Source of the DNA: Avibacterium avium
GTDB taxonomy: Bacteria > Pseudomonadota > Gammaproteobacteria > Enterobacterales > Pasteurellaceae
Assembly: GCF_900454535.1 (NCBI RefSeq)
Contig: NZ_UGSP01000001.1
Location: 1,547,501-1,611,500, forward strand
Length of the DNA stretch: 64,000 nt
Direction of reading: 5' to 3'
Position numbers and translations under genes: made by a program
Shown here: in pieces, positions 1 through 64,000 of the stretch
How positions within the stretch are numbered: position 1 is the stretch's first letter
Layout of the letters: each line of letters opens with the position of its first letter
The notes under the pieces: model-generated
What the model was told of the DNA's origin: nothing
Seen by the model: the letters and a program-made list of their open reading frames with translations, nothing else
Databases searched by the model: none

Positions 1-1565
1 AAGGTTTGCGTTTGTTCCGTTACATCTAGCACATCACTCACTAATTCGCCATGATATTGCAAAGATTGCATAATGCCTTGCTCATCATAAAGGGCGATTT
101 TTAATGGAATGTGTAAATTTACTTTATCCATTTGATCAGCGGTTGCCGGCGTATGCTGTGAAACTTGCAGACGATAAGTATGAGAGCGCTCATCATAGCT
201 ATCACTAATGGTGAGTTCTGGCGTACCGGATTGGCTATACCAACGGCGGAACTGGCTAAGATCAACGTCATTGGCTTTTTCCATCGCTTGCACAAAATCT
301 TCACAGGTGGCGGCTTTACCATCGTTTTGTGAAATATACTCTCGCATTCCTGCTTGGAAGCCTTGTTCACCTAGCAAGGTATGCAACATACGAATCACTT
401 CTGCCCCTTTTTCATACACGGTTACGGTGTAGAAATTATTCATTTCAATCACTTTTTCAGGGCGAATTGGGTGCGACATTGGGCTAGCATCTTCCGCAAA
501 TTGCACGGTACGCAAGAATTTCACATTATTAATACGATTTACCGCACGCGATCCCGTATCAGAAGAAAATTCTTGATCACGGAACACGGTTAAACCCTCT
601 TTCAAACTCAGCTGAAACCAATCGCGACAAGTAACACGATTGCCCGTCCAGTTATGGAAATATTCGTGTGCGATCACGCTTTCAATGGCTAAATAATCTT
701 CATCTGTGGCAGTTTGTGGGTTAGCCAACACGAATTTATCGTTGAAAATATTCAAACCTTTGTTTTCCATTGCGCCCATATTGAAGAAATCTACCGCAAC
801 GATCATATAAATATCTAAATCATATTCTAGCCCGAAGCGTTCTTCGTCCCATTTCATTGATTTTTTCAGGCTGTGCATTGCCCAATCGGCACGATCTAAA
901 TTGCCGCGATCTACATAAAGCTCAAGTTTTACTTCACGGCCGCTTTGGGTGATAAAACTGTCTTGTAAAACATCAAAATCCCCTGCCACTAAGGCAAACA
1001 AATAGCTCGGTTTTGGGAAAGGATCTTGCCATTCCACCCAGTGAAAACCATTGTCTAATTCACCGCTGGCAATGCGGTTGCCGTTAGATAATAAATAAGG
1101 GTATTTAGCTTTTTCTGCGGTGATTTTAGTGGTGTAACGGGCTAACACATCGGGGCGATCAAGCATATAGGTAATTTGACGAAATCCTTCTGCTTCACAT
1201 TGTGTACAAAGGGCATCGCCTGATTGATATAAGCCTTGTAATGAGGTGTTCTCGGCAGGTTTCAGATAGGTTACAATTTCTAACTCAAATTGCCCCGCAC
1301 TTTCTTTCAAACTGCTTAAATCTAATGTTAGACTTTCGCTATCTTGTTGATAATGTTTGAAATCTTCCCCATTTAAACGAATCGCCGCAAATTGAAAGCT
1401 ATGACCATCTAAACGCAAACTGGTTGCTTCAGGGTTTAAACGTTGATATTGGCTTTTGGCGGTTACCACGGTTTTTTCTGGATCTAATTGAAAATCCAAG
1501 AAAATATCCGTTACGGTAAAATCTGGCGAGCGATAATCTTTTCTATATTTAGCTTTTGTCTGCAT
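1..1565 (-). CDS. pepN: Aminopeptidase N, N-terminal ~520 residues (3' end outside window)
   Basis: M1-family zinc aminopeptidase that removes N-terminal residues from peptides in the cytoplasm. The reading frame is open from an ATG at 1565 (protein begins MQTKAKYRKDYRSPDF) to the window edge; full-length members are about 870 residues, so the C-terminal part lies outside. The zinc-binding HEYFH motif (HEXXH) is encoded at about 654-668, followed by NWTGNR, and the substrate-binding GAMEN motif at about 762-776. It is divergent from purE, as in H. influenzae, where the two genes are also neighbours. The family assignment is secure; only the missing end is unknown. Confidence 0.95.
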   Translation of the reverse strand, partial: MQTKAKYRKDYRSPDFTVTDIFLDFQLDPEKTVVTAKSQYQRLNPEATSLRLDGHSFQFAAIRLNGEDFKHYQQDSESLTLDLSSLKESAGQFELEIVTYLKPAENTSLQGLYQSGDALCTQCEAEGFRQITYMLDRPDVLARYTTKITAEKAKYPYLLSNGNRIASGELDNGFHWVEWQDPFPKPSYLFALVAGDFDVLQDSFITQSGREVKLELYVDRGNLDRADWAMHSLKKSMKWDEERFGLEYDLDIYMIVAVDFFNMGAMENKGLNIFNDKFVLANPQTATDEDYLAIESVIAHEYFHNWTGNRVTCRDWFQLSLKEGLTVFRDQEFSSDTGSRAVNRINNVKFLRTVQFAEDASPMSHPIRPEKVIEMNNFYTVTVYEKGAEVIRMLHTLLGEQGFQAGMREYISQNDGKAATCEDFVQAMEKANDVDLSQFRRWYSQSGTPELTISDSYDERSHTYRLQVSQHTPATADQMDKVNLHIPLKIALYDEQGIMQSLQYHGELVSDVLDVTEQTQT

Positions 1566-1755
1566 ATATGACACCTAGTATGCTTGTTGTTTTAAGAAGG
1601 TTATCCAATATGAAATCTTTTAAGATTAAGGTAGAAAAATTGTTGTTAGGATAAGATTTTTAGCCCAAAGTTGCAAGAAAAACAAACTGTTCTGCGATTA
1701 CTTAATTCGCTTATCTCACTCATTTTTCACCGATCAGTCCTCTTGTAAGCATCCT

Positions 1756-1795
1756 AGGCAATCGTTTGCTTACAGGACTTAAGATATGCTATTCT
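1756..1795 (+). promoter_or_regulatory. purE promoter with PurR box
   Basis: Bases 1756-1771 match the E. coli PurR consensus ACGCAAACGTTTGCGT at 13 of 16 positions. The box overlaps a -35-like TTGCTT (1766-1771) with an 18-base spacer to TATTCT (1790-1795), a layout suited to repression. An 8-bp inverted repeat (TGTAAGCA 1744-1751, TGCTTACA 1767-1774) overlaps the same site. Seen by eye; binding is inferred. Confidence 0.7.
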
Positions 1796-1840
1796 AGTGC
1801 GGTTGTTTTTTGTTAATTTTTGTTGTGAATAGGAAAAACT

Positions 1841-2353
1841 ATGCCAGACCAAAAACCAAGCCAAAATGCTGAAATTGCCATTGTAATGGGGTCAAAAAGT
1901 GATTGGGCGACAATGCAGGAAGCCGCCCAAATTCTCACGGATCTCAATGTTCCCCATCATATTGAGATTGTTTCTGCTCACCGCACACCAGATAAATTAT
2001 TCCAATTTGCTGAAAATGCCGAAAAAAATGGCTATAAAGTGATTATTGCAGGCGCAGGTGGCGCAGCACATTTACCGGGAATGATCGCCGCGAAAACCCT
2101 TGTTCCGGTGCTGGGTGTGCCAGTAAAAAGTTCAACCCTAAGTGGCGTGGATAGCCTTTATTCTATCGTGCAAATGCCAAAAGGCATTCCTGTGGGAACA
2201 TTAGCCATTGGTGCGGCGGGTGCTGCTAATGCGGGATTACTCGCAGCTCAAATTTTAGCACGTTTTAACCCTGAATTGGCTGAGCGTTTACACCAATTCC
2301 GCCAAAATCAAACACAAATGGTGTTGGATAATCCTGATCCTAGATTGGAATAG
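1841..2353 (+). CDS. purE: N5-carboxyaminoimidazole ribonucleotide mutase
   Basis: Class I PurE moves the carboxyl group of N5-CAIR to carbon 4, giving CAIR, in de novo purine synthesis in the cytoplasm. The 170-residue length is normal. The protein shows the GSKSDW loop near residues 17-22, SAHRTP with the conserved His47, and the glycine-rich [11 protein letters not shown] segment. An AGGA-type ribosome site precedes the ATG, and a PurR box lies in the promoter. In E. coli and H. influenzae purK, whose product is the source of N5-CAIR, follows purE. Here the next gene is an unrelated Sel1 protein on the other strand, so purK must be elsewhere or absent. Confidence 0.96.
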
Positions 2354-2388
2354 CCTATTGCGATTCGTTTATCGGTTTGGTTTGAAAG

Positions 2389-2414
2389 TAATACGGCGTT
2401 AGCTCGCCGTATTA
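2389..2414 (+). terminator. Perfect hairpin after purE
   Basis: TAATACGGCG and CGCCGTATTA form a perfect 10-bp stem with a 6-base loop, 35 bases past the purE stop. No T-run follows on either strand, so it may end or stabilise the purE transcript rather than act as a classic intrinsic terminator. Confidence 0.45.
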
Positions 2415-2441
2415 TCGCAATGAAGCTAATTTTGCTCGCAT

Positions 2442-3749
2442 TTATTTTCCCTCATTTAACATACGATACACATCACACCCAATTTGCTCCCCATTCTCAC
2501 AAGCTTTGCCCGCCCACATTTTGGCAAGATTACGATCTTGTTTAACACCTTGCCCTAAGGCATACATTGTCCCCAACATTGCTTGAGCCTGTGCATTTCC
2601 CTGCTCTGCTGCCTTTTGATACCATTTAAATGCTTGGAAATAATCCTGTTTGACCCCTCGCCCAGTGCTATACATATTCCCCAAATTAAATTGAGCCGAT
2701 GCATATCCCTGCTCTGCCACTTTTTGATACCATTTAAACGCTTGGAAATAATCTTGCTTTACTCCTTGTCCATTTTCATACATCACACCCAAATTCAATT
2801 GAGCCTGTGCCAATCCCTGCTCTGCGGCTTTTTGATACTATTTCACCGCTTGGAAATAATCCTGTTTTCCCCCTCGCCCAGTGCTATACATATTCCCCAA
2901 ATTAAATTGAGCCTGTGCATCTCCCTGCTCTGCGGCTTTTTGATACCATTTCACCGCTTGGAAATAATCCTGTTTTCCCCCTCGCCCAGTGCTATACATA
3001 TTCCCCAAATTAAATTGAGCCTGTGCATCTCCCTGCTCTGCGGCTTTTTGATACCATTTCACCGCTTGGAAATCATCCTGTTTTACCCCTTTTCCATTGT
3101 CATACATCACCCCCAAATTAAATTGAGCCTGTGCATCTCCCTGCTCTGCCGCTTTTTGATACCATTTCACCGCTTGGAAATAATCCTGTTTTACCCCTTT
3201 TCCATGGTCATACATATACCCCAAATTCAATTGAGCCTGTGCATCTCCCTGCTCTGCGGCTTTTTGATACCATTTCACCGCTTGGAAATCATCCTGTTTT
3301 ACCCCTTCTCCCTTACGATACATCAAAGCTAAATTAAATTGAGCATCTGCATCTCCCTGCTCTGCCGCTTTTTGATACCATTTCACCGCTTGGAAATAAT
3401 CCTGTTTTACCCCTTTTCCATGGTCATACATCACCCCCAAATTAGATTGAGCCTGTGCATATCCCTGCTCTGCCGCTTTTTGATACCATTTCACCGCTTG
3501 GAAATAATCTTGTTTTACCCCATATCCGTTGTAATACATCAGCCCCAAATTAAATTGAGCCTGTGCATCTCCCTGCTCGGCTAAAGGCTTCCATAATTGC
3601 AATGCGGTAGTAAAATCACCACGTTGAGCAGCCTCAACGCCTTGTTGAAGCTGTATTTCTTGTGCTGAATTTGCATACGCCATTTGCGTGGTGCTCAATA
3701 CAGAAAGTGAAAAAAGAGCGGTGGTAAGTAACGTTTTTGTGAATTTCAT
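2442..3749 (-). pseudogene. Sel1-repeat exported protein interrupted by an in-frame amber codon
   Basis: A signal peptide (MKFTKTLLTTALFSLSVLST..., predicted cleavage after AYA) is followed by about ten 36-residue Sel1-like repeats of the form AEQGDAQAQFNLGxMYxxGxG. Sel1 repeats are TPR-like alpha-alpha hairpins that bind other proteins; the predicted location is the periplasm. Translation from 3749 stops at TAG (2838-2840) inside repeat 7, exactly where the other full repeats encode TGG of VKWYQK. The same frame then runs on through three more repeats and a Cys-containing C-terminus (CENGEQIGC) to 2442. The undamaged gene would encode 435 residues. Either a 303-residue truncated protein is made, or the gene is dead, or this is a recent point mutation. 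A restart at a TTG at 2813 is possible but would lack a signal peptide. Partner and function are not recognisable. Confidence 0.8.
2500..3581 (-). repeat. Tandem 108-bp repeats encoding Sel1 units
   Basis: About ten head-to-tail units of 108 bp (36 codons), several nearly identical at the DNA level; the two encoding LGNMYSTGRGGKQDYFQAVK are the closest. Such identity points to recent duplication or gene conversion and allows repeat number to change by recombination. Confidence 0.85.
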
Positions 3750-3860
3750 TGTGTTTTCCTTATATAAAGCAATTTAAACCAACGATTGAAACGATAAGGC
3801 AAAGAGTTTTGTTCTCTTTTTACCCTTCAGTTAGGTGCGGAGGGATAAAATGTGAGTGCC

Positions 3861-4451
3861 TCAATAACGCTGAAACTCACTTTCTCCCCAACGCTGAAAA
3901 AGTTCTCGCTCAAGCTCGATGCCGAATTGGTCGCATAGGCGGTTAATGCTTTGGTTGATGATGTCATCAAGGCTTGCTGGGCGGTGGTAAAAGGCGGGCA
4001 TTAGAGGCATTATGGTTGCCCCAATTTCTGCGGCTTGGGTCATTAAACGCAAATGTCCTAAATGTAACGGGGTTTCTCGCACACACAGGAAAAGCGGTTT
4101 GCGTTCTTTTAAGCACACATCAGCGGCACGGGTGATGAGATCATCGGTGTAGCTGTGGGCGATGCCCGATAAAGTTTTGATTGAACAAGGTAAAATCACC
4201 ATTCCTAAAGTGCGGTATGATCCTGAAGAGATTGCCGCACCAATATCCCGCACGTCGTAGGTTTTATCCGCGAGGGCTTTCACCGCTTGAATGCTGTAAT
4301 CCGTTTCTGCCGTGAGGGTTTGTTTGGCAGCATTGCTGATAATCAGGTGGGTTTCGATATTGGTTTGGGATCGCAAAACTTCAAGCAGGCGTATAGCATA
4401 AATCGCCCCAGAAGCCCCTGTGATCCCAATAATTAAACGTTGTTTTGTCAT
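3861..4451 (-). CDS. ubiX: Flavin prenyltransferase UbiX
   Basis: UbiX attaches a dimethylallyl group to FMN to make prenylated FMN, the cofactor of UbiD-type decarboxylases in ubiquinone synthesis. The 196-residue protein has the N-terminal GITGASGA flavin-binding segment, the PCSIKTLSGIA loop and the ERKPLFLCVRETPLH segment typical of the UbiX/Pad1 family. Its ATG overlaps the purF stop by one base (TAATG), so it is translationally coupled as the last gene of cvpA-purF-ubiX. No ubiD is visible in the window. The assignment is strong. Confidence 0.93.
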   Translation of the reverse strand: MTKQRLIIGITGASGAIYAIRLLEVLRSQTNIETHLIISNAAKQTLTAETDYSIQAVKALADKTYDVRDIGAAISSGSYRTLGMVILPCSIKTLSGIAHSYTDDLITRAADVCLKERKPLFLCVRETPLHLGHLRLMTQAAEIGATIMPLMPAFYHRPASLDDIINQSINRLCDQFGIELERELFQRWGESEFQRY

Positions 4452-5962
4452 TAGCTCTCGTTGTGCATTTCAAGATTGGTTGCGTCTTTTTCACGCTTTT
4501 TCTTTGCACTATCATTGCGTAAATCCGCAATTTGGTCAAGATATTCGGCGGTAATATCGCCCGTAATATATTCGCCTGTAAACACAGAACAATCAAAACC
4601 TTTAATGGCTGGGTTCTCTTGTTGTACGGATTGGGTGAGTGCATCTAAATCTTGGAAAATCAATTTATCCACGCCGATGAGCTTCGCGATCTCGTCCACA
4701 TCCCGTCCATAGGCGATCAGCTCGTGTTTGGTTGGCATATCAATGCCGTACACATTGGGATAGCGAATTTCAGGTGCGGCAGAGGCAAAATAAATTTTCT
4801 TCGCTCCCGCAGCCCGTGCCATATCCACAATTTGTTGCGAGGTTGTGCCACGCACAATGGAATCGTCCACTAACAGCACATTTTTCCCTTTAAACTCAGA
4901 AGAAATGGTGTTGAGTTTACGGCGTACCGCACTGGCTCGCTGGGTTTGCCCCGGCATAATGAAAGTGCGACCCACATAGCGATTTTTCACAAAACCTTGA
5001 CGATAAGGTTTATTTAAAATGTGAGCAATGCGTAAGGCAATATCATTAGAAGTTTCAGGCACGGGGATCACCACATCAATGTCTAGATCTTGCCATTCAC
5101 GGGCGATTTTTTCCCCTAGACGTTCCCCCATATGTACTCTTGCCCCATAGACAGAAACGCCGTCAATATAAGAATCTGGGCGGGCAAAATAAACATATTC
5201 AAAAATACAAGGGTTGAGCTTTGGATTGTCTGCACATTGCTGGGCATAAAGTTTGCCGTCAAAGGTGATATACACCGCTTCCCCCGGCTGAACATCACGC
5301 ACAAATTCAAAGCCCACCACATCTAATGCCACGCTTTCTGAGGCAAACATATATTCTGTTTTGCCTTTTTCCTCACGTTTGCCTAGTACCAATGGGCGAA
5401 TGCCATTCGGGTCGCGAAAAGCCACCATTCCGTGTCCGATAATCATTGCGATGCAAGCATAAGCCCCACGAATGTCATTATTCGTAGCTTTAATGGCGTG
5501 GAAAATATCTTCGGCGGAAAGGTGTTGGGTGTAAATGTGGTCGAGGTGGTAAGCGAGAATATTAAGTAGCACTTCAGAATCTGAATTGGTATTAACGTGC
5601 CTTCTCGCCCGTTCAAATAAGGTTTTCTTCAGCTGTTCCGAATTGGTTAAATTGCCATTATGCACTAAGGTTAAGCCATAAGGCGAATTGACATAAAAGG
5701 GCTGAGCCTCTGAAACGCTTGAACTTCCCGCTGTCGGATAACGAACGTGTCCAATCCCTGCATTGCCTTGCAAACGCAACATATGCACTTGTTGGAAAAC
5801 ATCGCTCACCAGCCCATTGGCTTTGCGTAAGCGAAAACGATTTTCATCGTCAATGGTTACAATTCCTGCGGCATCTTGCCCGCGATGTTGCAACACGGTT
5901 AAGCCATCATAAATAGCTTGGTTTACTGGACTTTGACCGATAATACCGACAATACCACACAT
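4451..5962 (-). CDS. purF: Amidophosphoribosyltransferase
   Basis: PurF makes 5-phosphoribosylamine from PRPP and glutamine, the committed step of purine synthesis. The 503-residue protein begins MCGIVGIIG, so after Met removal the catalytic Cys is N-terminal, as in class II glutamine amidotransferases. The PRPP-binding loop [13 protein letters not shown] lies at residues 362-374. Length matches the E. coli enzyme. It lies 13 bases downstream of cvpA and overlaps ubiX by one base. The PurR box upstream of cvpA probably represses the whole operon. Confidence 0.97.
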
Positions 5963-5975
5963 TTCGTGTTATCCC

Positions 5976-6485
5976 CTATTGAGTTAATGTTGAGTTTAAT
6001 AAACTAGAATTTTCCTGAATTTTTTGGAAGAACCATTCCACAATAAAACCAAAGTGCGGGATTAATTTTGACTCTTTCCATACATCACTTTGTGCAAAAC
6101 CTGTAAAGGTATCAACAAAGAATAATAATGCTGCAACGATGAGGACACCTCGCAACAAACCGAAACAGCCACCTAATACGCGATCAGTACCTGATAAACC
6201 TGTTTTATCTACCAATTGGCTAACTAAATAATTCACAATCGCGCCAATAATTAAGGTGGCAATAAATAAAATGGCAATCGCCGCCCCATTACGCATATAG
6301 TTGGATTCAATTTGAGTAAGGAAACTGGCGACATAAGGATAAAAATGATTCGCCACTAAAAAGGCAACCACCCAACTGGCTAAAGACATCACCTCACGCA
6401 CAAAACCACGCAGTAAGCTGACAATAATAGAAAAGGCAATAATTCCGATAATAATAAAATCTATATAGTTGTTCACAGAAATCAT
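5976..6485 (-). CDS. cvpA: CvpA family inner-membrane protein
   Basis: A 169-residue protein with about four hydrophobic segments starting with NNYIDFIIIGIIAFSIIVSL, matching CvpA. In E. coli CvpA is needed for colicin V production and it is coupled to purF in many gammaproteobacteria; its molecular role is not established. First gene of cvpA-purF-ubiX, directly downstream of a PurR box. A GAGAG ribosome site precedes the ATG. Family and context are clear; the function is not. Confidence 0.93.
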   Translation of the reverse strand: MISVNNYIDFIIIGIIAFSIIVSLLRGFVREVMSLASWVVAFLVANHFYPYVASFLTQIESNYMRNGAAIAILFIATLIIGAIVNYLVSQLVDKTGLSGTDRVLGGCFGLLRGVLIVAALLFFVDTFTGFAQSDVWKESKLIPHFGFIVEWFFQKIQENSSLLNSTLTQ

Positions 6486-6533
6486 CTCTCAACAAAAAGG
6501 AGGATATTTATGACCGCACTATTCTAGCAAAAA

Positions 6534-6549
6534 ACGAAAACGTTTGCGT
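6534..6549 (-). promoter_or_regulatory. PurR box of the cvpA-purF-ubiX operon
   Basis: Bases 6534-6549 match the consensus ACGCAAACGTTTGCGT at 15 of 16 positions, the best PurR site in the window. A -10-like TAGAAT on the minus strand lies at 6521-6526, so the box sits across the promoter about 50 bases upstream of cvpA. Confidence 0.85.
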
Positions 6550-6642
6550 AGCATTATTTGCAGTTTTTTATCCTAAGGGTTAAAAAGTGGCGTACTATAT
6601 CACTCGCTCCAGGTAGGATCAACAAAGCACGCATTAAGAAAA

Positions 6643-7083
6643 TTATAAGGATTGCCAAAAGTCTGCGGGCAGTTTTTGCTCGGCTTTTTTTAATACTGAT
6701 GCCAAATCTTGATAAGTGGGATTATCTGGCACATTAACACCACTACCCGCTTTTTCCAATTGCTGACAAATTTGCGAAAATTGCACCGCACTTTGTGGCG
6801 GTAATGGCGTTTGTGCGCGTTTGCCAAGCCAATAAAGCCCTTGCAAAGGTAAACACAAGGAAAAAAGTGCGGTTAAAATGGTCGCGGCTAATGCCACCAT
6901 ATCCCCTTTGGCATAAATTTGTTGCCACACTAACGCAAACACCGCCAGAAATGGCATCAGTTTTTGCGAAAATTGGGTGGCTTTGATAACGCGGTTTTCG
7001 GGAAAAATCATACCTAATTTAGGGATTAACGGCCAAGTATTGAGATATTGTTGCCCTTGTTGAAGTGCGGTGAAAAATTTCAT
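6643..7083 (-). CDS. yfbV: UPF0208 membrane protein YfbV
   Basis: The 146-residue protein has two hydrophobic segments near residues 45-85 and matches the YfbV/UPF0208 family, found next to ackA in gammaproteobacteria including H. influenzae. In E. coli YfbV limits the spread of MatP-dependent Ter-domain organisation along the chromosome; whether that holds here is unknown. Divergent from ackA. Three uptake signals fall within the gene. Confidence 0.88.
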
Positions 7084-7369
7084 CTTTTTCCTTGTTTATA
7101 CTGAGTTATGCTGATCGGTAATCAATTTGCTCATTATAGCTCATTCTTTTCCTTCCCTTCTTCTTTACTTTGAACTTTGATTTTATTTTTTATAAAAAAA
7201 TTTTAATTTTTAATCATTTTTTTGATAAATGTCGCATTTTTTCCACCTTGAGAATTTATTTTATCTGTTGAAAGGTGTATCCTATATAAGTTTAACGGCT
7301 TTATAAATGTCGCTCCGTTTAGGCTATGTTAGACGGATTCCTTTTAACTTAATTAAAGATAGGTTACTT

Positions 7370-8572
7370 ATGTCTCAAAAATTAGTTCTCGTACTTAACT
7401 GCGGTAGTTCATCACTTAAATTTTCTATTTTAGATCCTGTAACAGGTGAAGAAAAATTATCTGGTCTTGCAGAAGCTTTCCACCTGCCAGATGCGCGTAT
7501 CAAATGGAAATTGCACGGTGAAAAAGGCAATGCGGAATTAGGTGCTGGTGCGGCACACAGTGAAGCCCTTGCATTTATTGTGAACAATATTTTCCCATTA
7601 GATCCATCATTAAAAGATGAGATTGTGGCAATTGGTCACCGTATTGTTCACGGTGGTGAGAAATTCACTTCTTCTGTAATCATCAATGATGAAGTTATTC
7701 AAGGGATTAAAGACGCGATCCAATTTGCGCCACTACACAACCCTGCGCACTTAATCGGTATTGAAGAAGCATTCAAAATGTTTCCGCACTTAAAAGATAA
7801 AAACGTGGCGGTGTTTGATACAGCATTCCATACCACAATGCCTGAAGAAGCGTTCTTATACGCTATTCCTTATTCTTTATATAAAGATCACGGTGTTCGC
7901 CGCTACGGTGCGCACGGTACAAGCCATTTCTATGTAAGCCAACAAGCAGCTGAGCGTTTAAACGTACCTGCGGATCAAGTAAATGTGATCACTTGTCACT
8001 TAGGTAACGGTGCATCAGTAGCTGCCGTTCGTCACGGTAAATGTATTGATACATCAATGGGCTTAACCCCATTAGAAGGCTTAGTGATGGGTACACGTTC
8101 TGGTGATTTAGACCCAGCAATCATTTTCTACCTACACGATAACCTAGGTATGAGCGTTGAAGAAATCAACACCTTATTAACCAAAAAATCAGGTTTATTA
8201 GGTTTAACAGAAGTAACCAGCGACTGTCGTTATGCAGAAGATAACTATGATGCAGAAGCCGCAGCAAAACGTGCTTTAGATGTATTCTGCTACCGTTTAG
8301 CGAAATATATCGGTTCATATATGGCGGTTATCGGTGAGCGTTTAGATGCTATCGTGTTTACGGGTGGTATTGGTGAAAACTCAGGACTTGTTCGTGAAAA
8401 AACCTTAGAGCATTTAAAACTCTTCGGCTATAAACTAGATAACGACAAAAACCTTGCAGCACGCTTTGGTAACGAAGGCGTGATCACCGCAGATAACACC
8501 CCTGTGGCAATGGTTATCCCAACAAACGAAGAATTAGTAATCGCACAAGATACTGCAAAACTTTGTAGCTAA
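7370..8572 (+). CDS. ackA: Acetate kinase
   Basis: Converts acetyl phosphate and ADP to acetate and ATP in overflow and fermentative metabolism. The start at 7370 ([18 protein letters not shown]) is chosen over an in-frame upstream codon at 7307 because it has a GATAGG-type ribosome site and matches family N-termini; the product is 400 residues. Signature motifs are [34 protein letters not shown] and GGIGENS. It lies upstream of pta on the same strand, with a strong hairpin between them. Confidence 0.97.
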
Positions 8573-8585
8573 TTTTATAAACAGA

Positions 8586-8614
8586 CTGCCGAATTATTCG
8601 GCAGTTTCTTTTTC
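8586..8614 (+). terminator. Hairpin terminator between ackA and pta
   Basis: CTGCCGAA (8586-8593) and TTCGGCAG (8597-8604) form a perfect 8-bp stem with a 3-base loop, followed by a T-rich run. Only 23 bases remain before the pta start, so this may act as an attenuator that lowers pta relative to ackA. Confidence 0.75.
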
Positions 8615-8637
8615 ATCATTTAACCTAAAGGTTTATT

Positions 8638-10776
8638 ATGTCTCGCACAATTATTCTTATTCCTGTGAGTGCTGGCGTTGGTTTAACCAGTGTTAGCCTT
8701 GGTTTAATTCGTTCGCTTGAAGAAAAAGGCGCGAAAATTGGTTTTATGAAACCTATTTCACAACCAAATACTGGCGAAGATAAACTTGATCGCAGCACTT
8801 CTATCGTTCGTACTAGCACTTCTATTGAAACCGCTGAGCCATTTATGCTAAGCGTGGCGGAAAGCTTAATCGGACAAAATCAATCTGATGTTTTATTAGA
8901 GAAAATTGTTGAAAATCACCAACAATTAGCTAAAAACAATGAAATTATCATTGTTGAAGGCTTAATCCCAACGCGCAAACATAGCTATGCCAACAGCATT
9001 AACTATGAAATTGCCCAAGCGCTAGATGCAGAAATCATTTTGGTTGCTGCCCCTTCAACAGAAACGCCAGCGCAGCTGAAAGAGCGTGTAGAAGCCGCTG
9101 CTTCACAATTTGGTGGTAAAAATAACAAAAACTTACTGGGTGTGGTTATCAACAAATTCAACGCACCAATTGATGAATCTGGCCGTACTCGCCCTGATTT
9201 AAGTGAGATTTTTGACGCTTATCAACATAGCCATAGCAACGTGGCTGAAGTGTATAAATTATTTGAAAAAAGCCCAATCAAAGTACTTGCTTGTATCCCT
9301 TGGAATGCAGAACTTATCGCAACTCGTGTGATTGATTTGGTGAAACACTTAGGCGCAGCCATTATCAATGAGGGGGAAATCCAAACTCGCCGTATTCGTA
9401 GCATTACGTTCTGTGCAAGAAGCTTGCCAAATATGGTGGAACACTTCCGCAATGGTAGCTTGTTAGTTACTTCTGCAGATCGCCCTGATGTATTAGTTGC
9501 TGCGGCCCTTGCTGCAAGCAATGGCATTGAGTTAGGTGGCTTGCTTTTAACTGGCGGATACAAATTAGATAGCCAAATCAAAAAACTGTGCCAACCTGTT
9601 TTTGAAAGCACAGGATTGCCAATTTTCCGTATTGAGGGCAACACTTGGCAGACAGCTCTTGCATTACAAAGTTTCAACCTTGAAGTGCCAGTCGATGATA
9701 AAGAGCGTATTGAAAGCATTAAACAATACACTAGCCAACAATTTGATGCAGACTTTGTTAATTCAATTGTGGCTGAATCTTCTCGCCAACGCCGCTTATC
9801 ACCACCAGCGTTCCGTTTCCAATTAACCGAATTAGCACGCCAAGCGAAAAAACGCATTGTGTTGCCTGAAGGGGACGAGCCGCGTACCATCAAAGCTGCT
9901 GCCCTTTGTGCAGAACGTGGTATTGCAGAATGTGTGCTTTTAGCTAACCCTGCTGACGTTCAACGTGTGGCAGAAGCGCAAGGCGTACAATTAGGCAAAG
10001 GTATCACCATTATTGATCCTGCAAGCGTGCGTGAAAACTATGTGGCCCGTTTAGTCGAATTGCGTAAAAACAAAGGTATGACCGAAGCGCTTGCCCGTGA
10101 GCAACTAGAAGACACCGTGGTACTTGGCACAATGATGTTAGAAGCCAACGAAGTTGATGGCTTGGTTTCAGGTGCGGTTCACACCACAGCGAACACCATT
10201 CGTCCGCCAATGCAAATTATCAAAACAGCACCGGGTAACTCCATTGTTTCTTCAATCTTCTTTATGTTATTGCCAGATCAAGTGCTTGTTTATGGTGACT
10301 GTGCGGTAAACCCAGATCCAACGGCAGAACAGCTTGCAGAAATCGCAATTCAATCAGCAGATTCTGCGAAAGCCTTTGGTATCGATCCAAAAGTGGCAAT
10401 GATTTCCTACTCTACGGGTACATCAGGTAGCGGTGCGGACGTTGAAAAAGTGAAAGAAGCAACGCGCCTTGCGCAAGAAAAACGCCCAGATCTTATCATT
10501 GACGGTCCATTACAATATGATGCGGCAATTATGGAAGATGTGGCACGTTCTAAAGCGCCAAACTCACCAGTTGCGGGTAAAGCCACCGTATTCGTGTTCC
10601 CAGATCTGAATACAGGTAACACCACTTATAAAGCGGTACAACGCTCTGCGGATCTCGTTTCTATTGGGCCTATGCTACAAGGTATGCGTAAGCCTGTGAA
10701 CGATCTTTCTCGCGGTGCATTAGTCGATGATATTGTGTACACCATTGCATTAACAGCAATCCAAGCAACGCAATAA
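8638..10776 (+). CDS. pta: Phosphate acetyltransferase (long form)
   Basis: Interconverts acetyl-CoA and acetyl phosphate. At 712 residues it is the long enterobacterial form. It has an N-terminal P-loop-like domain ([15 protein letters not shown]), a central DRTGG-type regulatory domain, and a C-terminal catalytic PTA/PTB domain from about residue 390 (containing [14 protein letters not shown] and YSTGTSGSG). With AckA it forms the acetate node. It ends with its own strong terminator at 10797. Confidence 0.97.
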
Positions 10777-10796
10777 TCCAAGCTTTATCTGATAAA

Positions 10797-10834
10797 AATC
10801 TCCATTAATGTCAAACACATAATGGAGATTTTTT
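10797..10834 (+). terminator. pta terminator
   Basis: AATCTCCATTA (10797-10807) pairs with TAATGGAGATT (10820-10830), an 11-bp stem with a 12-base loop, followed by TTTT. Confidence 0.88.
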
Positions 10835-10857
10835 ATTTATCCAATGCTCAAATAGCA

Positions 10858-12912
10858 TTACTCACTTGGTAGCATAGCTTGCAACAACAAGGCTAACCCA
10901 CTTTGCCGTTTGGTTGGCTTTTTCACTGCCGTTTTCCAGCTTTGCTCCGTGCTAAACACGGTGGCTCGGCTTTTGGCGCGAGTAATGCCGGTGTAAACCA
11001 ACTCGCGGGATAAAATCGGGTTGGGTTCAGTGGGCAACACCATAAAAGCATGATCAAATTCAGAACCTTGCGATTTATGTACCGTCATCACAAAAGCGGG
11101 TTCGTGGCTTGGAATACGGCTGGCTAACTCCCGTTTGCCATTTTCAAAATAAAAATGTCCGCGTGCCTTTCCTTGTTCATCAAAATTCAATAAATACAAC
11201 CCAACATCACCATTATACAAGCCCACGTTGCTGTCATTTTGCGTAATCATAATAGGCTTGCCGAGATAATGCTCACGCGCTTGATTAAATTGCACTAAGC
11301 CTTTTGCACGCAACCCCTCTGCAATGCCTTGATTGAGTTTTTCACTGCCCAACTCCCCTACGCGTAATGCGGTGAGATAACGCACTTTGTTAAATGCGGT
11401 GAAAATTTGCTGAATTTTTTCTGAATCTAACGGCTGATTTTGCGCCTTAATTTGCTGAATTAAGGTTAAAAAATCGGCGTAATTTTGCACCGCACTTTTC
11501 ACAATCAGATTGGCACAATATTGCTGATACGCCACCGTATTCACGTCCATCTCTTGGGCAAATTGCATAAAATCCACTAAGGTTAAGGGTGAATTTGTTA
11601 CAACATCACTTTTTGCCAAATCCCCTGCTTGCAACAGCTGCCAGCTTTCTTCGGCTTTGCCTTGATTAATCAGTTTCGCGAGCTGACCAATGGCGGAATG
11701 TTCATCAAAACGATGGCTTTGGGTTAAATGGCAAAGGTGATCGCGAATTGGATTTCCTTTCTCCACCGCTGGCAAATGTTGCCCTGTGGTTTGTTGTAAA
11801 TAAGCCACAAAATCAGGGCTATATCCCTGCGCAATAAATTTGCCTAACTCTGCCAAAATTGCCCCTGCCTCCACGGAAGCAAGCTGATCTTTATCGCCTA
11901 ACAAAATCAATTTAGTTTGCGGTTTTAAGGCTTGTAACAATTTCGCCATTAGGGATAAATCAATCATTGAAGATTCGTCCACCACCAACACATCAATGAG
12001 CAAAGGGTTTTGCTTATTATGACGTGGCATTTCTTCATAAAAACGCACGCCAAGTAAGCGGTGCAAGGTTTCAGGCTGGGTGGGAATAGCTGCAATTAAG
12101 GCTTCAGGCAAAGCTAGCTCTGCTTGCAAGCGAGCTAAGGAATTGTCCATACTCTCTTTTAACCGCGCGGTGGCTTTGCCAGTGGGCGCAACCAGTTTGA
12201 TGCGTAAACCTTGCTGATACAACTCCTGCAAAGCAAGTAACAAGCGTGTTACGGTGGTGGTTTTGCCCGTTCCCGGCCCACCACTGATTAAGGTGAAAGG
12301 CTGCTTCAGCGCCATTGCCACCGCAATTTCTTGCCAGTTAATTTGCGTTGGTTGTGGTGAAGCTGGAAAATATTTTTGCAAAATGGTCGCAATAGCTTGC
12401 GGATCAAAAGTGCGGTCAAAAATTCCTAAATTTTGCACCGCACTTTGTTTGGTACTTTGCTGCTTTATTCCGTGTTCGGCACGTTTAATAGCATTGGCAA
12501 AATATTCCGCCACGCGATATTCATCTTGCCAAATGCGATAAAAATACAAAGCGTTAAACTGGAATACCAAAGGTGAAACCTTGCTTTTCGGATCAGTGGT
12601 AAACGCAATATGATCCTGCAATTCCGCAATCCATTGGCTGGCTGGCAGAAAGCCAATTTGTTCATTAATACGGTTTGCGTATTCTCGTTCGCTGTAAGGC
12701 AACAAATTCTGTAGCAGATTTTCTTCAAGCAACAAACAGCTATGCCCTTGCGAATAAGAATAGTTGCACAACGCCGCCAATAAAATTGCTAAATTTTGTT
12801 GGCGTAAGGAATAGGATTTGCCTTGTTGTTTTTCAGCAATCAGCCGTGCAAAATGGTAATCAGCCTCGCTAAACACGCCTTTTTCTTTCAGTTCTTTAAT
12901 TAGCCCAAGCAT
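10858..12912 (-). CDS. recD: Exodeoxyribonuclease V alpha subunit
   Basis: RecD is the fast 5'-3' helicase of RecBCD, which repairs double-strand breaks and degrades linear DNA. The start at 12912 (MLGLIKELKEKGVF) gives 684 residues and a TAATG junction with the recB stop; a start at 12948 would overlap recB by 37 bases and is less likely. Walker A SGGPGTGKTT lies near residue 211, Walker B-like VLVVDESSMID follows, and the C-terminal UvrD-like domain has FVMTVHKSQGSEFD and VYTGITRAK. It is somewhat longer than E. coli RecD (608 residues). recC is not in the window. Confidence 0.95.
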   Translation of the reverse strand: MLGLIKELKEKGVFSEADYHFARLIAEKQQGKSYSLRQQNLAILLAALCNYSYSQGHSCLLLEENLLQNLLPYSEREYANRINEQIGFLPASQWIAELQDHIAFTTDPKSKVSPLVFQFNALYFYRIWQDEYRVAEYFANAIKRAEHGIKQQSTKQSAVQNLGIFDRTFDPQAIATILQKYFPASPQPTQINWQEIAVAMALKQPFTLISGGPGTGKTTTVTRLLLALQELYQQGLRIKLVAPTGKATARLKESMDNSLARLQAELALPEALIAAIPTQPETLHRLLGVRFYEEMPRHNKQNPLLIDVLVVDESSMIDLSLMAKLLQALKPQTKLILLGDKDQLASVEAGAILAELGKFIAQGYSPDFVAYLQQTTGQHLPAVEKGNPIRDHLCHLTQSHRFDEHSAIGQLAKLINQGKAEESWQLLQAGDLAKSDVVTNSPLTLVDFMQFAQEMDVNTVAYQQYCANLIVKSAVQNYADFLTLIQQIKAQNQPLDSEKIQQIFTAFNKVRYLTALRVGELGSEKLNQGIAEGLRAKGLVQFNQAREHYLGKPIMITQNDSNVGLYNGDVGLYLLNFDEQGKARGHFYFENGKRELASRIPSHEPAFVMTVHKSQGSEFDHAFMVLPTEPNPILSRELVYTGITRAKSRATVFSTEQSWKTAVKKPTKRQSGLALLLQAMLPSE

Positions 12913-15900
12913 TAAAACAATTCCTCCAAGGCTTGAATTAGCCGCCAATCTGGTTTATCAAAATAAATGCCATTTTGATCTTGCCCATTCATTCCACGCA
13001 AGAACGTGTAAATCACGCCACCAAAATCTCGCTCATATTGATAATCTGGATCGCGGCTTTGTAAATAACGGTGCAACGCCAAGGTGTAAAGCAAATATTG
13101 CCAGTCATAGAAACCGTTTTTCATCACTTCAGGCAACTGCGCAGGCTGATAATTTTCCAGTTGATGACCAAGTAAATTTGATTTGTAATCTAACACATAA
13201 TATTTGCCTTGATGACGAAACACGAGATCGATAAAGCCGCGCAACATTCCTTGCAAGCGCTCAAAAATCAGATTTTGCGAAGAATGTGGGTGATAATCTT
13301 GCAAAGCTCGGTTAAACGCCGTGGCGTCAAAGGCTTTATTGAGTTTCAAATAAAATTGCATTTCTTTTAAGCAATCTTGTTGCTGAATTTGGGCAAGGGT
13401 TAGGCTTTCCCCTGCCAATAATGGGCTGTGATAAATGGCATTAAACCATTGTTGCAAGGTGGAAATCCACTGCTCATCAAGTTGTAACAGCTGGCATAAT
13501 TTGGCAAGGTTTTGCTCATCAAGGGCGGATTGTGCGGTATTTTTTTCTAAATATCGGTGCAAAATCGTCCCCACGCGCACGCCGCTTGGCAAATCAAAAG
13601 GGCTATAGCCTTGCGGATAAGTATTTTCATTTTCTTGTGCTGGCGTATTTTCTTCGCTTAAATTTGCTGTTGGCGGCAGGTTGAAATCGTAATCCTTACC
13701 TTGATCAAAAACTGACGAAATTTGCCCCGCACTTTCATTTTCTGCCTGTAATTTTAATTTATTACGCTGATGCTTATGCACCATATCGGTGAAGCTGGTT
13801 ACCCCCCAATGATATTCAATATTGCCGTTAAATATAGCTGGGCTAAAGATTTTATCTTGAGAAACTGAAACCAAAGGCGCGCTTGCTTCAAGATCTTCGA
13901 TGCTGCGAATGGCAACATTCTGCTCACCCACTTTTTGCTGTAAGGCTTGCAATAATGAGTGGGTATCATAGGCTTCGGAGAATGTTATCTTTTCGCCAAT
14001 CGCCCCTTGGCTTAAAGCATAAAGCAAACCATTCCATTTTTTCTCAAAGGATTGCGGCAGACAACACGCCACTTGGTATTTAGCGCGGGTGAGCGCCACA
14101 TAAAGCAGCCGCATTTCTTCTGCCAAATTTTCTTTTAAAACTTGCGCCGACTGCTGCTTTTCCATATCCCACAACACTTGATCTTGTTCTGCGGCGTAAT
14201 AGGTGGTGATGGTACCTTTGACGCCTTTCGCAGGGGAGGCAATAAAGGGCAGCCACACCAAATCGTAAGCCAAGCCTTTTGATTTATGAATCGTCACGAT
14301 TTTCACTAAATCTCGTTCGCTTTCTAAACGAATGCTTTCTTGCATTCGATCTGTGCCTTGAATTTGTTTTTCAAACCAACGCAATAAGGCGGCTTCGCTT
14401 TCATTTAAGCGGCTGGCTTGCTGCAACAGCTCTGCCAAGTGCAAGAAGTCGGTTAAAATACGCTCCCCTTGGCTACGAGTAAGCAAGCGTTGGGTGAGTG
14501 GATTTTCTTCATTTAACAATAATTGGTGCAACATCACCAAAATGCCTTTTTGTTGCCAGGTTTTTTGATAGGCAAAAAAGGCTTCCACCCAGTGTTCCCA
14601 CAGATTTTCATCTTGCTTGATTTGATAAATTTCCGCACTGGTTAAGCCAAATAATCGGGTGGCAATGGCGTTGAGAATGTGGCGTTCATTCAATGGGTTT
14701 AAACAAGCCTGCAAAATTAACGCCAATTCCTGCGCGGTTTCACTGTCAAACACATTGCTTTTATCCGACAAATACACCGAAGCAATGCCTAAATTTTGCA
14801 AGGCAGTTTTAACGCTCAGTGCTTCTTTCCAGCTGCGTACCAGCACGGCGATATTTTTGGCTTGCAATAGCTCATCACCAAATTTTGCTTGATTTTGCAC
14901 CGCACTTTTTAACCATTGTTGAATGGAAATGGCGCAGGTTTCGGCAAATTGCTCTTGATTATACGCATCGCCTAAATAGCAACTTAAAGCTGGCTCATCT
15001 TGTCCGTTAAGGTTAAAGTGCGGTAGATTTTTCCCTGCTTTTACAGGCTCAAACTGAATTTCATCAAATAAAAATGGCGCTGGCTGTTCAAAATCAAAAA
15101 TCCCATTAACACATTGAATTAATGCGGCGGTGGAACGCCAGTTTTCTTTCAGTGTAAAACGCTGATTGGCTTGCTGTGAAGCCTTAAAATAAGTAAAAAT
15201 ATCTGCGCCACGGAATTGATAAATAGACTGCTTCGGATCGCCAATCATAATAAAGCCTGAGGCTGTAGACTGCGATTGTTGTGGCGGATTTTCGATATAA
15301 ATTTTAGAAAAAATTTGATATTGCTGAGCGTCCGTATCCTGAAATTCGTCAATCATTGCAAAGGGATATTGATTGCGAATCAACGAGGCTAATTCTTGCC
15401 CATTCTCACCACATAAGCCCTCTCGCACCAAACGCAACAAATCATTAAAACCTTTTTGCGTGTGATGTTTTTTGTAATCAAACAATTTTTGTCGAATGGT
15501 GCGAATGGAATGGTAAAGCACAATGGGCAACGTGAGGGAAATGCCTTCCGACTGTTCAATCAGTTTTTCCGCTTGGCTGAATAAAGGGTGTTGCAAAGGC
15601 TCAAAATCTGCTTTGGTTTTGGCTGCAATATCTTTTTCCGTAAAATAAATGAGAATATCAGGTAAGCTATAATTATCAGGATCTTCCGCCCACAATCGCA
15701 TTTTCTCAAAGCGCCCTAGCATATAATCTGCACGGTAATTTTTAATTTGCGCTTTATTCTTTGCTAGAAATTCTGCGAGTTCTTGCTCATTCGCCAACCA
15801 TTCTTGCTTAAATTCTTCAATCGCCTGATAGCGAGCCAATAAATGTTGTTGGAAAAATTCATCAAGAGAAAGCTCAAGTAGGCTTGGATCAGAAAGTGCC

Positions 15901-16553
15901 ACATCAAAGGCTTCTTTATCTAAATAATCCTTAATTTTTTTCAGTAATTCCTGTGGCGATTTTAAGTTTTCATAAACCCATTTCGCCACGATGACAGGCT
16001 GATGATAAAAGGTTTCACGCCAAAATTCATTGGTTAAGCGTGCGAGCAAATCACTTTCATCAGTAACCAACTCTAAATTAAAATGCACGCCCGAATTAAA
16101 GGCATATTGCATTAGCATACGGCGACAAAAACTGTGGATCGTGTAAATCGCAGCGGTATCCATACTCTGTTCTGCCCAGTTAAGGCGTTGAATCGCCAAA
16201 GGAATATCCGGCAAACTTTGTACAAGCTCGCCAAGCAAGGGATCGCCACCTTGGCTAAACACATCTAAATCCTGCGTGGCTTGATATTGCAAAAGCAGCT
16301 GTTTGCTATGGTAAATCCTTGCACGAATACGCTCGCGCAGTTCTTGCGTTGCCATATCGGTAAAGGTAACCACCAAAATTTTATCCACGGGCAACGGCTG
16401 GTCAAAGCAATTTTCGCCCGCTTGTAGCAATAAACGAATATACAATGAAGCCATTGTGTAAGTTTTACCCGTTCCCGCGGACGCTTCGATCAGGCTAACG
16501 CCCTGCAACGGCATTGTGGCTGGATTGAGAGTTTGCGTTTTTGTCGTCATCAT
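12912..16553 (-). CDS. recB: Exodeoxyribonuclease V beta subunit
   Basis: RecB is the 3'-5' helicase and nuclease of RecBCD. The 1213-residue protein has Walker A EASAGTGKT at residues 23-31, a UvrD-type DEFQDTDAQQYQIF motif, VTIHKSKGLAYDLVW and LYVALTRAK, and a C-terminal RecB nuclease domain with GFIDLVF and DYKSNLLG, the catalytic Asp-Tyr-Lys core. It starts 4 bases after the stop of a DsrE-like gene and overlaps recD by one base. Two adjacent ATGs (16553, 16550) are both possible starts. ptrA and recC, neighbours in enterobacteria, are absent. Confidence 0.96.
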   Translation of the reverse strand: MMTTKTQTLNPATMPLQGVSLIEASAGTGKTYTMASLYIRLLLQAGENCFDQPLPVDKILVVTFTDMATQELRERIRARIYHSKQLLLQYQATQDLDVFSQGGDPLLGELVQSLPDIPLAIQRLNWAEQSMDTAAIYTIHSFCRRMLMQYAFNSGVHFNLELVTDESDLLARLTNEFWRETFYHQPVIVAKWVYENLKSPQELLKKIKDYLDKEAFDVALSDPSLLELSLDEFFQQHLLARYQAIEEFKQEWLANEQELAEFLAKNKAQIKNYRADYMLGRFEKMRLWAEDPDNYSLPDILIYFTEKDIAAKTKADFEPLQHPLFSQAEKLIEQSEGISLTLPIVLYHSIRTIRQKLFDYKKHHTQKGFNDLLRLVREGLCGENGQELASLIRNQYPFAMIDEFQDTDAQQYQIFSKIYIENPPQQSQSTASGFIMIGDPKQSIYQFRGADIFTYFKASQQANQRFTLKENWRSTAALIQCVNGIFDFEQPAPFLFDEIQFEPVKAGKNLPHFNLNGQDEPALSCYLGDAYNQEQFAETCAISIQQWLKSAVQNQAKFGDELLQAKNIAVLVRSWKEALSVKTALQNLGIASVYLSDKSNVFDSETAQELALILQACLNPLNERHILNAIATRLFGLTSAEIYQIKQDENLWEHWVEAFFAYQKTWQQKGILVMLHQLLLNEENPLTQRLLTRSQGERILTDFLHLAELLQQASRLNESEAALLRWFEKQIQGTDRMQESIRLESERDLVKIVTIHKSKGLAYDLVWLPFIASPAKGVKGTITTYYAAEQDQVLWDMEKQQSAQVLKENLAEEMRLLYVALTRAKYQVACCLPQSFEKKWNGLLYALSQGAIGEKITFSEAYDTHSLLQALQQKVGEQNVAIRSIEDLEASAPLVSVSQDKIFSPAIFNGNIEYHWGVTSFTDMVHKHQRNKLKLQAENESAGQISSVFDQGKDYDFNLPPTANLSEENTPAQENENTYPQGYSPFDLPSGVRVGTILHRYLEKNTAQSALDEQNLAKLCQLLQLDEQWISTLQQWFNAIYHSPLLAGESLTLAQIQQQDCLKEMQFYLKLNKAFDATAFNRALQDYHPHSSQNLIFERLQGMLRGFIDLVFRHQGKYYVLDYKSNLLGHQLENYQPAQLPEVMKNGFYDWQYLLYTLALHRYLQSRDPDYQYERDFGGVIYTFLRGMNGQDQNGIYFDKPDWRLIQALEELF

Positions 16554-16556
16554 AAA

Positions 16557-16913
16557 TTAAAAATTCAGTACCTTATCTGCTTCCATTGTCCAATCTGCAA
16601 GCTCAATTAATGTGCCAATTTCTACCCCATCAGCAAGTGGTGCATTGTGAATGCCGCGCGCATTGGCACAAGTTTTGCATAATTTAATGGTCGCCCCTTG
16701 TGCAGTGAGAATTTCGATCATTTGTTGTAAATGATAGCCCTCCGCTGGCTGCTGCTGAGCTAAACCGCCCACCACGGCATCAGACATAAAAAATAAGCGT
16801 AATTGCACCGCACTTTTATGTTGTTCTTGTAACTGCAAGGCAAGGCGTAACGCGCTGAAAAAATGTTCATCGCCATAAGGGGAAGAATGCACAATAAATA
16901 AGATGTTTTGCAT
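16557..16913 (-). CDS. DsrE/YchN-like sulfur-relay family protein
   Basis: A 118-residue alpha/beta protein of the DsrE family: N-terminal MQNILFIVHSSPYGDEHFFSALRLAL, then MSDAVVGGL and a C-terminal LCKTCANARGI segment with two cysteines where sulfur-carrying relatives have a reactive Cys. E. coli YchN is the closest type I can name. The family forms trimers or hexamers, and some members carry sulfur as persulfide; the role here is unknown. Its stop lies 3 bases before the recB start, so it is probably co-transcribed with recB-recD. Confidence 0.82.
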   Translation of the reverse strand: MQNILFIVHSSPYGDEHFFSALRLALQLQEQHKSAVQLRLFFMSDAVVGGLAQQQPAEGYHLQQMIEILTAQGATIKLCKTCANARGIHNAPLADGVEIGTLIELADWTMEADKVLNF

Positions 16914-16945
16914 AAGGAACTCCTATGAAAATTGTAGATACAAAA

Positions 16946-16966
16946 AAGTGGGCAAATCGCCCACTT
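16946..16966 (-). terminator. Terminator of the purine permease gene
   Basis: AAGTGGGC (16946-16953) and GCCCACTT (16959-16966) form a perfect 8-bp stem with a 5-base loop; on the minus strand a run of T follows. It separates the permease gene from the dsrE-recB-recD transcript. Confidence 0.85.
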
Positions 16967-16983
16967 AGTTTATCAAATTTGTT

Positions 16984-18294
16984 TTAGCCAACCCAAACGA
17001 ATTTGGCAATAAAGAGTAAGGAAACCACCCAAACTGGTGCATTGACTTCTTTCCAGCGTCCTGTGCAAACTTTCATCACACAGTAGCTAATAAAGCCAAA
17101 GGCAATACCTTCCGTAATGGAATAAGTGAACGGCATCATTGCTGCGGTGATAAAGGCAGGTGTGGCTTCAGTTAAGTCTTCCCATTGAACACGAATTAAG
17201 CTTGAGGCCATTAGAATCCCCACGTAAACCAAAGCGCCAGCGGTGGCATAAGGTGGAACAACGCTCGCTAATGGCGAGAAGAAAATGGTTAATAAGAACA
17301 GCACGCCAACTACAACGGCGGTCATTCCTGTACGCCCACCAACGGAAACCCCAGCACCACTTTCAATATAGGTACTGATCGCGGAAGTACCGAGATAAGA
17401 TCCCGCCACCGCACTTACGCTGTCCACATACAAGGCTTGTTTCATTTTCGGGAAGCGGCCTTGTTCATCGCTAATCCCTGCTTTATCAGTTACGCCAAGC
17501 AATGTGCCTGAAGAATCGAATAAATTGACGAGCAAGAAAGAGAAGATAATGCCGAGCAAGGCGGTATCTAATGCGCCGACAATATCCACTTTGCCCACCA
17601 CTGGCTCAAGGCTTGGTGGCATTGAAATGATCCCGTGAAACACAACGCTATCATCAAATAATAAGGCTAAAGTTGTAACTACTGCGATAGAGATCAATAC
17701 GCCAGAATAAATATTGCGTGCCGCTAGCACAACAATAATAAAGAAGCCCAAAATCCCCATTAACACTTGCGGATTGTGTAGCTCACCTAATGCCACTAAA
17801 GTTGCTGGGTTTGCCACCACTAGGCCCATATTTTTAAAGCCGATCAGGGAGATAAAAAAGCCAATCCCCGCCCCGATGCCGACACGTAAACTCAGCGGAA
17901 TAGACGCCATTAACCAATAGCGAATTTGGAACAGCGTTAGCACGAATAAGCCAACCGATCCCCAAAAGATCGCCCCCATTCCCACTTCCCAAGAATAGCC
18001 CAATTTTCCCACCACCACATAGGCGAAAAAGGCGTTCAGCCCCATTGCGGGGGCGAGTGCAATAGGTAAATTGCTGAATAAGCCCATTGCAATCGTGCCG
18101 AAAGCGGCGATTAAACAGGTGGTAACAAACACCACTTGTTTATCCATTCCCGCATCACCTAACACGGACGGATTAACAAAAACGATATAAACCATCGTAA
18201 AAAAGGTGGTAATCCCTGCGATAATTTCTGTTTTTGCTGTGGTATTTTTTTGATTTAATTTAAAAAGTTTTTGTAGAAAAGACTGATTTTCCAT
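16984..18294 (-). CDS. NCS2-family purine (adenine/guanine/hypoxanthine) permease
   Basis: The 436-residue polytopic inner-membrane protein matches the AzgA-like branch of NCS2 (E. coli PurP, YicO, GhxP, GhxQ). Marks include TEIIAGITTFFTMVYIVFVNP near the N-terminus, ALAPAMGLNAFFAY, GVTDKAGISDEQGRFP and STYIESGAGVSVGGRTG. These carriers import purine bases by proton symport. Which base is carried cannot be told by eye. A PurR box upstream supports purine salvage. Confidence 0.92.
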   Translation of the reverse strand: MENQSFLQKLFKLNQKNTTAKTEIIAGITTFFTMVYIVFVNPSVLGDAGMDKQVVFVTTCLIAAFGTIAMGLFSNLPIALAPAMGLNAFFAYVVVGKLGYSWEVGMGAIFWGSVGLFVLTLFQIRYWLMASIPLSLRVGIGAGIGFFISLIGFKNMGLVVANPATLVALGELHNPQVLMGILGFFIIVVLAARNIYSGVLISIAVVTTLALLFDDSVVFHGIISMPPSLEPVVGKVDIVGALDTALLGIIFSFLLVNLFDSSGTLLGVTDKAGISDEQGRFPKMKQALYVDSVSAVAGSYLGTSAISTYIESGAGVSVGGRTGMTAVVVGVLFLLTIFFSPLASVVPPYATAGALVYVGILMASSLIRVQWEDLTEATPAFITAAMMPFTYSITEGIAFGFISYCVMKVCTGRWKEVNAPVWVVSLLFIAKFVWVG

Positions 18295-18373
18295 TTTTTA
18301 ATCCAGATTAGTTGATAAAAAAGATGAAAAACGCAACTTAAAGAAGGGTGTTTTTCCTGCCAATTCTAGCAGA

Positions 18374-18389
18374 AAGCAAACGATTTCGC
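18374..18389 (-). promoter_or_regulatory. PurR box upstream of the purine permease
   Basis: AAGCAAACGATTTCGC matches the PurR consensus at 12 of 16 positions, including the central CG and the conserved GCAAACG half. A TAGAAT -10-like hexamer on the minus strand lies just downstream (about 18363-18368), the same arrangement as at cvpA-purF. Confidence 0.65.
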
Positions 18390-18529
18390 GATAGGTTTTT
18401 TAGCAAAAAAAATTGCACGATAAAACCAATTTTAGTCTTAATATCACAATAGAATTATAAAATTTCTATAAAAATCACCGCACTTTCTTGTAGAATAGAA
18501 TGCAATTCTTGATTGAAAAAGGACAATTT

Positions 18530-19744
18530 ATGTTAAGCATTGAACAAGCTTTGAATGAAATGTTGGCACAGCTTCCTGCGCCGCAACAAACGGAAACTTT
18601 GCCGCTTTCGCAAGCCAGCCAGCGCATTTGTGCGGCGGATATTATCTCTCCGATTAATGTGCCATCTTTTGATAATTCTGCGATGGACGGCTACGCGGTG
18701 CGTCTTGCAGATCTTGCCCAATCACGCACACTCAGCGTGGCTGGCAAAGCTTTTGCAGGCAATCCTTTTAATGGCGAATGGTTGCCACAAAGTGCGGTGC
18801 GAATTATGACTGGTGCGATGATCCCAGCTGGCGCAGACGCAGTGGTGATGCAAGAAAATGTGCAACTTAACGAAGACGGCACAGTTACTTTCAACGAAAT
18901 GCCAAAATTAGGGCAAAATATTCGCCGAGCCGGTGAAGATGTAAAGCAAGGGGACGTGGTGCTAAAAATGGGTGAAAAACTCACCGCACTTTCCTTGCCA
19001 TTGCTTGCTTCCTTAGGTATTGCGGAAGTGCCTGTATTTCCGCGTTTGAAAGTGGCGATTTTATCCACTGGCGATGAATTAGTTCCTGTTGGCGAGCCAT
19101 TGAGCAGCGGTAAAATTTACGATACCAATCGCTTTACCGTGAAATTATTACTGGAAAAATTGCCCTGCGAAATTTTAGACTTCGGCATTCTGCCTGATGA
19201 TGAAGCGCTATTTGAAAAAGCCTTTTTGCAAGCGCAAGAACAGGCGGATTTAGTGATCACCAGCGGTGGCGTGTCAGTGGGTGAAGCGGATTTCACCAAG
19301 ACGATTTTAGAAAAACTGGGGGCGGTTAATTTCTGGAAAATTGCGATGAAACCGGGGAAACCTTTCGCGTTTGGTAAATTAGAAAAGGCGTGGTTCTGCG
19401 GCTTGCCGGGCAACCCTGTGTCCGCCTTGGTTACCTTTTATCAATTAGTGCAGCCTGCCATTGCCAAGCTCAGTGGTTACAGCCAATGGCAAGCGCCACA
19501 ACAGCTTAAGGCAATCGCAAGTGAAAATCTGAAAAAAGGCGTGGGTCGCAAAGATTTCCAACGCGGTTTTTATTGGGTCAATGCGCAAGGACAACTTGAA
19601 GTGAAAGCCGTGGGTTTCCAAGGTTCTCATCTCTTTAGTGCTTTCATTGAAAGCAACTGCTTTATTGTATTAGAAGCAGAACGTGGCAACGTGCAAGCGG
19701 GTGAAATGGTGACCATTGAACCTTTCAATGAATTATTGGGTTAA
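18530..19744 (+). CDS. moeA: Molybdopterin molybdenumtransferase
   Basis: MoeA inserts molybdate into adenylylated molybdopterin, the last common step of molybdenum-cofactor synthesis. The start at 18530 (MLSIEQALNEMLAQLP) has an AAAGGA site 9 bases upstream and fits the family; the in-frame codon at 18500 does not. The product is 404 residues (E. coli 411). Motifs: SAMDGYA, IMTGAMIPAGADAVVMQE, STGDELV and TSGGVSVGEADF. It is followed 18 bases later by moeB. It supplies cofactor for molybdoenzymes such as the TorZ encoded near 55 kb. Confidence 0.96.
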   Translation: MLSIEQALNEMLAQLPAPQQTETLPLSQASQRICAADIISPINVPSFDNSAMDGYAVRLADLAQSRTLSVAGKAFAGNPFNGEWLPQSAVRIMTGAMIPAGADAVVMQENVQLNEDGTVTFNEMPKLGQNIRRAGEDVKQGDVVLKMGEKLTALSLPLLASLGIAEVPVFPRLKVAILSTGDELVPVGEPLSSGKIYDTNRFTVKLLLEKLPCEILDFGILPDDEALFEKAFLQAQEQADLVITSGGVSVGEADFTKTILEKLGAVNFWKIAMKPGKPFAFGKLEKAWFCGLPGNPVSALVTFYQLVQPAIAKLSGYSQWQAPQQLKAIASENLKKGVGRKDFQRGFYWVNAQGQLEVKAVGFQGSHLFSAFIESNCFIVLEAERGNVQAGEMVTIEPFNELLG

Positions 19745-19762
19745 TAAATTATTAGGCTGATT

Positions 19763-20485
19763 ATGATCGAACTCACTGCTGAAGAAGAACTGCGTTACAA
19801 TCGCCAAATTGTGCTGAAAGCCATTGATTTTGACGGACAAGAAACGCTGAAAGACAGCACAATGCTGATAATGGGCTTGGGCGGTTTAGGCTGTGCGGCG
19901 AGCCAATATTTAGCCGTGGCAGGCGTTGGCAAATTGATTTTAGTGGATTTTGATACCGTTTCTTTGTCTAACTTACAGCGCCAAGTGTTGCACGATGATA
20001 GCCGTCTGGCAATGCCCAAAGTGGAATCCGCCCTGCTCAGTTTACAGCGTTTAAATCCGCACGTTGAGCTGGAAACCATCAATCAACAATTAGATGATGA
20101 TGCCCTACTCGCATTATTGCAAGGCGTTGATGTGGTGCTAGATTGTACCGATAATGTGGAAACACGCAATCAGCTAGATCGTTGTTGTGAGCAAAACAAA
20201 ACGCCACTGGTTTCTGGTGCGGCAATCCGTATGGAAGGACAAATTTCCGTGTTCACTTATGAAGAAAACACGCCCACTTACCGCCAACTTAGCCAGCTTT
20301 TCGGCAATGCGCCATTAAGCTGTGTGGAAACAGGCGTGCTTGCGCCAATGGTGGGTATTGTCGGCTCAATGCAAGCCCTTGAGGCGATCAAAGTGCGGTT
20401 GAAAATCGGTGAGAATTTATGTGGACGATTATTGCTCATTGATGGCTTCACAATGAAGATTCGGGAAATTAAAATCCCCGTTTAG
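19763..20485 (+). CDS. moeB: Molybdopterin-synthase adenylyltransferase
   Basis: MoeB adenylates the C-terminus of MoaD so that it can receive sulfur. It has an E1-like fold with the GLGGLGC nucleotide loop (residues 38-44), DFDTVSLSNLQRQ, and Cys187 in LSCVETGV. Two features differ from E. coli MoeB: residues 172 and 175 are Thr and Gln rather than the first zinc cysteine pair, and the protein ends at residue 240, before the C-terminal CxxC. The structural zinc site therefore seems absent. Co-directional with moeA. Confidence 0.93.
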   Translation: MIELTAEEELRYNRQIVLKAIDFDGQETLKDSTMLIMGLGGLGCAASQYLAVAGVGKLILVDFDTVSLSNLQRQVLHDDSRLAMPKVESALLSLQRLNPHVELETINQQLDDDALLALLQGVDVVLDCTDNVETRNQLDRCCEQNKTPLVSGAAIRMEGQISVFTYEENTPTYRQLSQLFGNAPLSCVETGVLAPMVGIVGSMQALEAIKVRLKIGENLCGRLLLIDGFTMKIREIKIPV

Positions 20486-20502
20486 CCTAAATTAGCGAAA
20501 CA

Positions 20503-20530
20503 AAGCGGCATTGATTGCCGCTTATTTTTT
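20503..20530 (+). terminator. moeAB terminator
   Basis: AAGCGGCA (20503-20510) and TGCCGCTT (20516-20523) form an 8-bp stem with a 5-base loop, followed by a long T-rich tract. Confidence 0.88.
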
Positions 20531-20585
20531 CTTTTTTCTGTTATTTTTTCTCTATCGCTTCGTTTGTTCGAGCTTAGACGATTTC

Positions 20586-22139
20586 TTAAGATGAACGAGC
20601 TAAAATTAACACGCGCGTGAAAAGCTGTTTAAACAAACGCGGAATGGACGCAACCCCACGCTGTTTTATCTCATTGGATAACGCCACCGCAAGATCGGGC
20701 TTTGATGTGCGTTGTATAGCACGTTGAATGATGCGATGAGCTAAATATTTCTGTGAATGATCTTGCCAGCGCGCCAATCGAATAAAGGTTTGTTCAAAAC
20801 CAGCATAATAGAAAAAATGCTCAATGTCTTTTTTCGGCAAATAAGTAAGCCGCATTGCTGGCGGTTCCTTATCATTGAGCAGACTTTTCGCCGTTGCAGA
20901 ATATTTTTTGCCTGCTTCATCGCCATCAGTCAGCACATACCACTCAATCCCCATCGCTTTGGCATAATGAATCAAAGGGCGCAAGCCACACTGGGCAAAT
21001 TCCACGATCCTGATGCCTTCCATCGCAAGATCAATACCAAGCAATTCTGCCAATTCAGTTAAAATCCAAACTTCCGTTTCGCCCTCCACCAACAGCCACA
21101 TTCGAGAAAATAATGCAAGGCTACGATTATGCCGAATATGAAAACTCAAACGGCGTAATTCTTCTTTATTTAATTGATGTGCAAGCTGAAAGGCTTGGGT
21201 ACGCTCTGCATTTCTCACTAAACGGCAAATGGACTGCAAAGGGATTTGTGAAAGCAATTCGACGGAATTCGTGGTGGTGATACGTTGGATCGGCAAATAA
21301 CTGACCAACTCCCAAATAATCGCCACCATTCTTGGGTGCAGGCGGGCATCGGGATCTTCAAATAAAATAATCGGCCGCAAGCTGTGAAAATCGCGTAATT
21401 CATCGGCAGAAACAAATAATTGGGTTAATTGTTGCAATAAAATATGGCGTAATGAATGATGCTGCTTTTCACGCAATTTTAGGCAAAGGGATTTCACATC
21501 GTTCCAAAGTGCGGTGGTATCTTGCATTAATTCTGCTGCCATCGCACGATTGAGAAAATAATGTTGCAGCAAGTGCAGTGTGGATTGAATTTCACGATTG
21601 ACTTTCGGATCATCTAACAAGGGTAACGCTGAAAAATGTTGGTGCTTGGCTGATGAATTCAACCTTGCATCACGAAAACGGTAAACAGGGTGCTGCGCAA
21701 TTAACGCCATTGCCATTTGTTCAGGATTTTCCAGCTTAAGTACATTCCCTTCGCCATCTAAAAAATGATAGGTGGTGAGAATCTCTGCCCCTTGCATTTC
21801 CCCTGTAATCTGAAAATTAATTTTGGCGTAGGGTTCATCATCAAAAATAGCCAATTGGTTATAAGGAAAATGCGTTAAGGATTTAGCTTCACGATGAACA
21901 CTAAAGGTAAAGAAAAGGGTGATTTCTTTCGCCGTAAAGGCATTATTTTCGTCCTGATAAAAATCCGTTGCTTGGAATTGATAAAGGCGTTTCTCATCAT
22001 TAAAAATTAAGCTCAACGCCGCCAATAAACTGGATTTCCCCCACGCATTTTCACCAATCAACACCATATTCGGTTGCAAGGTAAATGAGAGACGGTTTAT
22101 GCCACGAAATCCTACAATATCTAATTGACGCAAATACAT
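20586..22139 (-). CDS. ybjD: OLD-family ATP-dependent endonuclease, YbjD-like
   Basis: An SMC-like N-terminal ATPase domain (GENAWGKSS Walker A, residues 29-37) is joined to a C-terminal TOPRIM domain (LLVEGETEVWIL and YVLTDGDEAG), the layout of OLD-family nucleases. The N-terminus MYLRQLDIVGFRGINRLSF closely resembles E. coli YbjD. The start at 22139 is chosen because AAGGAG lies 6 bases upstream; an upstream in-frame start at 22199 lacks this. 517 residues. The biological role of YbjD is poorly defined; phage OLD proteins act in phage exclusion. Divergent from lysO, as in E. coli. Confidence 0.9.
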   Translation of the reverse strand: MYLRQLDIVGFRGINRLSFTLQPNMVLIGENAWGKSSLLAALSLIFNDEKRLYQFQATDFYQDENNAFTAKEITLFFTFSVHREAKSLTHFPYNQLAIFDDEPYAKINFQITGEMQGAEILTTYHFLDGEGNVLKLENPEQMAMALIAQHPVYRFRDARLNSSAKHQHFSALPLLDDPKVNREIQSTLHLLQHYFLNRAMAAELMQDTTALWNDVKSLCLKLREKQHHSLRHILLQQLTQLFVSADELRDFHSLRPIILFEDPDARLHPRMVAIIWELVSYLPIQRITTTNSVELLSQIPLQSICRLVRNAERTQAFQLAHQLNKEELRRLSFHIRHNRSLALFSRMWLLVEGETEVWILTELAELLGIDLAMEGIRIVEFAQCGLRPLIHYAKAMGIEWYVLTDGDEAGKKYSATAKSLLNDKEPPAMRLTYLPKKDIEHFFYYAGFEQTFIRLARWQDHSQKYLAHRIIQRAIQRTSKPDLAVALSNEIKQRGVASIPRLFKQLFTRVLILARSS

Positions 22140-22228
22140 CACCGCTCCTTCTATCCTTGGTTTACTTGGTATTTTCAGTTCACTTGCGTAAAATAGCACA
22201 ATAATTTCATCATTTTAAGGAAAAAACT

Positions 22229-23140
22229 GTGTTTGAAGGGTTACTTATCGTCCTTGGCCCAATGTGTTTGGGGTATTTTTTTAAGACAAAAAACACCGCA
22301 CTTTTGCAGCGTATAAATCAAATTGTAATGCTGTTGCTCTATGTGATTTTATTCATTATGGGCGTATCTTTAGGGCATTTGGACGATCTTGCCAACACCT
22401 TACCGTTAATTGGTATTTCTGCTTTCACTTTTGCTTTAATCATTCAAGGCTGCAATATTCTCGGCTTAATACTGTATGACAAACTACGCCCACAGCCACT
22501 TAAACATTTAGGCAAAGATTTACCTTCGCGCGGGAGATTATTATTAGACAGCGCCAAGCTTTGCTCAATGGTGTTGATCGGTTTTGTGGTGGGAATTTTG
22601 ACCAAAGAATGGCTTGCTTTCCCTTTTAGTACAAGCACTTATGCCTTAGTACTGTTGATCTTTTTTGTCGGCATTCAGCTGCGTAATAACGGCATTGCGT
22701 TGCGTGAAGTCATCTTCAATAAGCGTGGGCTTTATACAGGCCTGGTTTTTATTCTCACTTCATTGTTAGGTGGGATTATTTCCGCTTATGTACTGGATTT
22801 ACCCGTTACACAAGGCCTAGCCATTGCTTCGGGCTTTGGTTGGTATTCCCTTTCCAGCGTGGTAATTAATGATGCTTGGGGGCCTGTTTTTGGTAGCATT
22901 GCATTTTTTAATGATCTTTCGCGGGAAATTGTCAGCTTGTTCATTATTCCCTTTTTTATGTTTAATTATCGCTCTACCGCCGTTGGAATGGCAGGTGCCA
23001 CTGCATTAGATTGCACCTTACCGATTATTCAACGTTCTGGTGGCATTGAAGTTGTGCCACTGGCCATTAGTTTTGGCTTTGTAACCAATATCGTACCGCC
23101 TATTTTACTGGTATTTTTCTCGAGCATTCCCCTTGCTTAA
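22229..23140 (+). CDS. lysO: Lysine exporter LysO (YbjE)
   Basis: A 303-residue inner-membrane protein of about eight segments. The N-terminus FEGLLIVLGPMCLGYF and the conserved LLFVGIQLRNNG-like and FGWYSLSSVV segments match the LysO family, which exports L-lysine and lysine analogues in E. coli. It starts with GTG after an AAGGA site. Divergent from ybjD with 89 bases between the start codons, the same pairing as in E. coli. No lysine riboswitch is seen in the short upstream region. Confidence 0.9.
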   Translation: MFEGLLIVLGPMCLGYFFKTKNTALLQRINQIVMLLLYVILFIMGVSLGHLDDLANTLPLIGISAFTFALIIQGCNILGLILYDKLRPQPLKHLGKDLPSRGRLLLDSAKLCSMVLIGFVVGILTKEWLAFPFSTSTYALVLLIFFVGIQLRNNGIALREVIFNKRGLYTGLVFILTSLLGGIISAYVLDLPVTQGLAIASGFGWYSLSSVVINDAWGPVFGSIAFFNDLSREIVSLFIIPFFMFNYRSTAVGMAGATALDCTLPIIQRSGGIEVVPLAISFGFVTNIVPPILLVFFSSIPLA

Positions 23141-23149
23141 AAGTTCACT

Positions 23150-23179
23150 TTCAGCCTGTATATTGTGATACAGGCTGAA
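23150..23179. terminator. Strong hairpin after lysO
   Basis: TTCAGCCTGTAT (23150-23161) pairs perfectly with ATACAGGCTGAA (23168-23179), a 12-bp stem with a 6-base loop. It is followed by A rather than T on the plus strand, so it is a stem-loop near the transcript end rather than a canonical intrinsic terminator. Confidence 0.5.
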
Positions 23180-23302
23180 AAAATTCACCAAATTTCCACC
23201 GCACTTTATTTTTTACCATTTGGCAATAAGAACGATTCTCTCAAACAGAATAATTATTATTAAAATTCTCTTTAAAAATTAATAACTTACAAATATTTTT
23301 AG

Positions 23303-23330
23303 TTGCAAAAAAGAAAAAACTGGTTAAACT
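23303..23330 (+). promoter_or_regulatory. Probable promoter of the ferritin operon
   Basis: TTGCAA (23303-23308) and TAAACT (23325-23330) are separated by 16 bases, about 40 bases upstream of the first ferritin start. No convincing Fur box was found by eye. Confidence 0.45.
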
Positions 23331-23372
23331 ATGCCCACTATATTTTATTGACCATTAAGGAAAGGAGTGGCT

Positions 23373-23861
23373 ATGTTACAAGACGCGATTATTAAAAAAC
23401 TAAACGAACAAATTAATTTGGAATTTTATTCTTCCAATGTGTATCTACAAATGAGTGCTTGGTGCTCAGCAAACGGCTATGAAGGTGCCGCAGCCTTTTT
23501 GCTTCGCCACGCCGATGAAGAAATGATGCATATGCAAAAATTATTCACCTATGTGAATGAAACCACAGGTATGCCATTATTAGGCAAAATTGAAGCGCCA
23601 AAAAATGATTACAAATCCTTGAAAGAAGTGTTTGAAATCACCCTTGAACACGAAAAATTCGTTACCGCAAAAATCAATGAATTGGTAGAAGTTACCTTTG
23701 AACACAAAGACTACTCTACCTTCAATTTCTTGCAATGGTATGTGGCAGAACAACACGAAGAAGAAAAATTGTTCAGCAGCATTATTGATAAATTCAACTT
23801 AGTGGGCGAGGACGGACGTTCCCTTTACTACATTGACCGCGATTTAGCCACATTAGAATAA
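23373..23861 (+). CDS. ftnA: Non-heme ferritin, first copy
   Basis: Bacterial ferritins oxidise Fe(II) and store iron inside a 24-subunit shell. The start at 23373 has AAGGAAAGGAG just upstream; the GTG at 23367 lies inside that site. The 162-residue product keeps the ferroxidase residues of E. coli FtnA by position: Glu17, Tyr24, Glu50, His53, Glu94, Gln127 and Glu130. A second, closely similar ferritin gene follows after 20 bases, as in H. influenzae. Confidence 0.95.
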
Positions 23862-23881
23862 TCAGAATAAAGGAGAGAAAA

Positions 23882-24382
23882 ATGTTATCAAACAACGTAA
23901 TTAAATTATTAAACGATCAAATGAATTTGGAATTTTATTCCTCAAACTTATATTTACAAATGAGCGCTTGGTGCGAACAGCAAGGTTTTGAAGGAGCGGC
24001 ACAATTTTTATCTGCCCACGCTGCAGAAGAAATGCAACATATGCGTAAATTGTTTACCTATTTAACTGAAACAGGCGCCTTGCCAATCATTAGCGAAATT
24101 GAAGCGCCGCCGCACGAATTTAGCTCATTAAAACAAGTGATTGAAACCACTTACCAACACGAAAAGCTGATCACCAGCAAAATCAATGAATTAGTCGGCA
24201 AAACCTTTGAAGAAAAAGACTTCTCTGCCTTCAATTTCTTACAATGGTATGTAGCAGAACAGCACGAAGAAGAAAAATTATTCAGCGGCATTTTAGATAA
24301 ACTGAATCTTCTTGGCGATGACGGCAAAGGATTATTCTTAGTGGATAAAGACCTTGCAAAACTTGCTGTGAATCACGGTTAG
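23882..24382 (+). CDS. ftnB: Non-heme ferritin, second copy
   Basis: A 166-residue paralogue of the preceding ferritin, sharing [27 protein letters not shown] and [16 protein letters not shown]. Ferroxidase ligands appear complete (Glu17, Glu50 and His53 equivalents, then Glu94, Gln127, Glu130). Such pairs may form mixed shells. An AAGGAG-type site precedes the ATG. Probably co-transcribed with the first copy and ended by the hairpin at 24418. Confidence 0.95.
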
Positions 24383-24417
24383 TTGTTTAGCCTATCTTCA
24401 TTCTAATTTTATTTAGA

Positions 24418-24471
24418 AAGCGCTCATCTTAACGTGTTTATTAAATACAAAAAAATGATGAGTGCTTTTTT
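24418..24471 (+). terminator. Terminator of the ferritin operon
   Basis: AAGCGCTCATC (24418-24428) pairs with GATGAGTGCTT (24457-24467) with one G-T pair and a 28-base loop, followed by a T-run. Confidence 0.75.
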
Positions 24472-24493
24472 ATTTATATCGAGAGTAAGACAT

Positions 24494-24545
24494 AAAAAAT
24501 CTGCCTTTTAATCAGTAAGATATACTCTAACTGTTAAAGGCAGAT
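24494..24545 (-). terminator. Terminator of aroG
   Basis: Read on the minus strand, ATCTGCCTTTAA and TTAAAAGGCAGAT form a stem of about 12 bp (24534-24545 with 24499-24511), followed by TTTTTTA. Confidence 0.8.
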
Positions 24546-24572
24546 ATTATCCTTTCCTAAAACCCAATAAAA

Positions 24573-25658
24573 TTATTGCGTTACATTACGGCGTGCTAGT
24601 ACGGCATCGGATAGAGCTTGTAGTACGGCTTCAGAATCTTCCCAGCCGATGCAGGCATCAGTGATACTTTGTCCGTAAACTAATTCCTTGCCTTCTACTA
24701 GATCTTGTCTGCCTTCCACTAAATGACTTTCGATCATTACGCCGAAGATTTGGTTTGAGCCTTGTGCAATTTGCTGACAAACATCTGCACAAACTTCTAA
24801 TTGTTTTTTGAATTGCTTATTGCTGTTTGCGTGGCTGAAATCCACCATAACGTGCGGAATTCGACCGCTCTTTTCGATGCTTTCGCAAACTTCATTAACA
24901 TCTTTTTCGCTGTAATTTGGCCCGTTGTCGCCGCCGCGCAAAATAATGTGGCAATCTGCATTTCCTTTAGTGGAAACGATCGCAGAATGGCCAAATTTAG
25001 TTACAGAAAGGAAATAATGCGGTGCTTCTGCTGCGCCAATGGCATCTAAGGCAATGCGCACACCACCATTGGTAGCATTTTTAAAGCCTACGGCACAAGA
25101 TAAACCTGAAGCTAATTCGCGGTGAACTTGCGATTCTGTGGTTCTTGCCCCAATTGCTCCCCAGCTCATAAAATCTGCCACATATTGTGGTGTGATCATA
25201 TCCAAAAATTCGCCTGCGGTTGGCACTTCTAAATTATTAATATCTAACAATAATTTGCGTGCGATGCGTAAACCATCATTGAGCGCATAGCTATTGTTTA
25301 GGTAAGGATCATTGATTAACCCTTTCCAACCTACCGTTGTACGCGGTTTTTCAAAATAAACACGCATAATAATTTCTAGGCTGTCTTGATATTTCTCACG
25401 CATTGCTTTGATGCGTTGTGCATATTCCAAAGCCGATTTTGGATCGTGAATGGAGCAAGGCCCAATCACGACAAGTAAACGATCATCTTTGCGATGAATG
25501 ATATTGTGCGCTTGTTGGCGAGCTTTTTTTACGGTGTTGATCGCCACTTCGCTTGCTGGATATTTTTCAATTAACGCAATGGGTGGTAGCACCTGCTCTA
25601 CTTTGCCAATTCGGGTGTCATCGTTAGCAATATAAATGTCATTTTTGCTTTTTGTCAT
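24573..25658 (-). CDS. aroG: 3-deoxy-7-phosphoheptulonate synthase, class I
   Basis: DAHP synthase condenses phosphoenolpyruvate and erythrose 4-phosphate, the first step of the shikimate pathway. The 361-residue protein has VVIGPCSIHDPKSALEYA, RVYFEKPRTTVGWKGL, the GARTTESQVHRELASGL segment and the metal-site region VMVDFSHANSNK. It belongs to the AroF/G/H class I group; which amino acid inhibits it is not certain by eye. A TrpR-like operator lies 95 bases upstream, which implies control by tryptophan. Confidence 0.95.
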   Translation of the reverse strand: MTKSKNDIYIANDDTRIGKVEQVLPPIALIEKYPASEVAINTVKKARQQAHNIIHRKDDRLLVVIGPCSIHDPKSALEYAQRIKAMREKYQDSLEIIMRVYFEKPRTTVGWKGLINDPYLNNSYALNDGLRIARKLLLDINNLEVPTAGEFLDMITPQYVADFMSWGAIGARTTESQVHRELASGLSCAVGFKNATNGGVRIALDAIGAAEAPHYFLSVTKFGHSAIVSTKGNADCHIILRGGDNGPNYSEKDVNEVCESIEKSGRIPHVMVDFSHANSNKQFKKQLEVCADVCQQIAQGSNQIFGVMIESHLVEGRQDLVEGKELVYGQSITDACIGWEDSEAVLQALSDAVLARRNVTQ

Positions 25659-25752
25659 ACATCACTCTCTTACATCTTAGTTTGTATTTTATAGTTACTT
25701 GCTTATCCGCATTGCGAATACTTCATTGTGTGTCAATGTAACACGCATTTTT

Positions 25753-25770
25753 GTACTAGTAAACTAGTTT
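25753..25770 (-). promoter_or_regulatory. TrpR-type operator upstream of aroG
   Basis: GTACTAGTAAACTAGTTT carries two ACTAGT half-sites and closely matches the E. coli trp operator core (GAACTAGTTAACTAGTAC). It lies between the aroG start and the end of lolE, oriented for aroG. Exact -35 and -10 elements were not resolved. Confidence 0.75.
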
Positions 25771-25791
25771 AAAAATATTATTGATAAATTT

Positions 25792-27045
25792 TTAATGACT
25801 GCTTAAAACTTGCGCAGGTTGTAATTTCGCGGCGCGACTTGCTGGGTATAAACTGGCGATCAAACTTAGTACTAAGGCCACCACAAAAACCACCGCAATA
25901 TCTTGCCAATGAAGTTCACTTGGCAAAAAATCCACGAAATACACACCATCTGAAAGCAGTTTTCTGCCAATTAAAAATTCAATGCCTTTAATTAATTGGG
26001 TGAGATTTAATGCCGTTACGCAGCCTAACAGCAGCCCGATGACACAGCCTTTCATTCCAGCTTGTAAGCCATACCAAATAAAAATTCGCTTAATAAAGCC
26101 ATCATTTGCGCCAAGGGTACGCATAATGGCTATATCGCCTTGCTTGTCTTTCACCGCCATAATCAAAGTTGAAATAATATTAAAGCACGCCACGCCAATC
26201 ACTAGCACCATTGCTAAATACATCACGGTGCGAATAAGCTGAATGTCGCGGTACATATAGCCAAATTTACTAATCCAATTTTGCGCGGACAAAAATTGTG
26301 GATATTGTTGCAAGGTTGGATAATCCAGCTGTTGCACAGCGAAAGGCTGTTGCACTTTTAGCTCCACGCCGCTCGCTTCATCGGCTGAATAATCCAAAAA
26401 CTGCTGCGCAGTTGCAAGGGGAATTAAGGCATAACTGTGATCGAGCTGGCCGTCAAGGCGCAGAATCCCTGTAATTTGCATACGCTCACGCATTGGCTGG
26501 GTAAAATTATTGGTGCCGTCTGATTGGGAAATCAACAGCGTTACCCAATCCCCTTCTTGCACCGCTAATTCACGCGCAATGCCAGAGCCTAGGACTAACC
26601 CGCCTTCACGAGAGAAATTTTGCCAGCCATCGCCTAATACAAATTGTCCTAAGGCACTCACTCGATCTTGCTTGTCTGCTTCAATGCCTTTCACTTGCAC
26701 CACTTTTAACTTCGTGCCATTTTCTACCAACGCGGTAAAGCTGACAAAAGGGGAACTCGCCACCACGCTAGGATCTTGTTTTAAAAGTGCGGTTAAATTT
26801 TGCCAATTTTTTATTGGCGTACTCTCGCCTTGTTCAGAATAAGCAGAAATTTCAACGTGTGGCACAACCGCTAAAATGCGTTTATTTAGCTCACGTTCAA
26901 AGCCGTTCATCGCACTTAGCCCCACGATCAACACCATCACACCAAGGGCGATGCCAAGGGTCGAAAACATTGAAATCAGTGAAACCAAACGATTTTTCTG
27001 CTTACCACGCTGATAACGCCAGCTAATAAAAAAGGGTGCGTTCAT
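25792..27045 (-). CDS. lolE: Lipoprotein-releasing ABC transporter permease LolE
   Basis: With LolC and LolD it extracts outer-membrane lipoproteins from the inner membrane and hands them to LolA. The 417-residue protein has an N-terminal membrane segment (LVSLISMFSTLGIALGVMVLIV), a large periplasmic domain, and three C-terminal segments in an FtsX-type domain (MYLAMVLVIGVACFNIISTLI, then IAIMRTLGA). It directly abuts lolD: the stop codon and the start codon touch. Assigned LolE by its position after lolD. Confidence 0.92.
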   Translation of the reverse strand: MNAPFFISWRYQRGKQKNRLVSLISMFSTLGIALGVMVLIVGLSAMNGFERELNKRILAVVPHVEISAYSEQGESTPIKNWQNLTALLKQDPSVVASSPFVSFTALVENGTKLKVVQVKGIEADKQDRVSALGQFVLGDGWQNFSREGGLVLGSGIARELAVQEGDWVTLLISQSDGTNNFTQPMRERMQITGILRLDGQLDHSYALIPLATAQQFLDYSADEASGVELKVQQPFAVQQLDYPTLQQYPQFLSAQNWISKFGYMYRDIQLIRTVMYLAMVLVIGVACFNIISTLIMAVKDKQGDIAIMRTLGANDGFIKRIFIWYGLQAGMKGCVIGLLLGCVTALNLTQLIKGIEFLIGRKLLSDGVYFVDFLPSELHWQDIAVVFVVALVLSLIASLYPASRAAKLQPAQVLSSH

Positions 27046-27735
27046 CTAGCTTTCTCCACGCAAGACACCATCTTGCATCACCATTCGGCGAGAAAGTTTC
27101 TCCGCCAACTGCAAATCGTGCGTAACCAATAAAAAGGCAATTTTTTGCTCTTGGTTTAATTTCAAAATAAGCTCAAAAATGCTTTCTGTGGTTTTGCGAT
27201 CTAAATTCCCTGTGGGTTCATCAGCTAGCACTAAAGCAGGATTATTCACTAAAGCACGGGCAATGGCGACACGCTGACGCTCACCGCCAGACAACGCAGA
27301 AGGGCGATGATTAATGCGATGCGATAAGCCCACCGCCTGCAACATTTTTTCGGCACGGTCTTGCGCCTCGCTACGATTTTGCTTACCAATCAACATCGGC
27401 ATCATCACGTTTTCTAGTGCGCTAAAATCTGCCATTAAATGATGAAATTGATAGACAAACCCCATATATTGATTGCGCAATTTCGCCAATTCATCAGCGC
27501 TTGCCTTTTGCAAAGATTGCCCTTTAATGAACACTTCACCGCTGGTTGGCTGATCTAAGCCGCCTAGGGTATGCAATAAGGTACTTTTGCCCGAACCTGA
27601 ACTGCCCACAATCGCCACCAATTCTCCTTCTTCCATTGAGAAAGTAACGTCTTTTAGCACTTGCGTTTGGTTTTCCCCTTCTTGGTAAACTTTGGTTAAA
27701 TTTTGGCAGCTGAGTAAAATTTGCTTCTCTGTCAT
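27046..27735 (-). CDS. lolD: Lipoprotein-releasing system ATPase LolD
   Basis: ABC ATPase that powers LolCE. The start at 27735 ([18 protein letters not shown]) gives a family-typical 229 residues with a GAGAAAAGA site upstream; the longer frame from 27792 has an atypical N-terminus. Motifs: Walker [10 protein letters not shown], signature [15 protein letters not shown], Walker [11 protein letters not shown] and the switch His in [10 protein letters not shown]. Confidence 0.95.
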
Positions 27736-27808
27736 TCTTTTCTCGTTGTTTTTCTGTTTCGTTTTGTAGTAAAAAATTTCGTAAAAAAGCACCGCACTTT
27801 GTTACGCA

Positions 27809-29002
27809 TTATTCATAGCGCAAGGCTTCTGCTGGCTCAATTTGTGCCGCGCGGTACGCAGGATAAATCGTTGAGCATAAAGAAAATAATAAGGATATCG
27901 CAACAATAATCACAATCTGCGAAAGATTTAATTCTGTCGGCAAACGAATATTTTCTGCACTAAACCACGCCATAATGGAATCTAAATTTAACGTGGTTAG
28001 CACGCCAAGCAGTGTGCCGATCAAAGTTCCACTAATGCCTACTAATAGCCCCTGCCAAATAAACAGGCTGCGTACTTGCGATTTATTCAGCCCTTGGGTT
28101 TGCAAAATGGCAATTTCCCCTTGCTTATCCACCACCATTAAGCTGAGCGACGTGATAATATTTGAAATGGCGACTACAATAATCAGGCTAATCAACAAGC
28201 CCATCATATTTTTTTCCATTTTTACCGCTTGGAAAAACTCCCCTTTTTGGCTACGCCAATCGGTTATCTGCCATTCATCGGCACTGAAATAGTTAGGAAG
28301 TTCGGTAATATCAAAAGGATCGCGTAAAAATAAGCGATAACCTTGCATTTGCTGTGGGCCAATACGCATCAATCTACCAATATCGGAAAGATTGGCAAAT
28401 ACGGCATTGCTGTCATTTTGCCCTGAAGAAAAATAAATATCGCTAATGGTAAATAAGCGTTGCACAGGCACACGACCAAAGGGCGTGTATTGGCTATTTT
28501 CCGTGATCATTAAACGGATTTTATCGCCAATTTGTAAATGTAATTTTTGCGCTAATTGCGATCCCATTACCAATTTAAATTCGCCTGCGGGTAATAATTG
28601 TTCAAAAGATTGTGTTTGAAAATGGCTTAATAAAGGATCGTCAGAAAAATGTTGAATACCTATCACTTGCCCTGCACTCACGCCTTGTGGTGCTTGTAAA
28701 ATCACATTAGTGGTGTTAATCGGAATGGCGCGCTGCACAAAAGCTGGCATTGTCGGTGTTGGTGCTTCACGGGATAAATGGCCTGACTTTGGCATAATTA
28801 TGGCGTGGGGAATGGTGGAAAGCACTTGTTTTTTTTGTTGATTTTCCAAACCATTCATTACCGAAAGCACGATGATTAACGCCATAATACCCAGCACAAT
28901 CCCCATCATCGCAAGGTTGGTAACTAATCGCCCAAAACGATCCGCACTTTTCGCTCGCCAATAACGCAGGGCAATAAATAAAGAAATCGGTAAATTCATC
29001 AT
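27809..29002 (-). CDS. lolC: Lipoprotein-releasing ABC transporter permease LolC
   Basis: Homologue of LolE with the same layout: an N-terminal segment (LVTNLAMMGIVLGIMALIIVLSV), a periplasmic domain, then three C-terminal segments with GEIAILQTQGLNKSQ. 397 residues. LolC is the subunit that recruits LolA in E. coli. First gene of lolC-lolD-lolE; 73 bases separate it from the chosen lolD start. Two adjacent ATGs (29002, 28999) are possible starts and no strong ribosome site is visible. Confidence 0.92.
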   Translation of the reverse strand: MMNLPISLFIALRYWRAKSADRFGRLVTNLAMMGIVLGIMALIIVLSVMNGLENQQKKQVLSTIPHAIIMPKSGHLSREAPTPTMPAFVQRAIPINTTNVILQAPQGVSAGQVIGIQHFSDDPLLSHFQTQSFEQLLPAGEFKLVMGSQLAQKLHLQIGDKIRLMITENSQYTPFGRVPVQRLFTISDIYFSSGQNDSNAVFANLSDIGRLMRIGPQQMQGYRLFLRDPFDITELPNYFSADEWQITDWRSQKGEFFQAVKMEKNMMGLLISLIIVVAISNIITSLSLMVVDKQGEIAILQTQGLNKSQVRSLFIWQGLLVGISGTLIGTLLGVLTTLNLDSIMAWFSAENIRLPTELNLSQIVIIVAISLLFSLCSTIYPAYRAAQIEPAEALRYE

Positions 29003-29025
29003 TATTATTTAAGGGTTGAAATAAC

Positions 29026-29054
29026 AAATTTCCCCTGCATAACAGGGGAAATTT
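29026..29054 (-). terminator. Hairpin between the 2-hydroxyacid dehydrogenase gene and lolC
   Basis: AAATTTCCCCTG (29026-29037) and CAGGGGAAATTT (29043-29054) form a perfect 12-bp stem with a 5-base loop. On the minus strand it ends the dehydrogenase transcript; the following bases are only moderately T-rich. Confidence 0.65.
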
Positions 29055-29069
29055 CGTTCGATAATAAAT

Positions 29070-30011
29070 TTATTTGCCCGTTGCGACAAATTCTTCCATA
29101 TTTTGTGTTACTTTTTTCACTAAAATTTCCACCGCACCATCAGATGCCCAAGCAACGTGTGGGGTGATAATTAAATTTGGTAAACGCGTTGCCGCTTGAA
29201 TAAGTGGATTATCTTTCTCAGGCGGCTCTTTCACTAACACATCTAAAGCCGCGGCTGCGATTGTGCCATTTTCTAACGCTTCTGCTAAGGCTTTTTCATC
29301 GACTAAAGGCCCGCGCCCTGTGTTGATTAAATATGCCGTTGGCTTCATTAATTTTAATGTTTCGGCGTTGATCAAATTGGTAGTTTCAGGCGTTAAAGGA
29401 CAATGTAGGGTAACAATGTCCGCTTCTTGCAACACTTGCTCAAAAGGTAAATAACCCTCACGCACTGTTGTCGCCCCTTTGCGTTCCGCATAAATCACCT
29501 TCATTCCTAGCGCTTCGGCTAAACGGCCAATTTCTTTACCAAGATTGCCTTTACCCACAACACCTAAGGTTGAACCTTTCACATCGGTGATCGGGTAATC
29601 AAAATAGCAGAACTGTTTGCTATCTGCCCATTTGGCGCTGAGCTGATCTTTATACCAATTCATTAAACTATGTTTTAAAGCAAAAATTAACCCTAAAACG
29701 TGCTCAGGCACGGTAACAGAAGAATAGCCTGTAACATTTTTCACTGCGATGCCTAACTCTTTTGCCGCCTCTAAATCTACATTATTTGTGCCTGTGGCGG
29801 TGATCGCAATTAACTTTAAGTTCGGGAGCTGTTTCATTGTTTCACGATCAAACACGACTTTGCTAGTAATCACAATATCCGCATCTTTCGCGCGCTCAAT
29901 GGTTTGTTCCGGCGAAGTATGCTCATATTCCACCCATTGATGTTCAAAGTTAGGGCGTGGAATAGGAATGTGTTTTGGAATGGCTGTGCTATCAAGAAAA
30001 ACAATTTTCAT
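29070..30011 (-). CDS. NAD-dependent D-2-hydroxyacid dehydrogenase
   Basis: 313-residue member of the D-isomer-specific 2-hydroxyacid dehydrogenase family. It has the Rossmann motif GVVGKGNLGKEIG, the catalytic Arg region GARTSP-equivalent AITATGTNNVDLEAA, INTGRGPLVDEKAL, and the catalytic His in ITPHVAWAS. A similar gene lies next to kdsA and lolC in H. influenzae. The substrate (glycerate, hydroxypyruvate or other) cannot be told from the sequence, so no symbol is given. Confidence 0.9.
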   Translation of the reverse strand: MKIVFLDSTAIPKHIPIPRPNFEHQWVEYEHTSPEQTIERAKDADIVITSKVVFDRETMKQLPNLKLIAITATGTNNVDLEAAKELGIAVKNVTGYSSVTVPEHVLGLIFALKHSLMNWYKDQLSAKWADSKQFCYFDYPITDVKGSTLGVVGKGNLGKEIGRLAEALGMKVIYAERKGATTVREGYLPFEQVLQEADIVTLHCPLTPETTNLINAETLKLMKPTAYLINTGRGPLVDEKALAEALENGTIAAAALDVLVKEPPEKDNPLIQAATRLPNLIITPHVAWASDGAVEILVKKVTQNMEEFVATGK

Positions 30012-30040
30012 AAAATGCTCCTTTAATCTTATAAATAGAA

Positions 30041-30067
30041 AAATGCGGTAAAAACTTACCGCACTTT
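30041..30067 (-). terminator. kdsA terminator with uptake signal
   Basis: TGCGGTAA (30044-30051) and TTACCGCA (30056-30063) form an 8-bp stem with a 4-base loop; on the minus strand TTTTTC follows. One arm is a full uptake signal, the other differs by one base. Confidence 0.7.
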
Positions 30068-30093
30068 GGTAAGAGAATTTAGATTTTATCGCA

Positions 30094-31020
<927 letters not shown>

Positions 31021-31144
31021 TCAAAAATCATTTTGATGTAAACCGCGTTATTACACCATTTTATGCGAGAAATAATTTTACTCTCGCAGTATCCGGCACT
31101 ATTATTGTGTTTCTAAAAAAAAATAGCAACCATAGCGATTATTT

Positions 31145-32587
31145 ATGTACAAATTATCATCAAAACTACTGCCTTTTGCATTAGGCATTTCCTTTGCTTT
31201 GCACACGCCATATAGTGCTGCTGAAGTGGACGTGGCACAACTCAGCACGCAGCTTCCTGCGGGAACGAGTCTTTCTTTTGTGGCGAAAAATTTAAAAACG
31301 CAAGAAATTCTCACCGCACTTAATCCACAAACCTTTATGCTTCCTGCAAGTACGCAAAAAGTATTTACTGCGCTCGCTGCCAAACTGACTCTTGGCGATG
31401 AATTTCATTTTGAAACAAGTCTGCTAGGCCAAGGTGATATTAAAAATGGCGAGTTACGCGGTAACTTAATTATCAAATTTACTGGCGACCCAGATTTAAC
31501 CAGTGATCAACTATATCAGCTACTTGCCCAATTAAAACAACAAGGTATTCAGCGCATTACGGGTGATCTTATTTTAGATACTTCCGTGTTTACAGGACAC
31601 GATCGTGGCTTAGGCTGGATTTGGAATGATTTGTCAATGTGCTTTAATTCACCCCCTGCGGCGGTGAATATCAATCACAACTGTTTTTATGTGGATCTTG
31701 ATGCCAATTTGCCTACGGGTGAATTGGTGAAATTCAATGTGCCAGCGCAATATCCTGTGCAAGTGTTCGGTCAAGTGCGTGTGGCAAGCAAAGAAGAAGC
31801 GCCTTATTGCCAACTTGATGCCGTGTTGCACGACAACAATCGCTATCAAATTAAAGGCTGTCTTGCTCGTCAAAGTAAACCTTTTGCGCTCAGTTTTGCT
31901 GTGCAAGATCCCAATGCTTATGCAGCAGCCATTATTCAACGTCAATTAAACCGTCTTGGCATTGCATTTAATGGCAAAATCCAACAGCCTCGCACCGCAC
32001 AAAAAGAGCAGTTTTTAGCGCAACATTTGTCTAAGCCCCTACCAGATTTGATCAAAAAAATGATGAAAAAATCTGATAACCAAATTGCCGATGCCCTCTT
32101 TCGCACCATTGGTTATCACTATTACAAACGCCCTGCGTCCTTTCAACTTTCCGCGAAAGCAATGCGCCAAATTTTGCAATCTCAAGCAGGGATAAAATTT
32201 GATAATAGCGTTATCGCCGATGGCTCTGGGCTTTCACGCCACAACTTAATTTCTGCTAATATTATGTTACAAGCCCTTGAATATATTGCCAATCACGAAA
32301 CGCAACTGCATTTATTAGACAGCTTTCCCATTGCGGGAGTAGATGGCACATTAAGCGGACGGGGTTCGATGATCAATCCCCCTTTAGCGCAAAATATTTC
32401 CGCGAAAACAGGTGCGTTAAAAGGGGTTTATAATCTCGCAGGTTTTATGAAAAATGCGAAAGGAGAACATATTGCCTTCGTACAATTTATCAACGGCTAT
32501 TCCACGGGCGATCTGGAAAACAAAACCAAACGTGCACCATTAGTACGTTTTGAAAATGCCCTTTACAACCAACTTTATCAGGATTAA
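31145..32587 (+). CDS. dacB: D-alanyl-D-alanine carboxypeptidase/endopeptidase (PBP4)
   Basis: Class C penicillin-binding protein that trims peptidoglycan side chains and cross-links in the periplasm. A signal peptide (MYKLSSKLLPFALGISFALH, cleavage near SAA) is followed by the catalytic SxxK motif Ser69-Lys72 in PASTQKVFTAL, the SDN motif in KKSDNQIADALF and KTG in SAKTGALKGVYN. 480 residues, matching E. coli DacB. The MOSC gene starts 3 bases after its stop codon, so the two are likely co-transcribed. Confidence 0.94.
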   Translation: MYKLSSKLLPFALGISFALHTPYSAAEVDVAQLSTQLPAGTSLSFVAKNLKTQEILTALNPQTFMLPASTQKVFTALAAKLTLGDEFHFETSLLGQGDIKNGELRGNLIIKFTGDPDLTSDQLYQLLAQLKQQGIQRITGDLILDTSVFTGHDRGLGWIWNDLSMCFNSPPAAVNINHNCFYVDLDANLPTGELVKFNVPAQYPVQVFGQVRVASKEEAPYCQLDAVLHDNNRYQIKGCLARQSKPFALSFAVQDPNAYAAAIIQRQLNRLGIAFNGKIQQPRTAQKEQFLAQHLSKPLPDLIKKMMKKSDNQIADALFRTIGYHYYKRPASFQLSAKAMRQILQSQAGIKFDNSVIADGSGLSRHNLISANIMLQALEYIANHETQLHLLDSFPIAGVDGTLSGRGSMINPPLAQNISAKTGALKGVYNLAGFMKNAKGEHIAFVQFINGYSTGDLENKTKRAPLVRFENALYNQLYQD

Positions 32588-32590
32588 GCA

Positions 32591-33385
32591 ATGAAATTAC
32601 AGCATATTTACTTATACCCCATCAAATCTACGCAAAGTTATGAAGTGGCGCAAGCCGTGGTTCAACCGCAAGGGCTGAATTTTGATCGCACCTTTATGCT
32701 GACAGAATTAGACGGCACCTTTATCACAGCACGCAAAGATGCGGGACTTTACCACTTCCACGCATTGCCAACACCGCTTGGTTTATATATTCAGCATAAA
32801 GACGGTTCAACCATTCAAGTTCAATATACGGATTTTCAGCAAAGCCAAGCCTGCGAAGTGTGGGGGAATGAATTTAACTCGTTGCTTGCGCCGCAACAAA
32901 TAAATCAATGGTTTAGCGAAAAAATGGGCCGTGCCGTGCAATTGCGCTGGACAGGCGAACACACGCAACGCAAAATTAAACGCTACCCCGACCAACCGCT
33001 TTCTTTTGCAGATGGCTACCCACTTTTACTCACCACTGATGCGTCTTTTAACGCGGTACAGCAAGCTTGCCCAAGTTCAATTTCACCGCTGCAATTCCGT
33101 CCAAATTTAATTATTGACGGCATCGCCCCTTTTGAAGAACAGCAATGGGGTGAAATTCAAATCGGTGAAGTCAAATTCTTACACAGCAAACCTTGCGAAC
33201 GCTGCGTTCTCACCACTCGCAACCCTACCACCAACCAAGCCGATCCGAAAATGGAACCTTTCCGCACGCTGAAAAAACTCAACCGCAACGAACAAGGCGC
33301 ACCACTTTTCGGCATTAATTTAATTCCGTTGAATACGGGGATTATTCGCGTAAATGATGAAGTGAAAATTTTGACATTGAAATAA
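32591..33385 (+). CDS. MOSC domain protein (YcbX-like, without ferredoxin domain)
   Basis: The N-terminal beta-barrel domain begins LQHIYLYPIKSTQSYEV, followed by a MOSC domain with the conserved Cys region KPCERCVLTTRNP. E. coli YcbX (369 residues) uses this fold plus a C-terminal 2Fe-2S domain to reduce N-hydroxylated compounds; this 264-residue protein stops before such a domain. MOSC proteins bind a molybdenum cofactor through a cysteine, so a Moco-dependent oxidoreductase role is inferred. Follows dacB directly. Confidence 0.85.
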   Translation: MKLQHIYLYPIKSTQSYEVAQAVVQPQGLNFDRTFMLTELDGTFITARKDAGLYHFHALPTPLGLYIQHKDGSTIQVQYTDFQQSQACEVWGNEFNSLLAPQQINQWFSEKMGRAVQLRWTGEHTQRKIKRYPDQPLSFADGYPLLLTTDASFNAVQQACPSSISPLQFRPNLIIDGIAPFEEQQWGEIQIGEVKFLHSKPCERCVLTTRNPTTNQADPKMEPFRTLKKLNRNEQGAPLFGINLIPLNTGIIRVNDEVKILTLK

Positions 33386-33433
33386 AAAAGTGCGGTAGTT
33401 TTAGGGAAAACTTTCCTAAAAACCACCGCACTT
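33384..33433. repeat. 50-bp inverted-uptake-signal element, copy 1
   Basis: AAAAAAGTGCGGT and ACCGCACTT-type arms form a long stem-loop: AGTGCGGT near 33389-33396 pairs with ACCGCACT near 33425-33432, with further pairing inside, then TTTTT. It can end both the MOSC transcript and the oppositely directed toxin transcript. A copy with three differences in 50 bases lies at 34171-34220. Confidence 0.85.
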
Positions 33434-33448
33434 TTTATATCAACCATT

Positions 33449-33811
33449 TTACTGTGGATCAATGAGATCCACTAATTTCATCACCACTTCATCTACCAAA
33501 TAAGATTCTGCCATAGTAGCAAATTTTGCATTGCGAGCGCTCAAATCAAGCGATCGTATTTGATGACAAAGAATAACGCCAGTTACCTTTCCTGATTTCG
33601 TGCTAGCCCCGTCTAATGCAACGGTAATGCTTTGCGAACGTGCCGCGTTTCCACCACTAGAAATAGGACAACAAATTGCTACGCCCAATGCCTGATTCAA
33701 TACCTGTTCAGAAATCACAATAAAATAATGGGGATTACGTAGTTCTCGCCCTGATGTTGGATCAGGATCTACATACCAAATCTCCCCTTTTTTTGGCACG
33801 CGCATTACCAT
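33449..33811 (-). CDS. MazF/PemK-family toxin (endoribonuclease)
   Basis: 120-residue type II toxin of the MazF/PemK/ChpB family, which cleaves RNA at short sequences. Marks: the N-terminal GEIWYVDPDPTSGRELR segment, HYFIVISEQVLNQ, CCPISSGGN, and GVILCHQIRSLDLSAR, which holds the family's conserved Gln-Ile-Arg. It overlaps the antitoxin gene: a start at 33811 overlaps by 7 bases, while one at 33805 gives a TAATG junction and better spacing from AAGAAG. Resembles E. coli ChpBK most in layout. Confidence 0.93.
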   Translation of the reverse strand: MVMRVPKKGEIWYVDPDPTSGRELRNPHYFIVISEQVLNQALGVAICCPISSGGNAARSQSITVALDGASTKSGKVTGVILCHQIRSLDLSARNAKFATMAESYLVDEVVMKLVDLIDPQ

Positions 33812-34077
33812 ACTTCTTTACCTTTTGCAGGGCTTTCCATCACTTCAGCAACATCAGCGTTTAACGCTGCAATTTCTTGGCTATCAATGCCTTCTAATAG
33901 CTGAGCAAGATTTTTTCGCCCCTTAGGCTGACGCTTAGCCGAACTTAGCACGACCGTTTCATTTTTCGTTTCAATATTCAACACATTGCCTGCTTGCCAA
34001 CCCATTTGAAGGGCAATAGAATTTGGCACGGTTAAAATAATCGCCCCACCTTGTTGTCTTAATCTGCCTTGCATCAT
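33805..34077 (-). CDS. MazE/AbrB-family antitoxin
   Basis: 90-residue protein with an N-terminal SpoVT/AbrB-type swapped-hairpin DNA-binding domain (GRLRQQGGAIILTVPNSIALQMGW) and an acidic C-terminus (EGIDSQEIAALNADVAEVME) likely to wrap the toxin. AAAGGGAAT precedes the ATG. Such antitoxins repress their own promoter; a 7-3-7 palindrome sits just upstream, next to a good promoter. Confidence 0.92.
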   Translation of the reverse strand: MMQGRLRQQGGAIILTVPNSIALQMGWQAGNVLNIETKNETVVLSSAKRQPKGRKNLAQLLEGIDSQEIAALNADVAEVMESPAKGKEVW

Positions 34078-34101
34078 ATTCCCTTTCTATTTCCTTTATT
34101 C

Positions 34102-34147
34102 GTGTTACTTTGTAACACATCATAAAGAAATTTTGTTAACTTCACAA
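34102..34147 (-). promoter_or_regulatory. TA promoter and autoregulatory palindrome
   Basis: On the minus strand TTGTGA (34142-34147) and TATGAT (34119-34124) are 17 bases apart. Immediately downstream GTGTTAC-TTT-GTAACAC (34102-34118) is a perfect 7-3-7 palindrome over the predicted transcription start, as expected for an operator bound by the antitoxin. Confidence 0.7.
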
Positions 34148-34170
34148 TCAAATTCATTCTTAATCAAAAT

Positions 34171-34220
34171 AAAAAAGTGCGGTGGTTTTAGAGAAAATTT
34201 TCCTAAAAACCACCGCACTT
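34171..34220. repeat. 50-bp inverted-uptake-signal element, copy 2
   Basis: Matches the element at 33384-33433 at 47 of 50 positions and in the same orientation, so the two copies bracket the toxin-antitoxin genes as direct repeats. It carries the same inverted pair of uptake signals but lacks the trailing T-run. It lies at the end of the pirin transcript. Confidence 0.85.
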
Positions 34221-34248
34221 GGTTGGTTATTTGGTTGGTTATTGATGA

Positions 34249-35118
34249 TTAATGAATATCACCAAACTCACCTTTGTTAAACGCATTGAATTTTTCAATT
34301 AATTCTTCGCGGGTGTTCATTACGAACGGGCCGTAGGCCGCAATTGGCTCATCAATTGGCACGCCGCTGAGTAGCACCATTTTCACGTTTTCATCACCTG
34401 CGGTGATTTTTACTTCGCCGCTTTCGTGGTTGAAAATCACCAATTCTGTTGGATTTGCACGGTCGCTGTCGTTGATCACAGCAGATCCGCGTAATGCCAC
34501 CAACATTAAATGATGGGTTTCTGGCACGTTAATGGTGACACTGTGGTTTGCGTTAATATCCATTTCCCACATATTTAACTCAGTAAAGGTGCGAGCGGGG
34601 CCTTTTAGGCTGTCAAGCTCACCAGCAATAATGCGTGCTGTTCCTGCATTATCCGCAAAGTGATAAGTTGGAATATCTGCCGCTTTAATGCTTTGATAAC
34701 CCGCTGGGGCGTTTTTGTCTTTCGCTGGCAAGTTTACCCAAAGTTGTAGCATTTCAAACATTCCGCCTGTGCGGCTGAAGTTTTCGCTATGGAACTCTTG
34801 GTGAACGATCCCATTTCCTGCGGTCATCCATTGCACATCGCCCGAGCCAATTACGCCGCCGTTACCATCGCTATCACGGTGTTCTACTTCACCTTGTAAT
34901 GCGATTGTGACGGTTTCAAATCCTGCGTGTGGATGTGCCCCTACACCTCTTGGTGCGCCGTTATGAGGTTTAAACTCCATTGGCATTGCGTAATCTAGCA
35001 TTAAAAACGGGCTAGTTACTTTATCCTGTTGGCTATGTGAAAATAAAGGTGATACATAAAAGCCATCGCCCACCCAATGTTGTTGTGGTGCTTGATATAC
35101 TCGATTTACTGTACGCAT
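34249..35118 (-). CDS. Pirin family protein (YhaK/YhhW type)
   Basis: A bicupin metalloprotein of 289 residues. Predicted metal ligands are His62 and His64 (AHPHAGFE), His106 and Glu108 (GIVHQEFH). E. coli YhhW has quercetinase activity and YhaK is a redox-sensitive relative; the natural substrate is unknown. Next to it lie a small UPF0291 gene on the same strand and a divergent LysR regulator, like the yhaK-yhaJ pairing of E. coli. Confidence 0.92.
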   Translation of the reverse strand: MRTVNRVYQAPQQHWVGDGFYVSPLFSHSQQDKVTSPFLMLDYAMPMEFKPHNGAPRGVGAHPHAGFETVTIALQGEVEHRDSDGNGGVIGSGDVQWMTAGNGIVHQEFHSENFSRTGGMFEMLQLWVNLPAKDKNAPAGYQSIKAADIPTYHFADNAGTARIIAGELDSLKGPARTFTELNMWEMDINANHSVTINVPETHHLMLVALRGSAVINDSDRANPTELVIFNHESGEVKITAGDENVKMVLLSGVPIDEPIAAYGPFVMNTREELIEKFNAFNKGEFGDIH

Positions 35119-35187
35119 AATTTTTTCTCCTAAATTTAATCAATTCTGTTTTTTGTGATGCCCTGAATATTCAGGGCGGTTACTTCA

Positions 35188-35427
35188 TTAATAAGTGGCA
35201 ACTTGCATTCCACTACGTTGTGCTTCACGCAATTTAGTTGGGGTAACATCATTGCCATCTGGATCAACCACACTTACGGTGGATAAAATATTGGTTAATT
35301 GTCCACGGATTGCTGCTAAATAACGCTGACGTAACGCACTACGCTCATTTAATTCCGCTTCAGAAAGTGCGGTAACTTTTGCTTTGCGAGCTAATTCGTT
35401 AATTCTATCTAATTCCAAAATACGCAT
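35188..35427 (-). CDS. UPF0291 (DUF896, YnzC-like) small protein
   Basis: 79 residues with an N-terminal helical pair (LELDRINELARKAKV, ELNERSALRQRYL) and the family hallmark VVDPDGNDVTPTKLREAQR, matching Bacillus YnzC. The family is best known in Firmicutes and has no settled function. It is 69 bases upstream of the pirin gene on the same strand, so the two are probably co-transcribed from the divergent promoter region. An AAGGAGAAAG site precedes the ATG. Confidence 0.85.
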   Translation of the reverse strand: MRILELDRINELARKAKVTALSEAELNERSALRQRYLAAIRGQLTNILSTVSVVDPDGNDVTPTKLREAQRSGMQVATY

Positions 35428-35484
35428 TTTCTTTCTCCTTCTCTATATAAACTGTTTGCTTATTTCTTGTGGCGTAGTTTATAC

Positions 35485-35504
35485 TTGTTCTATACAGTGA
35501 ACAA
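35485..35504. promoter_or_regulatory. Divergent operator between the LysR and UPF0291-pirin genes
   Basis: TTGTTC-N8-GAACAA is a 6-8-6 inverted repeat between the two divergent start codons. It overlaps a plausible plus-strand promoter (TTGTGG 35467-35472, 18 bases, TATACA 35491-35496). LysR proteins commonly bind dyads in such a position. Confidence 0.55.
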
Positions 35505-35534
35505 TAGTCAAATTTGAAACAAAAGGTTCTATTT

Positions 35535-36416
35535 ATGCAACAAATCGATCTTAATGATATGCGCTTTTTTGTTACCGTGATCCAATCAGGTAGCCTAACC
35601 CACGCGGCGGAACAGCTGAACGTGCCAAAATCTCGCTTAAGCCGCCGTTTGACAGAATTAGAAAACCAACTGGGCAGCAAACTGCTCGATCGCAATCGTA
35701 ATGGGGTACGTTTAAATGATCTGGGTGAACATTTTTATCAACACGCTTTAATTGCGGTGGAAGCGGCAGAAAGTGCGGTGAATTCTGTGGCAGATTGCTT
35801 AGCCACGCCTCGTGGGTTGCTACGTCTTTCCATTTCTAGTGAAATTTTGCGTTATTGGCTCACACCACATTTATCGTACTATCTGCAACAACACCCTGAT
35901 GTTGAACTGAATATTACAATGGAAAACCGCCGTGCAAATTTATTGCAAGAAGGCGTAGATATTGCCTTGCGTATTGGTGAGCTTGATCTTGATGATGTGG
36001 TTGCCAAACATTTATTAGATATTGATTCTGGGGTTTACGCTTCACCTCATTATTTAAAGGAAAATGGCACGCCACACACCCCACAAGAACTGAAAAACCA
36101 CCGCTTGCTGCATAAAAGTGATGGCAAAAATTGGCTTTTCAAGCAGGGCAATCAACGAGAATTAATTCAAGGGAAAAAAGCCTTACAAGCCAATGATGCT
36201 TCCGTGTTAGCGCAGCTTGTTGAAGATAGCTACGGCATTGCCCTGCTGCCTGAGCTTTCAGGCTTAATTCAACCTCATTGGCAAAAATTATTACCCGATT
36301 GGCAAGTGGAAAGCGTGCCTTTATATGCCATTTATTATAAAAATCGCGGGCTGGCGCCAACGGTGCGAACATTTGTTAATTTTTTAAGCGAAATAGCAAA
36401 AAATTCGCAAAAATAA
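35535..36416 (+). CDS. LysR-family transcriptional regulator (YhaJ-like context)
   Basis: The N-terminal winged HTH (MRFFVTVIQSGSLTHAAEQLNVPKSRLSRRLTELENQLG) is followed by a LysR substrate-binding domain with MENRRANLLQEGVDIALRIGEL. The start at 35535 has AAAGG upstream and gives 293 residues. It is divergent from the UPF0291-pirin pair, suggesting that it controls them and itself. In E. coli the LysR protein YhaJ is encoded beside the pirin gene yhaK; orthology is inferred from context only. Effector unknown. Confidence 0.92.
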   Translation: MQQIDLNDMRFFVTVIQSGSLTHAAEQLNVPKSRLSRRLTELENQLGSKLLDRNRNGVRLNDLGEHFYQHALIAVEAAESAVNSVADCLATPRGLLRLSISSEILRYWLTPHLSYYLQQHPDVELNITMENRRANLLQEGVDIALRIGELDLDDVVAKHLLDIDSGVYASPHYLKENGTPHTPQELKNHRLLHKSDGKNWLFKQGNQRELIQGKKALQANDASVLAQLVEDSYGIALLPELSGLIQPHWQKLLPDWQVESVPLYAIYYKNRGLAPTVRTFVNFLSEIAKNSQK

Positions 36417-36517
36417 CACCGCACTTTCTATTCAGGCGTTGAGCAAGGCAAACAGATAAAGTAAGATTAACGCCCTTTTGAAAACAACTTAACTTATAAC
36501 AAATACAGGAAAACACA

Positions 36518-37468
36518 ATGAAAGTATCCATTATCGGTGCAGGCGCGGTGGGCGTAGGCATTTGTAATTATCTTCTGACTATGGGTGAATGCCAAGAAGT
36601 AGTCTTGGTGGATCTCAACAAAGAGCGTACTCGTGGCGAACAGTTAGATTTCAGCCATACCAGCGCATTAACCTTCGCTAAAAACACCAAAATTATTTCC
36701 GGTGAATATGAAGATACCCGTGATAGCGATGTGGTGGTGATCACCGCTGGCGCACAAATTAAAGTGGGGCAAGATCGCTTAGAAATCGGTCATATCAATG
36801 CGAAAATCACCGTGGATATTGCCCGTCAATTAGAACGCTACACGCCAAATGCGATTATCATTGTGGTCACCAATCCTTGTGATATTCTCACCCACTTCAT
36901 TATTCGTAATACGAACTTCCCCGCTCACCGTGTGATTAGCGCAGGTTGTGTGGTGGACACGGCGCGAATGATGAAAATTATTGCCGATAAAGTAAAAATC
37001 GATCCGAAAAACGTATTCGGTTATGTGATGGGCGAACACGGCGCCAATAGTTTTATTCCTTGGAGTATCGTCAATATCGCTGGGCAAAAAATCGATGATT
37101 TTTGCCAGCAAAACGATGTGCCGATGCTCGATCCACAAGAGCTACTCAAAGCCACCAAAGCCATTGGTTTGGAAGTGTTCAGCTTAAAACTCAACACCAA
37201 CCACGCCATTGCAGCGAGCGTGTTCCGCATTATTCGCGCCATTAGCATTAATGAATATTCTGTCTTGCCCGTTGGCACAATGCTCAACGGCGAATACGGC
37301 TTAAACGATGTGGTGGTGAACGTGCCAATGGTCATCAGCAGCAAAGGCGTAGAACGCATTTTGAAATACAAACTGCCTGCCAATGAGCTAGAACAACTTC
37401 ACCAATGCGCCAAAGCCTTACGCCAAGTGGTTGAGCAAGTGGCAGAAAGCACAGGGTTGAATTGTTAA
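36518..37468 (+). CDS. L-lactate dehydrogenase-family NAD-dependent 2-hydroxyacid dehydrogenase
   Basis: 316 residues of the LDH/MDH superfamily: Rossmann GAGAVGVGI, Asp in VVLVDLN favouring NAD, the substrate loop ITAGAQIKVGQDR, the DTAR catalytic pair and GEHGANSF with the active-site His. By hand alignment the residue that sets substrate choice (Gln102 in LDH, Arg102 in MDH) is Ile, and the loop resembles L-2-hydroxyisocaproate dehydrogenase. Substrates with larger or hydrophobic side chains are therefore possible alongside lactate. Confidence 0.85.
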   Translation: MKVSIIGAGAVGVGICNYLLTMGECQEVVLVDLNKERTRGEQLDFSHTSALTFAKNTKIISGEYEDTRDSDVVVITAGAQIKVGQDRLEIGHINAKITVDIARQLERYTPNAIIIVVTNPCDILTHFIIRNTNFPAHRVISAGCVVDTARMMKIIADKVKIDPKNVFGYVMGEHGANSFIPWSIVNIAGQKIDDFCQQNDVPMLDPQELLKATKAIGLEVFSLKLNTNHAIAASVFRIIRAISINEYSVLPVGTMLNGEYGLNDVVVNVPMVISSKGVERILKYKLPANELEQLHQCAKALRQVVEQVAESTGLNC

Positions 37469-37474
37469 TTACAG

Positions 37475-37504
37475 AATAGGCGGACAAAGTTCGCCTATTA
37501 TTTT
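37475..37504 (+). terminator. Hairpin after the LDH-family gene
   Basis: AATAGGCG (37475-37482) and CGCCTATT (37492-37499) form an 8-bp stem with a 9-base loop, followed by ATTTT. Confidence 0.6.
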
Positions 37505-37535
37505 AGAAAAAACCACCGCACTTTTAGGAGATACA

Positions 37536-38345
37536 ATGAAAACCATCAAACAACTCACCCCAGCATTAAGTTTGCAGCAATATAATGAAATCCCTGTGAT
37601 CGCGTTAGATCACCCAGTGGGCAAAGCTTTAATCTCGCTTCAAGGCGCACATTTATTTAGCTGGCAGCCGAAAGGCGCGCAGAAAGACGTGCTTTGGCTG
37701 AGTGAAATTGAACCTTTTACCTTAGGCAATGCCATTCGTGGTGGCGTGCCAATTTGCTATCCTTGGTTTGGTGGCGCAAAATCCCCCGCGCACGGTTATG
37801 CGCGCATCAGTTTATGGCAGCTCAGTGATTATGAAATTGAAGAAAACAAAGTGCGGTTGGAATTTTGCTTATTTTCATCAGATCATTTAATTGAAGCCAA
37901 AACCACAATGATCTTTAGCCAAGATTGCGAAATTATTTTTCAGCATTACGGACAAGAACCTGCCCAACTTGCTTTGCACAGTTATTTTAATTTAAGCGAT
38001 GTGGCCAATGTGAAAGTGCAAAACTTGCCTACGGAATGTTTCAACGCATTAACGCAGCAGCAAGAAAATGTGCCTTCCCCACGTTTAATTGATCAGCATA
38101 TTGATTGCATTTATACCGTGCAATCTCCTGTTTCGCATCAAATTGTCGATAAAGGGGACGGGCGTACAATTAATGTGGCACATCATAATGCAAGCAATGT
38201 GGTGCTGTGGAATCCTTGGCATAAAGCCACTGGTGGAATTAGCGAAACAGGTTATAAAACAATGGTTTGTTTGGAAACTGCAAGAATTGCACAACCACTC
38301 CAACAAGGCGAATGCTGTGCGGTGAAGATCTCGCTTAACCCATAA
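37536..38345 (+). CDS. D-hexose-6-phosphate mutarotase (YeaD-like)
   Basis: Aldose-1-epimerase family protein of 269 residues that interconverts alpha and beta forms of glucose 6-phosphate. Marks: GAHLFSWQPKG, the conserved IRGGVPICYPWFG segment, HGYAR with the active-site His, and LHSYFNLSDV. AGGAG precedes the ATG. It follows the LDH-family gene across a hairpin and has its own terminator, so it is probably transcribed in part separately. Confidence 0.9.
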   Translation: MKTIKQLTPALSLQQYNEIPVIALDHPVGKALISLQGAHLFSWQPKGAQKDVLWLSEIEPFTLGNAIRGGVPICYPWFGGAKSPAHGYARISLWQLSDYEIEENKVRLEFCLFSSDHLIEAKTTMIFSQDCEIIFQHYGQEPAQLALHSYFNLSDVANVKVQNLPTECFNALTQQQENVPSPRLIDQHIDCIYTVQSPVSHQIVDKGDGRTINVAHHNASNVVLWNPWHKATGGISETGYKTMVCLETARIAQPLQQGECCAVKISLNP

Positions 38346-38371
38346 AGTGCGGTGATTTTTTAACAAATTTT

Positions 38372-38400
38372 AGGGCGAAGATTTTCGCCCTTTTGTTTTT
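38372..38400 (+). terminator. Terminator after the mutarotase gene
   Basis: AGGGCGAA (38372-38379) and TTCGCCCT (38384-38391) form a perfect 8-bp stem with a 4-base loop followed by TTTGTTTTT. Confidence 0.88.
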
Positions 38401-38415
38401 TATTAAACGTTATGC

Positions 38416-39375
38416 TTACACCCAACCCATTTGGTGCAAAATGGTTAAGCCCAAAGCAGAGATAAACATTGATGCGAAAGTGGTAATGCCAATAATGTTC
38501 GCTGCCGTGTTGGCGTTGCCGCCCATTCCACGCACCATTGCATAAGCCGCAGCCGCCATTGGGGTGGCATTCATTAAGAAAATCACGCCTAAATTCACGC
38601 CGCTAAAGCCAAATAATTTGCCCAGCAACACCATAAAAATCGGTGCAACAATCACTCGTCCTATGCTTGCCCATAAAGAAATGCCTGAAATTTTATACAA
38701 GGCTTTTAATTCAATGCTGACACCAGCACAGATCAACGCAAGCGGTAAGGTCATTGTGGCGAGATATTGGATTGTGGTGAGCATAAATTTAGGAATGGCC
38801 AATTTTAAATAACTGGCTAAAAAGCCTAATACTATGCTGATAATTAAGGGATTTTTTACCACATTTAAGATCATTCGTGGAATATTCACTTTGCCGTCAG
38901 AAAGGGAGCGGCTTAAGGTGATCACCCCTAACACGTTGTAAATAATCGCCGTGGTGGCGGCATAAATGGTGGCTGGCACTAATGCGGCATCGCCATAGGC
39001 ATTTAGGCAAAATGCTAGCCCTAAAATACTACAATTTCCGCGATAAACCCCTTGCACGAAAGTGCCACGTTCTTGCTTTTCTTGCACAAATTTTGCGGCG
39101 AAAATTTCTGCACAAAGGAACAATAATAAGGTTCCTAGCACGCACGCCCAAATCATCACCAGTTGTTCATTCAGTTCAGCAATGGGATTTTTAAACACGT
39201 TAAGAAAGAGTAAGGCGGGCAAGGTGATTTTGAACACCACGCTGGTGGCTTGCTGGCTGAATTTATCGTCAATGATTTTGCGTTTTCGCAGCCCGATGCC
39301 GAGTATTAACAACAATAAGGTCGGTAAAGTTACGCTTATGGAAAAAAGCGCGGAACTCCAAAAATCATTTTGCAT
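38416..39375 (-). CDS. AEC-family (auxin efflux carrier-like) transporter
   Basis: A 319-residue inner-membrane protein of about ten segments, starting MQNDFWSSALFSISVTLPTLLLLILG, with the C-terminal NATPMAAAAYAMVRGMGG segment typical of the bacterial AEC family (YfdV, MleP, MdcF). Members export or exchange dicarboxylates and other metabolites; the substrate is unknown. The start at 39375 has GGGGG just upstream and is preferred to an in-frame codon at 39423. Confidence 0.88.
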   Translation of the reverse strand: MQNDFWSSALFSISVTLPTLLLLILGIGLRKRKIIDDKFSQQATSVVFKITLPALLFLNVFKNPIAELNEQLVMIWACVLGTLLLFLCAEIFAAKFVQEKQERGTFVQGVYRGNCSILGLAFCLNAYGDAALVPATIYAATTAIIYNVLGVITLSRSLSDGKVNIPRMILNVVKNPLIISIVLGFLASYLKLAIPKFMLTTIQYLATMTLPLALICAGVSIELKALYKISGISLWASIGRVIVAPIFMVLLGKLFGFSGVNLGVIFLMNATPMAAAAYAMVRGMGGNANTAANIIGITTFASMFISALGLTILHQMGWV

Positions 39376-39446
39376 ATTGCCCCCATATCGCTGTTGCGTG
39401 CCGTTTACTGAATATTGCCACATCGTAACACAGAATGCGATTAAAA

Positions 39447-39484
39447 AAGTGCGGTGAAAAATTTCGTAATTTTCGACCGCACTT
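39447..39484. terminator. Inverted uptake-signal pair between the AEC and ribE genes
   Basis: AAGTGCGGT (39447-39455) and ACCGCACTT (39476-39484) form a 9-bp stem with T-rich flanks on both strands; on the minus strand it lies just after ribE. Confidence 0.7.
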
Positions 39485-39504
39485 TAGTTTTTCATTTTAT
39501 GCCA

Positions 39505-40119
39505 TTATTCACCACGGCTGGCTAAATAGCGTTCTACCGTATCCACAATGGCTTGGGTTTGTGGATCGATTTCAATATTCACTAAATCCCCCACTTCACG
39601 CTTGCCGATCAAGGTGCGATGAATGGTTTCTGGAATAAGGTTTACGCAAAACTCGTTACCTTTCACTTCGCCAATAGTCAGGCTGATGCCGTCAATGGCG
39701 ATAAATCCTTTAGTGAGAATATATTTCATCAAGGCCGGATCTGGCAACTCGAACCAAATTTGCAGGTTATTTTCTGACACAATACGCTGCGAAACCTTGG
39801 CGGTGGTGTAAACGTGGCCAGACAAAATATGTCCGCCGATTTCATCGCCCATTTTCATCGCACGCTCAATGTTCACCCAATCCCCTTGGCACAATTCGCC
39901 TAAATTGGTAATACGTAGGGTTTCCGTCATTAAATCAAAGCTGACGAGATCCCCTTCAATTTTGGTTACGGTTAAGCAGACACCGTTATTTGCCACAGAC
40001 GCACCAATTTCCAGATTTTCGGTTAATTCCTGTGGCATTTTCACTACCTGTGTTCTAAAATGAGATTTTTCATCAATAGAATGAATTTGGGCTACGCCCT
40101 GCACGATTCCTGTAAACAT
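39505..40119 (-). CDS. ribE: Riboflavin synthase (alpha subunit)
   Basis: Dismutates two 6,7-dimethyl-8-ribityllumazines to riboflavin. The start at 40119 gives the invariant N-terminus [12 protein letters not shown] and 204 residues; the longer frame to 40185 is rejected. It has two tandem lumazine-binding repeats, seen as the paired motifs [13 protein letters not shown] and [13 protein letters not shown]. Divergent from the MATE gene, the same pairing as ribC-mdtK in E. coli. Called ribC in E. coli. Confidence 0.96.
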
Positions 40120-40199
40120 AATTAGCTCTCTTATCTTAAAAATCATCACCGTAAATTCGGTAAAACTTGCAATAGTATATAACAAATTCGGATATTTTT

Positions 40200-41594
40200 A
40201 TGTTATTTAGTTTCATTCAACATCATCGCCAAGAAATGGGCAAATTGGTGGCGATCGCCTTCCCCATTTTACTGGCGCAAATGGCACAAAATTCAATGGG
40301 TTTTGTGGATACCATTATGGCTGGTCGCGTCAGCGCGGCGGATATGGCGGCGATTTCGGTGGGTGCGTCCATTTGGTTACCGCTAATTTTATTAGGACAC
40401 GGTTTACTGCTTGCCTTGCCGCCGATTATTTCTTATCTCAATGGTTCAGGCCAACGCCAGCGGATCGCTCATTATGTGCGACAAGGTATGTGGGTGGTAG
40501 TGCTAAGCTGTATTCCTCTTGGTTTGTTTATTTATTATAGCGATTATGTCATCAGCCATATGAAAATGGAGCCAAGATTGGCACAAATTACTATTGATTA
40601 TCTGCACGCAATGCTGTGGGGCTTACCCGGTTATTTGCTAATGATCAATTTTCGCTGTTTAAATGACGGTATCGCCAAAACGGCGCCAACAATGCTGATC
40701 ACCTTTGCGGGATTATTTCTTAATATTCCGCTTAATTATATTTTTATTTACGGCAAACTTGGTGTGCCAGCCTTTGGTGCGGTGGGCTGTGGCATTGCAA
40801 CGGCAATCGTAAACTGGGCAATGTGCTTAATGATGATTAGCTATTCACGTCAAGCTCGCAGTCAGCGTGATATTCATCTTTTTGATAAAATCATTGAAAA
40901 ACCTGACTTTTCCACCTTAAAAAAAGTGCTAGGCTTAGGCTTCCCTATTGGTATTGCGTTATTTTGTGAAGTGGCATTATTTGCCCTTTCTTCCCTTTTG
41001 CTCTCCCCACTGGGTACAGATGTGGTAGCAAGCCATCAAGTGGCTTTAACAACAAGTTCATTTATTTTCACCTTCCCCATTTCCTTAGGAATGGCAACCA
41101 CCATTTTAGTGGGGCAACGTTTAGGTGAAGGGCAATTAAAGCAAGCCAAAGTGGTGTTTCACTCTGCCCTTGCGGTGGGATTAGCCTTAGCTTGTATTAC
41201 CGCGTCTATCATTGTGTTATTCAATCAACAGATCCCGAAAATTTATGTTACCGATAAACAAGTGATCCTAATCGCCAGCCATTTGCTGTTAATTTCTGCC
41301 TTATACCAATTTTCCGATACCATTCAGGTGATCACCGCAGGGGCATTGCGTGGCTATAAAGACACCAAATCTATTTTATACATCACAATGTTCTGTTATT
41401 GGGGCATTGGAATGCCATTGGGCTATATTTTATCGCGTACCGATTGGCTAATGCCAAGCATTGGCGCGGCAGGATTCTGGGTGGGATTTGTGGTGAGTTT
41501 AACGGTCGCCGCCGTGCTGCTTATCCAACGTATTCGCAAAATTCAGGCCTTACCTGAACAGCAAATTTTGCAGAAATTAAAAGAAATTCAATAG
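40200..41594 (+). CDS. norM: MATE-family multidrug efflux pump (NorM/HmrM-like)
   Basis: A 464-residue protein of twelve membrane segments in two six-segment halves. The N-terminal half has [32 protein letters not shown] and the second half [30 protein letters not shown], hallmarks of NorM-type MATE pumps. H. influenzae HmrM, also next to riboflavin synthase, exports cationic dyes and drugs using sodium or proton gradients. An oxidoreductase gene follows after 9 bases. Confidence 0.93.
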
Positions 41595-41603
41595 GAAAAT
41601 CAA

Positions 41604-42650
41604 ATGGAAAAAATCATTAATGTCGCCATTGCAGGTTTTGGAATGTCCGCCAAAACCTTTCATATGCCTTTTTTAGATCTCGATCCGCGTTTTCAAGTGC
41701 GTAAAGTGTTTGAACGCAGCAGCGAAAAAGCGAAACAGGCCTATCCTTATATTGAAGTGGTACATCAGTTTGAACAACTGCTCAGCCCAGAAATTGACTT
41801 GGTGATTATCACCACGCCTAATCTCACCCATTACGAAATGGCAAAACAAGCTATTTTGGCAGGCAAAAATGTCATCGTAGAAAAGCCCCTTGCGGTTTAC
41901 CCTGCGCAAGCACAAGAGCTAGACGAACTCGCCAAACAACATAATGTGATGCTTTCAGTTTACCAAAATCGCCGTTGGGATAATGGTGCTTTAACGGTGA
42001 AAAAACTGCTTGAACATCGAATGTTGGGCGACATTGTGCATTATGAAATGCGTTACGAACGGTTCAGCCAAAAACCTAATAGCAAAGCGTGGAAAGAAAC
42101 GGGCGAATTTGGCTCTGGGCTAGTTTATGATTTAGGCGTGCATTTGATCGACCATTGCGTGGATTTATTCGGCATTCCCACCGCACTTTATGCGGATATG
42201 AAAGCACAACGTGCAGGCGCAAAATCAGAAGATAACTTTGAAATTATTTTCTATTATGCGGACAAAAAAGTGGTGTTATCTTCCACCAAATGCGCCCGCG
42301 AACCTGCCCCTTATATTATGTTGCAAGGCACTAAAGGGAGCTACATCAAAGCCACAATGGATAACCAGGAAGCCCTATTGCTCAAAGGCATAAAACCACA
42401 AGGCGATTGGAACGCTGAGCCTGAAAAAGACTGGGGACTACTGCACACCGAAATCAACGGCATTGTAATCCGCAGCCCCATCGAAACCGAACGCGGCAAC
42501 TACCAAGCCTATTACGACAACATCTACGCCGCTCTCCGCGAACAAGCCCCATTACAAGTTACCGCCCAACAAGCCACTGACGTGCTGAAATTGATTGCGT
42601 TGATCTATGAAAGTGCAGAGAAAGGAATGCAAATGGCTATTAATTTGTAA
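41604..42650 (+). CDS. Gfo/Idh/MocA-family oxidoreductase (YdgJ-like)
   Basis: 348 residues: an N-terminal NAD(P)-binding domain (NVAIAGFGMSAKTFHMPFL), the EKPLAVYPAQAQEL segment with the family Lys, and a C-terminal alpha/beta domain with YDLGVHLIDHCVDLFG, which holds the catalytic His region. It resembles E. coli YdgJ, an oxidoreductase of unknown substrate. Nine bases after norM, so likely co-transcribed. The last uptake signal before the accessory island lies in this gene. Confidence 0.9.
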   Translation: MEKIINVAIAGFGMSAKTFHMPFLDLDPRFQVRKVFERSSEKAKQAYPYIEVVHQFEQLLSPEIDLVIITTPNLTHYEMAKQAILAGKNVIVEKPLAVYPAQAQELDELAKQHNVMLSVYQNRRWDNGALTVKKLLEHRMLGDIVHYEMRYERFSQKPNSKAWKETGEFGSGLVYDLGVHLIDHCVDLFGIPTALYADMKAQRAGAKSEDNFEIIFYYADKKVVLSSTKCAREPAPYIMLQGTKGSYIKATMDNQEALLLKGIKPQGDWNAEPEKDWGLLHTEINGIVIRSPIETERGNYQAYYDNIYAALREQAPLQVTAQQATDVLKLIALIYESAEKGMQMAINL

Positions 42651-42712
42651 ATAACAGCTCTTATTGCATCTAAGCAATATAGGTAAACGAAGTGTTTTTA
42701 TGATAAAAATAA

Positions 42713-42734
42713 AGGCCAATTATCACATTGGCCT
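42713..42734 (-). terminator. Terminator of the Slam gene
   Basis: AGGCCAAT (42713-42720) and ATTGGCCT (42727-42734) form an 8-bp stem with a 6-base loop; on the minus strand TTATTTTTATC follows. Confidence 0.8.
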
Positions 42735-44131
42735 AAACATCATAAGTTAAAATGTTTTTTCTACTTCTAACATTAGATCGTTAGCATTGTAAGAAAAAAT
42801 TGGGTAATTACTTTTCACCTTTGTATAAGACCAAGTTAATTTCGGCATAAAGCCTTTATAACTTAATTTCTTATTGGAAAGAGATAAAGAACTAAAATAT
42901 GTCTTATCTTTTTGCTTAATGTCGTATAGCAAGGCTTCTTTTCTTTCTACTATTGAATAACCTAAGGTTATGCTAGACATAAATTCATAAGGCCATTCTC
43001 TTCCCCAAGAAAAACGAATTCCTTTTCTAAAATAAGATTCTGTATCTTCTTCAGCTTTCTTCCAACCAAGGTCAAGCGCACCATAAAAATATTGACCGCT
43101 AGGCGTGAAATAAGTTAGCGCATTTGTTAAGAAATGACCATTTCCATTACTAATATGGTTGGCGTCTTTATTATAGATCGTACGAGAGAAGTTATAATAA
43201 GTACTATATCTCAGTCTTGGCATAAACCAATAATTTAAAGAGAGTGAACTTCCCCATGTATTAGAATAAGAATCTAATGAGCCATAATCACTTAAACCAC
43301 CACGATATAAGCGTTTAGAAAAATATGGACGAACTTCAACACCAAATTTTGCATCTTGATAACCATAGCCGATACCCGCATTCAGGTTTAAATCATTATA
43401 TTTATGGTTATTCCAATAATATTTACCTCTAGCTGAAGCATTAAAGGCTATATATTGTCCATCATTTAAAAAGAATTGTTTATCTGTACTTAAACCTAAT
43501 GCAATTCCTTTCCCTTTCTGGCGTTCAGTATTGTATGTATAAGTTCCACCATTAGGCAACGTCCAAGTTGTTCCTGCTGGAGCAGCTTGATTCAAATTTC
43601 TGTCATTTAAAAAATTACTATCTAAACGGAAATTCCATTCAGATTTTTGATCTATCGCCTTAAGATATTGTTGATAAACTTCATCATCTTGCTTAGTTCT
43701 AGCTGATGAACTTAATTGTTTAAACAGTTTTTCTGATTCAACATAGCGTTTATTCGCGAATAAAACGCTCGCGTATTGAAACGCAATAAAATCATTATTC
43801 GGGAAATTTTTATTTAACTTACTGAATTTATCACTTGCAGTACCTAAACTCTTATCTGTTGCTAATAATGCTTCCGCCCACTCGATAAGAGATTCATCTC
43901 TTTCAGGAACATTTTTATAAATTCCAATTAAGCTAGGAAGAATAGCTTTATTCATTTTAATTAAGGAATCAAGGAATAAACGCTCTAATATAGCAGGATT
44001 TTCACGTAATTCTTTACCAGTAAGTCGAACATAGCCATCATCTTTCTTTTTCAACTCAGAAACTTTTTGCTGATAGGTCAATTCATTTCTTAATTGCTGA
44101 CGCTCTTGCTCAATGGCATAGCGATCCATAT

Positions 44132-44139
44132 TACTATTA
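44132..44139. repeat. Target-site duplication, left copy (TACTATTA)
   Basis: Identical to the 8 bases at 44853-44860 on the other side of the IS; 8-bp duplications are usual for the IS1595 family. Confidence 0.93.
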
Positions 44140-44852
44140 GGGGCTGTAGTAGATTAGCCCTAAATTTCACACCATTTTCGCAATATTTTTAACTGCTCTT
44201 TTGGTGTCCCAAAGTTAAACCGAAATTCACATTCCTTCAAGAATAAAGGAAAGTTTTTTCGGTTAATTCCATTATATTTTCGCAGTATCCGCTTCACCTG
44301 ATTCCAAAAATTTTCAATGCCATTAATATGATTTTGTTTCACCGCAAATAGCTCGGAATGATTGATTCGTTCGTGGTGAAATTCACTCACATCAAGCGCA
44401 TCATAACTGCGATAAGTGTCCGTATAAACCCAGCTATCAGGCTTGATTTTTCTTTTAATAACAGGGAGTAATGTTTCACTCTTGGTGTTTTCAACCACAA
44501 CAGTAAATACCTTTCCTTGTCGTTTTAGTAACCCAAAAACAGCAACTTTTCCAGCCGCTCCTCGTCCTCGTTTTCCCTTTCGATGACCACCAAAATAGCT
44601 TTCGTCTAGTTCAATTTCCCCCTCAAAAATCTCGTTAACTTCAAGGGATAAATGATAGCCAATCACAAGCCTGATTTTATGGTAGAACAAAGCGGCTGTA
44701 TTCGGTTGAATATCTAGCAAATTTGCTGCTGTTCTTGCAGTAACTTCTGCAACAAAAAACTCAAGCAGTTTTTTCTGTATGGATTTCTTTAATTTACAAT
44801 ATGTTATCTTCATTTTTGTAGTATAGCATTGTTGCTAATCTACTACAGCCCC
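44140..44852 (-). mobile_element. IS1016-like element (IS1595 family), complete
   Basis: 713 bp bounded by perfect 19-bp terminal inverted repeats, GGGGCTGTAGTAGATTAGC at 44140-44158 and its complement at 44834-44852, and flanked by the 8-bp direct repeat TACTATTA. It holds one transposase gene. Size, ends and transposase fit IS1016, first described in H. influenzae. The intact ends and perfect duplication indicate a recent insertion. Confidence 0.93.
44160..44813 (-). CDS. IS1016-like transposase (ISXO2-like domain)
   Basis: 217-residue transposase starting MKITYCKLKKSIQKKLLEFF, with an ISXO2-like catalytic domain: acidic residues in IELDESYFGG and VYTDTYRSYDAL, then HINGIENFWNQVKRIL. The basic GGHRKGKRGRGAAGK stretch and the FNFGTPKEQLK ending are typical of IS1016 members. 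The frame appears intact, so the element may still be active. Confidence 0.92.
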   Translation of the reverse strand: MKITYCKLKKSIQKKLLEFFVAEVTARTAANLLDIQPNTAALFYHKIRLVIGYHLSLEVNEIFEGEIELDESYFGGHRKGKRGRGAAGKVAVFGLLKRQGKVFTVVVENTKSETLLPVIKRKIKPDSWVYTDTYRSYDALDVSEFHHERINHSELFAVKQNHINGIENFWNQVKRILRKYNGINRKNFPLFLKECEFRFNFGTPKEQLKILRKWCEI

Positions 44853-44860
44853 TACTATTA
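44853..44860. repeat. Target-site duplication, right copy (TACTATTA)
   Basis: Right-hand copy of the 8-bp duplication made by IS insertion into codon 38 of the Slam gene. Confidence 0.93.
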
Positions 44861-44997
44861 TCTTGCTGCTGAGCTTGAATAATCTGCTGATTAACTTCAT
44901 TTCCATAAGCAGTCATTGCAAGAGAAGATAGTAACGTAATCGTGAAATATTTTTTTACTTGCATTCACTTTTCCTAACATTCATTGAAATAATAAAT

Positions 44998-45022
44998 AAA
45001 CAGCTCCTTAAAGGAGCTGTTT
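44998..45022 (-). terminator. Terminator or attenuator between the lipoprotein and Slam genes
   Basis: AAACAGCTCC (44998-45007) and GGAGCTGTTT (45013-45022) form a perfect 10-bp stem with a 5-base loop, with T-rich sequence on both sides. It lies 22 bases past the lipoprotein stop and 34 bases before the original Slam start. Confidence 0.82.
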
Positions 45023-45043
45023 TGTTTTATCATAAAGTAAAAA

Positions 45044-46543
45044 TTAGTTTACTTTATTAACTGTACCACGACCTTGTTCTGCGTTTTCAGCTTGGCCTAG
45101 TGGGTTGCTTGGCCCAACTGGAGCGATAACTTTATCAGTTACGTCTTCAGCACCAAATACAGCACCCCATTTACCTTCACCACCAACGTTACTTGCTACA
45201 GCACCAGCTAACTCAGTTTTATCTAAACCAACTTCTTTGTTACCATAGATAGTCGCATTGAAAGTACCTTCACGGTTAGCAGCATCAACTTGACCATAAG
45301 CAAGTTCTGATGTACCTGTGATTGTACCATTTGCAGCTAAATCACCGTTGAATTTAACTAATTTGCTTTCGTGATCAGCACCGTTTACAGTAAACATATC
45401 ATAAAGTTTACCATCTACTTTACGAGAACCTAAATCTACATCAGCTAATACGTGAGTACCACTTACGAATTCCTCTGGGTTAACTCCTTGTAATGATGTT
45501 GGAGCATTTTCAGCATCTTTTAAGCCATGGATGCTGTGATCTAAACCATAAGTTACAGCGTGACCTTTATAAGTCAATTTACCTTCTAATGTAGCTAAAT
45601 CTCCAGCTGAGATATTGTTGATACCACGAGCAAAGTAGTTATCTTCTTTAGAAACATCATTATATTGAGCATAACCTACAACATAAGATTCTAAGTCACC
45701 TGCTAATTCGACACCCTCTTTGAAGTTAGCAGCTAAAGTTTTATTACCATCTTGTAAGTTGCTAGAATCTAATGCAGTTGTTACACGACCATATTGAACT
45801 AATTGTAAGTGACCATCACCACGTTTAGTTGCAAGTTCACCATAGTGATCTGCTAATGGTAAGTTCGCTGTAGCATTAACTACTTTGTCGCTTCCCATTG
45901 TGTTACGACCATATAATTCTGCAACAGTATCTTCTTTAGTTGCACTTCTGTTATCAGCGTGGAAGTCAGTGTAGTTTTGACGGTTAGCTTCATAAACTAA
46001 AACTGAACCAGTTTCTGTACCCTGAGTTTTAGTTTTGGTAATGTTGCCATATTCATTGTGAACATCACTACGCGCTTCACCACCCTCTTTAGTTTGAGCA
46101 CCAAGGTAGATATGTTGTAATTTACCAACACCATTAGCTTGCTCAGTAACATCTAAATCTTCTACATAAGCGATTGATGTGTTACCTGCTTTATTTGTTG
46201 GAGCAGCAATTACTAATGTATCAAAACTTGGTTCTGGTTTTTGAGTTAACATAGACTCAACAACACCAGCTACAGAGTTTCTACCTTCGTCAGCACGACC
46301 TTTTACTTGGAAGTCTGACTCAGTTTTGTTTACAACTTTGTAACCAACTGGAGAAGGTTCTGTGTTACCAGCTGGAGCAACAGTTTCTTCTGCTGGAGTT
46401 ACAACTTGTTGAGTTGTTTCGTTTGAAACGTTATTTTGAGCTGGCTCATCAGAGCTACCACCGCTTGAAGAACTACAAGCAGCTAAAATAACTGATGCTA
46501 CTAATGTCAATGAAAATTTGATTGCGTTGTCTTTTTTCATCAT
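45044..46543 (-). CDS. Surface lipoprotein, TbpB-like barrel, probable Slam substrate
   Basis: A lipoprotein signal peptide with lipobox LAAC (Cys23) is followed by a Ser/Gly-rich linker and a long beta-rich domain. The C-terminal part (FNATIYGNKEVGLDKTEL, then GEGKWGAVFGAE) resembles the final eight-stranded barrel of TbpB, HpuA and related Slam-dependent surface lipoproteins. 499 residues; no other cysteine was noticed. The ligand is unknown: relatives bind transferrin, haemoglobin, haem or complement factor H. It is directly upstream of the Slam gene, and its promoter has a 14-G tract. With Slam interrupted, the mature protein may stay on the periplasmic side unless another Slam acts. Confidence 0.82.
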   Translation of the reverse strand: MMKKDNAIKFSLTLVASVILAACSSSSGGSSDEPAQNNVSNETTQQVVTPAEETVAPAGNTEPSPVGYKVVNKTESDFQVKGRADEGRNSVAGVVESMLTQKPEPSFDTLVIAAPTNKAGNTSIAYVEDLDVTEQANGVGKLQHIYLGAQTKEGGEARSDVHNEYGNITKTKTQGTETGSVLVYEANRQNYTDFHADNRSATKEDTVAELYGRNTMGSDKVVNATANLPLADHYGELATKRGDGHLQLVQYGRVTTALDSSNLQDGNKTLAANFKEGVELAGDLESYVVGYAQYNDVSKEDNYFARGINNISAGDLATLEGKLTYKGHAVTYGLDHSIHGLKDAENAPTSLQGVNPEEFVSGTHVLADVDLGSRKVDGKLYDMFTVNGADHESKLVKFNGDLAANGTITGTSELAYGQVDAANREGTFNATIYGNKEVGLDKTELAGAVASNVGGEGKWGAVFGAEDVTDKVIAPVGPSNPLGQAENAEQGRGTVNKVN

Positions 46544-46652
46544 TTAATTTCCTTAAATAATTTTATCTGATAATTAAACAGACAGATTTTATTCCATGGA
46601 ATAGAATTAAACCTTAAACCATACCAAATTTAGCTAAATCTGGTCGGCACCT

Positions 46653-46687
46653 ATTCTACCCCCCCCCCCCCCGAAATCATAAGTCAA
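46653..46687 (-). promoter_or_regulatory. Promoter of the lipoprotein gene with a poly-G spacer
   Basis: On the minus strand a -35 hexamer TTGACT (46682-46687, 5 of 6 consensus bases) and a -10 hexamer TAGAAT (46653-46658) are separated by 23 bases: nine mixed bases and 14 G. The optimal spacer of about 17 would need eight G. Slippage in the tract should therefore change promoter strength, as at Neisseria porA. Confidence 0.7.
46659..46672. repeat. Homopolymer of 14 C (G on the minus strand)
   Basis: Fourteen consecutive C on the plus strand in an otherwise AT-rich intergenic region of about 465 bases. That region also holds two short palindromes (TATTCCATGGAATA 46590-46603 and ATTTAGCTAAAT 46628-46639). 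I see no gene between 46690 and 46980. Confidence 0.97.
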
Positions 46688-46980
46688 GCGGCTATTTAAT
46701 ATTTTTTAATTTTTTTATAAACTATTTTAGATAGCAGATAGATGTTCTATTTTGGATAAAATGGTAAAAAGAAAAAGTCAGTTAAACTGACGAAATGTTC
46801 GTTGCAGAAATTAAGATTGTAAACAAGTTAATGCTATTCCCAATGGCATATTTGGGCTATTAGAAAAAGAAATGCGAATAACTGAGAGATAATCACAGTA
46901 GTATTCCCCTACTATTCATCTCTACAGGTTGGGCATTTATTCTTAAAAGAGCTAAAACGCCTTCAGCGCAATAAAATTAA

Positions 46981-47008
46981 AAAAATCCACCCTCTCAGGT
47001 GGATTTTT
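46981..47008. terminator. Terminator after gltS
   Basis: AAAAATCCACC (46981-46991) and GGTGGATTTTT (46998-47008) form a perfect 11-bp stem with a 6-base loop, directly beyond the gltS stop; T-runs exist on both strands. Confidence 0.85.
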
Positions 47009-47009
47009 A

Positions 47010-48221
47010 TTAGAGCATTGTCTCTGCAACATTAAGGAAAAAAGTAATAATTAAGGCATTGCTAATATTACTAATAAATCCACCGATTAACGGCACAACA
47101 AAGAAAGCAATCTTGGAATAGCGATAGCGGGCGCAAACCGCAGTCATTGTTGCCATTGAAACAGGAACAGCTCCTAATCCGAAACCGGAATGACCTGTGG
47201 CTATCACTGCTGAGTCATAATTTTTACCACATAATCTAAACGTAATGAAAACGCAAAATACATAGCACAATAAGACTTGCAAAACCAAGATAACAATTAA
47301 CGGTATCGCCAAATCGGCAAGTTTCCATAATTGCATCGTAATAATCACCACAGAAACGAAAATGGCAAGGGAAATCTCTCCAATAATGCCAATGGTTTCA
47401 TACAAGGCTTGATTGTCACGCTTTCTCGTATCCAAAATTAAACGTAAAACCACCCCTCCCAACATACTCATTACGTGAATAGGAATGTTCACTTTAGGAA
47501 ATGCGACTTGTGTAAGGTAAAAGAGCGTTTGCCCAATACCACAAGCCAAAAGCAATAAAAATGCGGCTTGGCTTGAACGGCGATAACTAATTTTGGCAAG
47601 AATGCCATTATCTTCACGCTCAATAACCTGCCCATTTTCTACCTGATGTTCTAAATGGTGTTTTTTTATCAAACCTCTGCCTAATGGCCCACCAAGCATA
47701 CAGCCCGCCACCAAACCAAAGGTTGCGGCAGCAATTGCAACTTCCATTGCGCCAACCGCACCTTGCTGCTCTGCTAACGGCGCGAACGCAGCAGCATTAC
47801 CATGTCCACCCGTTAATGGAATAGAACCTGCCATTAATGCAGTTAATGGGTTCATATCCAACAATGTTCCAACACCGAGAGCTAAAACATTTTGCAAAAT
47901 CGCCAATATAGCAGCTAATACACTGAAAATAAGGACTAATTTCCCCCCTTTCTTTAATAGTGCAAAACTTGCGGCAAACCCCATTGCGGCAAAAAACACA
48001 TTATAGAAAAATGTATTAATCGTCTTATAGTCAAACTGAAAGGAAATTAAATCTAGACTGTGGCTTAACGTTGTTAGTAACGCAAAAATCACACCACCAA
48101 TAACAGGAGAAGGAATACAATATTTTTTCCAGATTGGAAATTGCTGACGAATAAATTCCCCAACATAAATCGCTACTACGGCAAGCGCTAAGGTTTGAAA
48201 CATTCCCACTTTTATTAACAT
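47010..48221 (-). CDS. gltS: Sodium/glutamate symporter
   Basis: A 403-residue inner-membrane carrier with about ten segments that imports glutamate with sodium. It shows the paired GltS motifs around IPLTGGHGNAAAFAPL and GHSGFGLGAVPVSMATM, and a central charged loop (KKHHLEHQVENGQVIERED). The start at 48221 is chosen because AAAGGGG lies upstream; a GTG at 48227 is in frame but less suitable. Family length is about 401. Confidence 0.94.
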   Translation of the reverse strand: MLIKVGMFQTLALAVVAIYVGEFIRQQFPIWKKYCIPSPVIGGVIFALLTTLSHSLDLISFQFDYKTINTFFYNVFFAAMGFAASFALLKKGGKLVLIFSVLAAILAILQNVLALGVGTLLDMNPLTALMAGSIPLTGGHGNAAAFAPLAEQQGAVGAMEVAIAAATFGLVAGCMLGGPLGRGLIKKHHLEHQVENGQVIEREDNGILAKISYRRSSQAAFLLLLACGIGQTLFYLTQVAFPKVNIPIHVMSMLGGVVLRLILDTRKRDNQALYETIGIIGEISLAIFVSVVIITMQLWKLADLAIPLIVILVLQVLLCYVFCVFITFRLCGKNYDSAVIATGHSGFGLGAVPVSMATMTAVCARYRYSKIAFFVVPLIGGFISNISNALIITFFLNVAETML

Positions 48222-48339
48222 AGCCACCCCTTTTATTTACATTTTTAACATAAATTTAACATTTGTATCCTAGTTAAATATAAATTGAATACAACAATGG
48301 ATATTAAAAAATGTGACGAGCTCAAATTTTTCAAATAAA

Positions 48340-48372
48340 AATGCACCATTCTTCAATGGTGCATTCTTTTTT
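48340..48372. terminator. Bidirectional terminator after thiI
   Basis: AATGCACCATT (48340-48350) and AATGGTGCATT (48355-48365) form a perfect 11-bp stem with a 4-base loop, with T-runs on both strands. It lies 20 bases past the thiI stop. Confidence 0.88.
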
Positions 48373-48391
48373 ATCGCCTATCTACTAACAA

Positions 48392-49840
48392 CTATTTTCT
48401 AAACACTCTCACATTCCCAAACCCATTTTCTTTTAAATAAAGGGCTTGGAGTTTGCTCATTACGCCGCGTTCGCAGTAAAGGACGTAATTTTTGCTTTGG
48501 TCTAAGTCTGGAAATAAAGTAGAAAGTTTATAGAATGGGATTAAACGCACTTCCTGCCCTGCCAGTTCTAATGGGTTTTCGTCTGTTTCTTCAGGGCTGC
48601 GAATGTCAATGACAATGTCGTTTTCGCCTAATACGGAAATGGTGTCCACTTCCACCACTTCTTTTTCCGTTTGTTCTGCAATTTGGCGAATATCTAAATA
48701 TTGCGCATTTTGCACCGCACTTTCTAATACGCTGAAATCAAAATGATTTTCTTCGCTAAGAATTTTTTCTCGCACCGCTTTAACCGTTGGATTTTTTGAG
48801 ATCACGCCACAAAATTCCGGCATTGATTTCGCAATATCATCAGTACCAATGTTTTTTGCCATTGCGATGATTTGTTCTTTATCGTGTGTGATCAAAGGGC
48901 GCAACACAAGCGCATCTGCGGCTTCATCGATTAAGCGTAAGTTAGTCAGCGTTTGGCTAGAAACTTGACCTAGCGCTTCGCCCGTAACAATGGCTTGAAT
49001 ACCAAAACGCTCTGCCACTTTGCTTGCAGCACGCACCATCATTCGTTTTAACACCACCCCCATTTGGCCGTTGTCGATTTTCTCTAAAATCTCTGCCACC
49101 ACAGGCTCAAAATTAATCGCCACAAAACGTACTTTGTGCGAGCCACTAAAGCGATTCCAAATGTGATACGCCATTTGTTTTACTCCGATTTCGTGCGCTG
49201 CACCACCCAGATTAAAGAAGCAATAATGCACGCGCGAGCCACGGCGAATCAGCATATAACTGGATACGCCCGAATCAAAGCCACCCGAGATAAGCGAAAG
49301 CACATCTTCTTGCGTGCCAATAGGATAACCGCCCAGCCCTGTATGACGGGCTTTCACCAGCATCATTTTGTCGTCTTCAATATCAATGCGAACGGTAACA
49401 TCAGGTTTGCTGAGCTTCACTTTTGCGCTGGCGATATGTTGATTTAAGCCACCGCCGACATAGCGTTCCACATCAAGAGAAGAGAAATCGTGCTTGCCTT
49501 TGCGTTTTACACGCACACAAAAGGTTTTGTTTTCAAGCAACGGTGCTACATCTTGCAAAGTTTGTTGGAAGATATCTTGCACGTTGTTGAACGGTTTTTC
49601 TTCCACTTCAAGAAAATGATGAATGCCGGGGATTCGTCCTAATAGTTCTATTAATAAGGCACGATTTTCCGCATTTTTTGACCGCACTTCGATATAGTCC
49701 CAGTGCTTCACCACGGCCACCGTATCATCATATTTATTCAAAATATTGCGAATATTCCCTGTCAAAATTTTAATAAAGCGCTTACGCACGCTTTCACTTT
49801 TAATCATAATTTCAGGGAAAAGTTTAATAATAAATTTCAT
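48392..49840 (-). CDS. thiI: tRNA 4-thiouridine sulfurtransferase ThiI with rhodanese domain
   Basis: ThiI makes 4-thiouridine in tRNA and supplies sulfur for the thiamine thiazole. The 482-residue protein has an N-terminal ferredoxin-like and THUMP region, the PP-loop [15 protein letters not shown], a Cys in [12 protein letters not shown] (Cys344 in E. coli) and a C-terminal rhodanese domain ending [14 protein letters not shown] with the persulfide Cys. Divergent from xseB-ispA-dxs. Confidence 0.95.
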
Positions 49841-50072
49841 TGGAATACTTCTGTTTTAAGCAAAAAAATTGGGCGGTATTGTACAACATCTTTTACAAAT
49901 CCCAAATTTTTCTCGTCTGCTGCTCTCGCCTGTTTTGGCGCTAAGCAAGGGAAACAAAAGTGCGGTGCTTTTTTCTGAGATTTTTTGCGCAACAATCTTG
50001 CTATAGGCTTTAACAAGTCCATAAAAATACAGTACAATGTGGCATTTATTTAGCTTGAACTTAGGAAAAACA

Positions 50073-50321
50073 ATGGCACGCAAACCTACCACAGACGAAA
50101 ACAGCTTAGATTTTGAAACCACCTTAACCCAATTAGAAAGCATTGTTGCTCGTTTAGAAAGTGGCGAATTGCCTTTAGAACAGGCGTTAAAGGATTTTGA
50201 AAGCGGAATTAAGCTGGCGCAATTAGGTCAAGCGCGTTTACAACAAGCGGAACAGCGTATTCAAATTTTACTGTCGAAAAGCGATAAAGCAGAATTAAGC
50301 GACTATCAAAACAACGAATAA
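50073..50321 (+). CDS. xseB: Exodeoxyribonuclease VII small subunit
   Basis: 82-residue helical protein ([32 protein letters not shown]) that partners XseA to degrade single-stranded DNA. The start at 50073 ([11 protein letters not shown]) follows an AGGA site and fits the family; an upstream frame start at 50037 is rejected. First gene of xseB-ispA-dxs, a common gammaproteobacterial operon. Confidence 0.94.
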
Positions 50322-50346
50322 GCAACCCAATAACTAAGCCACTGCT

Positions 50347-51237
50347 ATGTACCAATTTGCACAGGATTTACAACAACTTCAACAGCGGATCAATCAATTT
50401 CTCGAGCAACAATTTGAGCAAATTGACACGCAACCTTCTCCCCTTGCGGAAGCGATGAAATATGCGCTTTTATTGGGGGGAAAGCGGGTTCGTCCGTTTT
50501 TGGTTTATGCCACAGGGAAAATGCTAGGCGCGCCTATTGAAACCTTGGATTATGCAGCAGCCAGCATTGAAGCAATTCACGCTTATTCTTTAGTTCACGA
50601 TGATTTGCCCGCAATGGACAACGATCGTTTACGCCGTGGTCAACCCACTTGCCATATTGCCTTTGATGAAGCCACTGCAATTTTAGCGGGCGATGCGTTG
50701 CAAGCTTTTGCTTTTGAATTAATCAGCCAAATACCGAATTTATCTTCCAAGCAATGCCTTGCACTCGTGAAAGAATTGGCCAAAGCTTCGGGCGCGCAAG
50801 GAATGTGTTTAGGACAAAGCCTTGATTTGCAAGCAGAACATCAGCAAGTTAGCTTAACCGAATTAGAACGCATTCATCGAAACAAAACAGGAGCATTGCT
50901 CAGTTGTGCATTAAAAATGGGCTTTCTTTGTTCCCCCCATTTTGCTGATGAAGGCTTATATCAGCAATTAAGCCATTATGCCGATGCCATTGGGCTGGCT
51001 TTCCAAGTGCAAGATGATATTTTAGATATTGAAGGCGAAAGCGAGCTTCTCGGCAAAACTGTTGGCGCAGATTTAGCCGCAGATAAAAGCACTTACCCGA
51101 AATTACTCGGCTTGCAAGGGGCGAAAGAAAAAGCGCAAGAACTTCATCAACAAGCCCTTGATGCCTTAGCCAAATTGCCTTTTGATAGCTCGCCATTAAA
51201 GGCATTGAGCGAGTTTATTGTAACAAGAAAAAATTAA
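50347..51237 (+). CDS. ispA: Farnesyl diphosphate synthase
   Basis: Makes farnesyl diphosphate from isopentenyl and dimethylallyl diphosphates for ubiquinone and undecaprenyl phosphate synthesis. The 296-residue protein has the first Asp-rich motif DDLPAMDNDRLRRG, GGKRVRPFLVYATG, and the second Asp-rich motif QVQDDILDIEGE. It follows xseB by 25 bases and precedes dxs, which feeds the same pathway. Confidence 0.96.
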   Translation: MYQFAQDLQQLQQRINQFLEQQFEQIDTQPSPLAEAMKYALLLGGKRVRPFLVYATGKMLGAPIETLDYAAASIEAIHAYSLVHDDLPAMDNDRLRRGQPTCHIAFDEATAILAGDALQAFAFELISQIPNLSSKQCLALVKELAKASGAQGMCLGQSLDLQAEHQQVSLTELERIHRNKTGALLSCALKMGFLCSPHFADEGLYQQLSHYADAIGLAFQVQDDILDIEGESELLGKTVGADLAADKSTYPKLLGLQGAKEKAQELHQQALDALAKLPFDSSPLKALSEFIVTRKN

Positions 51238-51312
51238 TATATTGGACACCGCCTAAGCCTTGTATTATTAAAGTGCGGTCGAAATTTAACCCTTTTTTGG
51301 ATTTGATTAACA

Positions 51313-53172
51313 ATGGAAAAATATCCTCTTTTATCACTGATTAATTCACCGGACGATTTGCGTCTTTTAAATAAAGATCAACTTCCCCAACTTTGTAATG
51401 AATTACGCGGATATTTGTTGGAAAGTGTTAGTCAAAGTAGCGGCCATTTGGCTTCTGGCTTAGGCACGGTAGAACTCACCGTTGCCTTGCATTATGTGTT
51501 CAACACGCCATTCGATCAGCTCATTTGGGACGTGGGGCATCAAGCCTATCCGCATAAAATTCTCACTGGACGCCGTGATAAAATGTCCACCATTCGCCAA
51601 AAAAACGGGCTTCACCCTTTCCCGTGGCGTGATGAAAGCGAATTTGATGTGTTAAGTGTGGGGCATTCTTCCACTTCTATTAGCGCTGGGCTTGGCATTG
51701 CCGTGGCAGCCGAAAAAGAGAACGCAGGGCGCAAAACGGTTTGTGTTATTGGCGATGGCGCAATCACCGCAGGAATGGCCTTTGAAGCGCTCAATCACGC
51801 TGGCGCCTTGCACACCGATATGTTGGTGATTCTCAATGATAACGAAATGTCCATTTCAGAAAATGTGGGCGCGCTGAACAACTATCTTGCTCGCTTGTTT
51901 TCTGGTTCTTTCTATTCCACCTTGCGCGAGGGGGGCAAAAAAATTCTCTCTGGCGTGCCGCCAATTAAAGAATTTGTGAAGAAAACAGAAGAACACGTTA
52001 AAGGCTTCGTTTCACCGATTGGCACAATGTTTGAAGAGCTAGGCTTTAACTATATCGGCCCAATTGACGGCCATAATGTGGACGAATTAATTAGCACGTT
52101 GAAAAATATGAGCACTCTGAAAGGGCCTCAATTCTTACATATTAAAACCAAAAAAGGCAAAGGCTATGCCCCTGCGGAACAAGATCCAATCGGCTTCCAC
52201 GGTGTGCCGAAATTCGATCCCACAAGCGGAAAATTGCCAAAGTCCACTACCCCAACCTATTCGCAAATTTTCGGCAACTGGCTATGTGAAATGGCAGAGC
52301 AAGATCCGAAATTAATCAGTATCACCCCTGCGATGCGTGAAGGTTCAGGAATGGTTGAATTTTCCAACCGCTTCCCACAACAATATTTTGATGTTGCCAT
52401 TGCCGAACAACACGCCGTTACTTTTGCTGCGGGCTTGGCGATTGCTGGGTTTAAACCTGTGGTAGCCATTTATTCCACCTTCTTACAACGTGCCTACGAT
52501 CAGGTGATTCACGATGTCGCCATTCAAAATCTGCCTGTGTTATTTGCCATCGACCGCGCAGGCGTGGTGGGCGCAGACGGACAAACCCACCAAGGCGCCT
52601 TCGACATTAGCTTTATGCGCTGTATTCCAAATTTAGTGATTATGACCCCAAGCGATGAAAATGAATGTCGCCAAATGCTTTATACCGGCTATCAATGCGG
52701 TAAACCTGCCGCCGTGCGCTATCCGCGTGGCAATGCCATTGGAGTTGAGCTTGAGCCATTAGCAATGCTACCGCTCGGCAAGGGGAAAGTGTTGCGCGAA
52801 GGGGAAAAGATCGCCATTTTAAATTTCGGTACGCTATTACCAAACGCCAAAGCCGTAGCCGAAAAATTAAACGCCACCCTTGTGGATATGCGATTTGTTA
52901 AACCGATTGATGAAGCGTTAATTTTGCAACTTGCTGAAAACCACTCATTATTAGTGACACTCGAAGAAAACGCCATTCAAGGCGGTGCAGGCAGTGCCGT
53001 GGCAGAAGTGCTAAATTCTCAGCCAAAAACCACCGCACTTTTACAATTAGGCTTGCCAGATTTCTTCATTCCACAAGGTACACAACAAGAAATTTTGGCA
53101 GATTTAAAACTAGACGCACAGGGTATTGAAGAGCAAATCTTGGCCTTTCGTGAAAAGCTAAATAACCATTAA
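51313..53172 (+). CDS. dxs: 1-deoxy-D-xylulose-5-phosphate synthase
   Basis: Thiamine-diphosphate enzyme that condenses pyruvate and glyceraldehyde 3-phosphate, the entry to the MEP isoprenoid pathway. 619 residues with [17 protein letters not shown], the ThDP-binding [29 protein letters not shown] and a C-terminal transketolase domain with [16 protein letters not shown]. Third gene of xseB-ispA-dxs; together with ispA it supplies prenyl diphosphates. Confidence 0.97.
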
Positions 53173-53205
53173 TAACTTTTATATTTAATTAAATGCGGAT
53201 TTGAT

Positions 53206-53811
53206 ATGGAATTTTTAATCAACTTTTTTACTGACTACGGCTACTTTGCTGTTTTGTTTGTTTTGATCATCTGTGGTTTCGGCGTACCAATTCCTGAAGA
53301 TATTACCCTTGTGTCAGGCGGCGTCATTTCTGGCTTAGGTTATACAAATCCGCATATTATGTTAGTGGTGAGTATGTTGGGAGTGTTAATCGGCGACAGC
53401 ACAATGTATTGGTTAGGTCGCGCTTATGGGGTAAAAATCTTGCGTTTCCGTCCAATTCGCAAAATGCTTACCTTAAAACGCTTGCAAATGGTGCGTTCGC
53501 AATTTGATAAATACGGCAATCGTGTCCTCTTCACCGCCCGTTTTCTCCCCGGCTTAAGAGCGCCAATTTATATGGTTTCAGGCATTACCCGCCGTGTAAG
53601 TTTTGTCCGTTTTGTGCTGATTGATTTTCTTGCTGCCATAATTTCTGTGCCAATTTGGGTTTATTTAGGGCATTTTGGCGCAAGTAATTTAGATTGGTTG
53701 AATGAGCAAATCCACAAGGGGCAGTTTCTTATTTACGCCATTATCGGCGTAGTGGCCCTGATTGTATTGTGGAAATGGAAAAAATCACGCAAAAATAAAC
53801 AAGCTGGATAA
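53206..53811 (+). CDS. DedA family membrane protein
   Basis: A 201-residue inner-membrane protein with the family signature [26 protein letters not shown] and [18 protein letters not shown]. DedA proteins are implicated in lipid-carrier recycling and membrane energetics in E. coli; which member this is cannot be fixed by eye. It has a basic C-terminus (KWKKSRKNK) and lies 33 bases after dxs, so it may be read with it. Confidence 0.9.
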
Positions 53812-53822
53812 TAGGAAGCCTT

Positions 53823-54098
53823 ATGCTCTGCGCTATTTATAAAAGTAAGAAAAAAGAAGGAATGTACTTATACATTGCTAAACGCGATGATTTCTCGTCC
53901 ATACCTGAAACCCTACGCGACAGTTTCGGCACGCCCATTTTTGTAATGCTATTTAATCTTAAAGGCGAAAAATCGCTCATCAACGCAGATAACCAAGAAG
54001 TGCTAGAAAAAATCCAACAACAAGGCTTTTATCTACAAATGCCAAAAAAAGAAGAAAATTTGTTGGAAATTCATAAAAAAAGTACCGCACTTCATTAG
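53823..54098 (+). CDS. ycgL: YcgL domain protein
   Basis: 91 residues beginning [36 protein letters not shown], the hallmark of the YcgL family of small gammaproteobacterial proteins, whose biochemical role is unknown. It starts 11 bases after the DedA stop and is followed by a terminator. Confidence 0.9.
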
Positions 54099-54105
54099 TG
54101 AATAT

Positions 54106-54136
54106 AAAACTCAGCCCATCGCTGAGTTTTTGTTTT
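54106..54136 (+). terminator. Terminator after ycgL
   Basis: AAAACTCAGC (54106-54115) and GCTGAGTTTT (54121-54130) form a 10-bp stem with a 5-base loop, followed by TGTTTTT. Confidence 0.88.
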
Positions 54137-54225
54137 TCTGGAAGATAACAAAAACAGCACTAGAAAATTTAATCTTAGCCTAAAAAATTCACAAAAAAAC
54201 CACCGCACTTTTAAAGTACGGCAAT

Positions 54226-54256
54226 AAAAAAATCAGCCCTTAAGGCTGATTTTTTA
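54226..54256. terminator. Terminator after torZ
   Basis: ATCAGCC (54232-54238) and GGCTGAT (54244-54250) form a 7-bp stem with a 5-base loop, flanked by six A on the left and six T on the right, so it can work on either strand; it lies just past torZ. Confidence 0.85.
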
Positions 54257-54269
54257 TGTTACTAAGCAG

Positions 54270-56741
54270 TTATGCCGATTGTTTCGGTTGTTTAAACACC
54301 GTTACGGCTGGCGCTTCGCCAGTGAATTTTTCTACTTGTACAATACAAGTGTTTGGCGAATTACCCTGTGCAAGTTTTGACGTGCCTTCATCGCGAGTAA
54401 GCACATTCGGGCAGCCATTTTTACACAATGGTTTATCCGATTGTCCAAGATCCGCAGGATCGTACCAAGCCCCTTCGTGCAAGGCTACTGTGCCTTTGAT
54501 AATGCCATCAGTAACCACAGCCCCTGCAAGCACCTGTCCACGGGAATTGAAAATTCGCACAATATCACCATCAATAATACCACGCGTTGCCGCATCATCT
54601 TTATGAATCAACACTGGCTCACGATCATTCACGGCATATTTTTGACGTAATGAAGTATGCGCAAGCTGACTGTGCAAGCGGTAATATGGGTGTGGTGTAA
54701 CTAAAGCTAAAGGCGCTTCTGCGGTGGTGTTGCCAGCAAATTCTGCCGGTTCCATCCAGCTTGGATAGCCTTTGCAATCGTCATAATTCATTTTGGCTAC
54801 CACATCAGAATAAATTTCAATTTTACCTGATGGTGTACCCAATGGATTCAATAATGGATCATTGCGGAACTCTTCGTAACGCACCCATTTTTTCGCTTTT
54901 TCATTGGCTTTGAAAGTAATCGGTTTATTTTCTTCCCAGAATTTCTCGAATTTAGGCATTAATACACGGTTTTTGCGTGCCGCATCAAATGCCGTTTGGT
55001 AGAAACCTTTTAACCAATCCATTTCCGATTTATTTTCGGTGAATTGTTCTTCCACACCAGCACGCTTCGCTAATTCGGTGAAGATGTCATAATCACTTTT
55101 CGCTTCAAATTGCGGTGGCACAACTTGTTTCATTGGGTAGATATTCATCATTGAATAATCGCCTGACATTGTTAAGTCGTTACGCTCATAACTTGTTGTT
55201 ACAGGTAATACAATATCTGCCATTCGTGCCGTTGGTGTCCAGTTTACTTCATTCACAATAAAGGTATCTGGCTTATGGAAGGCTTTCACTAAGGTATTGG
55301 TATCTTGATGATGTACAAATGGATTACCACCCGCCCAATACACTAATTTAATATCGGGATAGGTAATTTCCGTGCCATTATATTGAATCGTTTTGCCGGG
55401 GTTAAGTAAAGCATCTGCCACTCGTGCCACAGGAAATGCCATTTTTGATGTTTCATCAAGCCACGTTTTTTCCCCTGCTTGTACGGCTGGATTTGCGGTG
55501 ATCGAACCTAAAATTCCGCCTGTTGCAGTTGGCACACCACCATTGGCATAGTGATAACTAAAGCCGAAGCCGCCGCCCGGTAAACCAATTTGTCCGAGCA
55601 TAGAAGCCAGCGTTACCATCATCCAGTGGCTTTGCTCACCGTGGCGTTGACGTTGCATTCCCCAACCGCCCATTAACATTGTGCGTTTAGTCACAAAATC
55701 ATTGGCAAGTTGCTTAATCACCTCTACTGGTACGCCAGTTAATTTGCTTGCCCAAGTGGCATCTTTTGGCTGCCCATCTGTTTTGCCTAATAAATATTCT
55801 TCAAATTTATCGTAGCCTGACGTGTATTTTTTCAAGAAGGCTTTGTCGTGCTTGTCTTCGCTCACTAAGGTATGTGCAATCCCTAGCATTAGTGGCACGT
55901 CAGTTGCTGTATTAATCGGGATCCACTCTGCACCTAAAAATTCGCAACTTTCGCTACGCACAGGATCAATACAGATAATACGTTTGCCGCTCTCTTTTAA
56001 TTTTTTGAAATAAGCTAAGCCTTCTTGATCCGTAGATGTCCACGCAATGCGTAAGGTTGTGAGTGGATTTGCCGACCATAACACAACAATCTCTGAACTT
56101 TCTAAAATGGTTTCCCAGCTGGTTTGTTGCTCATAAACTTCAATTGTGCCTAAAACGTGCGGCATAATCACTTGTGCAGCCCCGGTAGAATAATCCCCTT
56201 TTGAGCCAACAAAACCACCCGTTACGTTAAGGTAACGATGTAGCAAGGTACGTGCTGCGTGTAGTGAGCCTGAGCTGTACCAACCATAAGAGCCAGCATA
56301 AATCCCTGTTGCACCGTAGCTATCTCTCACCCGTTTCATCTCTTTTGCCACAAGATCAAAGGCCTGCTCCCAAGATACGCGCACCCATTCATCACGTCCA
56401 CGCAAGGTGGTATCTTTGTTGCCTTCTAAATAGCCCTTACGCACCATTGGATATTTAACACGGGTTTCGCTATAAAGCTGATCGGCAACCACAGATTGCA
56501 ACTCATTGGTTAGCGGTGCAGGAATCGCAGGGCCTGACTTCACCACTTTACCGTCTTCCACAACCACGCCTAAAGGCCCCCAGTGTGCCGCAGTAACCAC
56601 CGTGTTTTGCTCTGCCGCCAATGCTTTAGAAGATACCAACGATCCTACTACCCCACCTGATAAAGATGTTCCAGCAAGACCTAATGAAGAATGTTTAATA
56701 AAATCACGGCGACTTGCATTAATGTTGTCTTGTTTTTTCAT
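54270..56741 (-). CDS. torZ: Periplasmic S-/N-oxide reductase, molybdoenzyme (TorZ/MtsZ type)
   Basis: An 823-residue DMSO-reductase-family enzyme using bis-molybdopterin guanine dinucleotide. A twin-arginine signal (SRRDFIKHSSLGLAG) exports it folded to the periplasm. The Mo-ligand Ser is predicted at residue 185 in KGDYSTGAAQ, and GGNPFVHHQDTN and ERNDLTMSGDY are typical of the TorA/BisC/TorZ group. The H. influenzae homologue, MtsZ, has been described as a methionine and biotin sulfoxide reductase, so TMAO should not be assumed to be the main substrate. Electrons come from the pentaheme cytochrome encoded upstream. A candidate Moco riboswitch lies in its leader. Confidence 0.93.
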   Translation of the reverse strand: MKKQDNINASRRDFIKHSSLGLAGTSLSGGVVGSLVSSKALAAEQNTVVTAAHWGPLGVVVEDGKVVKSGPAIPAPLTNELQSVVADQLYSETRVKYPMVRKGYLEGNKDTTLRGRDEWVRVSWEQAFDLVAKEMKRVRDSYGATGIYAGSYGWYSSGSLHAARTLLHRYLNVTGGFVGSKGDYSTGAAQVIMPHVLGTIEVYEQQTSWETILESSEIVVLWSANPLTTLRIAWTSTDQEGLAYFKKLKESGKRIICIDPVRSESCEFLGAEWIPINTATDVPLMLGIAHTLVSEDKHDKAFLKKYTSGYDKFEEYLLGKTDGQPKDATWASKLTGVPVEVIKQLANDFVTKRTMLMGGWGMQRQRHGEQSHWMMVTLASMLGQIGLPGGGFGFSYHYANGGVPTATGGILGSITANPAVQAGEKTWLDETSKMAFPVARVADALLNPGKTIQYNGTEITYPDIKLVYWAGGNPFVHHQDTNTLVKAFHKPDTFIVNEVNWTPTARMADIVLPVTTSYERNDLTMSGDYSMMNIYPMKQVVPPQFEAKSDYDIFTELAKRAGVEEQFTENKSEMDWLKGFYQTAFDAARKNRVLMPKFEKFWEENKPITFKANEKAKKWVRYEEFRNDPLLNPLGTPSGKIEIYSDVVAKMNYDDCKGYPSWMEPAEFAGNTTAEAPLALVTPHPYYRLHSQLAHTSLRQKYAVNDREPVLIHKDDAATRGIIDGDIVRIFNSRGQVLAGAVVTDGIIKGTVALHEGAWYDPADLGQSDKPLCKNGCPNVLTRDEGTSKLAQGNSPNTCIVQVEKFTGEAPAVTVFKQPKQSA

Positions 56742-56854
56742 TGTTCACCTCAGTATGACTTTCCACGGCATTTTATATCTGGGGAAAATTCTGAAAATTT
56801 GCACCGCACTTATAAAATGCTATGAGTTTAACTTACGACACCTTTCTAAAACGA

Positions 56855-56955
56855 GTGGCATAATCATTTCTAACCATACCATTGTGCAATCAAGTTGCAG
56901 GCATTGCTTCCATATCTTTCGACTTAGGATCACAAGCTCGGAGTCAAACCAGTGC
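56855..56955 (-). ncRNA. Candidate molybdenum-cofactor (Moco) riboswitch in the torZ leader
   Basis: On the minus strand the torY-torZ gap holds an ACUCCGAGC segment followed by a hairpin with CCUAAG (56923-56928), UC-GAAA-GA and UAUGG (56910-56914), the canonical 11-nucleotide GAAA-tetraloop receptor. Next comes a two-part stem: AUGCC pairs with GGUAU, and inside it UGCAA pairs with UUGCA. Then GGUUAGAAAUGA follows. These pieces resemble the Moco RNA motif, and the downstream gene is a Moco enzyme. The outer closing stem was not resolved and the boundaries are approximate. Resemblance is from memory, not a covariance search. Confidence 0.55.
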
Positions 56956-56989
56956 TAAATAATTTTAGCGATATTCCAAATGGAAACTA

Positions 56990-58114
56990 TTAATGTGATG
57001 CGCCCACTTTATCCTTACTATTACGTTGTAAATAAATCGTGAGTGTGCGGACATCATCTGCTGACATTGATGTACGATTTTTCATTGAGTTCACCACACC
57101 AATCCATTGATTCGCGGTGTAATGATCTGCCCCAATTGCAGCGTGGCAACCACTACAATAGGTTTCATTCAAATTGTGACCAAATTGATTAAGTGCGGTC
57201 AAATTTGCCGTTAAAATAGATTTCGGTGCATTAATTTGCAAACGGACTTCCTTCCAATCTGAAGCGGTAACTTCATCATAAACAGAACGTAACACCTGCA
57301 TTTTATCTTGCGGCACATCTTCCAATAACGCCACCATAATGCGTTTACCTAAATCCATATAAAGAATGCTTTCCGCCCCAGCTTGCTGCCAGCCTGTGAT
57401 CGTCGCTGAAACTTGATCCCCCGTGGCTTTCCAATCGGTCAATTCAGCATAAGGCATTAGTCGAATACTGCCCCCATCAGCAATATTGACATTACTCATC
57501 GCGAGGCTATATAAGGTTTTATCCTGTGGGCTAAACTCCCCGCCGTGTTTACTTAACTCACCACTGGCTTCTTGGTTATCAACGTCCATTTCAGGCATAA
57601 AATGCACAATGCCTTTATGGCAATCAATGCACGTTTGATTGGTTTCCTGTGCTATTTTATGCATTTTCTGCGCGGCTTCTGATTGCTCTGAAAGCACCAT
57701 TGCTTCAGCACTATGACAACTTTTACAAGTGGCCGAATCGTTTTCTTTCATCTCCGCCCAAACCTGTTTCGCCATAGCTAAACGATGGGTTTCATAGGCT
57801 TCTTGGTCTGGCAATTTATCGACTACAACGGTATTCCACACATCTTTTAACGCCATCACCTTGGTTTTCACATAATGAAATGCGGAATCTTGCGGAATAT
57901 GACAATCTGCACATTCCGCACGAATACCTTTGCGATTAGAAAAATGTACGCTTCCTTCCCATTCTTCCTTTGGAATTTCCATAGAATGGCAGCTCACACA
58001 AAATTCAGTGCTGCTGGTAGCTTTCATTGCATATTGCGTTCCCGCAAACACGCCCACACCAAGCAACACGCCAAACAAACCGCCTAATACAAATTTCTTA
58101 TTCAATTTCGCCAT
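56990..58114 (-). CDS. torY: Pentaheme c-type cytochrome (TorY/MtsM type)
   Basis: 374 residues: an N-terminal membrane anchor (FVLGGLFGVLLGVGVFAG), then a NapC/NirT-type tetraheme domain with CVSCH (Cys39-His43), CADCH (68-72), CKSCH and CIDCH, and a C-terminal monoheme domain with CSGCH. This is the TorC/TorY layout: it oxidises quinol and passes electrons to the periplasmic reductase encoded by torZ. The promoter lies 50-100 bases upstream and carries a perfect 9-2-9 palindrome. A 248-base gap with a likely structured RNA separates it from torZ. Confidence 0.94.
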   Translation of the reverse strand: MAKLNKKFVLGGLFGVLLGVGVFAGTQYAMKATSSTEFCVSCHSMEIPKEEWEGSVHFSNRKGIRAECADCHIPQDSAFHYVKTKVMALKDVWNTVVVDKLPDQEAYETHRLAMAKQVWAEMKENDSATCKSCHSAEAMVLSEQSEAAQKMHKIAQETNQTCIDCHKGIVHFMPEMDVDNQEASGELSKHGGEFSPQDKTLYSLAMSNVNIADGGSIRLMPYAELTDWKATGDQVSATITGWQQAGAESILYMDLGKRIMVALLEDVPQDKMQVLRSVYDEVTASDWKEVRLQINAPKSILTANLTALNQFGHNLNETYCSGCHAAIGADHYTANQWIGVVNSMKNRTSMSADDVRTLTIYLQRNSKDKVGASH

Positions 58115-58166
58115 AACTCCCCCACATCAAACAAATACATCAAAATAGGTAGAAATAATAATTTGG

Positions 58167-58212
58167 ATTATAAATTTAGAATAAGGGATCTCAATACGTA
58201 AAGTTACGTATT
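58167..58212 (-). promoter_or_regulatory. torY promoter with perfect 9-2-9 palindrome
   Basis: On the minus strand TTGAGA (58189-58194) and TATAAT (58167-58172) are 16 bases apart, a strong sigma-70 promoter. AATACGTAA (58193-58201), two bases, then TTACGTATT (58204-58212) is a perfect inverted repeat that overlaps the -35 edge by two bases. Its TACGTAA-N2-TTACGTA core has the 7-2-7 geometry used by NarL/LuxR-type dimers. Confidence 0.75.
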
Positions 58213-58258
58213 TACCCAATAAGTATTAGAAAGTTTGATTTATCGCAAAAGAAAGGAA

Positions 58259-59962
58259 CTAAAGCCGAAACCAATGAGGCAACTTAAAGACAGATTCAGC
58301 AAAAACGTCAGGCGCTATCACCGTGCTTTTTCCTTGTTGAATCTGAAAAAGTAAATGAGGTTGGCTAATAGAAAGATCTTGGGTGTTATCAGGATAAGTC
58401 AGCCCTGCTTGCACTTCTCCACCAAAATAGTAAGTGCCATTTACCCCTGTATAAGCTAAGGAACGAATGCCATTAATGACTTCTTTAAACGCCCTTGGGG
58501 AAGTGCTATGTCGCCAAACATTGGCAAGAATTTGAATTTGATCATAAGCGACACTCGCTTGTGAATAACTGGGTTGATGATCAAAAAATCGTTGATAATC
58601 TTGGCAAAATTTGCGTCCTGCATAAGTCATACTCAGCCCTGTGGTACTTGCCCACAATACGCCCTCACACTGTTGTTCTTGCGGTAAAAATACCGAAGGT
58701 GCGTAAATACTATAAATAATCGCGTTAATCGGATTTTGGATAAAAGATTGATAAAATTGCAAAATATCTTCCGCAAAATAAGAAGCAAACACGATTAAAG
58801 TGGGATCAAAATAGCACACTTGTTTCATCGCATAATCAAAAACTTGTGGAGATTTTTCTAATGTCAAAACATCGACCTGCCAATGTTCCTGACGTAATTG
58901 AGAGATAAGATTTTCAATACCTATATCGATTTTTTGCCATTTAACTGTAATCACTAAAATCCTTTTATTTTTCATCACTTGCGGATAATGGAATTGATAA
59001 GCTCGAATAAAACGTGCAACCCCTGCCCCATAGTTAATATCGCTGGCACACGCCTGAAAAATATTTTTTATCTGATTGTGATGAGATTTGCCCAAATCAC
59101 TATGTGTAGCAAGATGAATATAGGGAATTCCTTTACTGGCAATCCATTCGTGTAAATCAGGAGAATAGCAGGCATAGCTCGCAGAAATCGCATCAACTTC
59201 TTTATCTAATAATCGTTGGTATGCTTGATGGATACTTTGCGGATCATCAACACAAAATCCTACCGTTTCTAACCGCACTTGCCGCCCATTAATCCCACCT
59301 TGTTGGTTAATCATTTCCACTGCTAATTGTGAGCCGTTGCATAATTCTTGCGTATCTAGCTTACCAATTCCTTGTTCCACATAAGGAACGCCAATAGTAA
59401 TAGGATAAGTCCTTGTTGAATGAATAACGTGCAGTGCTTTTTGCGGCAGTTTTTCCCCTTTCGCAAGGCTTTCAATTTCATACGTTGCTAAAATAGATTG
59501 CGATAAATCACCCGGTGTTGGCAAACAGCACAGATTTTCTGTTACCGCAAACACCGCCAAGCTAGTCCGATTTTCAATTTTTGTTTTTTGAAAAAGATGC
59601 TCAACGTGTTTGGCAACAGTACGTTCACTAATAAAAAGCTGTTGAGAAATTTCTACATTGCTTAGTCCACTACTGAGCAAGGTGAGAATTTCAATTTCTC
59701 GCTTACTCAGCTCAAAAGGCAACTGAGTTTGCTGGGCTGTCATTAAGGTAAAAATCTGCTTATAGCGTTGTAAACTCACATTAAGCCATTGATTATTTTC
59801 TGTTTGATAATAAAAGCATAAGCTATCTCGCTTGGAAGAAAGTAAAGCCTGAGCATAATCAATAAGCTGAGGGAGCATTTCAAAATAGGCTTTCCCTACA
59901 CAACTATCCCACTCTATTAATTGTTTTTGCTCATCAACCAAGCACGCCCACGTCAATTCCAT
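58259..59962 (-). CDS. LuxR-type HTH regulator fused to a periplasmic-binding-protein-like sensor domain
   Basis: 567 residues. Residues 1-80 form a short N-terminal region; 84-145 form a LuxR/NarL-type HTH (LSKREIEILTLLSSGLSNVEISQQLFISERTVAKHVEHLF). From about 186 to 520 the sequence matches a type I periplasmic-binding fold of the AmiC/LivJ/UrtA kind (NGSQLAVEMINQQGGINGRQVRLETV). There is no signal peptide or membrane segment, so the binding-protein fold appears to work in the cytoplasm as a ligand sensor. The gene is 144 bases upstream of torY on the same strand, and the palindrome in that gap is the obvious candidate operator. The ligand is unknown; an amide, branched-chain amino acid or a sulfoxide or N-oxide is possible. 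Confidence 0.85.
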   Translation of the reverse strand: MELTWACLVDEQKQLIEWDSCVGKAYFEMLPQLIDYAQALLSSKRDSLCFYYQTENNQWLNVSLQRYKQIFTLMTAQQTQLPFELSKREIEILTLLSSGLSNVEISQQLFISERTVAKHVEHLFQKTKIENRTSLAVFAVTENLCCLPTPGDLSQSILATYEIESLAKGEKLPQKALHVIHSTRTYPITIGVPYVEQGIGKLDTQELCNGSQLAVEMINQQGGINGRQVRLETVGFCVDDPQSIHQAYQRLLDKEVDAISASYACYSPDLHEWIASKGIPYIHLATHSDLGKSHHNQIKNIFQACASDINYGAGVARFIRAYQFHYPQVMKNKRILVITVKWQKIDIGIENLISQLRQEHWQVDVLTLEKSPQVFDYAMKQVCYFDPTLIVFASYFAEDILQFYQSFIQNPINAIIYSIYAPSVFLPQEQQCEGVLWASTTGLSMTYAGRKFCQDYQRFFDHQPSYSQASVAYDQIQILANVWRHSTSPRAFKEVINGIRSLAYTGVNGTYYFGGEVQAGLTYPDNTQDLSISQPHLLFQIQQGKSTVIAPDVFAESVFKLPHWFRL

Positions 59963-60081
59963 TTTTATCCTAATCTGTTATTTGCAAACGGAATTATCAT
60001 AAAGAAGTTTGTATGCCAATTTACTGATATAAATCAATAGATAAATGACAAAACAAAGTGCGGTGAAATTTTTTATCATTT

Positions 60082-60108
60082 TTGAAATCTTGCAAACCTT
60101 AGTATAAT
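60082..60108 (+). promoter_or_regulatory. Probable xthA promoter
   Basis: TTGAAA (60082-60087) and a perfect TATAAT (60103-60108) with a 15-base spacer, about 42 bases upstream of the xthA start. Confidence 0.5.
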
Positions 60109-60150
60109 GCCCGTCTGATTTTGATAAATGAACAATTAGGAACGTATTGA

Positions 60151-60954
60151 ATGAAAGTAATGTCTTTTAATATCAATGGATTACGAGCAAGACCTCATCA
60201 GCTTGAAGCCATTATTGAACAGTATCAGCCCGATATTTTGGGATTGCAGGAAATTAAGGTGGCAGATGAAGATTTCCCTTATGCGTTGGTGGAACACTTG
60301 GGTTATCACGTTTATCACCACGGGCAAAAGGGGCATTATGGCGTAGCATTTTTGCTCAAACAAGCGCCCAAATCCATTCACAAAGGCTTCCCTACAGATG
60401 AGGCGGATGCACAAAAACGCATCATTATGGCAGAAATGGAAACCGAATTTGGTTTGCTTACAGTAATCAACGGTTACTTTCCACAAGGGGAAAGCCGCAA
60501 GCACGAAACAAAATTCCCTGCTAAAGAAAAATTTTATGCAGATTTGCAACGTTATTTAGAGCAGGATCACAATAAAGACAATCCCATTATTATTATGGGT
60601 GATATGAATATCAGCCCGAGTGATTTGGATATTGGTATTGGTGAAGAAAATCGTAAACGCTGGTTGCGCACTGGCAAATGTTCGTTCTTACCTGAAGAAA
60701 GAGAATGGTATAACCGCTTATATGCCTACGGTTTAACGGACACTTTCCGCCATTTAAACCCGACAGTTAATGATAAATTCTCGTGGTTTGATTATCGCTC
60801 AAAAGGCTTTGACGATAACCGCGGCTTACGCATTGATCATATTTTAGCAAGCAATAATTTAATCGAACGCTGCACAGATACAGGTATTGCCCTAGATATT
60901 CGTGCAATGGAAAAACCCTCCGACCACGCACCAATTTGGGCGGTGTTTGAATAA
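60151..60954 (+). CDS. xthA: Exodeoxyribonuclease III
   Basis: Major AP endonuclease and 3'-5' exonuclease of base-excision repair. 267 residues with [18 protein letters not shown], the metal-binding Glu in LQEIK, the catalytic Asp and Asn in [10 protein letters not shown], and the C-terminal RIDHIL and [10 protein letters not shown] with the active-site His. Length and motifs equal those of the E. coli enzyme. Confidence 0.97.
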
Positions 60955-60964
60955 TTAAAAAAAA

Positions 60965-61011
60965 CTCACCGCACTTTTTGGCATAAAGGTTTATCCATTT
61001 TGTGCGGTGAG
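60965..61011. terminator. Inverted uptake-signal hairpin between xthA and hrpA
   Basis: CTCACCGCAC (60965-60974) and GTGCGGTGAG (61002-61011) form a perfect 10-bp stem between two convergent genes; the left arm contains a full uptake signal. Confidence 0.7.
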
Positions 61012-61028
61012 AAGATTTTATATCCTGA

Positions 61029-64000
61029 CTATCCCATCTCATTAATCACATTCAAAATCCGTTTATCCGAAATAGGATATTTCGTGCCAAGTTGTTGGGC
61101 GAATAGGCTGACGCGTAGTTCCTCGATCATATAAGGGATCTCTGCCACTTCTGCGGGGATTGGCTTGGATTTTGGTAATTTTAATAATAACTGCTGATAC
61201 GCCTTTTCTACGTTTTCTACCCGCAACATTGCAGCACGATCACGGTTGGGATCTTGCAATAATTTGTCAATGCGTTTATCAATGGCTTGCAAATAACGTA
61301 ATAAATCTGGCAAGCGTTGATAGCCCGTTTTCTGCACAAAATTTGGGTAAATAAGATGGTTAATTTGCGCTTTAATATCTGAAAGGGCAAAGGCTAAGGT
61401 GAAATCCATTTTGCCTTTTAAGCGTTTGTTGATTTCAAACACGAGCGTCAAAATCTCTTCCACCTGTTTGGCAATATCCACTGTGGTTTCGTTTAAATTG
61501 GCTCGAATATAGTCTTTTAGGCGTTCAAAATCCTGCTCATTCCACACAAAACCGCCGAAATCTTGCACCAATTTATCCACGGCGCAGGCGATACAATCAT
61601 CAATCAATTCCAGCACTTTGCCAAATGGCGTGAAATACAATCCTAATTTTGATTTGTTGGGCAGTTTTTCGTGCAAATACTTTATCGGTGATGGCACGTT
61701 AAGCAATAATAAACGGCGTAGTCCCTGTTCCATTGCGACAGCTTGCTCAAATTCTGTTTCAAATAATTTGATCCCAACAGAATCTTTTTCGTCCACAATG
61801 GCAGGATAGGCTTTGATGGTAAAGCCTTGTTTTTTCTGCTCATAATATTGTGGTAATTGGTTGAAATTCCATAAATGAATCCCTGTTTGCTCAATGCCTT
61901 CATCTGCCACCGCTGACAAGGTTTCCTGCACTTGCTCTTTCAGACTCACTTTGAGTTCATCTAAATTTTTGCTCTCGGCAATTTTCTTACCTTTTTCATT
62001 AACCACACGGAATGTCATTGTTAAGTGCGGTGGAATTTGCGCGAGATTCCATTCATCAGGGGCAACATAAACACCTGTGATTTTGCGTAATTCCGCAGAC
62101 AACGTTTCTAGCAAGGGTTTGTCCACATCATTCACGCGGCCAAGAAAGGCTTCCGCATAATTCGGTGCTGGCACAAAATGGCGACGTAATGTTTTTGGTA
62201 AGGATTTAATCAGGGCGATAATCAATTCTTTGCGTAAGCCCGGAATTTGCCAGTCAAAGCCCTGCATTTCCACTTGGTTAAGCAGTGGCAAAGGAATATG
62301 CACGGTTACGCCATCGGCTTCCATACCCGGTTCAAATTGATAGCTAAGCTTTAATTTTAAATTGCCTTGATGCCAGAAATTAGGAAAATCTAGCTCGCTG
62401 ACATTGGCGTTATCATTGGTGAGAAAGGCTTTTTCAAAATTTAGCAATTCAGGATCTTTTTGCCGCGCTTTTTTCCACCAAGTATCAAAATGCTTTTGCG
62501 ACACCACTTCTGTGCCAATGCGTTGATCATAAAATTCAAATAAACGGCGTTCGTCCACCAAAATATCTCGGCGGCGTGTTTTATGCTCTAACTCTTCCAC
62601 TTCGCGAATCAGCCGTTGATTTTGCAAGAAGAAGGTGTGTTTCGTGTGCCAATTTCCTTCCACCAAGGCAGATTGAATGAAAATTTCACGGCTCACCGCA
62701 GGATCAATTTTGCCATAGTTCACAGGACGACTTGCCACAATCGGCACGCCATAAAGGGTGACTTTTTCATTGGCGATAACCGCCCCTTTGGATTTTGACC
62801 AGCGAGGCTCGGCATAAGATTTTTTCACTAAATGCTGTGCCAATGGCTCAATCCATTCGGGATCGATCTCTGCCAGCATTCGTCCCCATAATTTGGAGGT
62901 TTCCACTAATTCCGCTGCCATACACCATTTGGGCTGCTTCTTGAATAGCACGGAATTAGGAAAAATTGCAAAATGGGCATTTCTTGCGCCTAAATATTGC
63001 TGTTTTTCCGCTTCTTTCATACCAATATGAGAAAGCAAACCCGATAAAAGTGCGGTGTGAATTTGCGGATATTCTGCCGCTTGTGAATTAATCGGCAAGC
63101 CCATCTCACGCACGGTAAGGCGGATTTGATGATAAATATCTTGCCATTCCCGCACGCGGATATAATTCAAATAATCTTTCTGACACAAACGGCGGAACTG
63201 ATTTTTGCTCAAGGCTTTTTGCTGTTCTTGCAGATAATTCCACAAGTTTAAGAACGCGAGAAAATCGGATTTTTTATCCGCAAAACGGCGATGTTTTTCA
63301 TCTGCCGCTTGTTGTTTTTCTTGTGGACGCTCTCTAGGATCTTGAATGGAAAGGGCTGCCACGATGATCATCACTTCGTGCAAACAACCGAGCTTCGCCG
63401 CTTCAATCATCATTCGCCCCAAACGAGGATCAACAGGTAGCTGAGCAAGCTGGCGTCCAATCTGGGTGAGCTGACGTTTTTCGCCGTGCTTGGTTTTCAC
63501 GATTTGGAAGGCTTGCAATTCTTCCAATAACTTAATGCCGTCTTGAATATGGCGTTTGTCAGGGGCATCTACGAAAGGAAATGCACTAACATCATCAAGC
63601 CCAAGGGCGGTCATTTGCAAAATAACCGAGGCGAGATTGGTACGCAAAATTTCAGGATCGGTAAATTCTGGGCGCTGATTAAAATCCTCTTCCGAATACA
63701 GGCGGATACAAATCCCTTCGGATACCCGTCCACAACGGCCTTTGCGTTGATTTGCCGAAGCTTGTGAAATCGGCTCAATAGGCAGGCGTTGTACTTTGGT
63801 ACGGTAACTATAACGGGAAATGCGCGCCGTGCCGGGGTCGATCACATATTTAATCCCTGGCACGGTCAGTGAAGTTTCTGCCACGTTGGTGGCAAGCACA
63901 ATACGATTTAAGCCACTTGGGTGAAAAATTTTGTTTTGCTCTTGTGCCGATAAGCGAGCAAAGAGCGGTAGGATTTCCGTATGTTTTAAGTGCTGTTTTT
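61029..64000 (-). CDS. hrpA: ATP-dependent RNA helicase HrpA, C-terminal part (5' end outside window)
   Basis: The frame is open from the right window edge to the stop at 61029, giving about 990 residues. It begins within the helicase C domain (LKHTEILPLFARLSAQEQNKIF, then LATNVAETSLTVPGIKYVID), followed by QRKGRCGRVSEGICIRLY, helicase-associated domains and the long C-terminal DUF3418-type region ending RVSLFAQQLGTKYPISDKRIL. E. coli HrpA has 1300 residues, so about 300 N-terminal residues with the Walker A and DExH motifs lie outside. HrpA acts on stalled ribosomes and mRNA processing in E. coli. The GTG at 63899 is internal, not a start. Confidence 0.95.
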   Translation of the reverse strand, partial: KQHLKHTEILPLFARLSAQEQNKIFHPSGLNRIVLATNVAETSLTVPGIKYVIDPGTARISRYSYRTKVQRLPIEPISQASANQRKGRCGRVSEGICIRLYSEEDFNQRPEFTDPEILRTNLASVILQMTALGLDDVSAFPFVDAPDKRHIQDGIKLLEELQAFQIVKTKHGEKRQLTQIGRQLAQLPVDPRLGRMMIEAAKLGCLHEVMIIVAALSIQDPRERPQEKQQAADEKHRRFADKKSDFLAFLNLWNYLQEQQKALSKNQFRRLCQKDYLNYIRVREWQDIYHQIRLTVREMGLPINSQAAEYPQIHTALLSGLLSHIGMKEAEKQQYLGARNAHFAIFPNSVLFKKQPKWCMAAELVETSKLWGRMLAEIDPEWIEPLAQHLVKKSYAEPRWSKSKGAVIANEKVTLYGVPIVASRPVNYGKIDPAVSREIFIQSALVEGNWHTKHTFFLQNQRLIREVEELEHKTRRRDILVDERRLFEFYDQRIGTEVVSQKHFDTWWKKARQKDPELLNFEKAFLTNDNANVSELDFPNFWHQGNLKLKLSYQFEPGMEADGVTVHIPLPLLNQVEMQGFDWQIPGLRKELIIALIKSLPKTLRRHFVPAPNYAEAFLGRVNDVDKPLLETLSAELRKITGVYVAPDEWNLAQIPPHLTMTFRVVNEKGKKIAESKNLDELKVSLKEQVQETLSAVADEGIEQTGIHLWNFNQLPQYYEQKKQGFTIKAYPAIVDEKDSVGIKLFETEFEQAVAMEQGLRRLLLLNVPSPIKYLHEKLPNKSKLGLYFTPFGKVLELIDDCIACAVDKLVQDFGGFVWNEQDFERLKDYIRANLNETTVDIAKQVEEILTLVFEINKRLKGKMDFTLAFALSDIKAQINHLIYPNFVQKTGYQRLPDLLRYLQAIDKRIDKLLQDPNRDRAAMLRVENVEKAYQQLLLKLPKSKPIPAEVAEIPYMIEELRVSLFAQQLGTKYPISDKRILNVINEMG

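Follow-up and report, generated by a model that had tools for sequence, protein, structure and literature searches.

Regulator gene and torYZ locus

The window, by which we mean the whole 64,000-nt stretch analysed from a 2.2-Mb host genome, holds a regulator gene (58259–59962 with the stop, reverse strand; 567 amino acids) with torY and torZ downstream of it in the same orientation. torY (56990–58114, reverse strand) was assigned by Pfam and family models to the NapC/TorC-type pentaheme cytochromes c, with a score below the TorC equivalog cut-off, and torZ (54270–56741, reverse strand) to the bisC family of molybdopterin S/N-oxide reductases (TIGR00509, 1248 bits against a cut-off of 1017.55). 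Both are proposed targets of the regulator. Between the two genes lies a Moco riboswitch (RF01055; 56823–56955, reverse strand), detected at 72.8 bits with a gathering threshold of 36. Across 15 loci scanned, this riboswitch occurred at both regulator-bearing loci and at six of the 13 regulator-less ones, and it is not specific to the regulator.

A previous reading of the sequence alone had joined a LuxR/NarL-type helix-turn-helix (HTH) to a type I periplasmic-binding fold in the 567-residue protein, and the Pfam search that it called for places both domains above their cut-offs. GerE (PF00196; residues 84–138; 59549–59713, reverse strand) reaches 63.5 bits against a cut-off of 23.5 (E = 1.4e-17), which assigns the HTH to the GerE/LuxR/NarL superfamily, and it was recovered again by a whole-genome scan. 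Peripla_BP_6 (PF13458) matches residues 186–514 with 62.4 bits against 31.7, and the type I, LIV/AmiC-type ligand-binding domain as a whole takes up residues 186–566 (58265–59407, reverse strand). Peripla_BP_5 (PF13433), the AmiC/UrtA group, gives 22.6 bits, below its cut-off of 27, and the protein is not a member. Among the 13 Pfam families listed at E values up to 1, there is no receiver family, no autoinducer-binding family and no LacI model; the HTH is GerE.

What the sequence-only reading had overlooked in this layout is an N-terminal domain (residues 1–79; 59726–59962, reverse strand) with the element order b-b-a-a-b-b-b. An AlphaFold2 model of the whole regulator, made from a 15-row alignment (pLDDT 81.4, pTM 0.76), has three domains, and in a model of residues 1–149 alone (pLDDT 93.5) residues 1–79 form a separate, confidently predicted domain. 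The best Foldseek matches of residues 1–149 are VqmA and EL222, which we take to be PAS-LuxR proteins, at a TMq of about 0.4 that is reached partly via the HTH; Pfam returns no PAS match, and we call the domain PAS-like as a tentative label. The sensor domain most resembles 3h5l (Z 38.8) and AmiC (1qo0, Z 32.7; 1pea, Z 32.1), with leucine/valine-binding and urea-binding proteins as the other leading fold matches. TorT is absent among the 50 structural matches listed for this domain, which excludes nothing. The highest mean hydropathy of any 19-residue segment is 1.03, in line with the earlier statement that the protein has no membrane segment. Because it has no strongly hydrophobic segment, the regulator should be a cytoplasmic one-component protein, as judged from its sequence.

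Upstream of torY, the perfect 9-2-9 palindrome that had been described is present with 0 mismatches at 58193–58212 (AATACGTAAAGTTACGTATT), as seen by pattern search and promoter comparison. Its 7-2-7 core with TAC...GTA ends has a geometry that we take to be NarL/NarP-like. At up to three mismatches, the palindrome pattern has this single match in the window; 100 shuffles gave a mean of 0.07, with any match in 7 of the 100. The palindrome had been placed beside a -35 box. By consensus match, a -35-like TTGAGA (58189–58194, reverse strand) is indeed there and overlaps the operator by two bases, followed by a -10-like TATAAT (58167–58172, reverse strand), but pairs of this promoter-like kind are no commoner in the region than in shuffles (3 found against 7.2 expected). 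For a transcription start about 7 bp downstream of the -10, the palindrome would be centred near -42. An FNR-like box (TTGCGATAAATCAA; 58235–58248, reverse strand) is centred 39 bp upstream of the operator centre and differs at two positions from the FNR consensus TTGATnnnnATCAA. This box, the N-terminal domain and the riboswitch between torY and torZ go beyond the content of the sequence-only reading.

Regulator and operator across Pasteurellaceae

We found a full-length regulator in 18 of 140 genomes of the family, representing 8 of 43 genera, with 20 copies in total; the other strong matches listed were to the HTH only. Eighteen of the 20 copies lie upstream of tor genes. Sixteen are upstream of torYZ and co-oriented with it in differing surroundings, one of them (G083) at about 2 kb, and two (G054 and G049) precede torE-torC-torA-torD-like operons, where torC, torA and torD were assigned by Pfam in one of the two loci and the small torE-like frame was read from the gene layout. 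One copy (G048) stands apart from torYZ, and in Avibacterium paragallinarum (G025), a member of the window's genus, the regulator is spread over several frames and torYZ is missing. Interrupted frames occur in three copies: G025, the second copy of G049 (one stop) and G115, where the frame breaks near residue 490 and the operator is nonetheless intact.

The operator is present at 17 of 17 torY promoters of carriers (8 genera, G048 included) and at none of the 59 examined torY promoters of genomes without the regulator. The proposed link between the regulator and torY thus withstands, at the level of sequence, a comparison that could have spoken against it. In carriers, the site takes the form AATACGYA-N3-TTRCKTATT with few deviations. 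Leave-one-genus-out matrix scores range from 20.7 to 29.3 in carriers and are at most 9.6 in non-carriers (median -1.7, n = 59), while identity between genera is 0.81–0.87 inside the site versus 0.24–0.43 in those flanking windows that offered 28 or more pairs. The promoter scan covered 300 bp on one strand. Regulator-less genomes had 64 torY-like places (E below about 1e-70), of which 60 were compared, the partial G014, G044, G070 and G130 being omitted; L137, whose anchor is a torC match, was removed from the promoter count, leaving 59, and L094 was removed from the tree for its short TorZ.

In the 140 genomes, the exact operator pattern was found 15 times, once in each of 15 genomes and always at the torY promoter of a carrier. 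In the window's own genome, there is one operator place only, also when one mismatch is allowed. At one mismatch, matches are spread over 47 genomes, exact ones included, and a reversed control pattern is about as scattered.

A tree of TorZ (76 rows) has seven changes of regulator presence, at least five of them on well-supported branches. With site states taken from the promoter scan, the site changed in parallel with the regulator in five of five independent pairs (sign test, p = 0.0625, the lowest value that five pairs can reach). This paired pattern is seen even inside the window's genus, where G023 and G024 keep torYZ, with TorY 99% identical, and lack both the regulator gene and the operator: where the window has positions 58180–60054, they have only about 113 bp, without a blastn match. 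The -10 is kept in both, the sequence aligning with the FNR-like box shows three mismatches and was not counted as kept, and nothing in 400 bp comes within four mismatches of the operator consensus. G053, from another genus, likewise has near-identical torYZ (TorZ 97%) with neither regulator nor site. In G048, the regulator and the torY operator are on different contigs and the site is retained. The torC-torA genes of this genome have no adjacent regulator copy and no site, while those of G049 and G054 have both, although the operators at torECAD beside the regulator, scored on both strands, are only half good (15.1 in G049, 11.1 in G054).

In 16 of the 17 carriers, the operator has an FNR-like box with at most two mismatches upstream, at a centre-to-centre distance of 39/40 or 49/50 bp; in G048 this phased box ties with another at 123 bp. 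The exception is Glaesserella australis (L035), with no FNR-like box at the phased distance. As FNR-like boxes are also found within 300 bp in 58 of 59 non-carrier torY promoters, FNR control itself is general, and what is special to carriers is the register of the box with the operator. We followed four extra operators. Two are in Bibersteinia, one upstream of torZ, where mesX and a methionine-synthase-like gene stand between torY and torZ, and one between moaA and an AraC-type gene; the others are in the regulator-moaA gaps of G048 and G049. An FNR-like box accompanies three of the four, at 28, 59 or 60 bp, and the Bibersteinia moaA operator has no such box at all. The spacings of 28, 39/40, 49/50 and 59/60 bp rise in increments of roughly one turn of the helix. 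An FNR-like box (TTGATTTATATCAG; 60024–60037, reverse strand) also precedes the regulator gene itself, and 17 of the 18 copies examined (all but G025 and the second copy of G049 out of 20) have one, with at most two mismatches, within 100 bp of the start.

Relatives and their operator in other classes

The contig scan for more distant relatives used two peptide patterns and kept 78 loci, drawn from the best 80 of 184 candidates, so that relatives may be missed. Among the loci kept, those outside the family that match beyond the HTH region come from the alphaproteobacteria (two Rhizobium, Labrys, Afifella and a Paracoccus MAG; 33–42% identity). A plasmid search contributed further relatives from Agrobacterium (38.8%), Paenarthrobacter, an actinobacterium (29.2%), and Paracoccus pantotrophus (31–33%, in pieces). 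Together these make up a set of nine loci, which does not include a third plasmid copy from P. pantotrophus (H4/H9) or a partial match in Rhodococcus (H50). In a class sample, the regulator was found in one of 369 genomes, the window's own; in a phylum sample, five of 398 matched, the window's own and four over the binding domain only.

At all nine outside loci, the regulator is flanked by genes of the nitrilase (CN_hydrolase) and polysaccharide-deacetylase families, which in both P. pantotrophus loci are in pieces and unannotated. A tblastn search with the relatives' nitrilases and deacetylases gave no match in 21 Pasteurellaceae loci. The claim that torY is the target is supported by the comparison within Pasteurellaceae, but the family is wider than that claim implied: its alphaproteobacterial members and the one from an actinobacterium stand beside nitrilase and deacetylase genes. 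A binding-protein relative on a plasmid of Aminobacter strain DMFA1 lies near a dimethylformamidase gene. We saw no sign that DmfR, a LuxR-family activator of dimethylformamidase, is a regulator of the same kind; no Paracoccus aminophilus record is among the 45 plasmid matches listed.

We scanned the nine outside loci (11–18 kb) with a symmetric matrix built from Pasteurellaceae sites only, and in eight of them the best position falls 33–86 bp before the nitrilase gene. The best score is 24.7 in Paracoccus L155, 15.9 in Labrys L153, 15.0 in Rhizobium L151 and 14.2 in Agrobacterium L224, where a nearly equal 14.0 falls inside the regulator gene. Scores are weak in Paenarthrobacter L225 (7.7), Rhizobium L156 (7.0) and the two P. 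pantotrophus loci with broken genes (L226 and L227, 4.4 each, with a spacer one base longer), and the scan of the Afifella locus (L154) gave no operator. Labrys and Paracoccus L155 contain the core TACGCA-N4-TGCGTA without mismatch, where 0.00–0.01 matches at up to one mismatch are expected by chance. For the four outside loci with a match at up to one mismatch, the expectation is 0.00–0.04, these four of the nine having been chosen after the scan showed where such matches are. That proteins of 29–42% identity share a like operator before unrelated genes is the strongest sign that the operator belongs to the regulator.

Since distant relatives have a like operator before their own nitrilase-deacetylase genes, the module was probably not invented for respiration. 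Regulator and operator appear to have been transferred together and placed at torYZ, with torECAD and moaA as additional targets in a few genomes. Tentatively, and at somewhat less than even odds, we suggest a portable module: a cytoplasmic one-component sensor of PAS, LuxR-HTH and AmiC-type parts, governing nitrilase-deacetylase operons in alphaproteobacteria and an actinobacterium, that was captured by Pasteurellaceae with its operator essentially unchanged, rewired to torYZ, torECAD and, in some species, moaA, phased with FNR, and now directly sensing the substrate of the reductase in the cell.

Proposed control of torYZ and comparison with known systems

We propose that the regulator acts on torYZ via one operator, with FNR and most likely by activation, and that the module was probably borrowed; we put the probability of this reading at roughly 0.8. 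The LuxR/NarL-type HTH would bind as a dimer to one operator of the kind AATACGYA-N4-TRCGTATT at about -42 of the torY promoter, where it would sit against the -35 box and contact RNA polymerase. FNR would work with it from a position one or more helical turns farther upstream, on the same DNA face. The LIV/AmiC-type domain would read a small molecule, and torYZ would most likely be activated when oxygen is low and this ligand is present. The most likely ligand is a TorZ substrate, be it methionine sulfoxide, DMSO or an N-oxide, or else an amide-like compound related to such a substrate. A TorZ substrate is the natural candidate because TorZ/MtsZ of H. influenzae reduces methionine sulfoxide and other S/N-oxides (PMC5122715).

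Small amides are the main alternative because of the AmiC-like fold, the nitrilase context of the relatives and the dimethylformamidase gene near the plasmid binding-protein relative. The ligand might thus be an amide, an amino acid or a similar nitrogen compound retained from the nitrilase context, with torYZ induced by a proxy signal, a possibility that we take seriously while leaning slightly against it. LIV-type proteins, AmiC and urea-binding proteins lead the fold matches, nitrilase- and deacetylase-family genes are found at all nine outside loci (in pieces in two), and the Aminobacter DMFA1 plasmid adds its dimethylformamidase. In Pasteurellaceae, however, 18 of 20 copies are upstream of tor genes, the relatives' nitrilases and deacetylases are unmatched in the 21 loci searched, H. 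influenzae TorZ reduces methionine sulfoxide (PMC5122715), and the Bibersteinia operon has insertions of methionine-synthesis-type genes. A shift of ligand is easily imagined, since acetamide, DMSO, dimethylformamide and TMAO resemble one another in size and polarity.

The same regulator and operator could instead repress torYZ, with the ligand lifting repression by a LacI-like logic. The two-base overlap of the operator with the -35-like hexamer would suit this arrangement, and LacI-type proteins, which share the type I binding fold, are mostly repressors. Against this, upstream FNR-like boxes in helical phase are the layout of FNR with a second activator, as at E. coli napF, where NarP and FNR act together, and sites at about -42 are typical of activators. 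We therefore consider repression unlikely and activation the better reading of the same operator.

It is very improbable that the palindrome belongs to another regulator, chiefly NarP, with the fused protein only a neighbour. The 7-2-7 geometry and TAC...GTA ends are NarL/NarP-like, and the window's genome encodes a NarP/NarL-like protein whose best model is NarP, below its cut-off. NarP sites have also been predicted upstream of torYZ in three other Pasteurellaceae (PMC1805755). We set NarP aside as owner of the site because regulator-less torY promoters lack it (0 of 59 examined), even though some GerE-type match, mostly in a frame about as long as a response regulator, turns up in 139 of the 140 family genomes; a like motif that precedes nitrilase genes next to relatives of the regulator in other classes also argues against NarP. 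Gene and site are adjacent in most genomes, but that the site is conserved merely by hitch-hiking has next to no probability: the flanking promoter DNA is not conserved between genera, and G048 has kept the site although its regulator gene is on another contig. The extra operator copies at moaA and torZ also speak against it.

If the proposed activation by regulator and FNR is right, torYZ/mtsYZ would gain a specific regulator in the lineages carrying it, and a whole sensor-operator pair would prove liftable from one metabolism to another. The regulator also offers a compact one-protein sensor, and with closely related members of one genus that have or lack the module as natural controls, the prediction can be tested directly. 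We found no paper in the open-licence literature on a LuxR-HTH/binding-protein regulator of tor genes; the earlier reading likewise knew of no characterised regulator of S/N-oxide respiration of such design. What looks new is a LuxR-type HTH between PAS-like and AmiC-like domains, used on S/N-oxide respiration, with an operator that spans classes.

The design had also been called unusual, which holds for the LuxR-type HTH but not for the cytoplasmic binding fold behind an HTH, a combination familiar from the LacI and LysR families and from AmiC with AmiR. LacI/GalR proteins are one-component regulators in which an HTH is joined to a type I periplasmic-binding fold; the regulator differs from them in its GerE HTH, its Peripla_BP_6 sensor (LIV/amide type) and its extra PAS-like domain. 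In the amidase operon of Pseudomonas, AmiC is a cytoplasmic amide sensor that has no DNA-binding domain and works via AmiR, an antiterminator. The regulator resembles this system in the AmiC fold of its sensor and in the nitrilase-family genes beside its relatives, but it carries a LuxR-type HTH in the same chain as the sensor and has an operator at the promoter. With NarL/NarP it shares the GerE HTH, the 7-2-7 TAC...GTA operator and the partnership with FNR, and it differs in lacking a receiver domain and in its half-site, TACGYAW rather than TACYYMT. VqmA and EL222 are the best fold matches of residues 1–149 but, to our knowledge, have no binding-protein domain after the HTH. Finally, the TorT/TorS/TorR system of E. 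coli also controls a tor operon, in response to TMAO sensed by a type I binding protein, but it takes three proteins, with a periplasmic sensor and a phosphorelay, whereas the regulator described here is a single protein without a signal-like segment.

Riboswitch and possible control of torZ

A match to the Moco riboswitch family (RF01055) lies on the − strand of the window (56823-56955), between the pentahaem cytochrome gene torY and the S/N-oxide reductase gene torZ. Since RF01055 matches were also found at 6 of the 13 regulator-less torYZ loci scanned, torZ seems to be under cofactor-level control of its own. Two + strand open frames, one opposite torZ (54256-54606) and one opposite torZ and the riboswitch (56506-56958), are probably not genes. 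Elsewhere in the window, the AaHKsRNA69 small RNA family is matched on the − strand (31067-31145) at 49 bits, with a gathering cutoff of 43.

Operators at moaA and the Bibersteinia arrangement

Predicted operators of the fused regulator were found 5' of moaA, a molybdenum-cofactor synthesis gene, in three genomes (locus:position L036:9378, L038:8594 and L259:4172), and the regulator gene and moaA are divergent in two Pasteurellaceae genomes (G048 and G049) and in a Mannheimia (locus L042). In Bibersteinia trehalosi (G031), torY and torZ are separated by mesX and a cobalamin-independent methionine-synthase-like gene (L049:3668-5744), and torZ has a separate predicted operator, FNR-like box and Moco riboswitch of its own. 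This arrangement hints that the relevant substrate is methionine sulfoxide.

Neighbours of regulator copies and relatives

In Glaesserella australis, a gene for a cytolethal-distending-toxin A/C domain protein lies directly 5' of the regulator copy (L035:6829-7356). A plasmid of Aminobacter niigataensis DMFA1 encodes a binding-protein relative of the sensor domain in the vicinity of genes for a dimethylformamidase and an ABC transporter (L228:2978-7290).

Outside Pasteurellaceae, regulator relatives at nine loci (L151, L153-L156 and L224-L227), some of them plasmid-borne, adjoin a pair of nitrilase-family and polysaccharide-deacetylase-family genes; on two Paracoccus pantotrophus plasmids the entire regulator/nitrilase/deacetylase set is fragmented. 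The substrate of the nitrilase/deacetylase pair may reveal the ancestral ligand.
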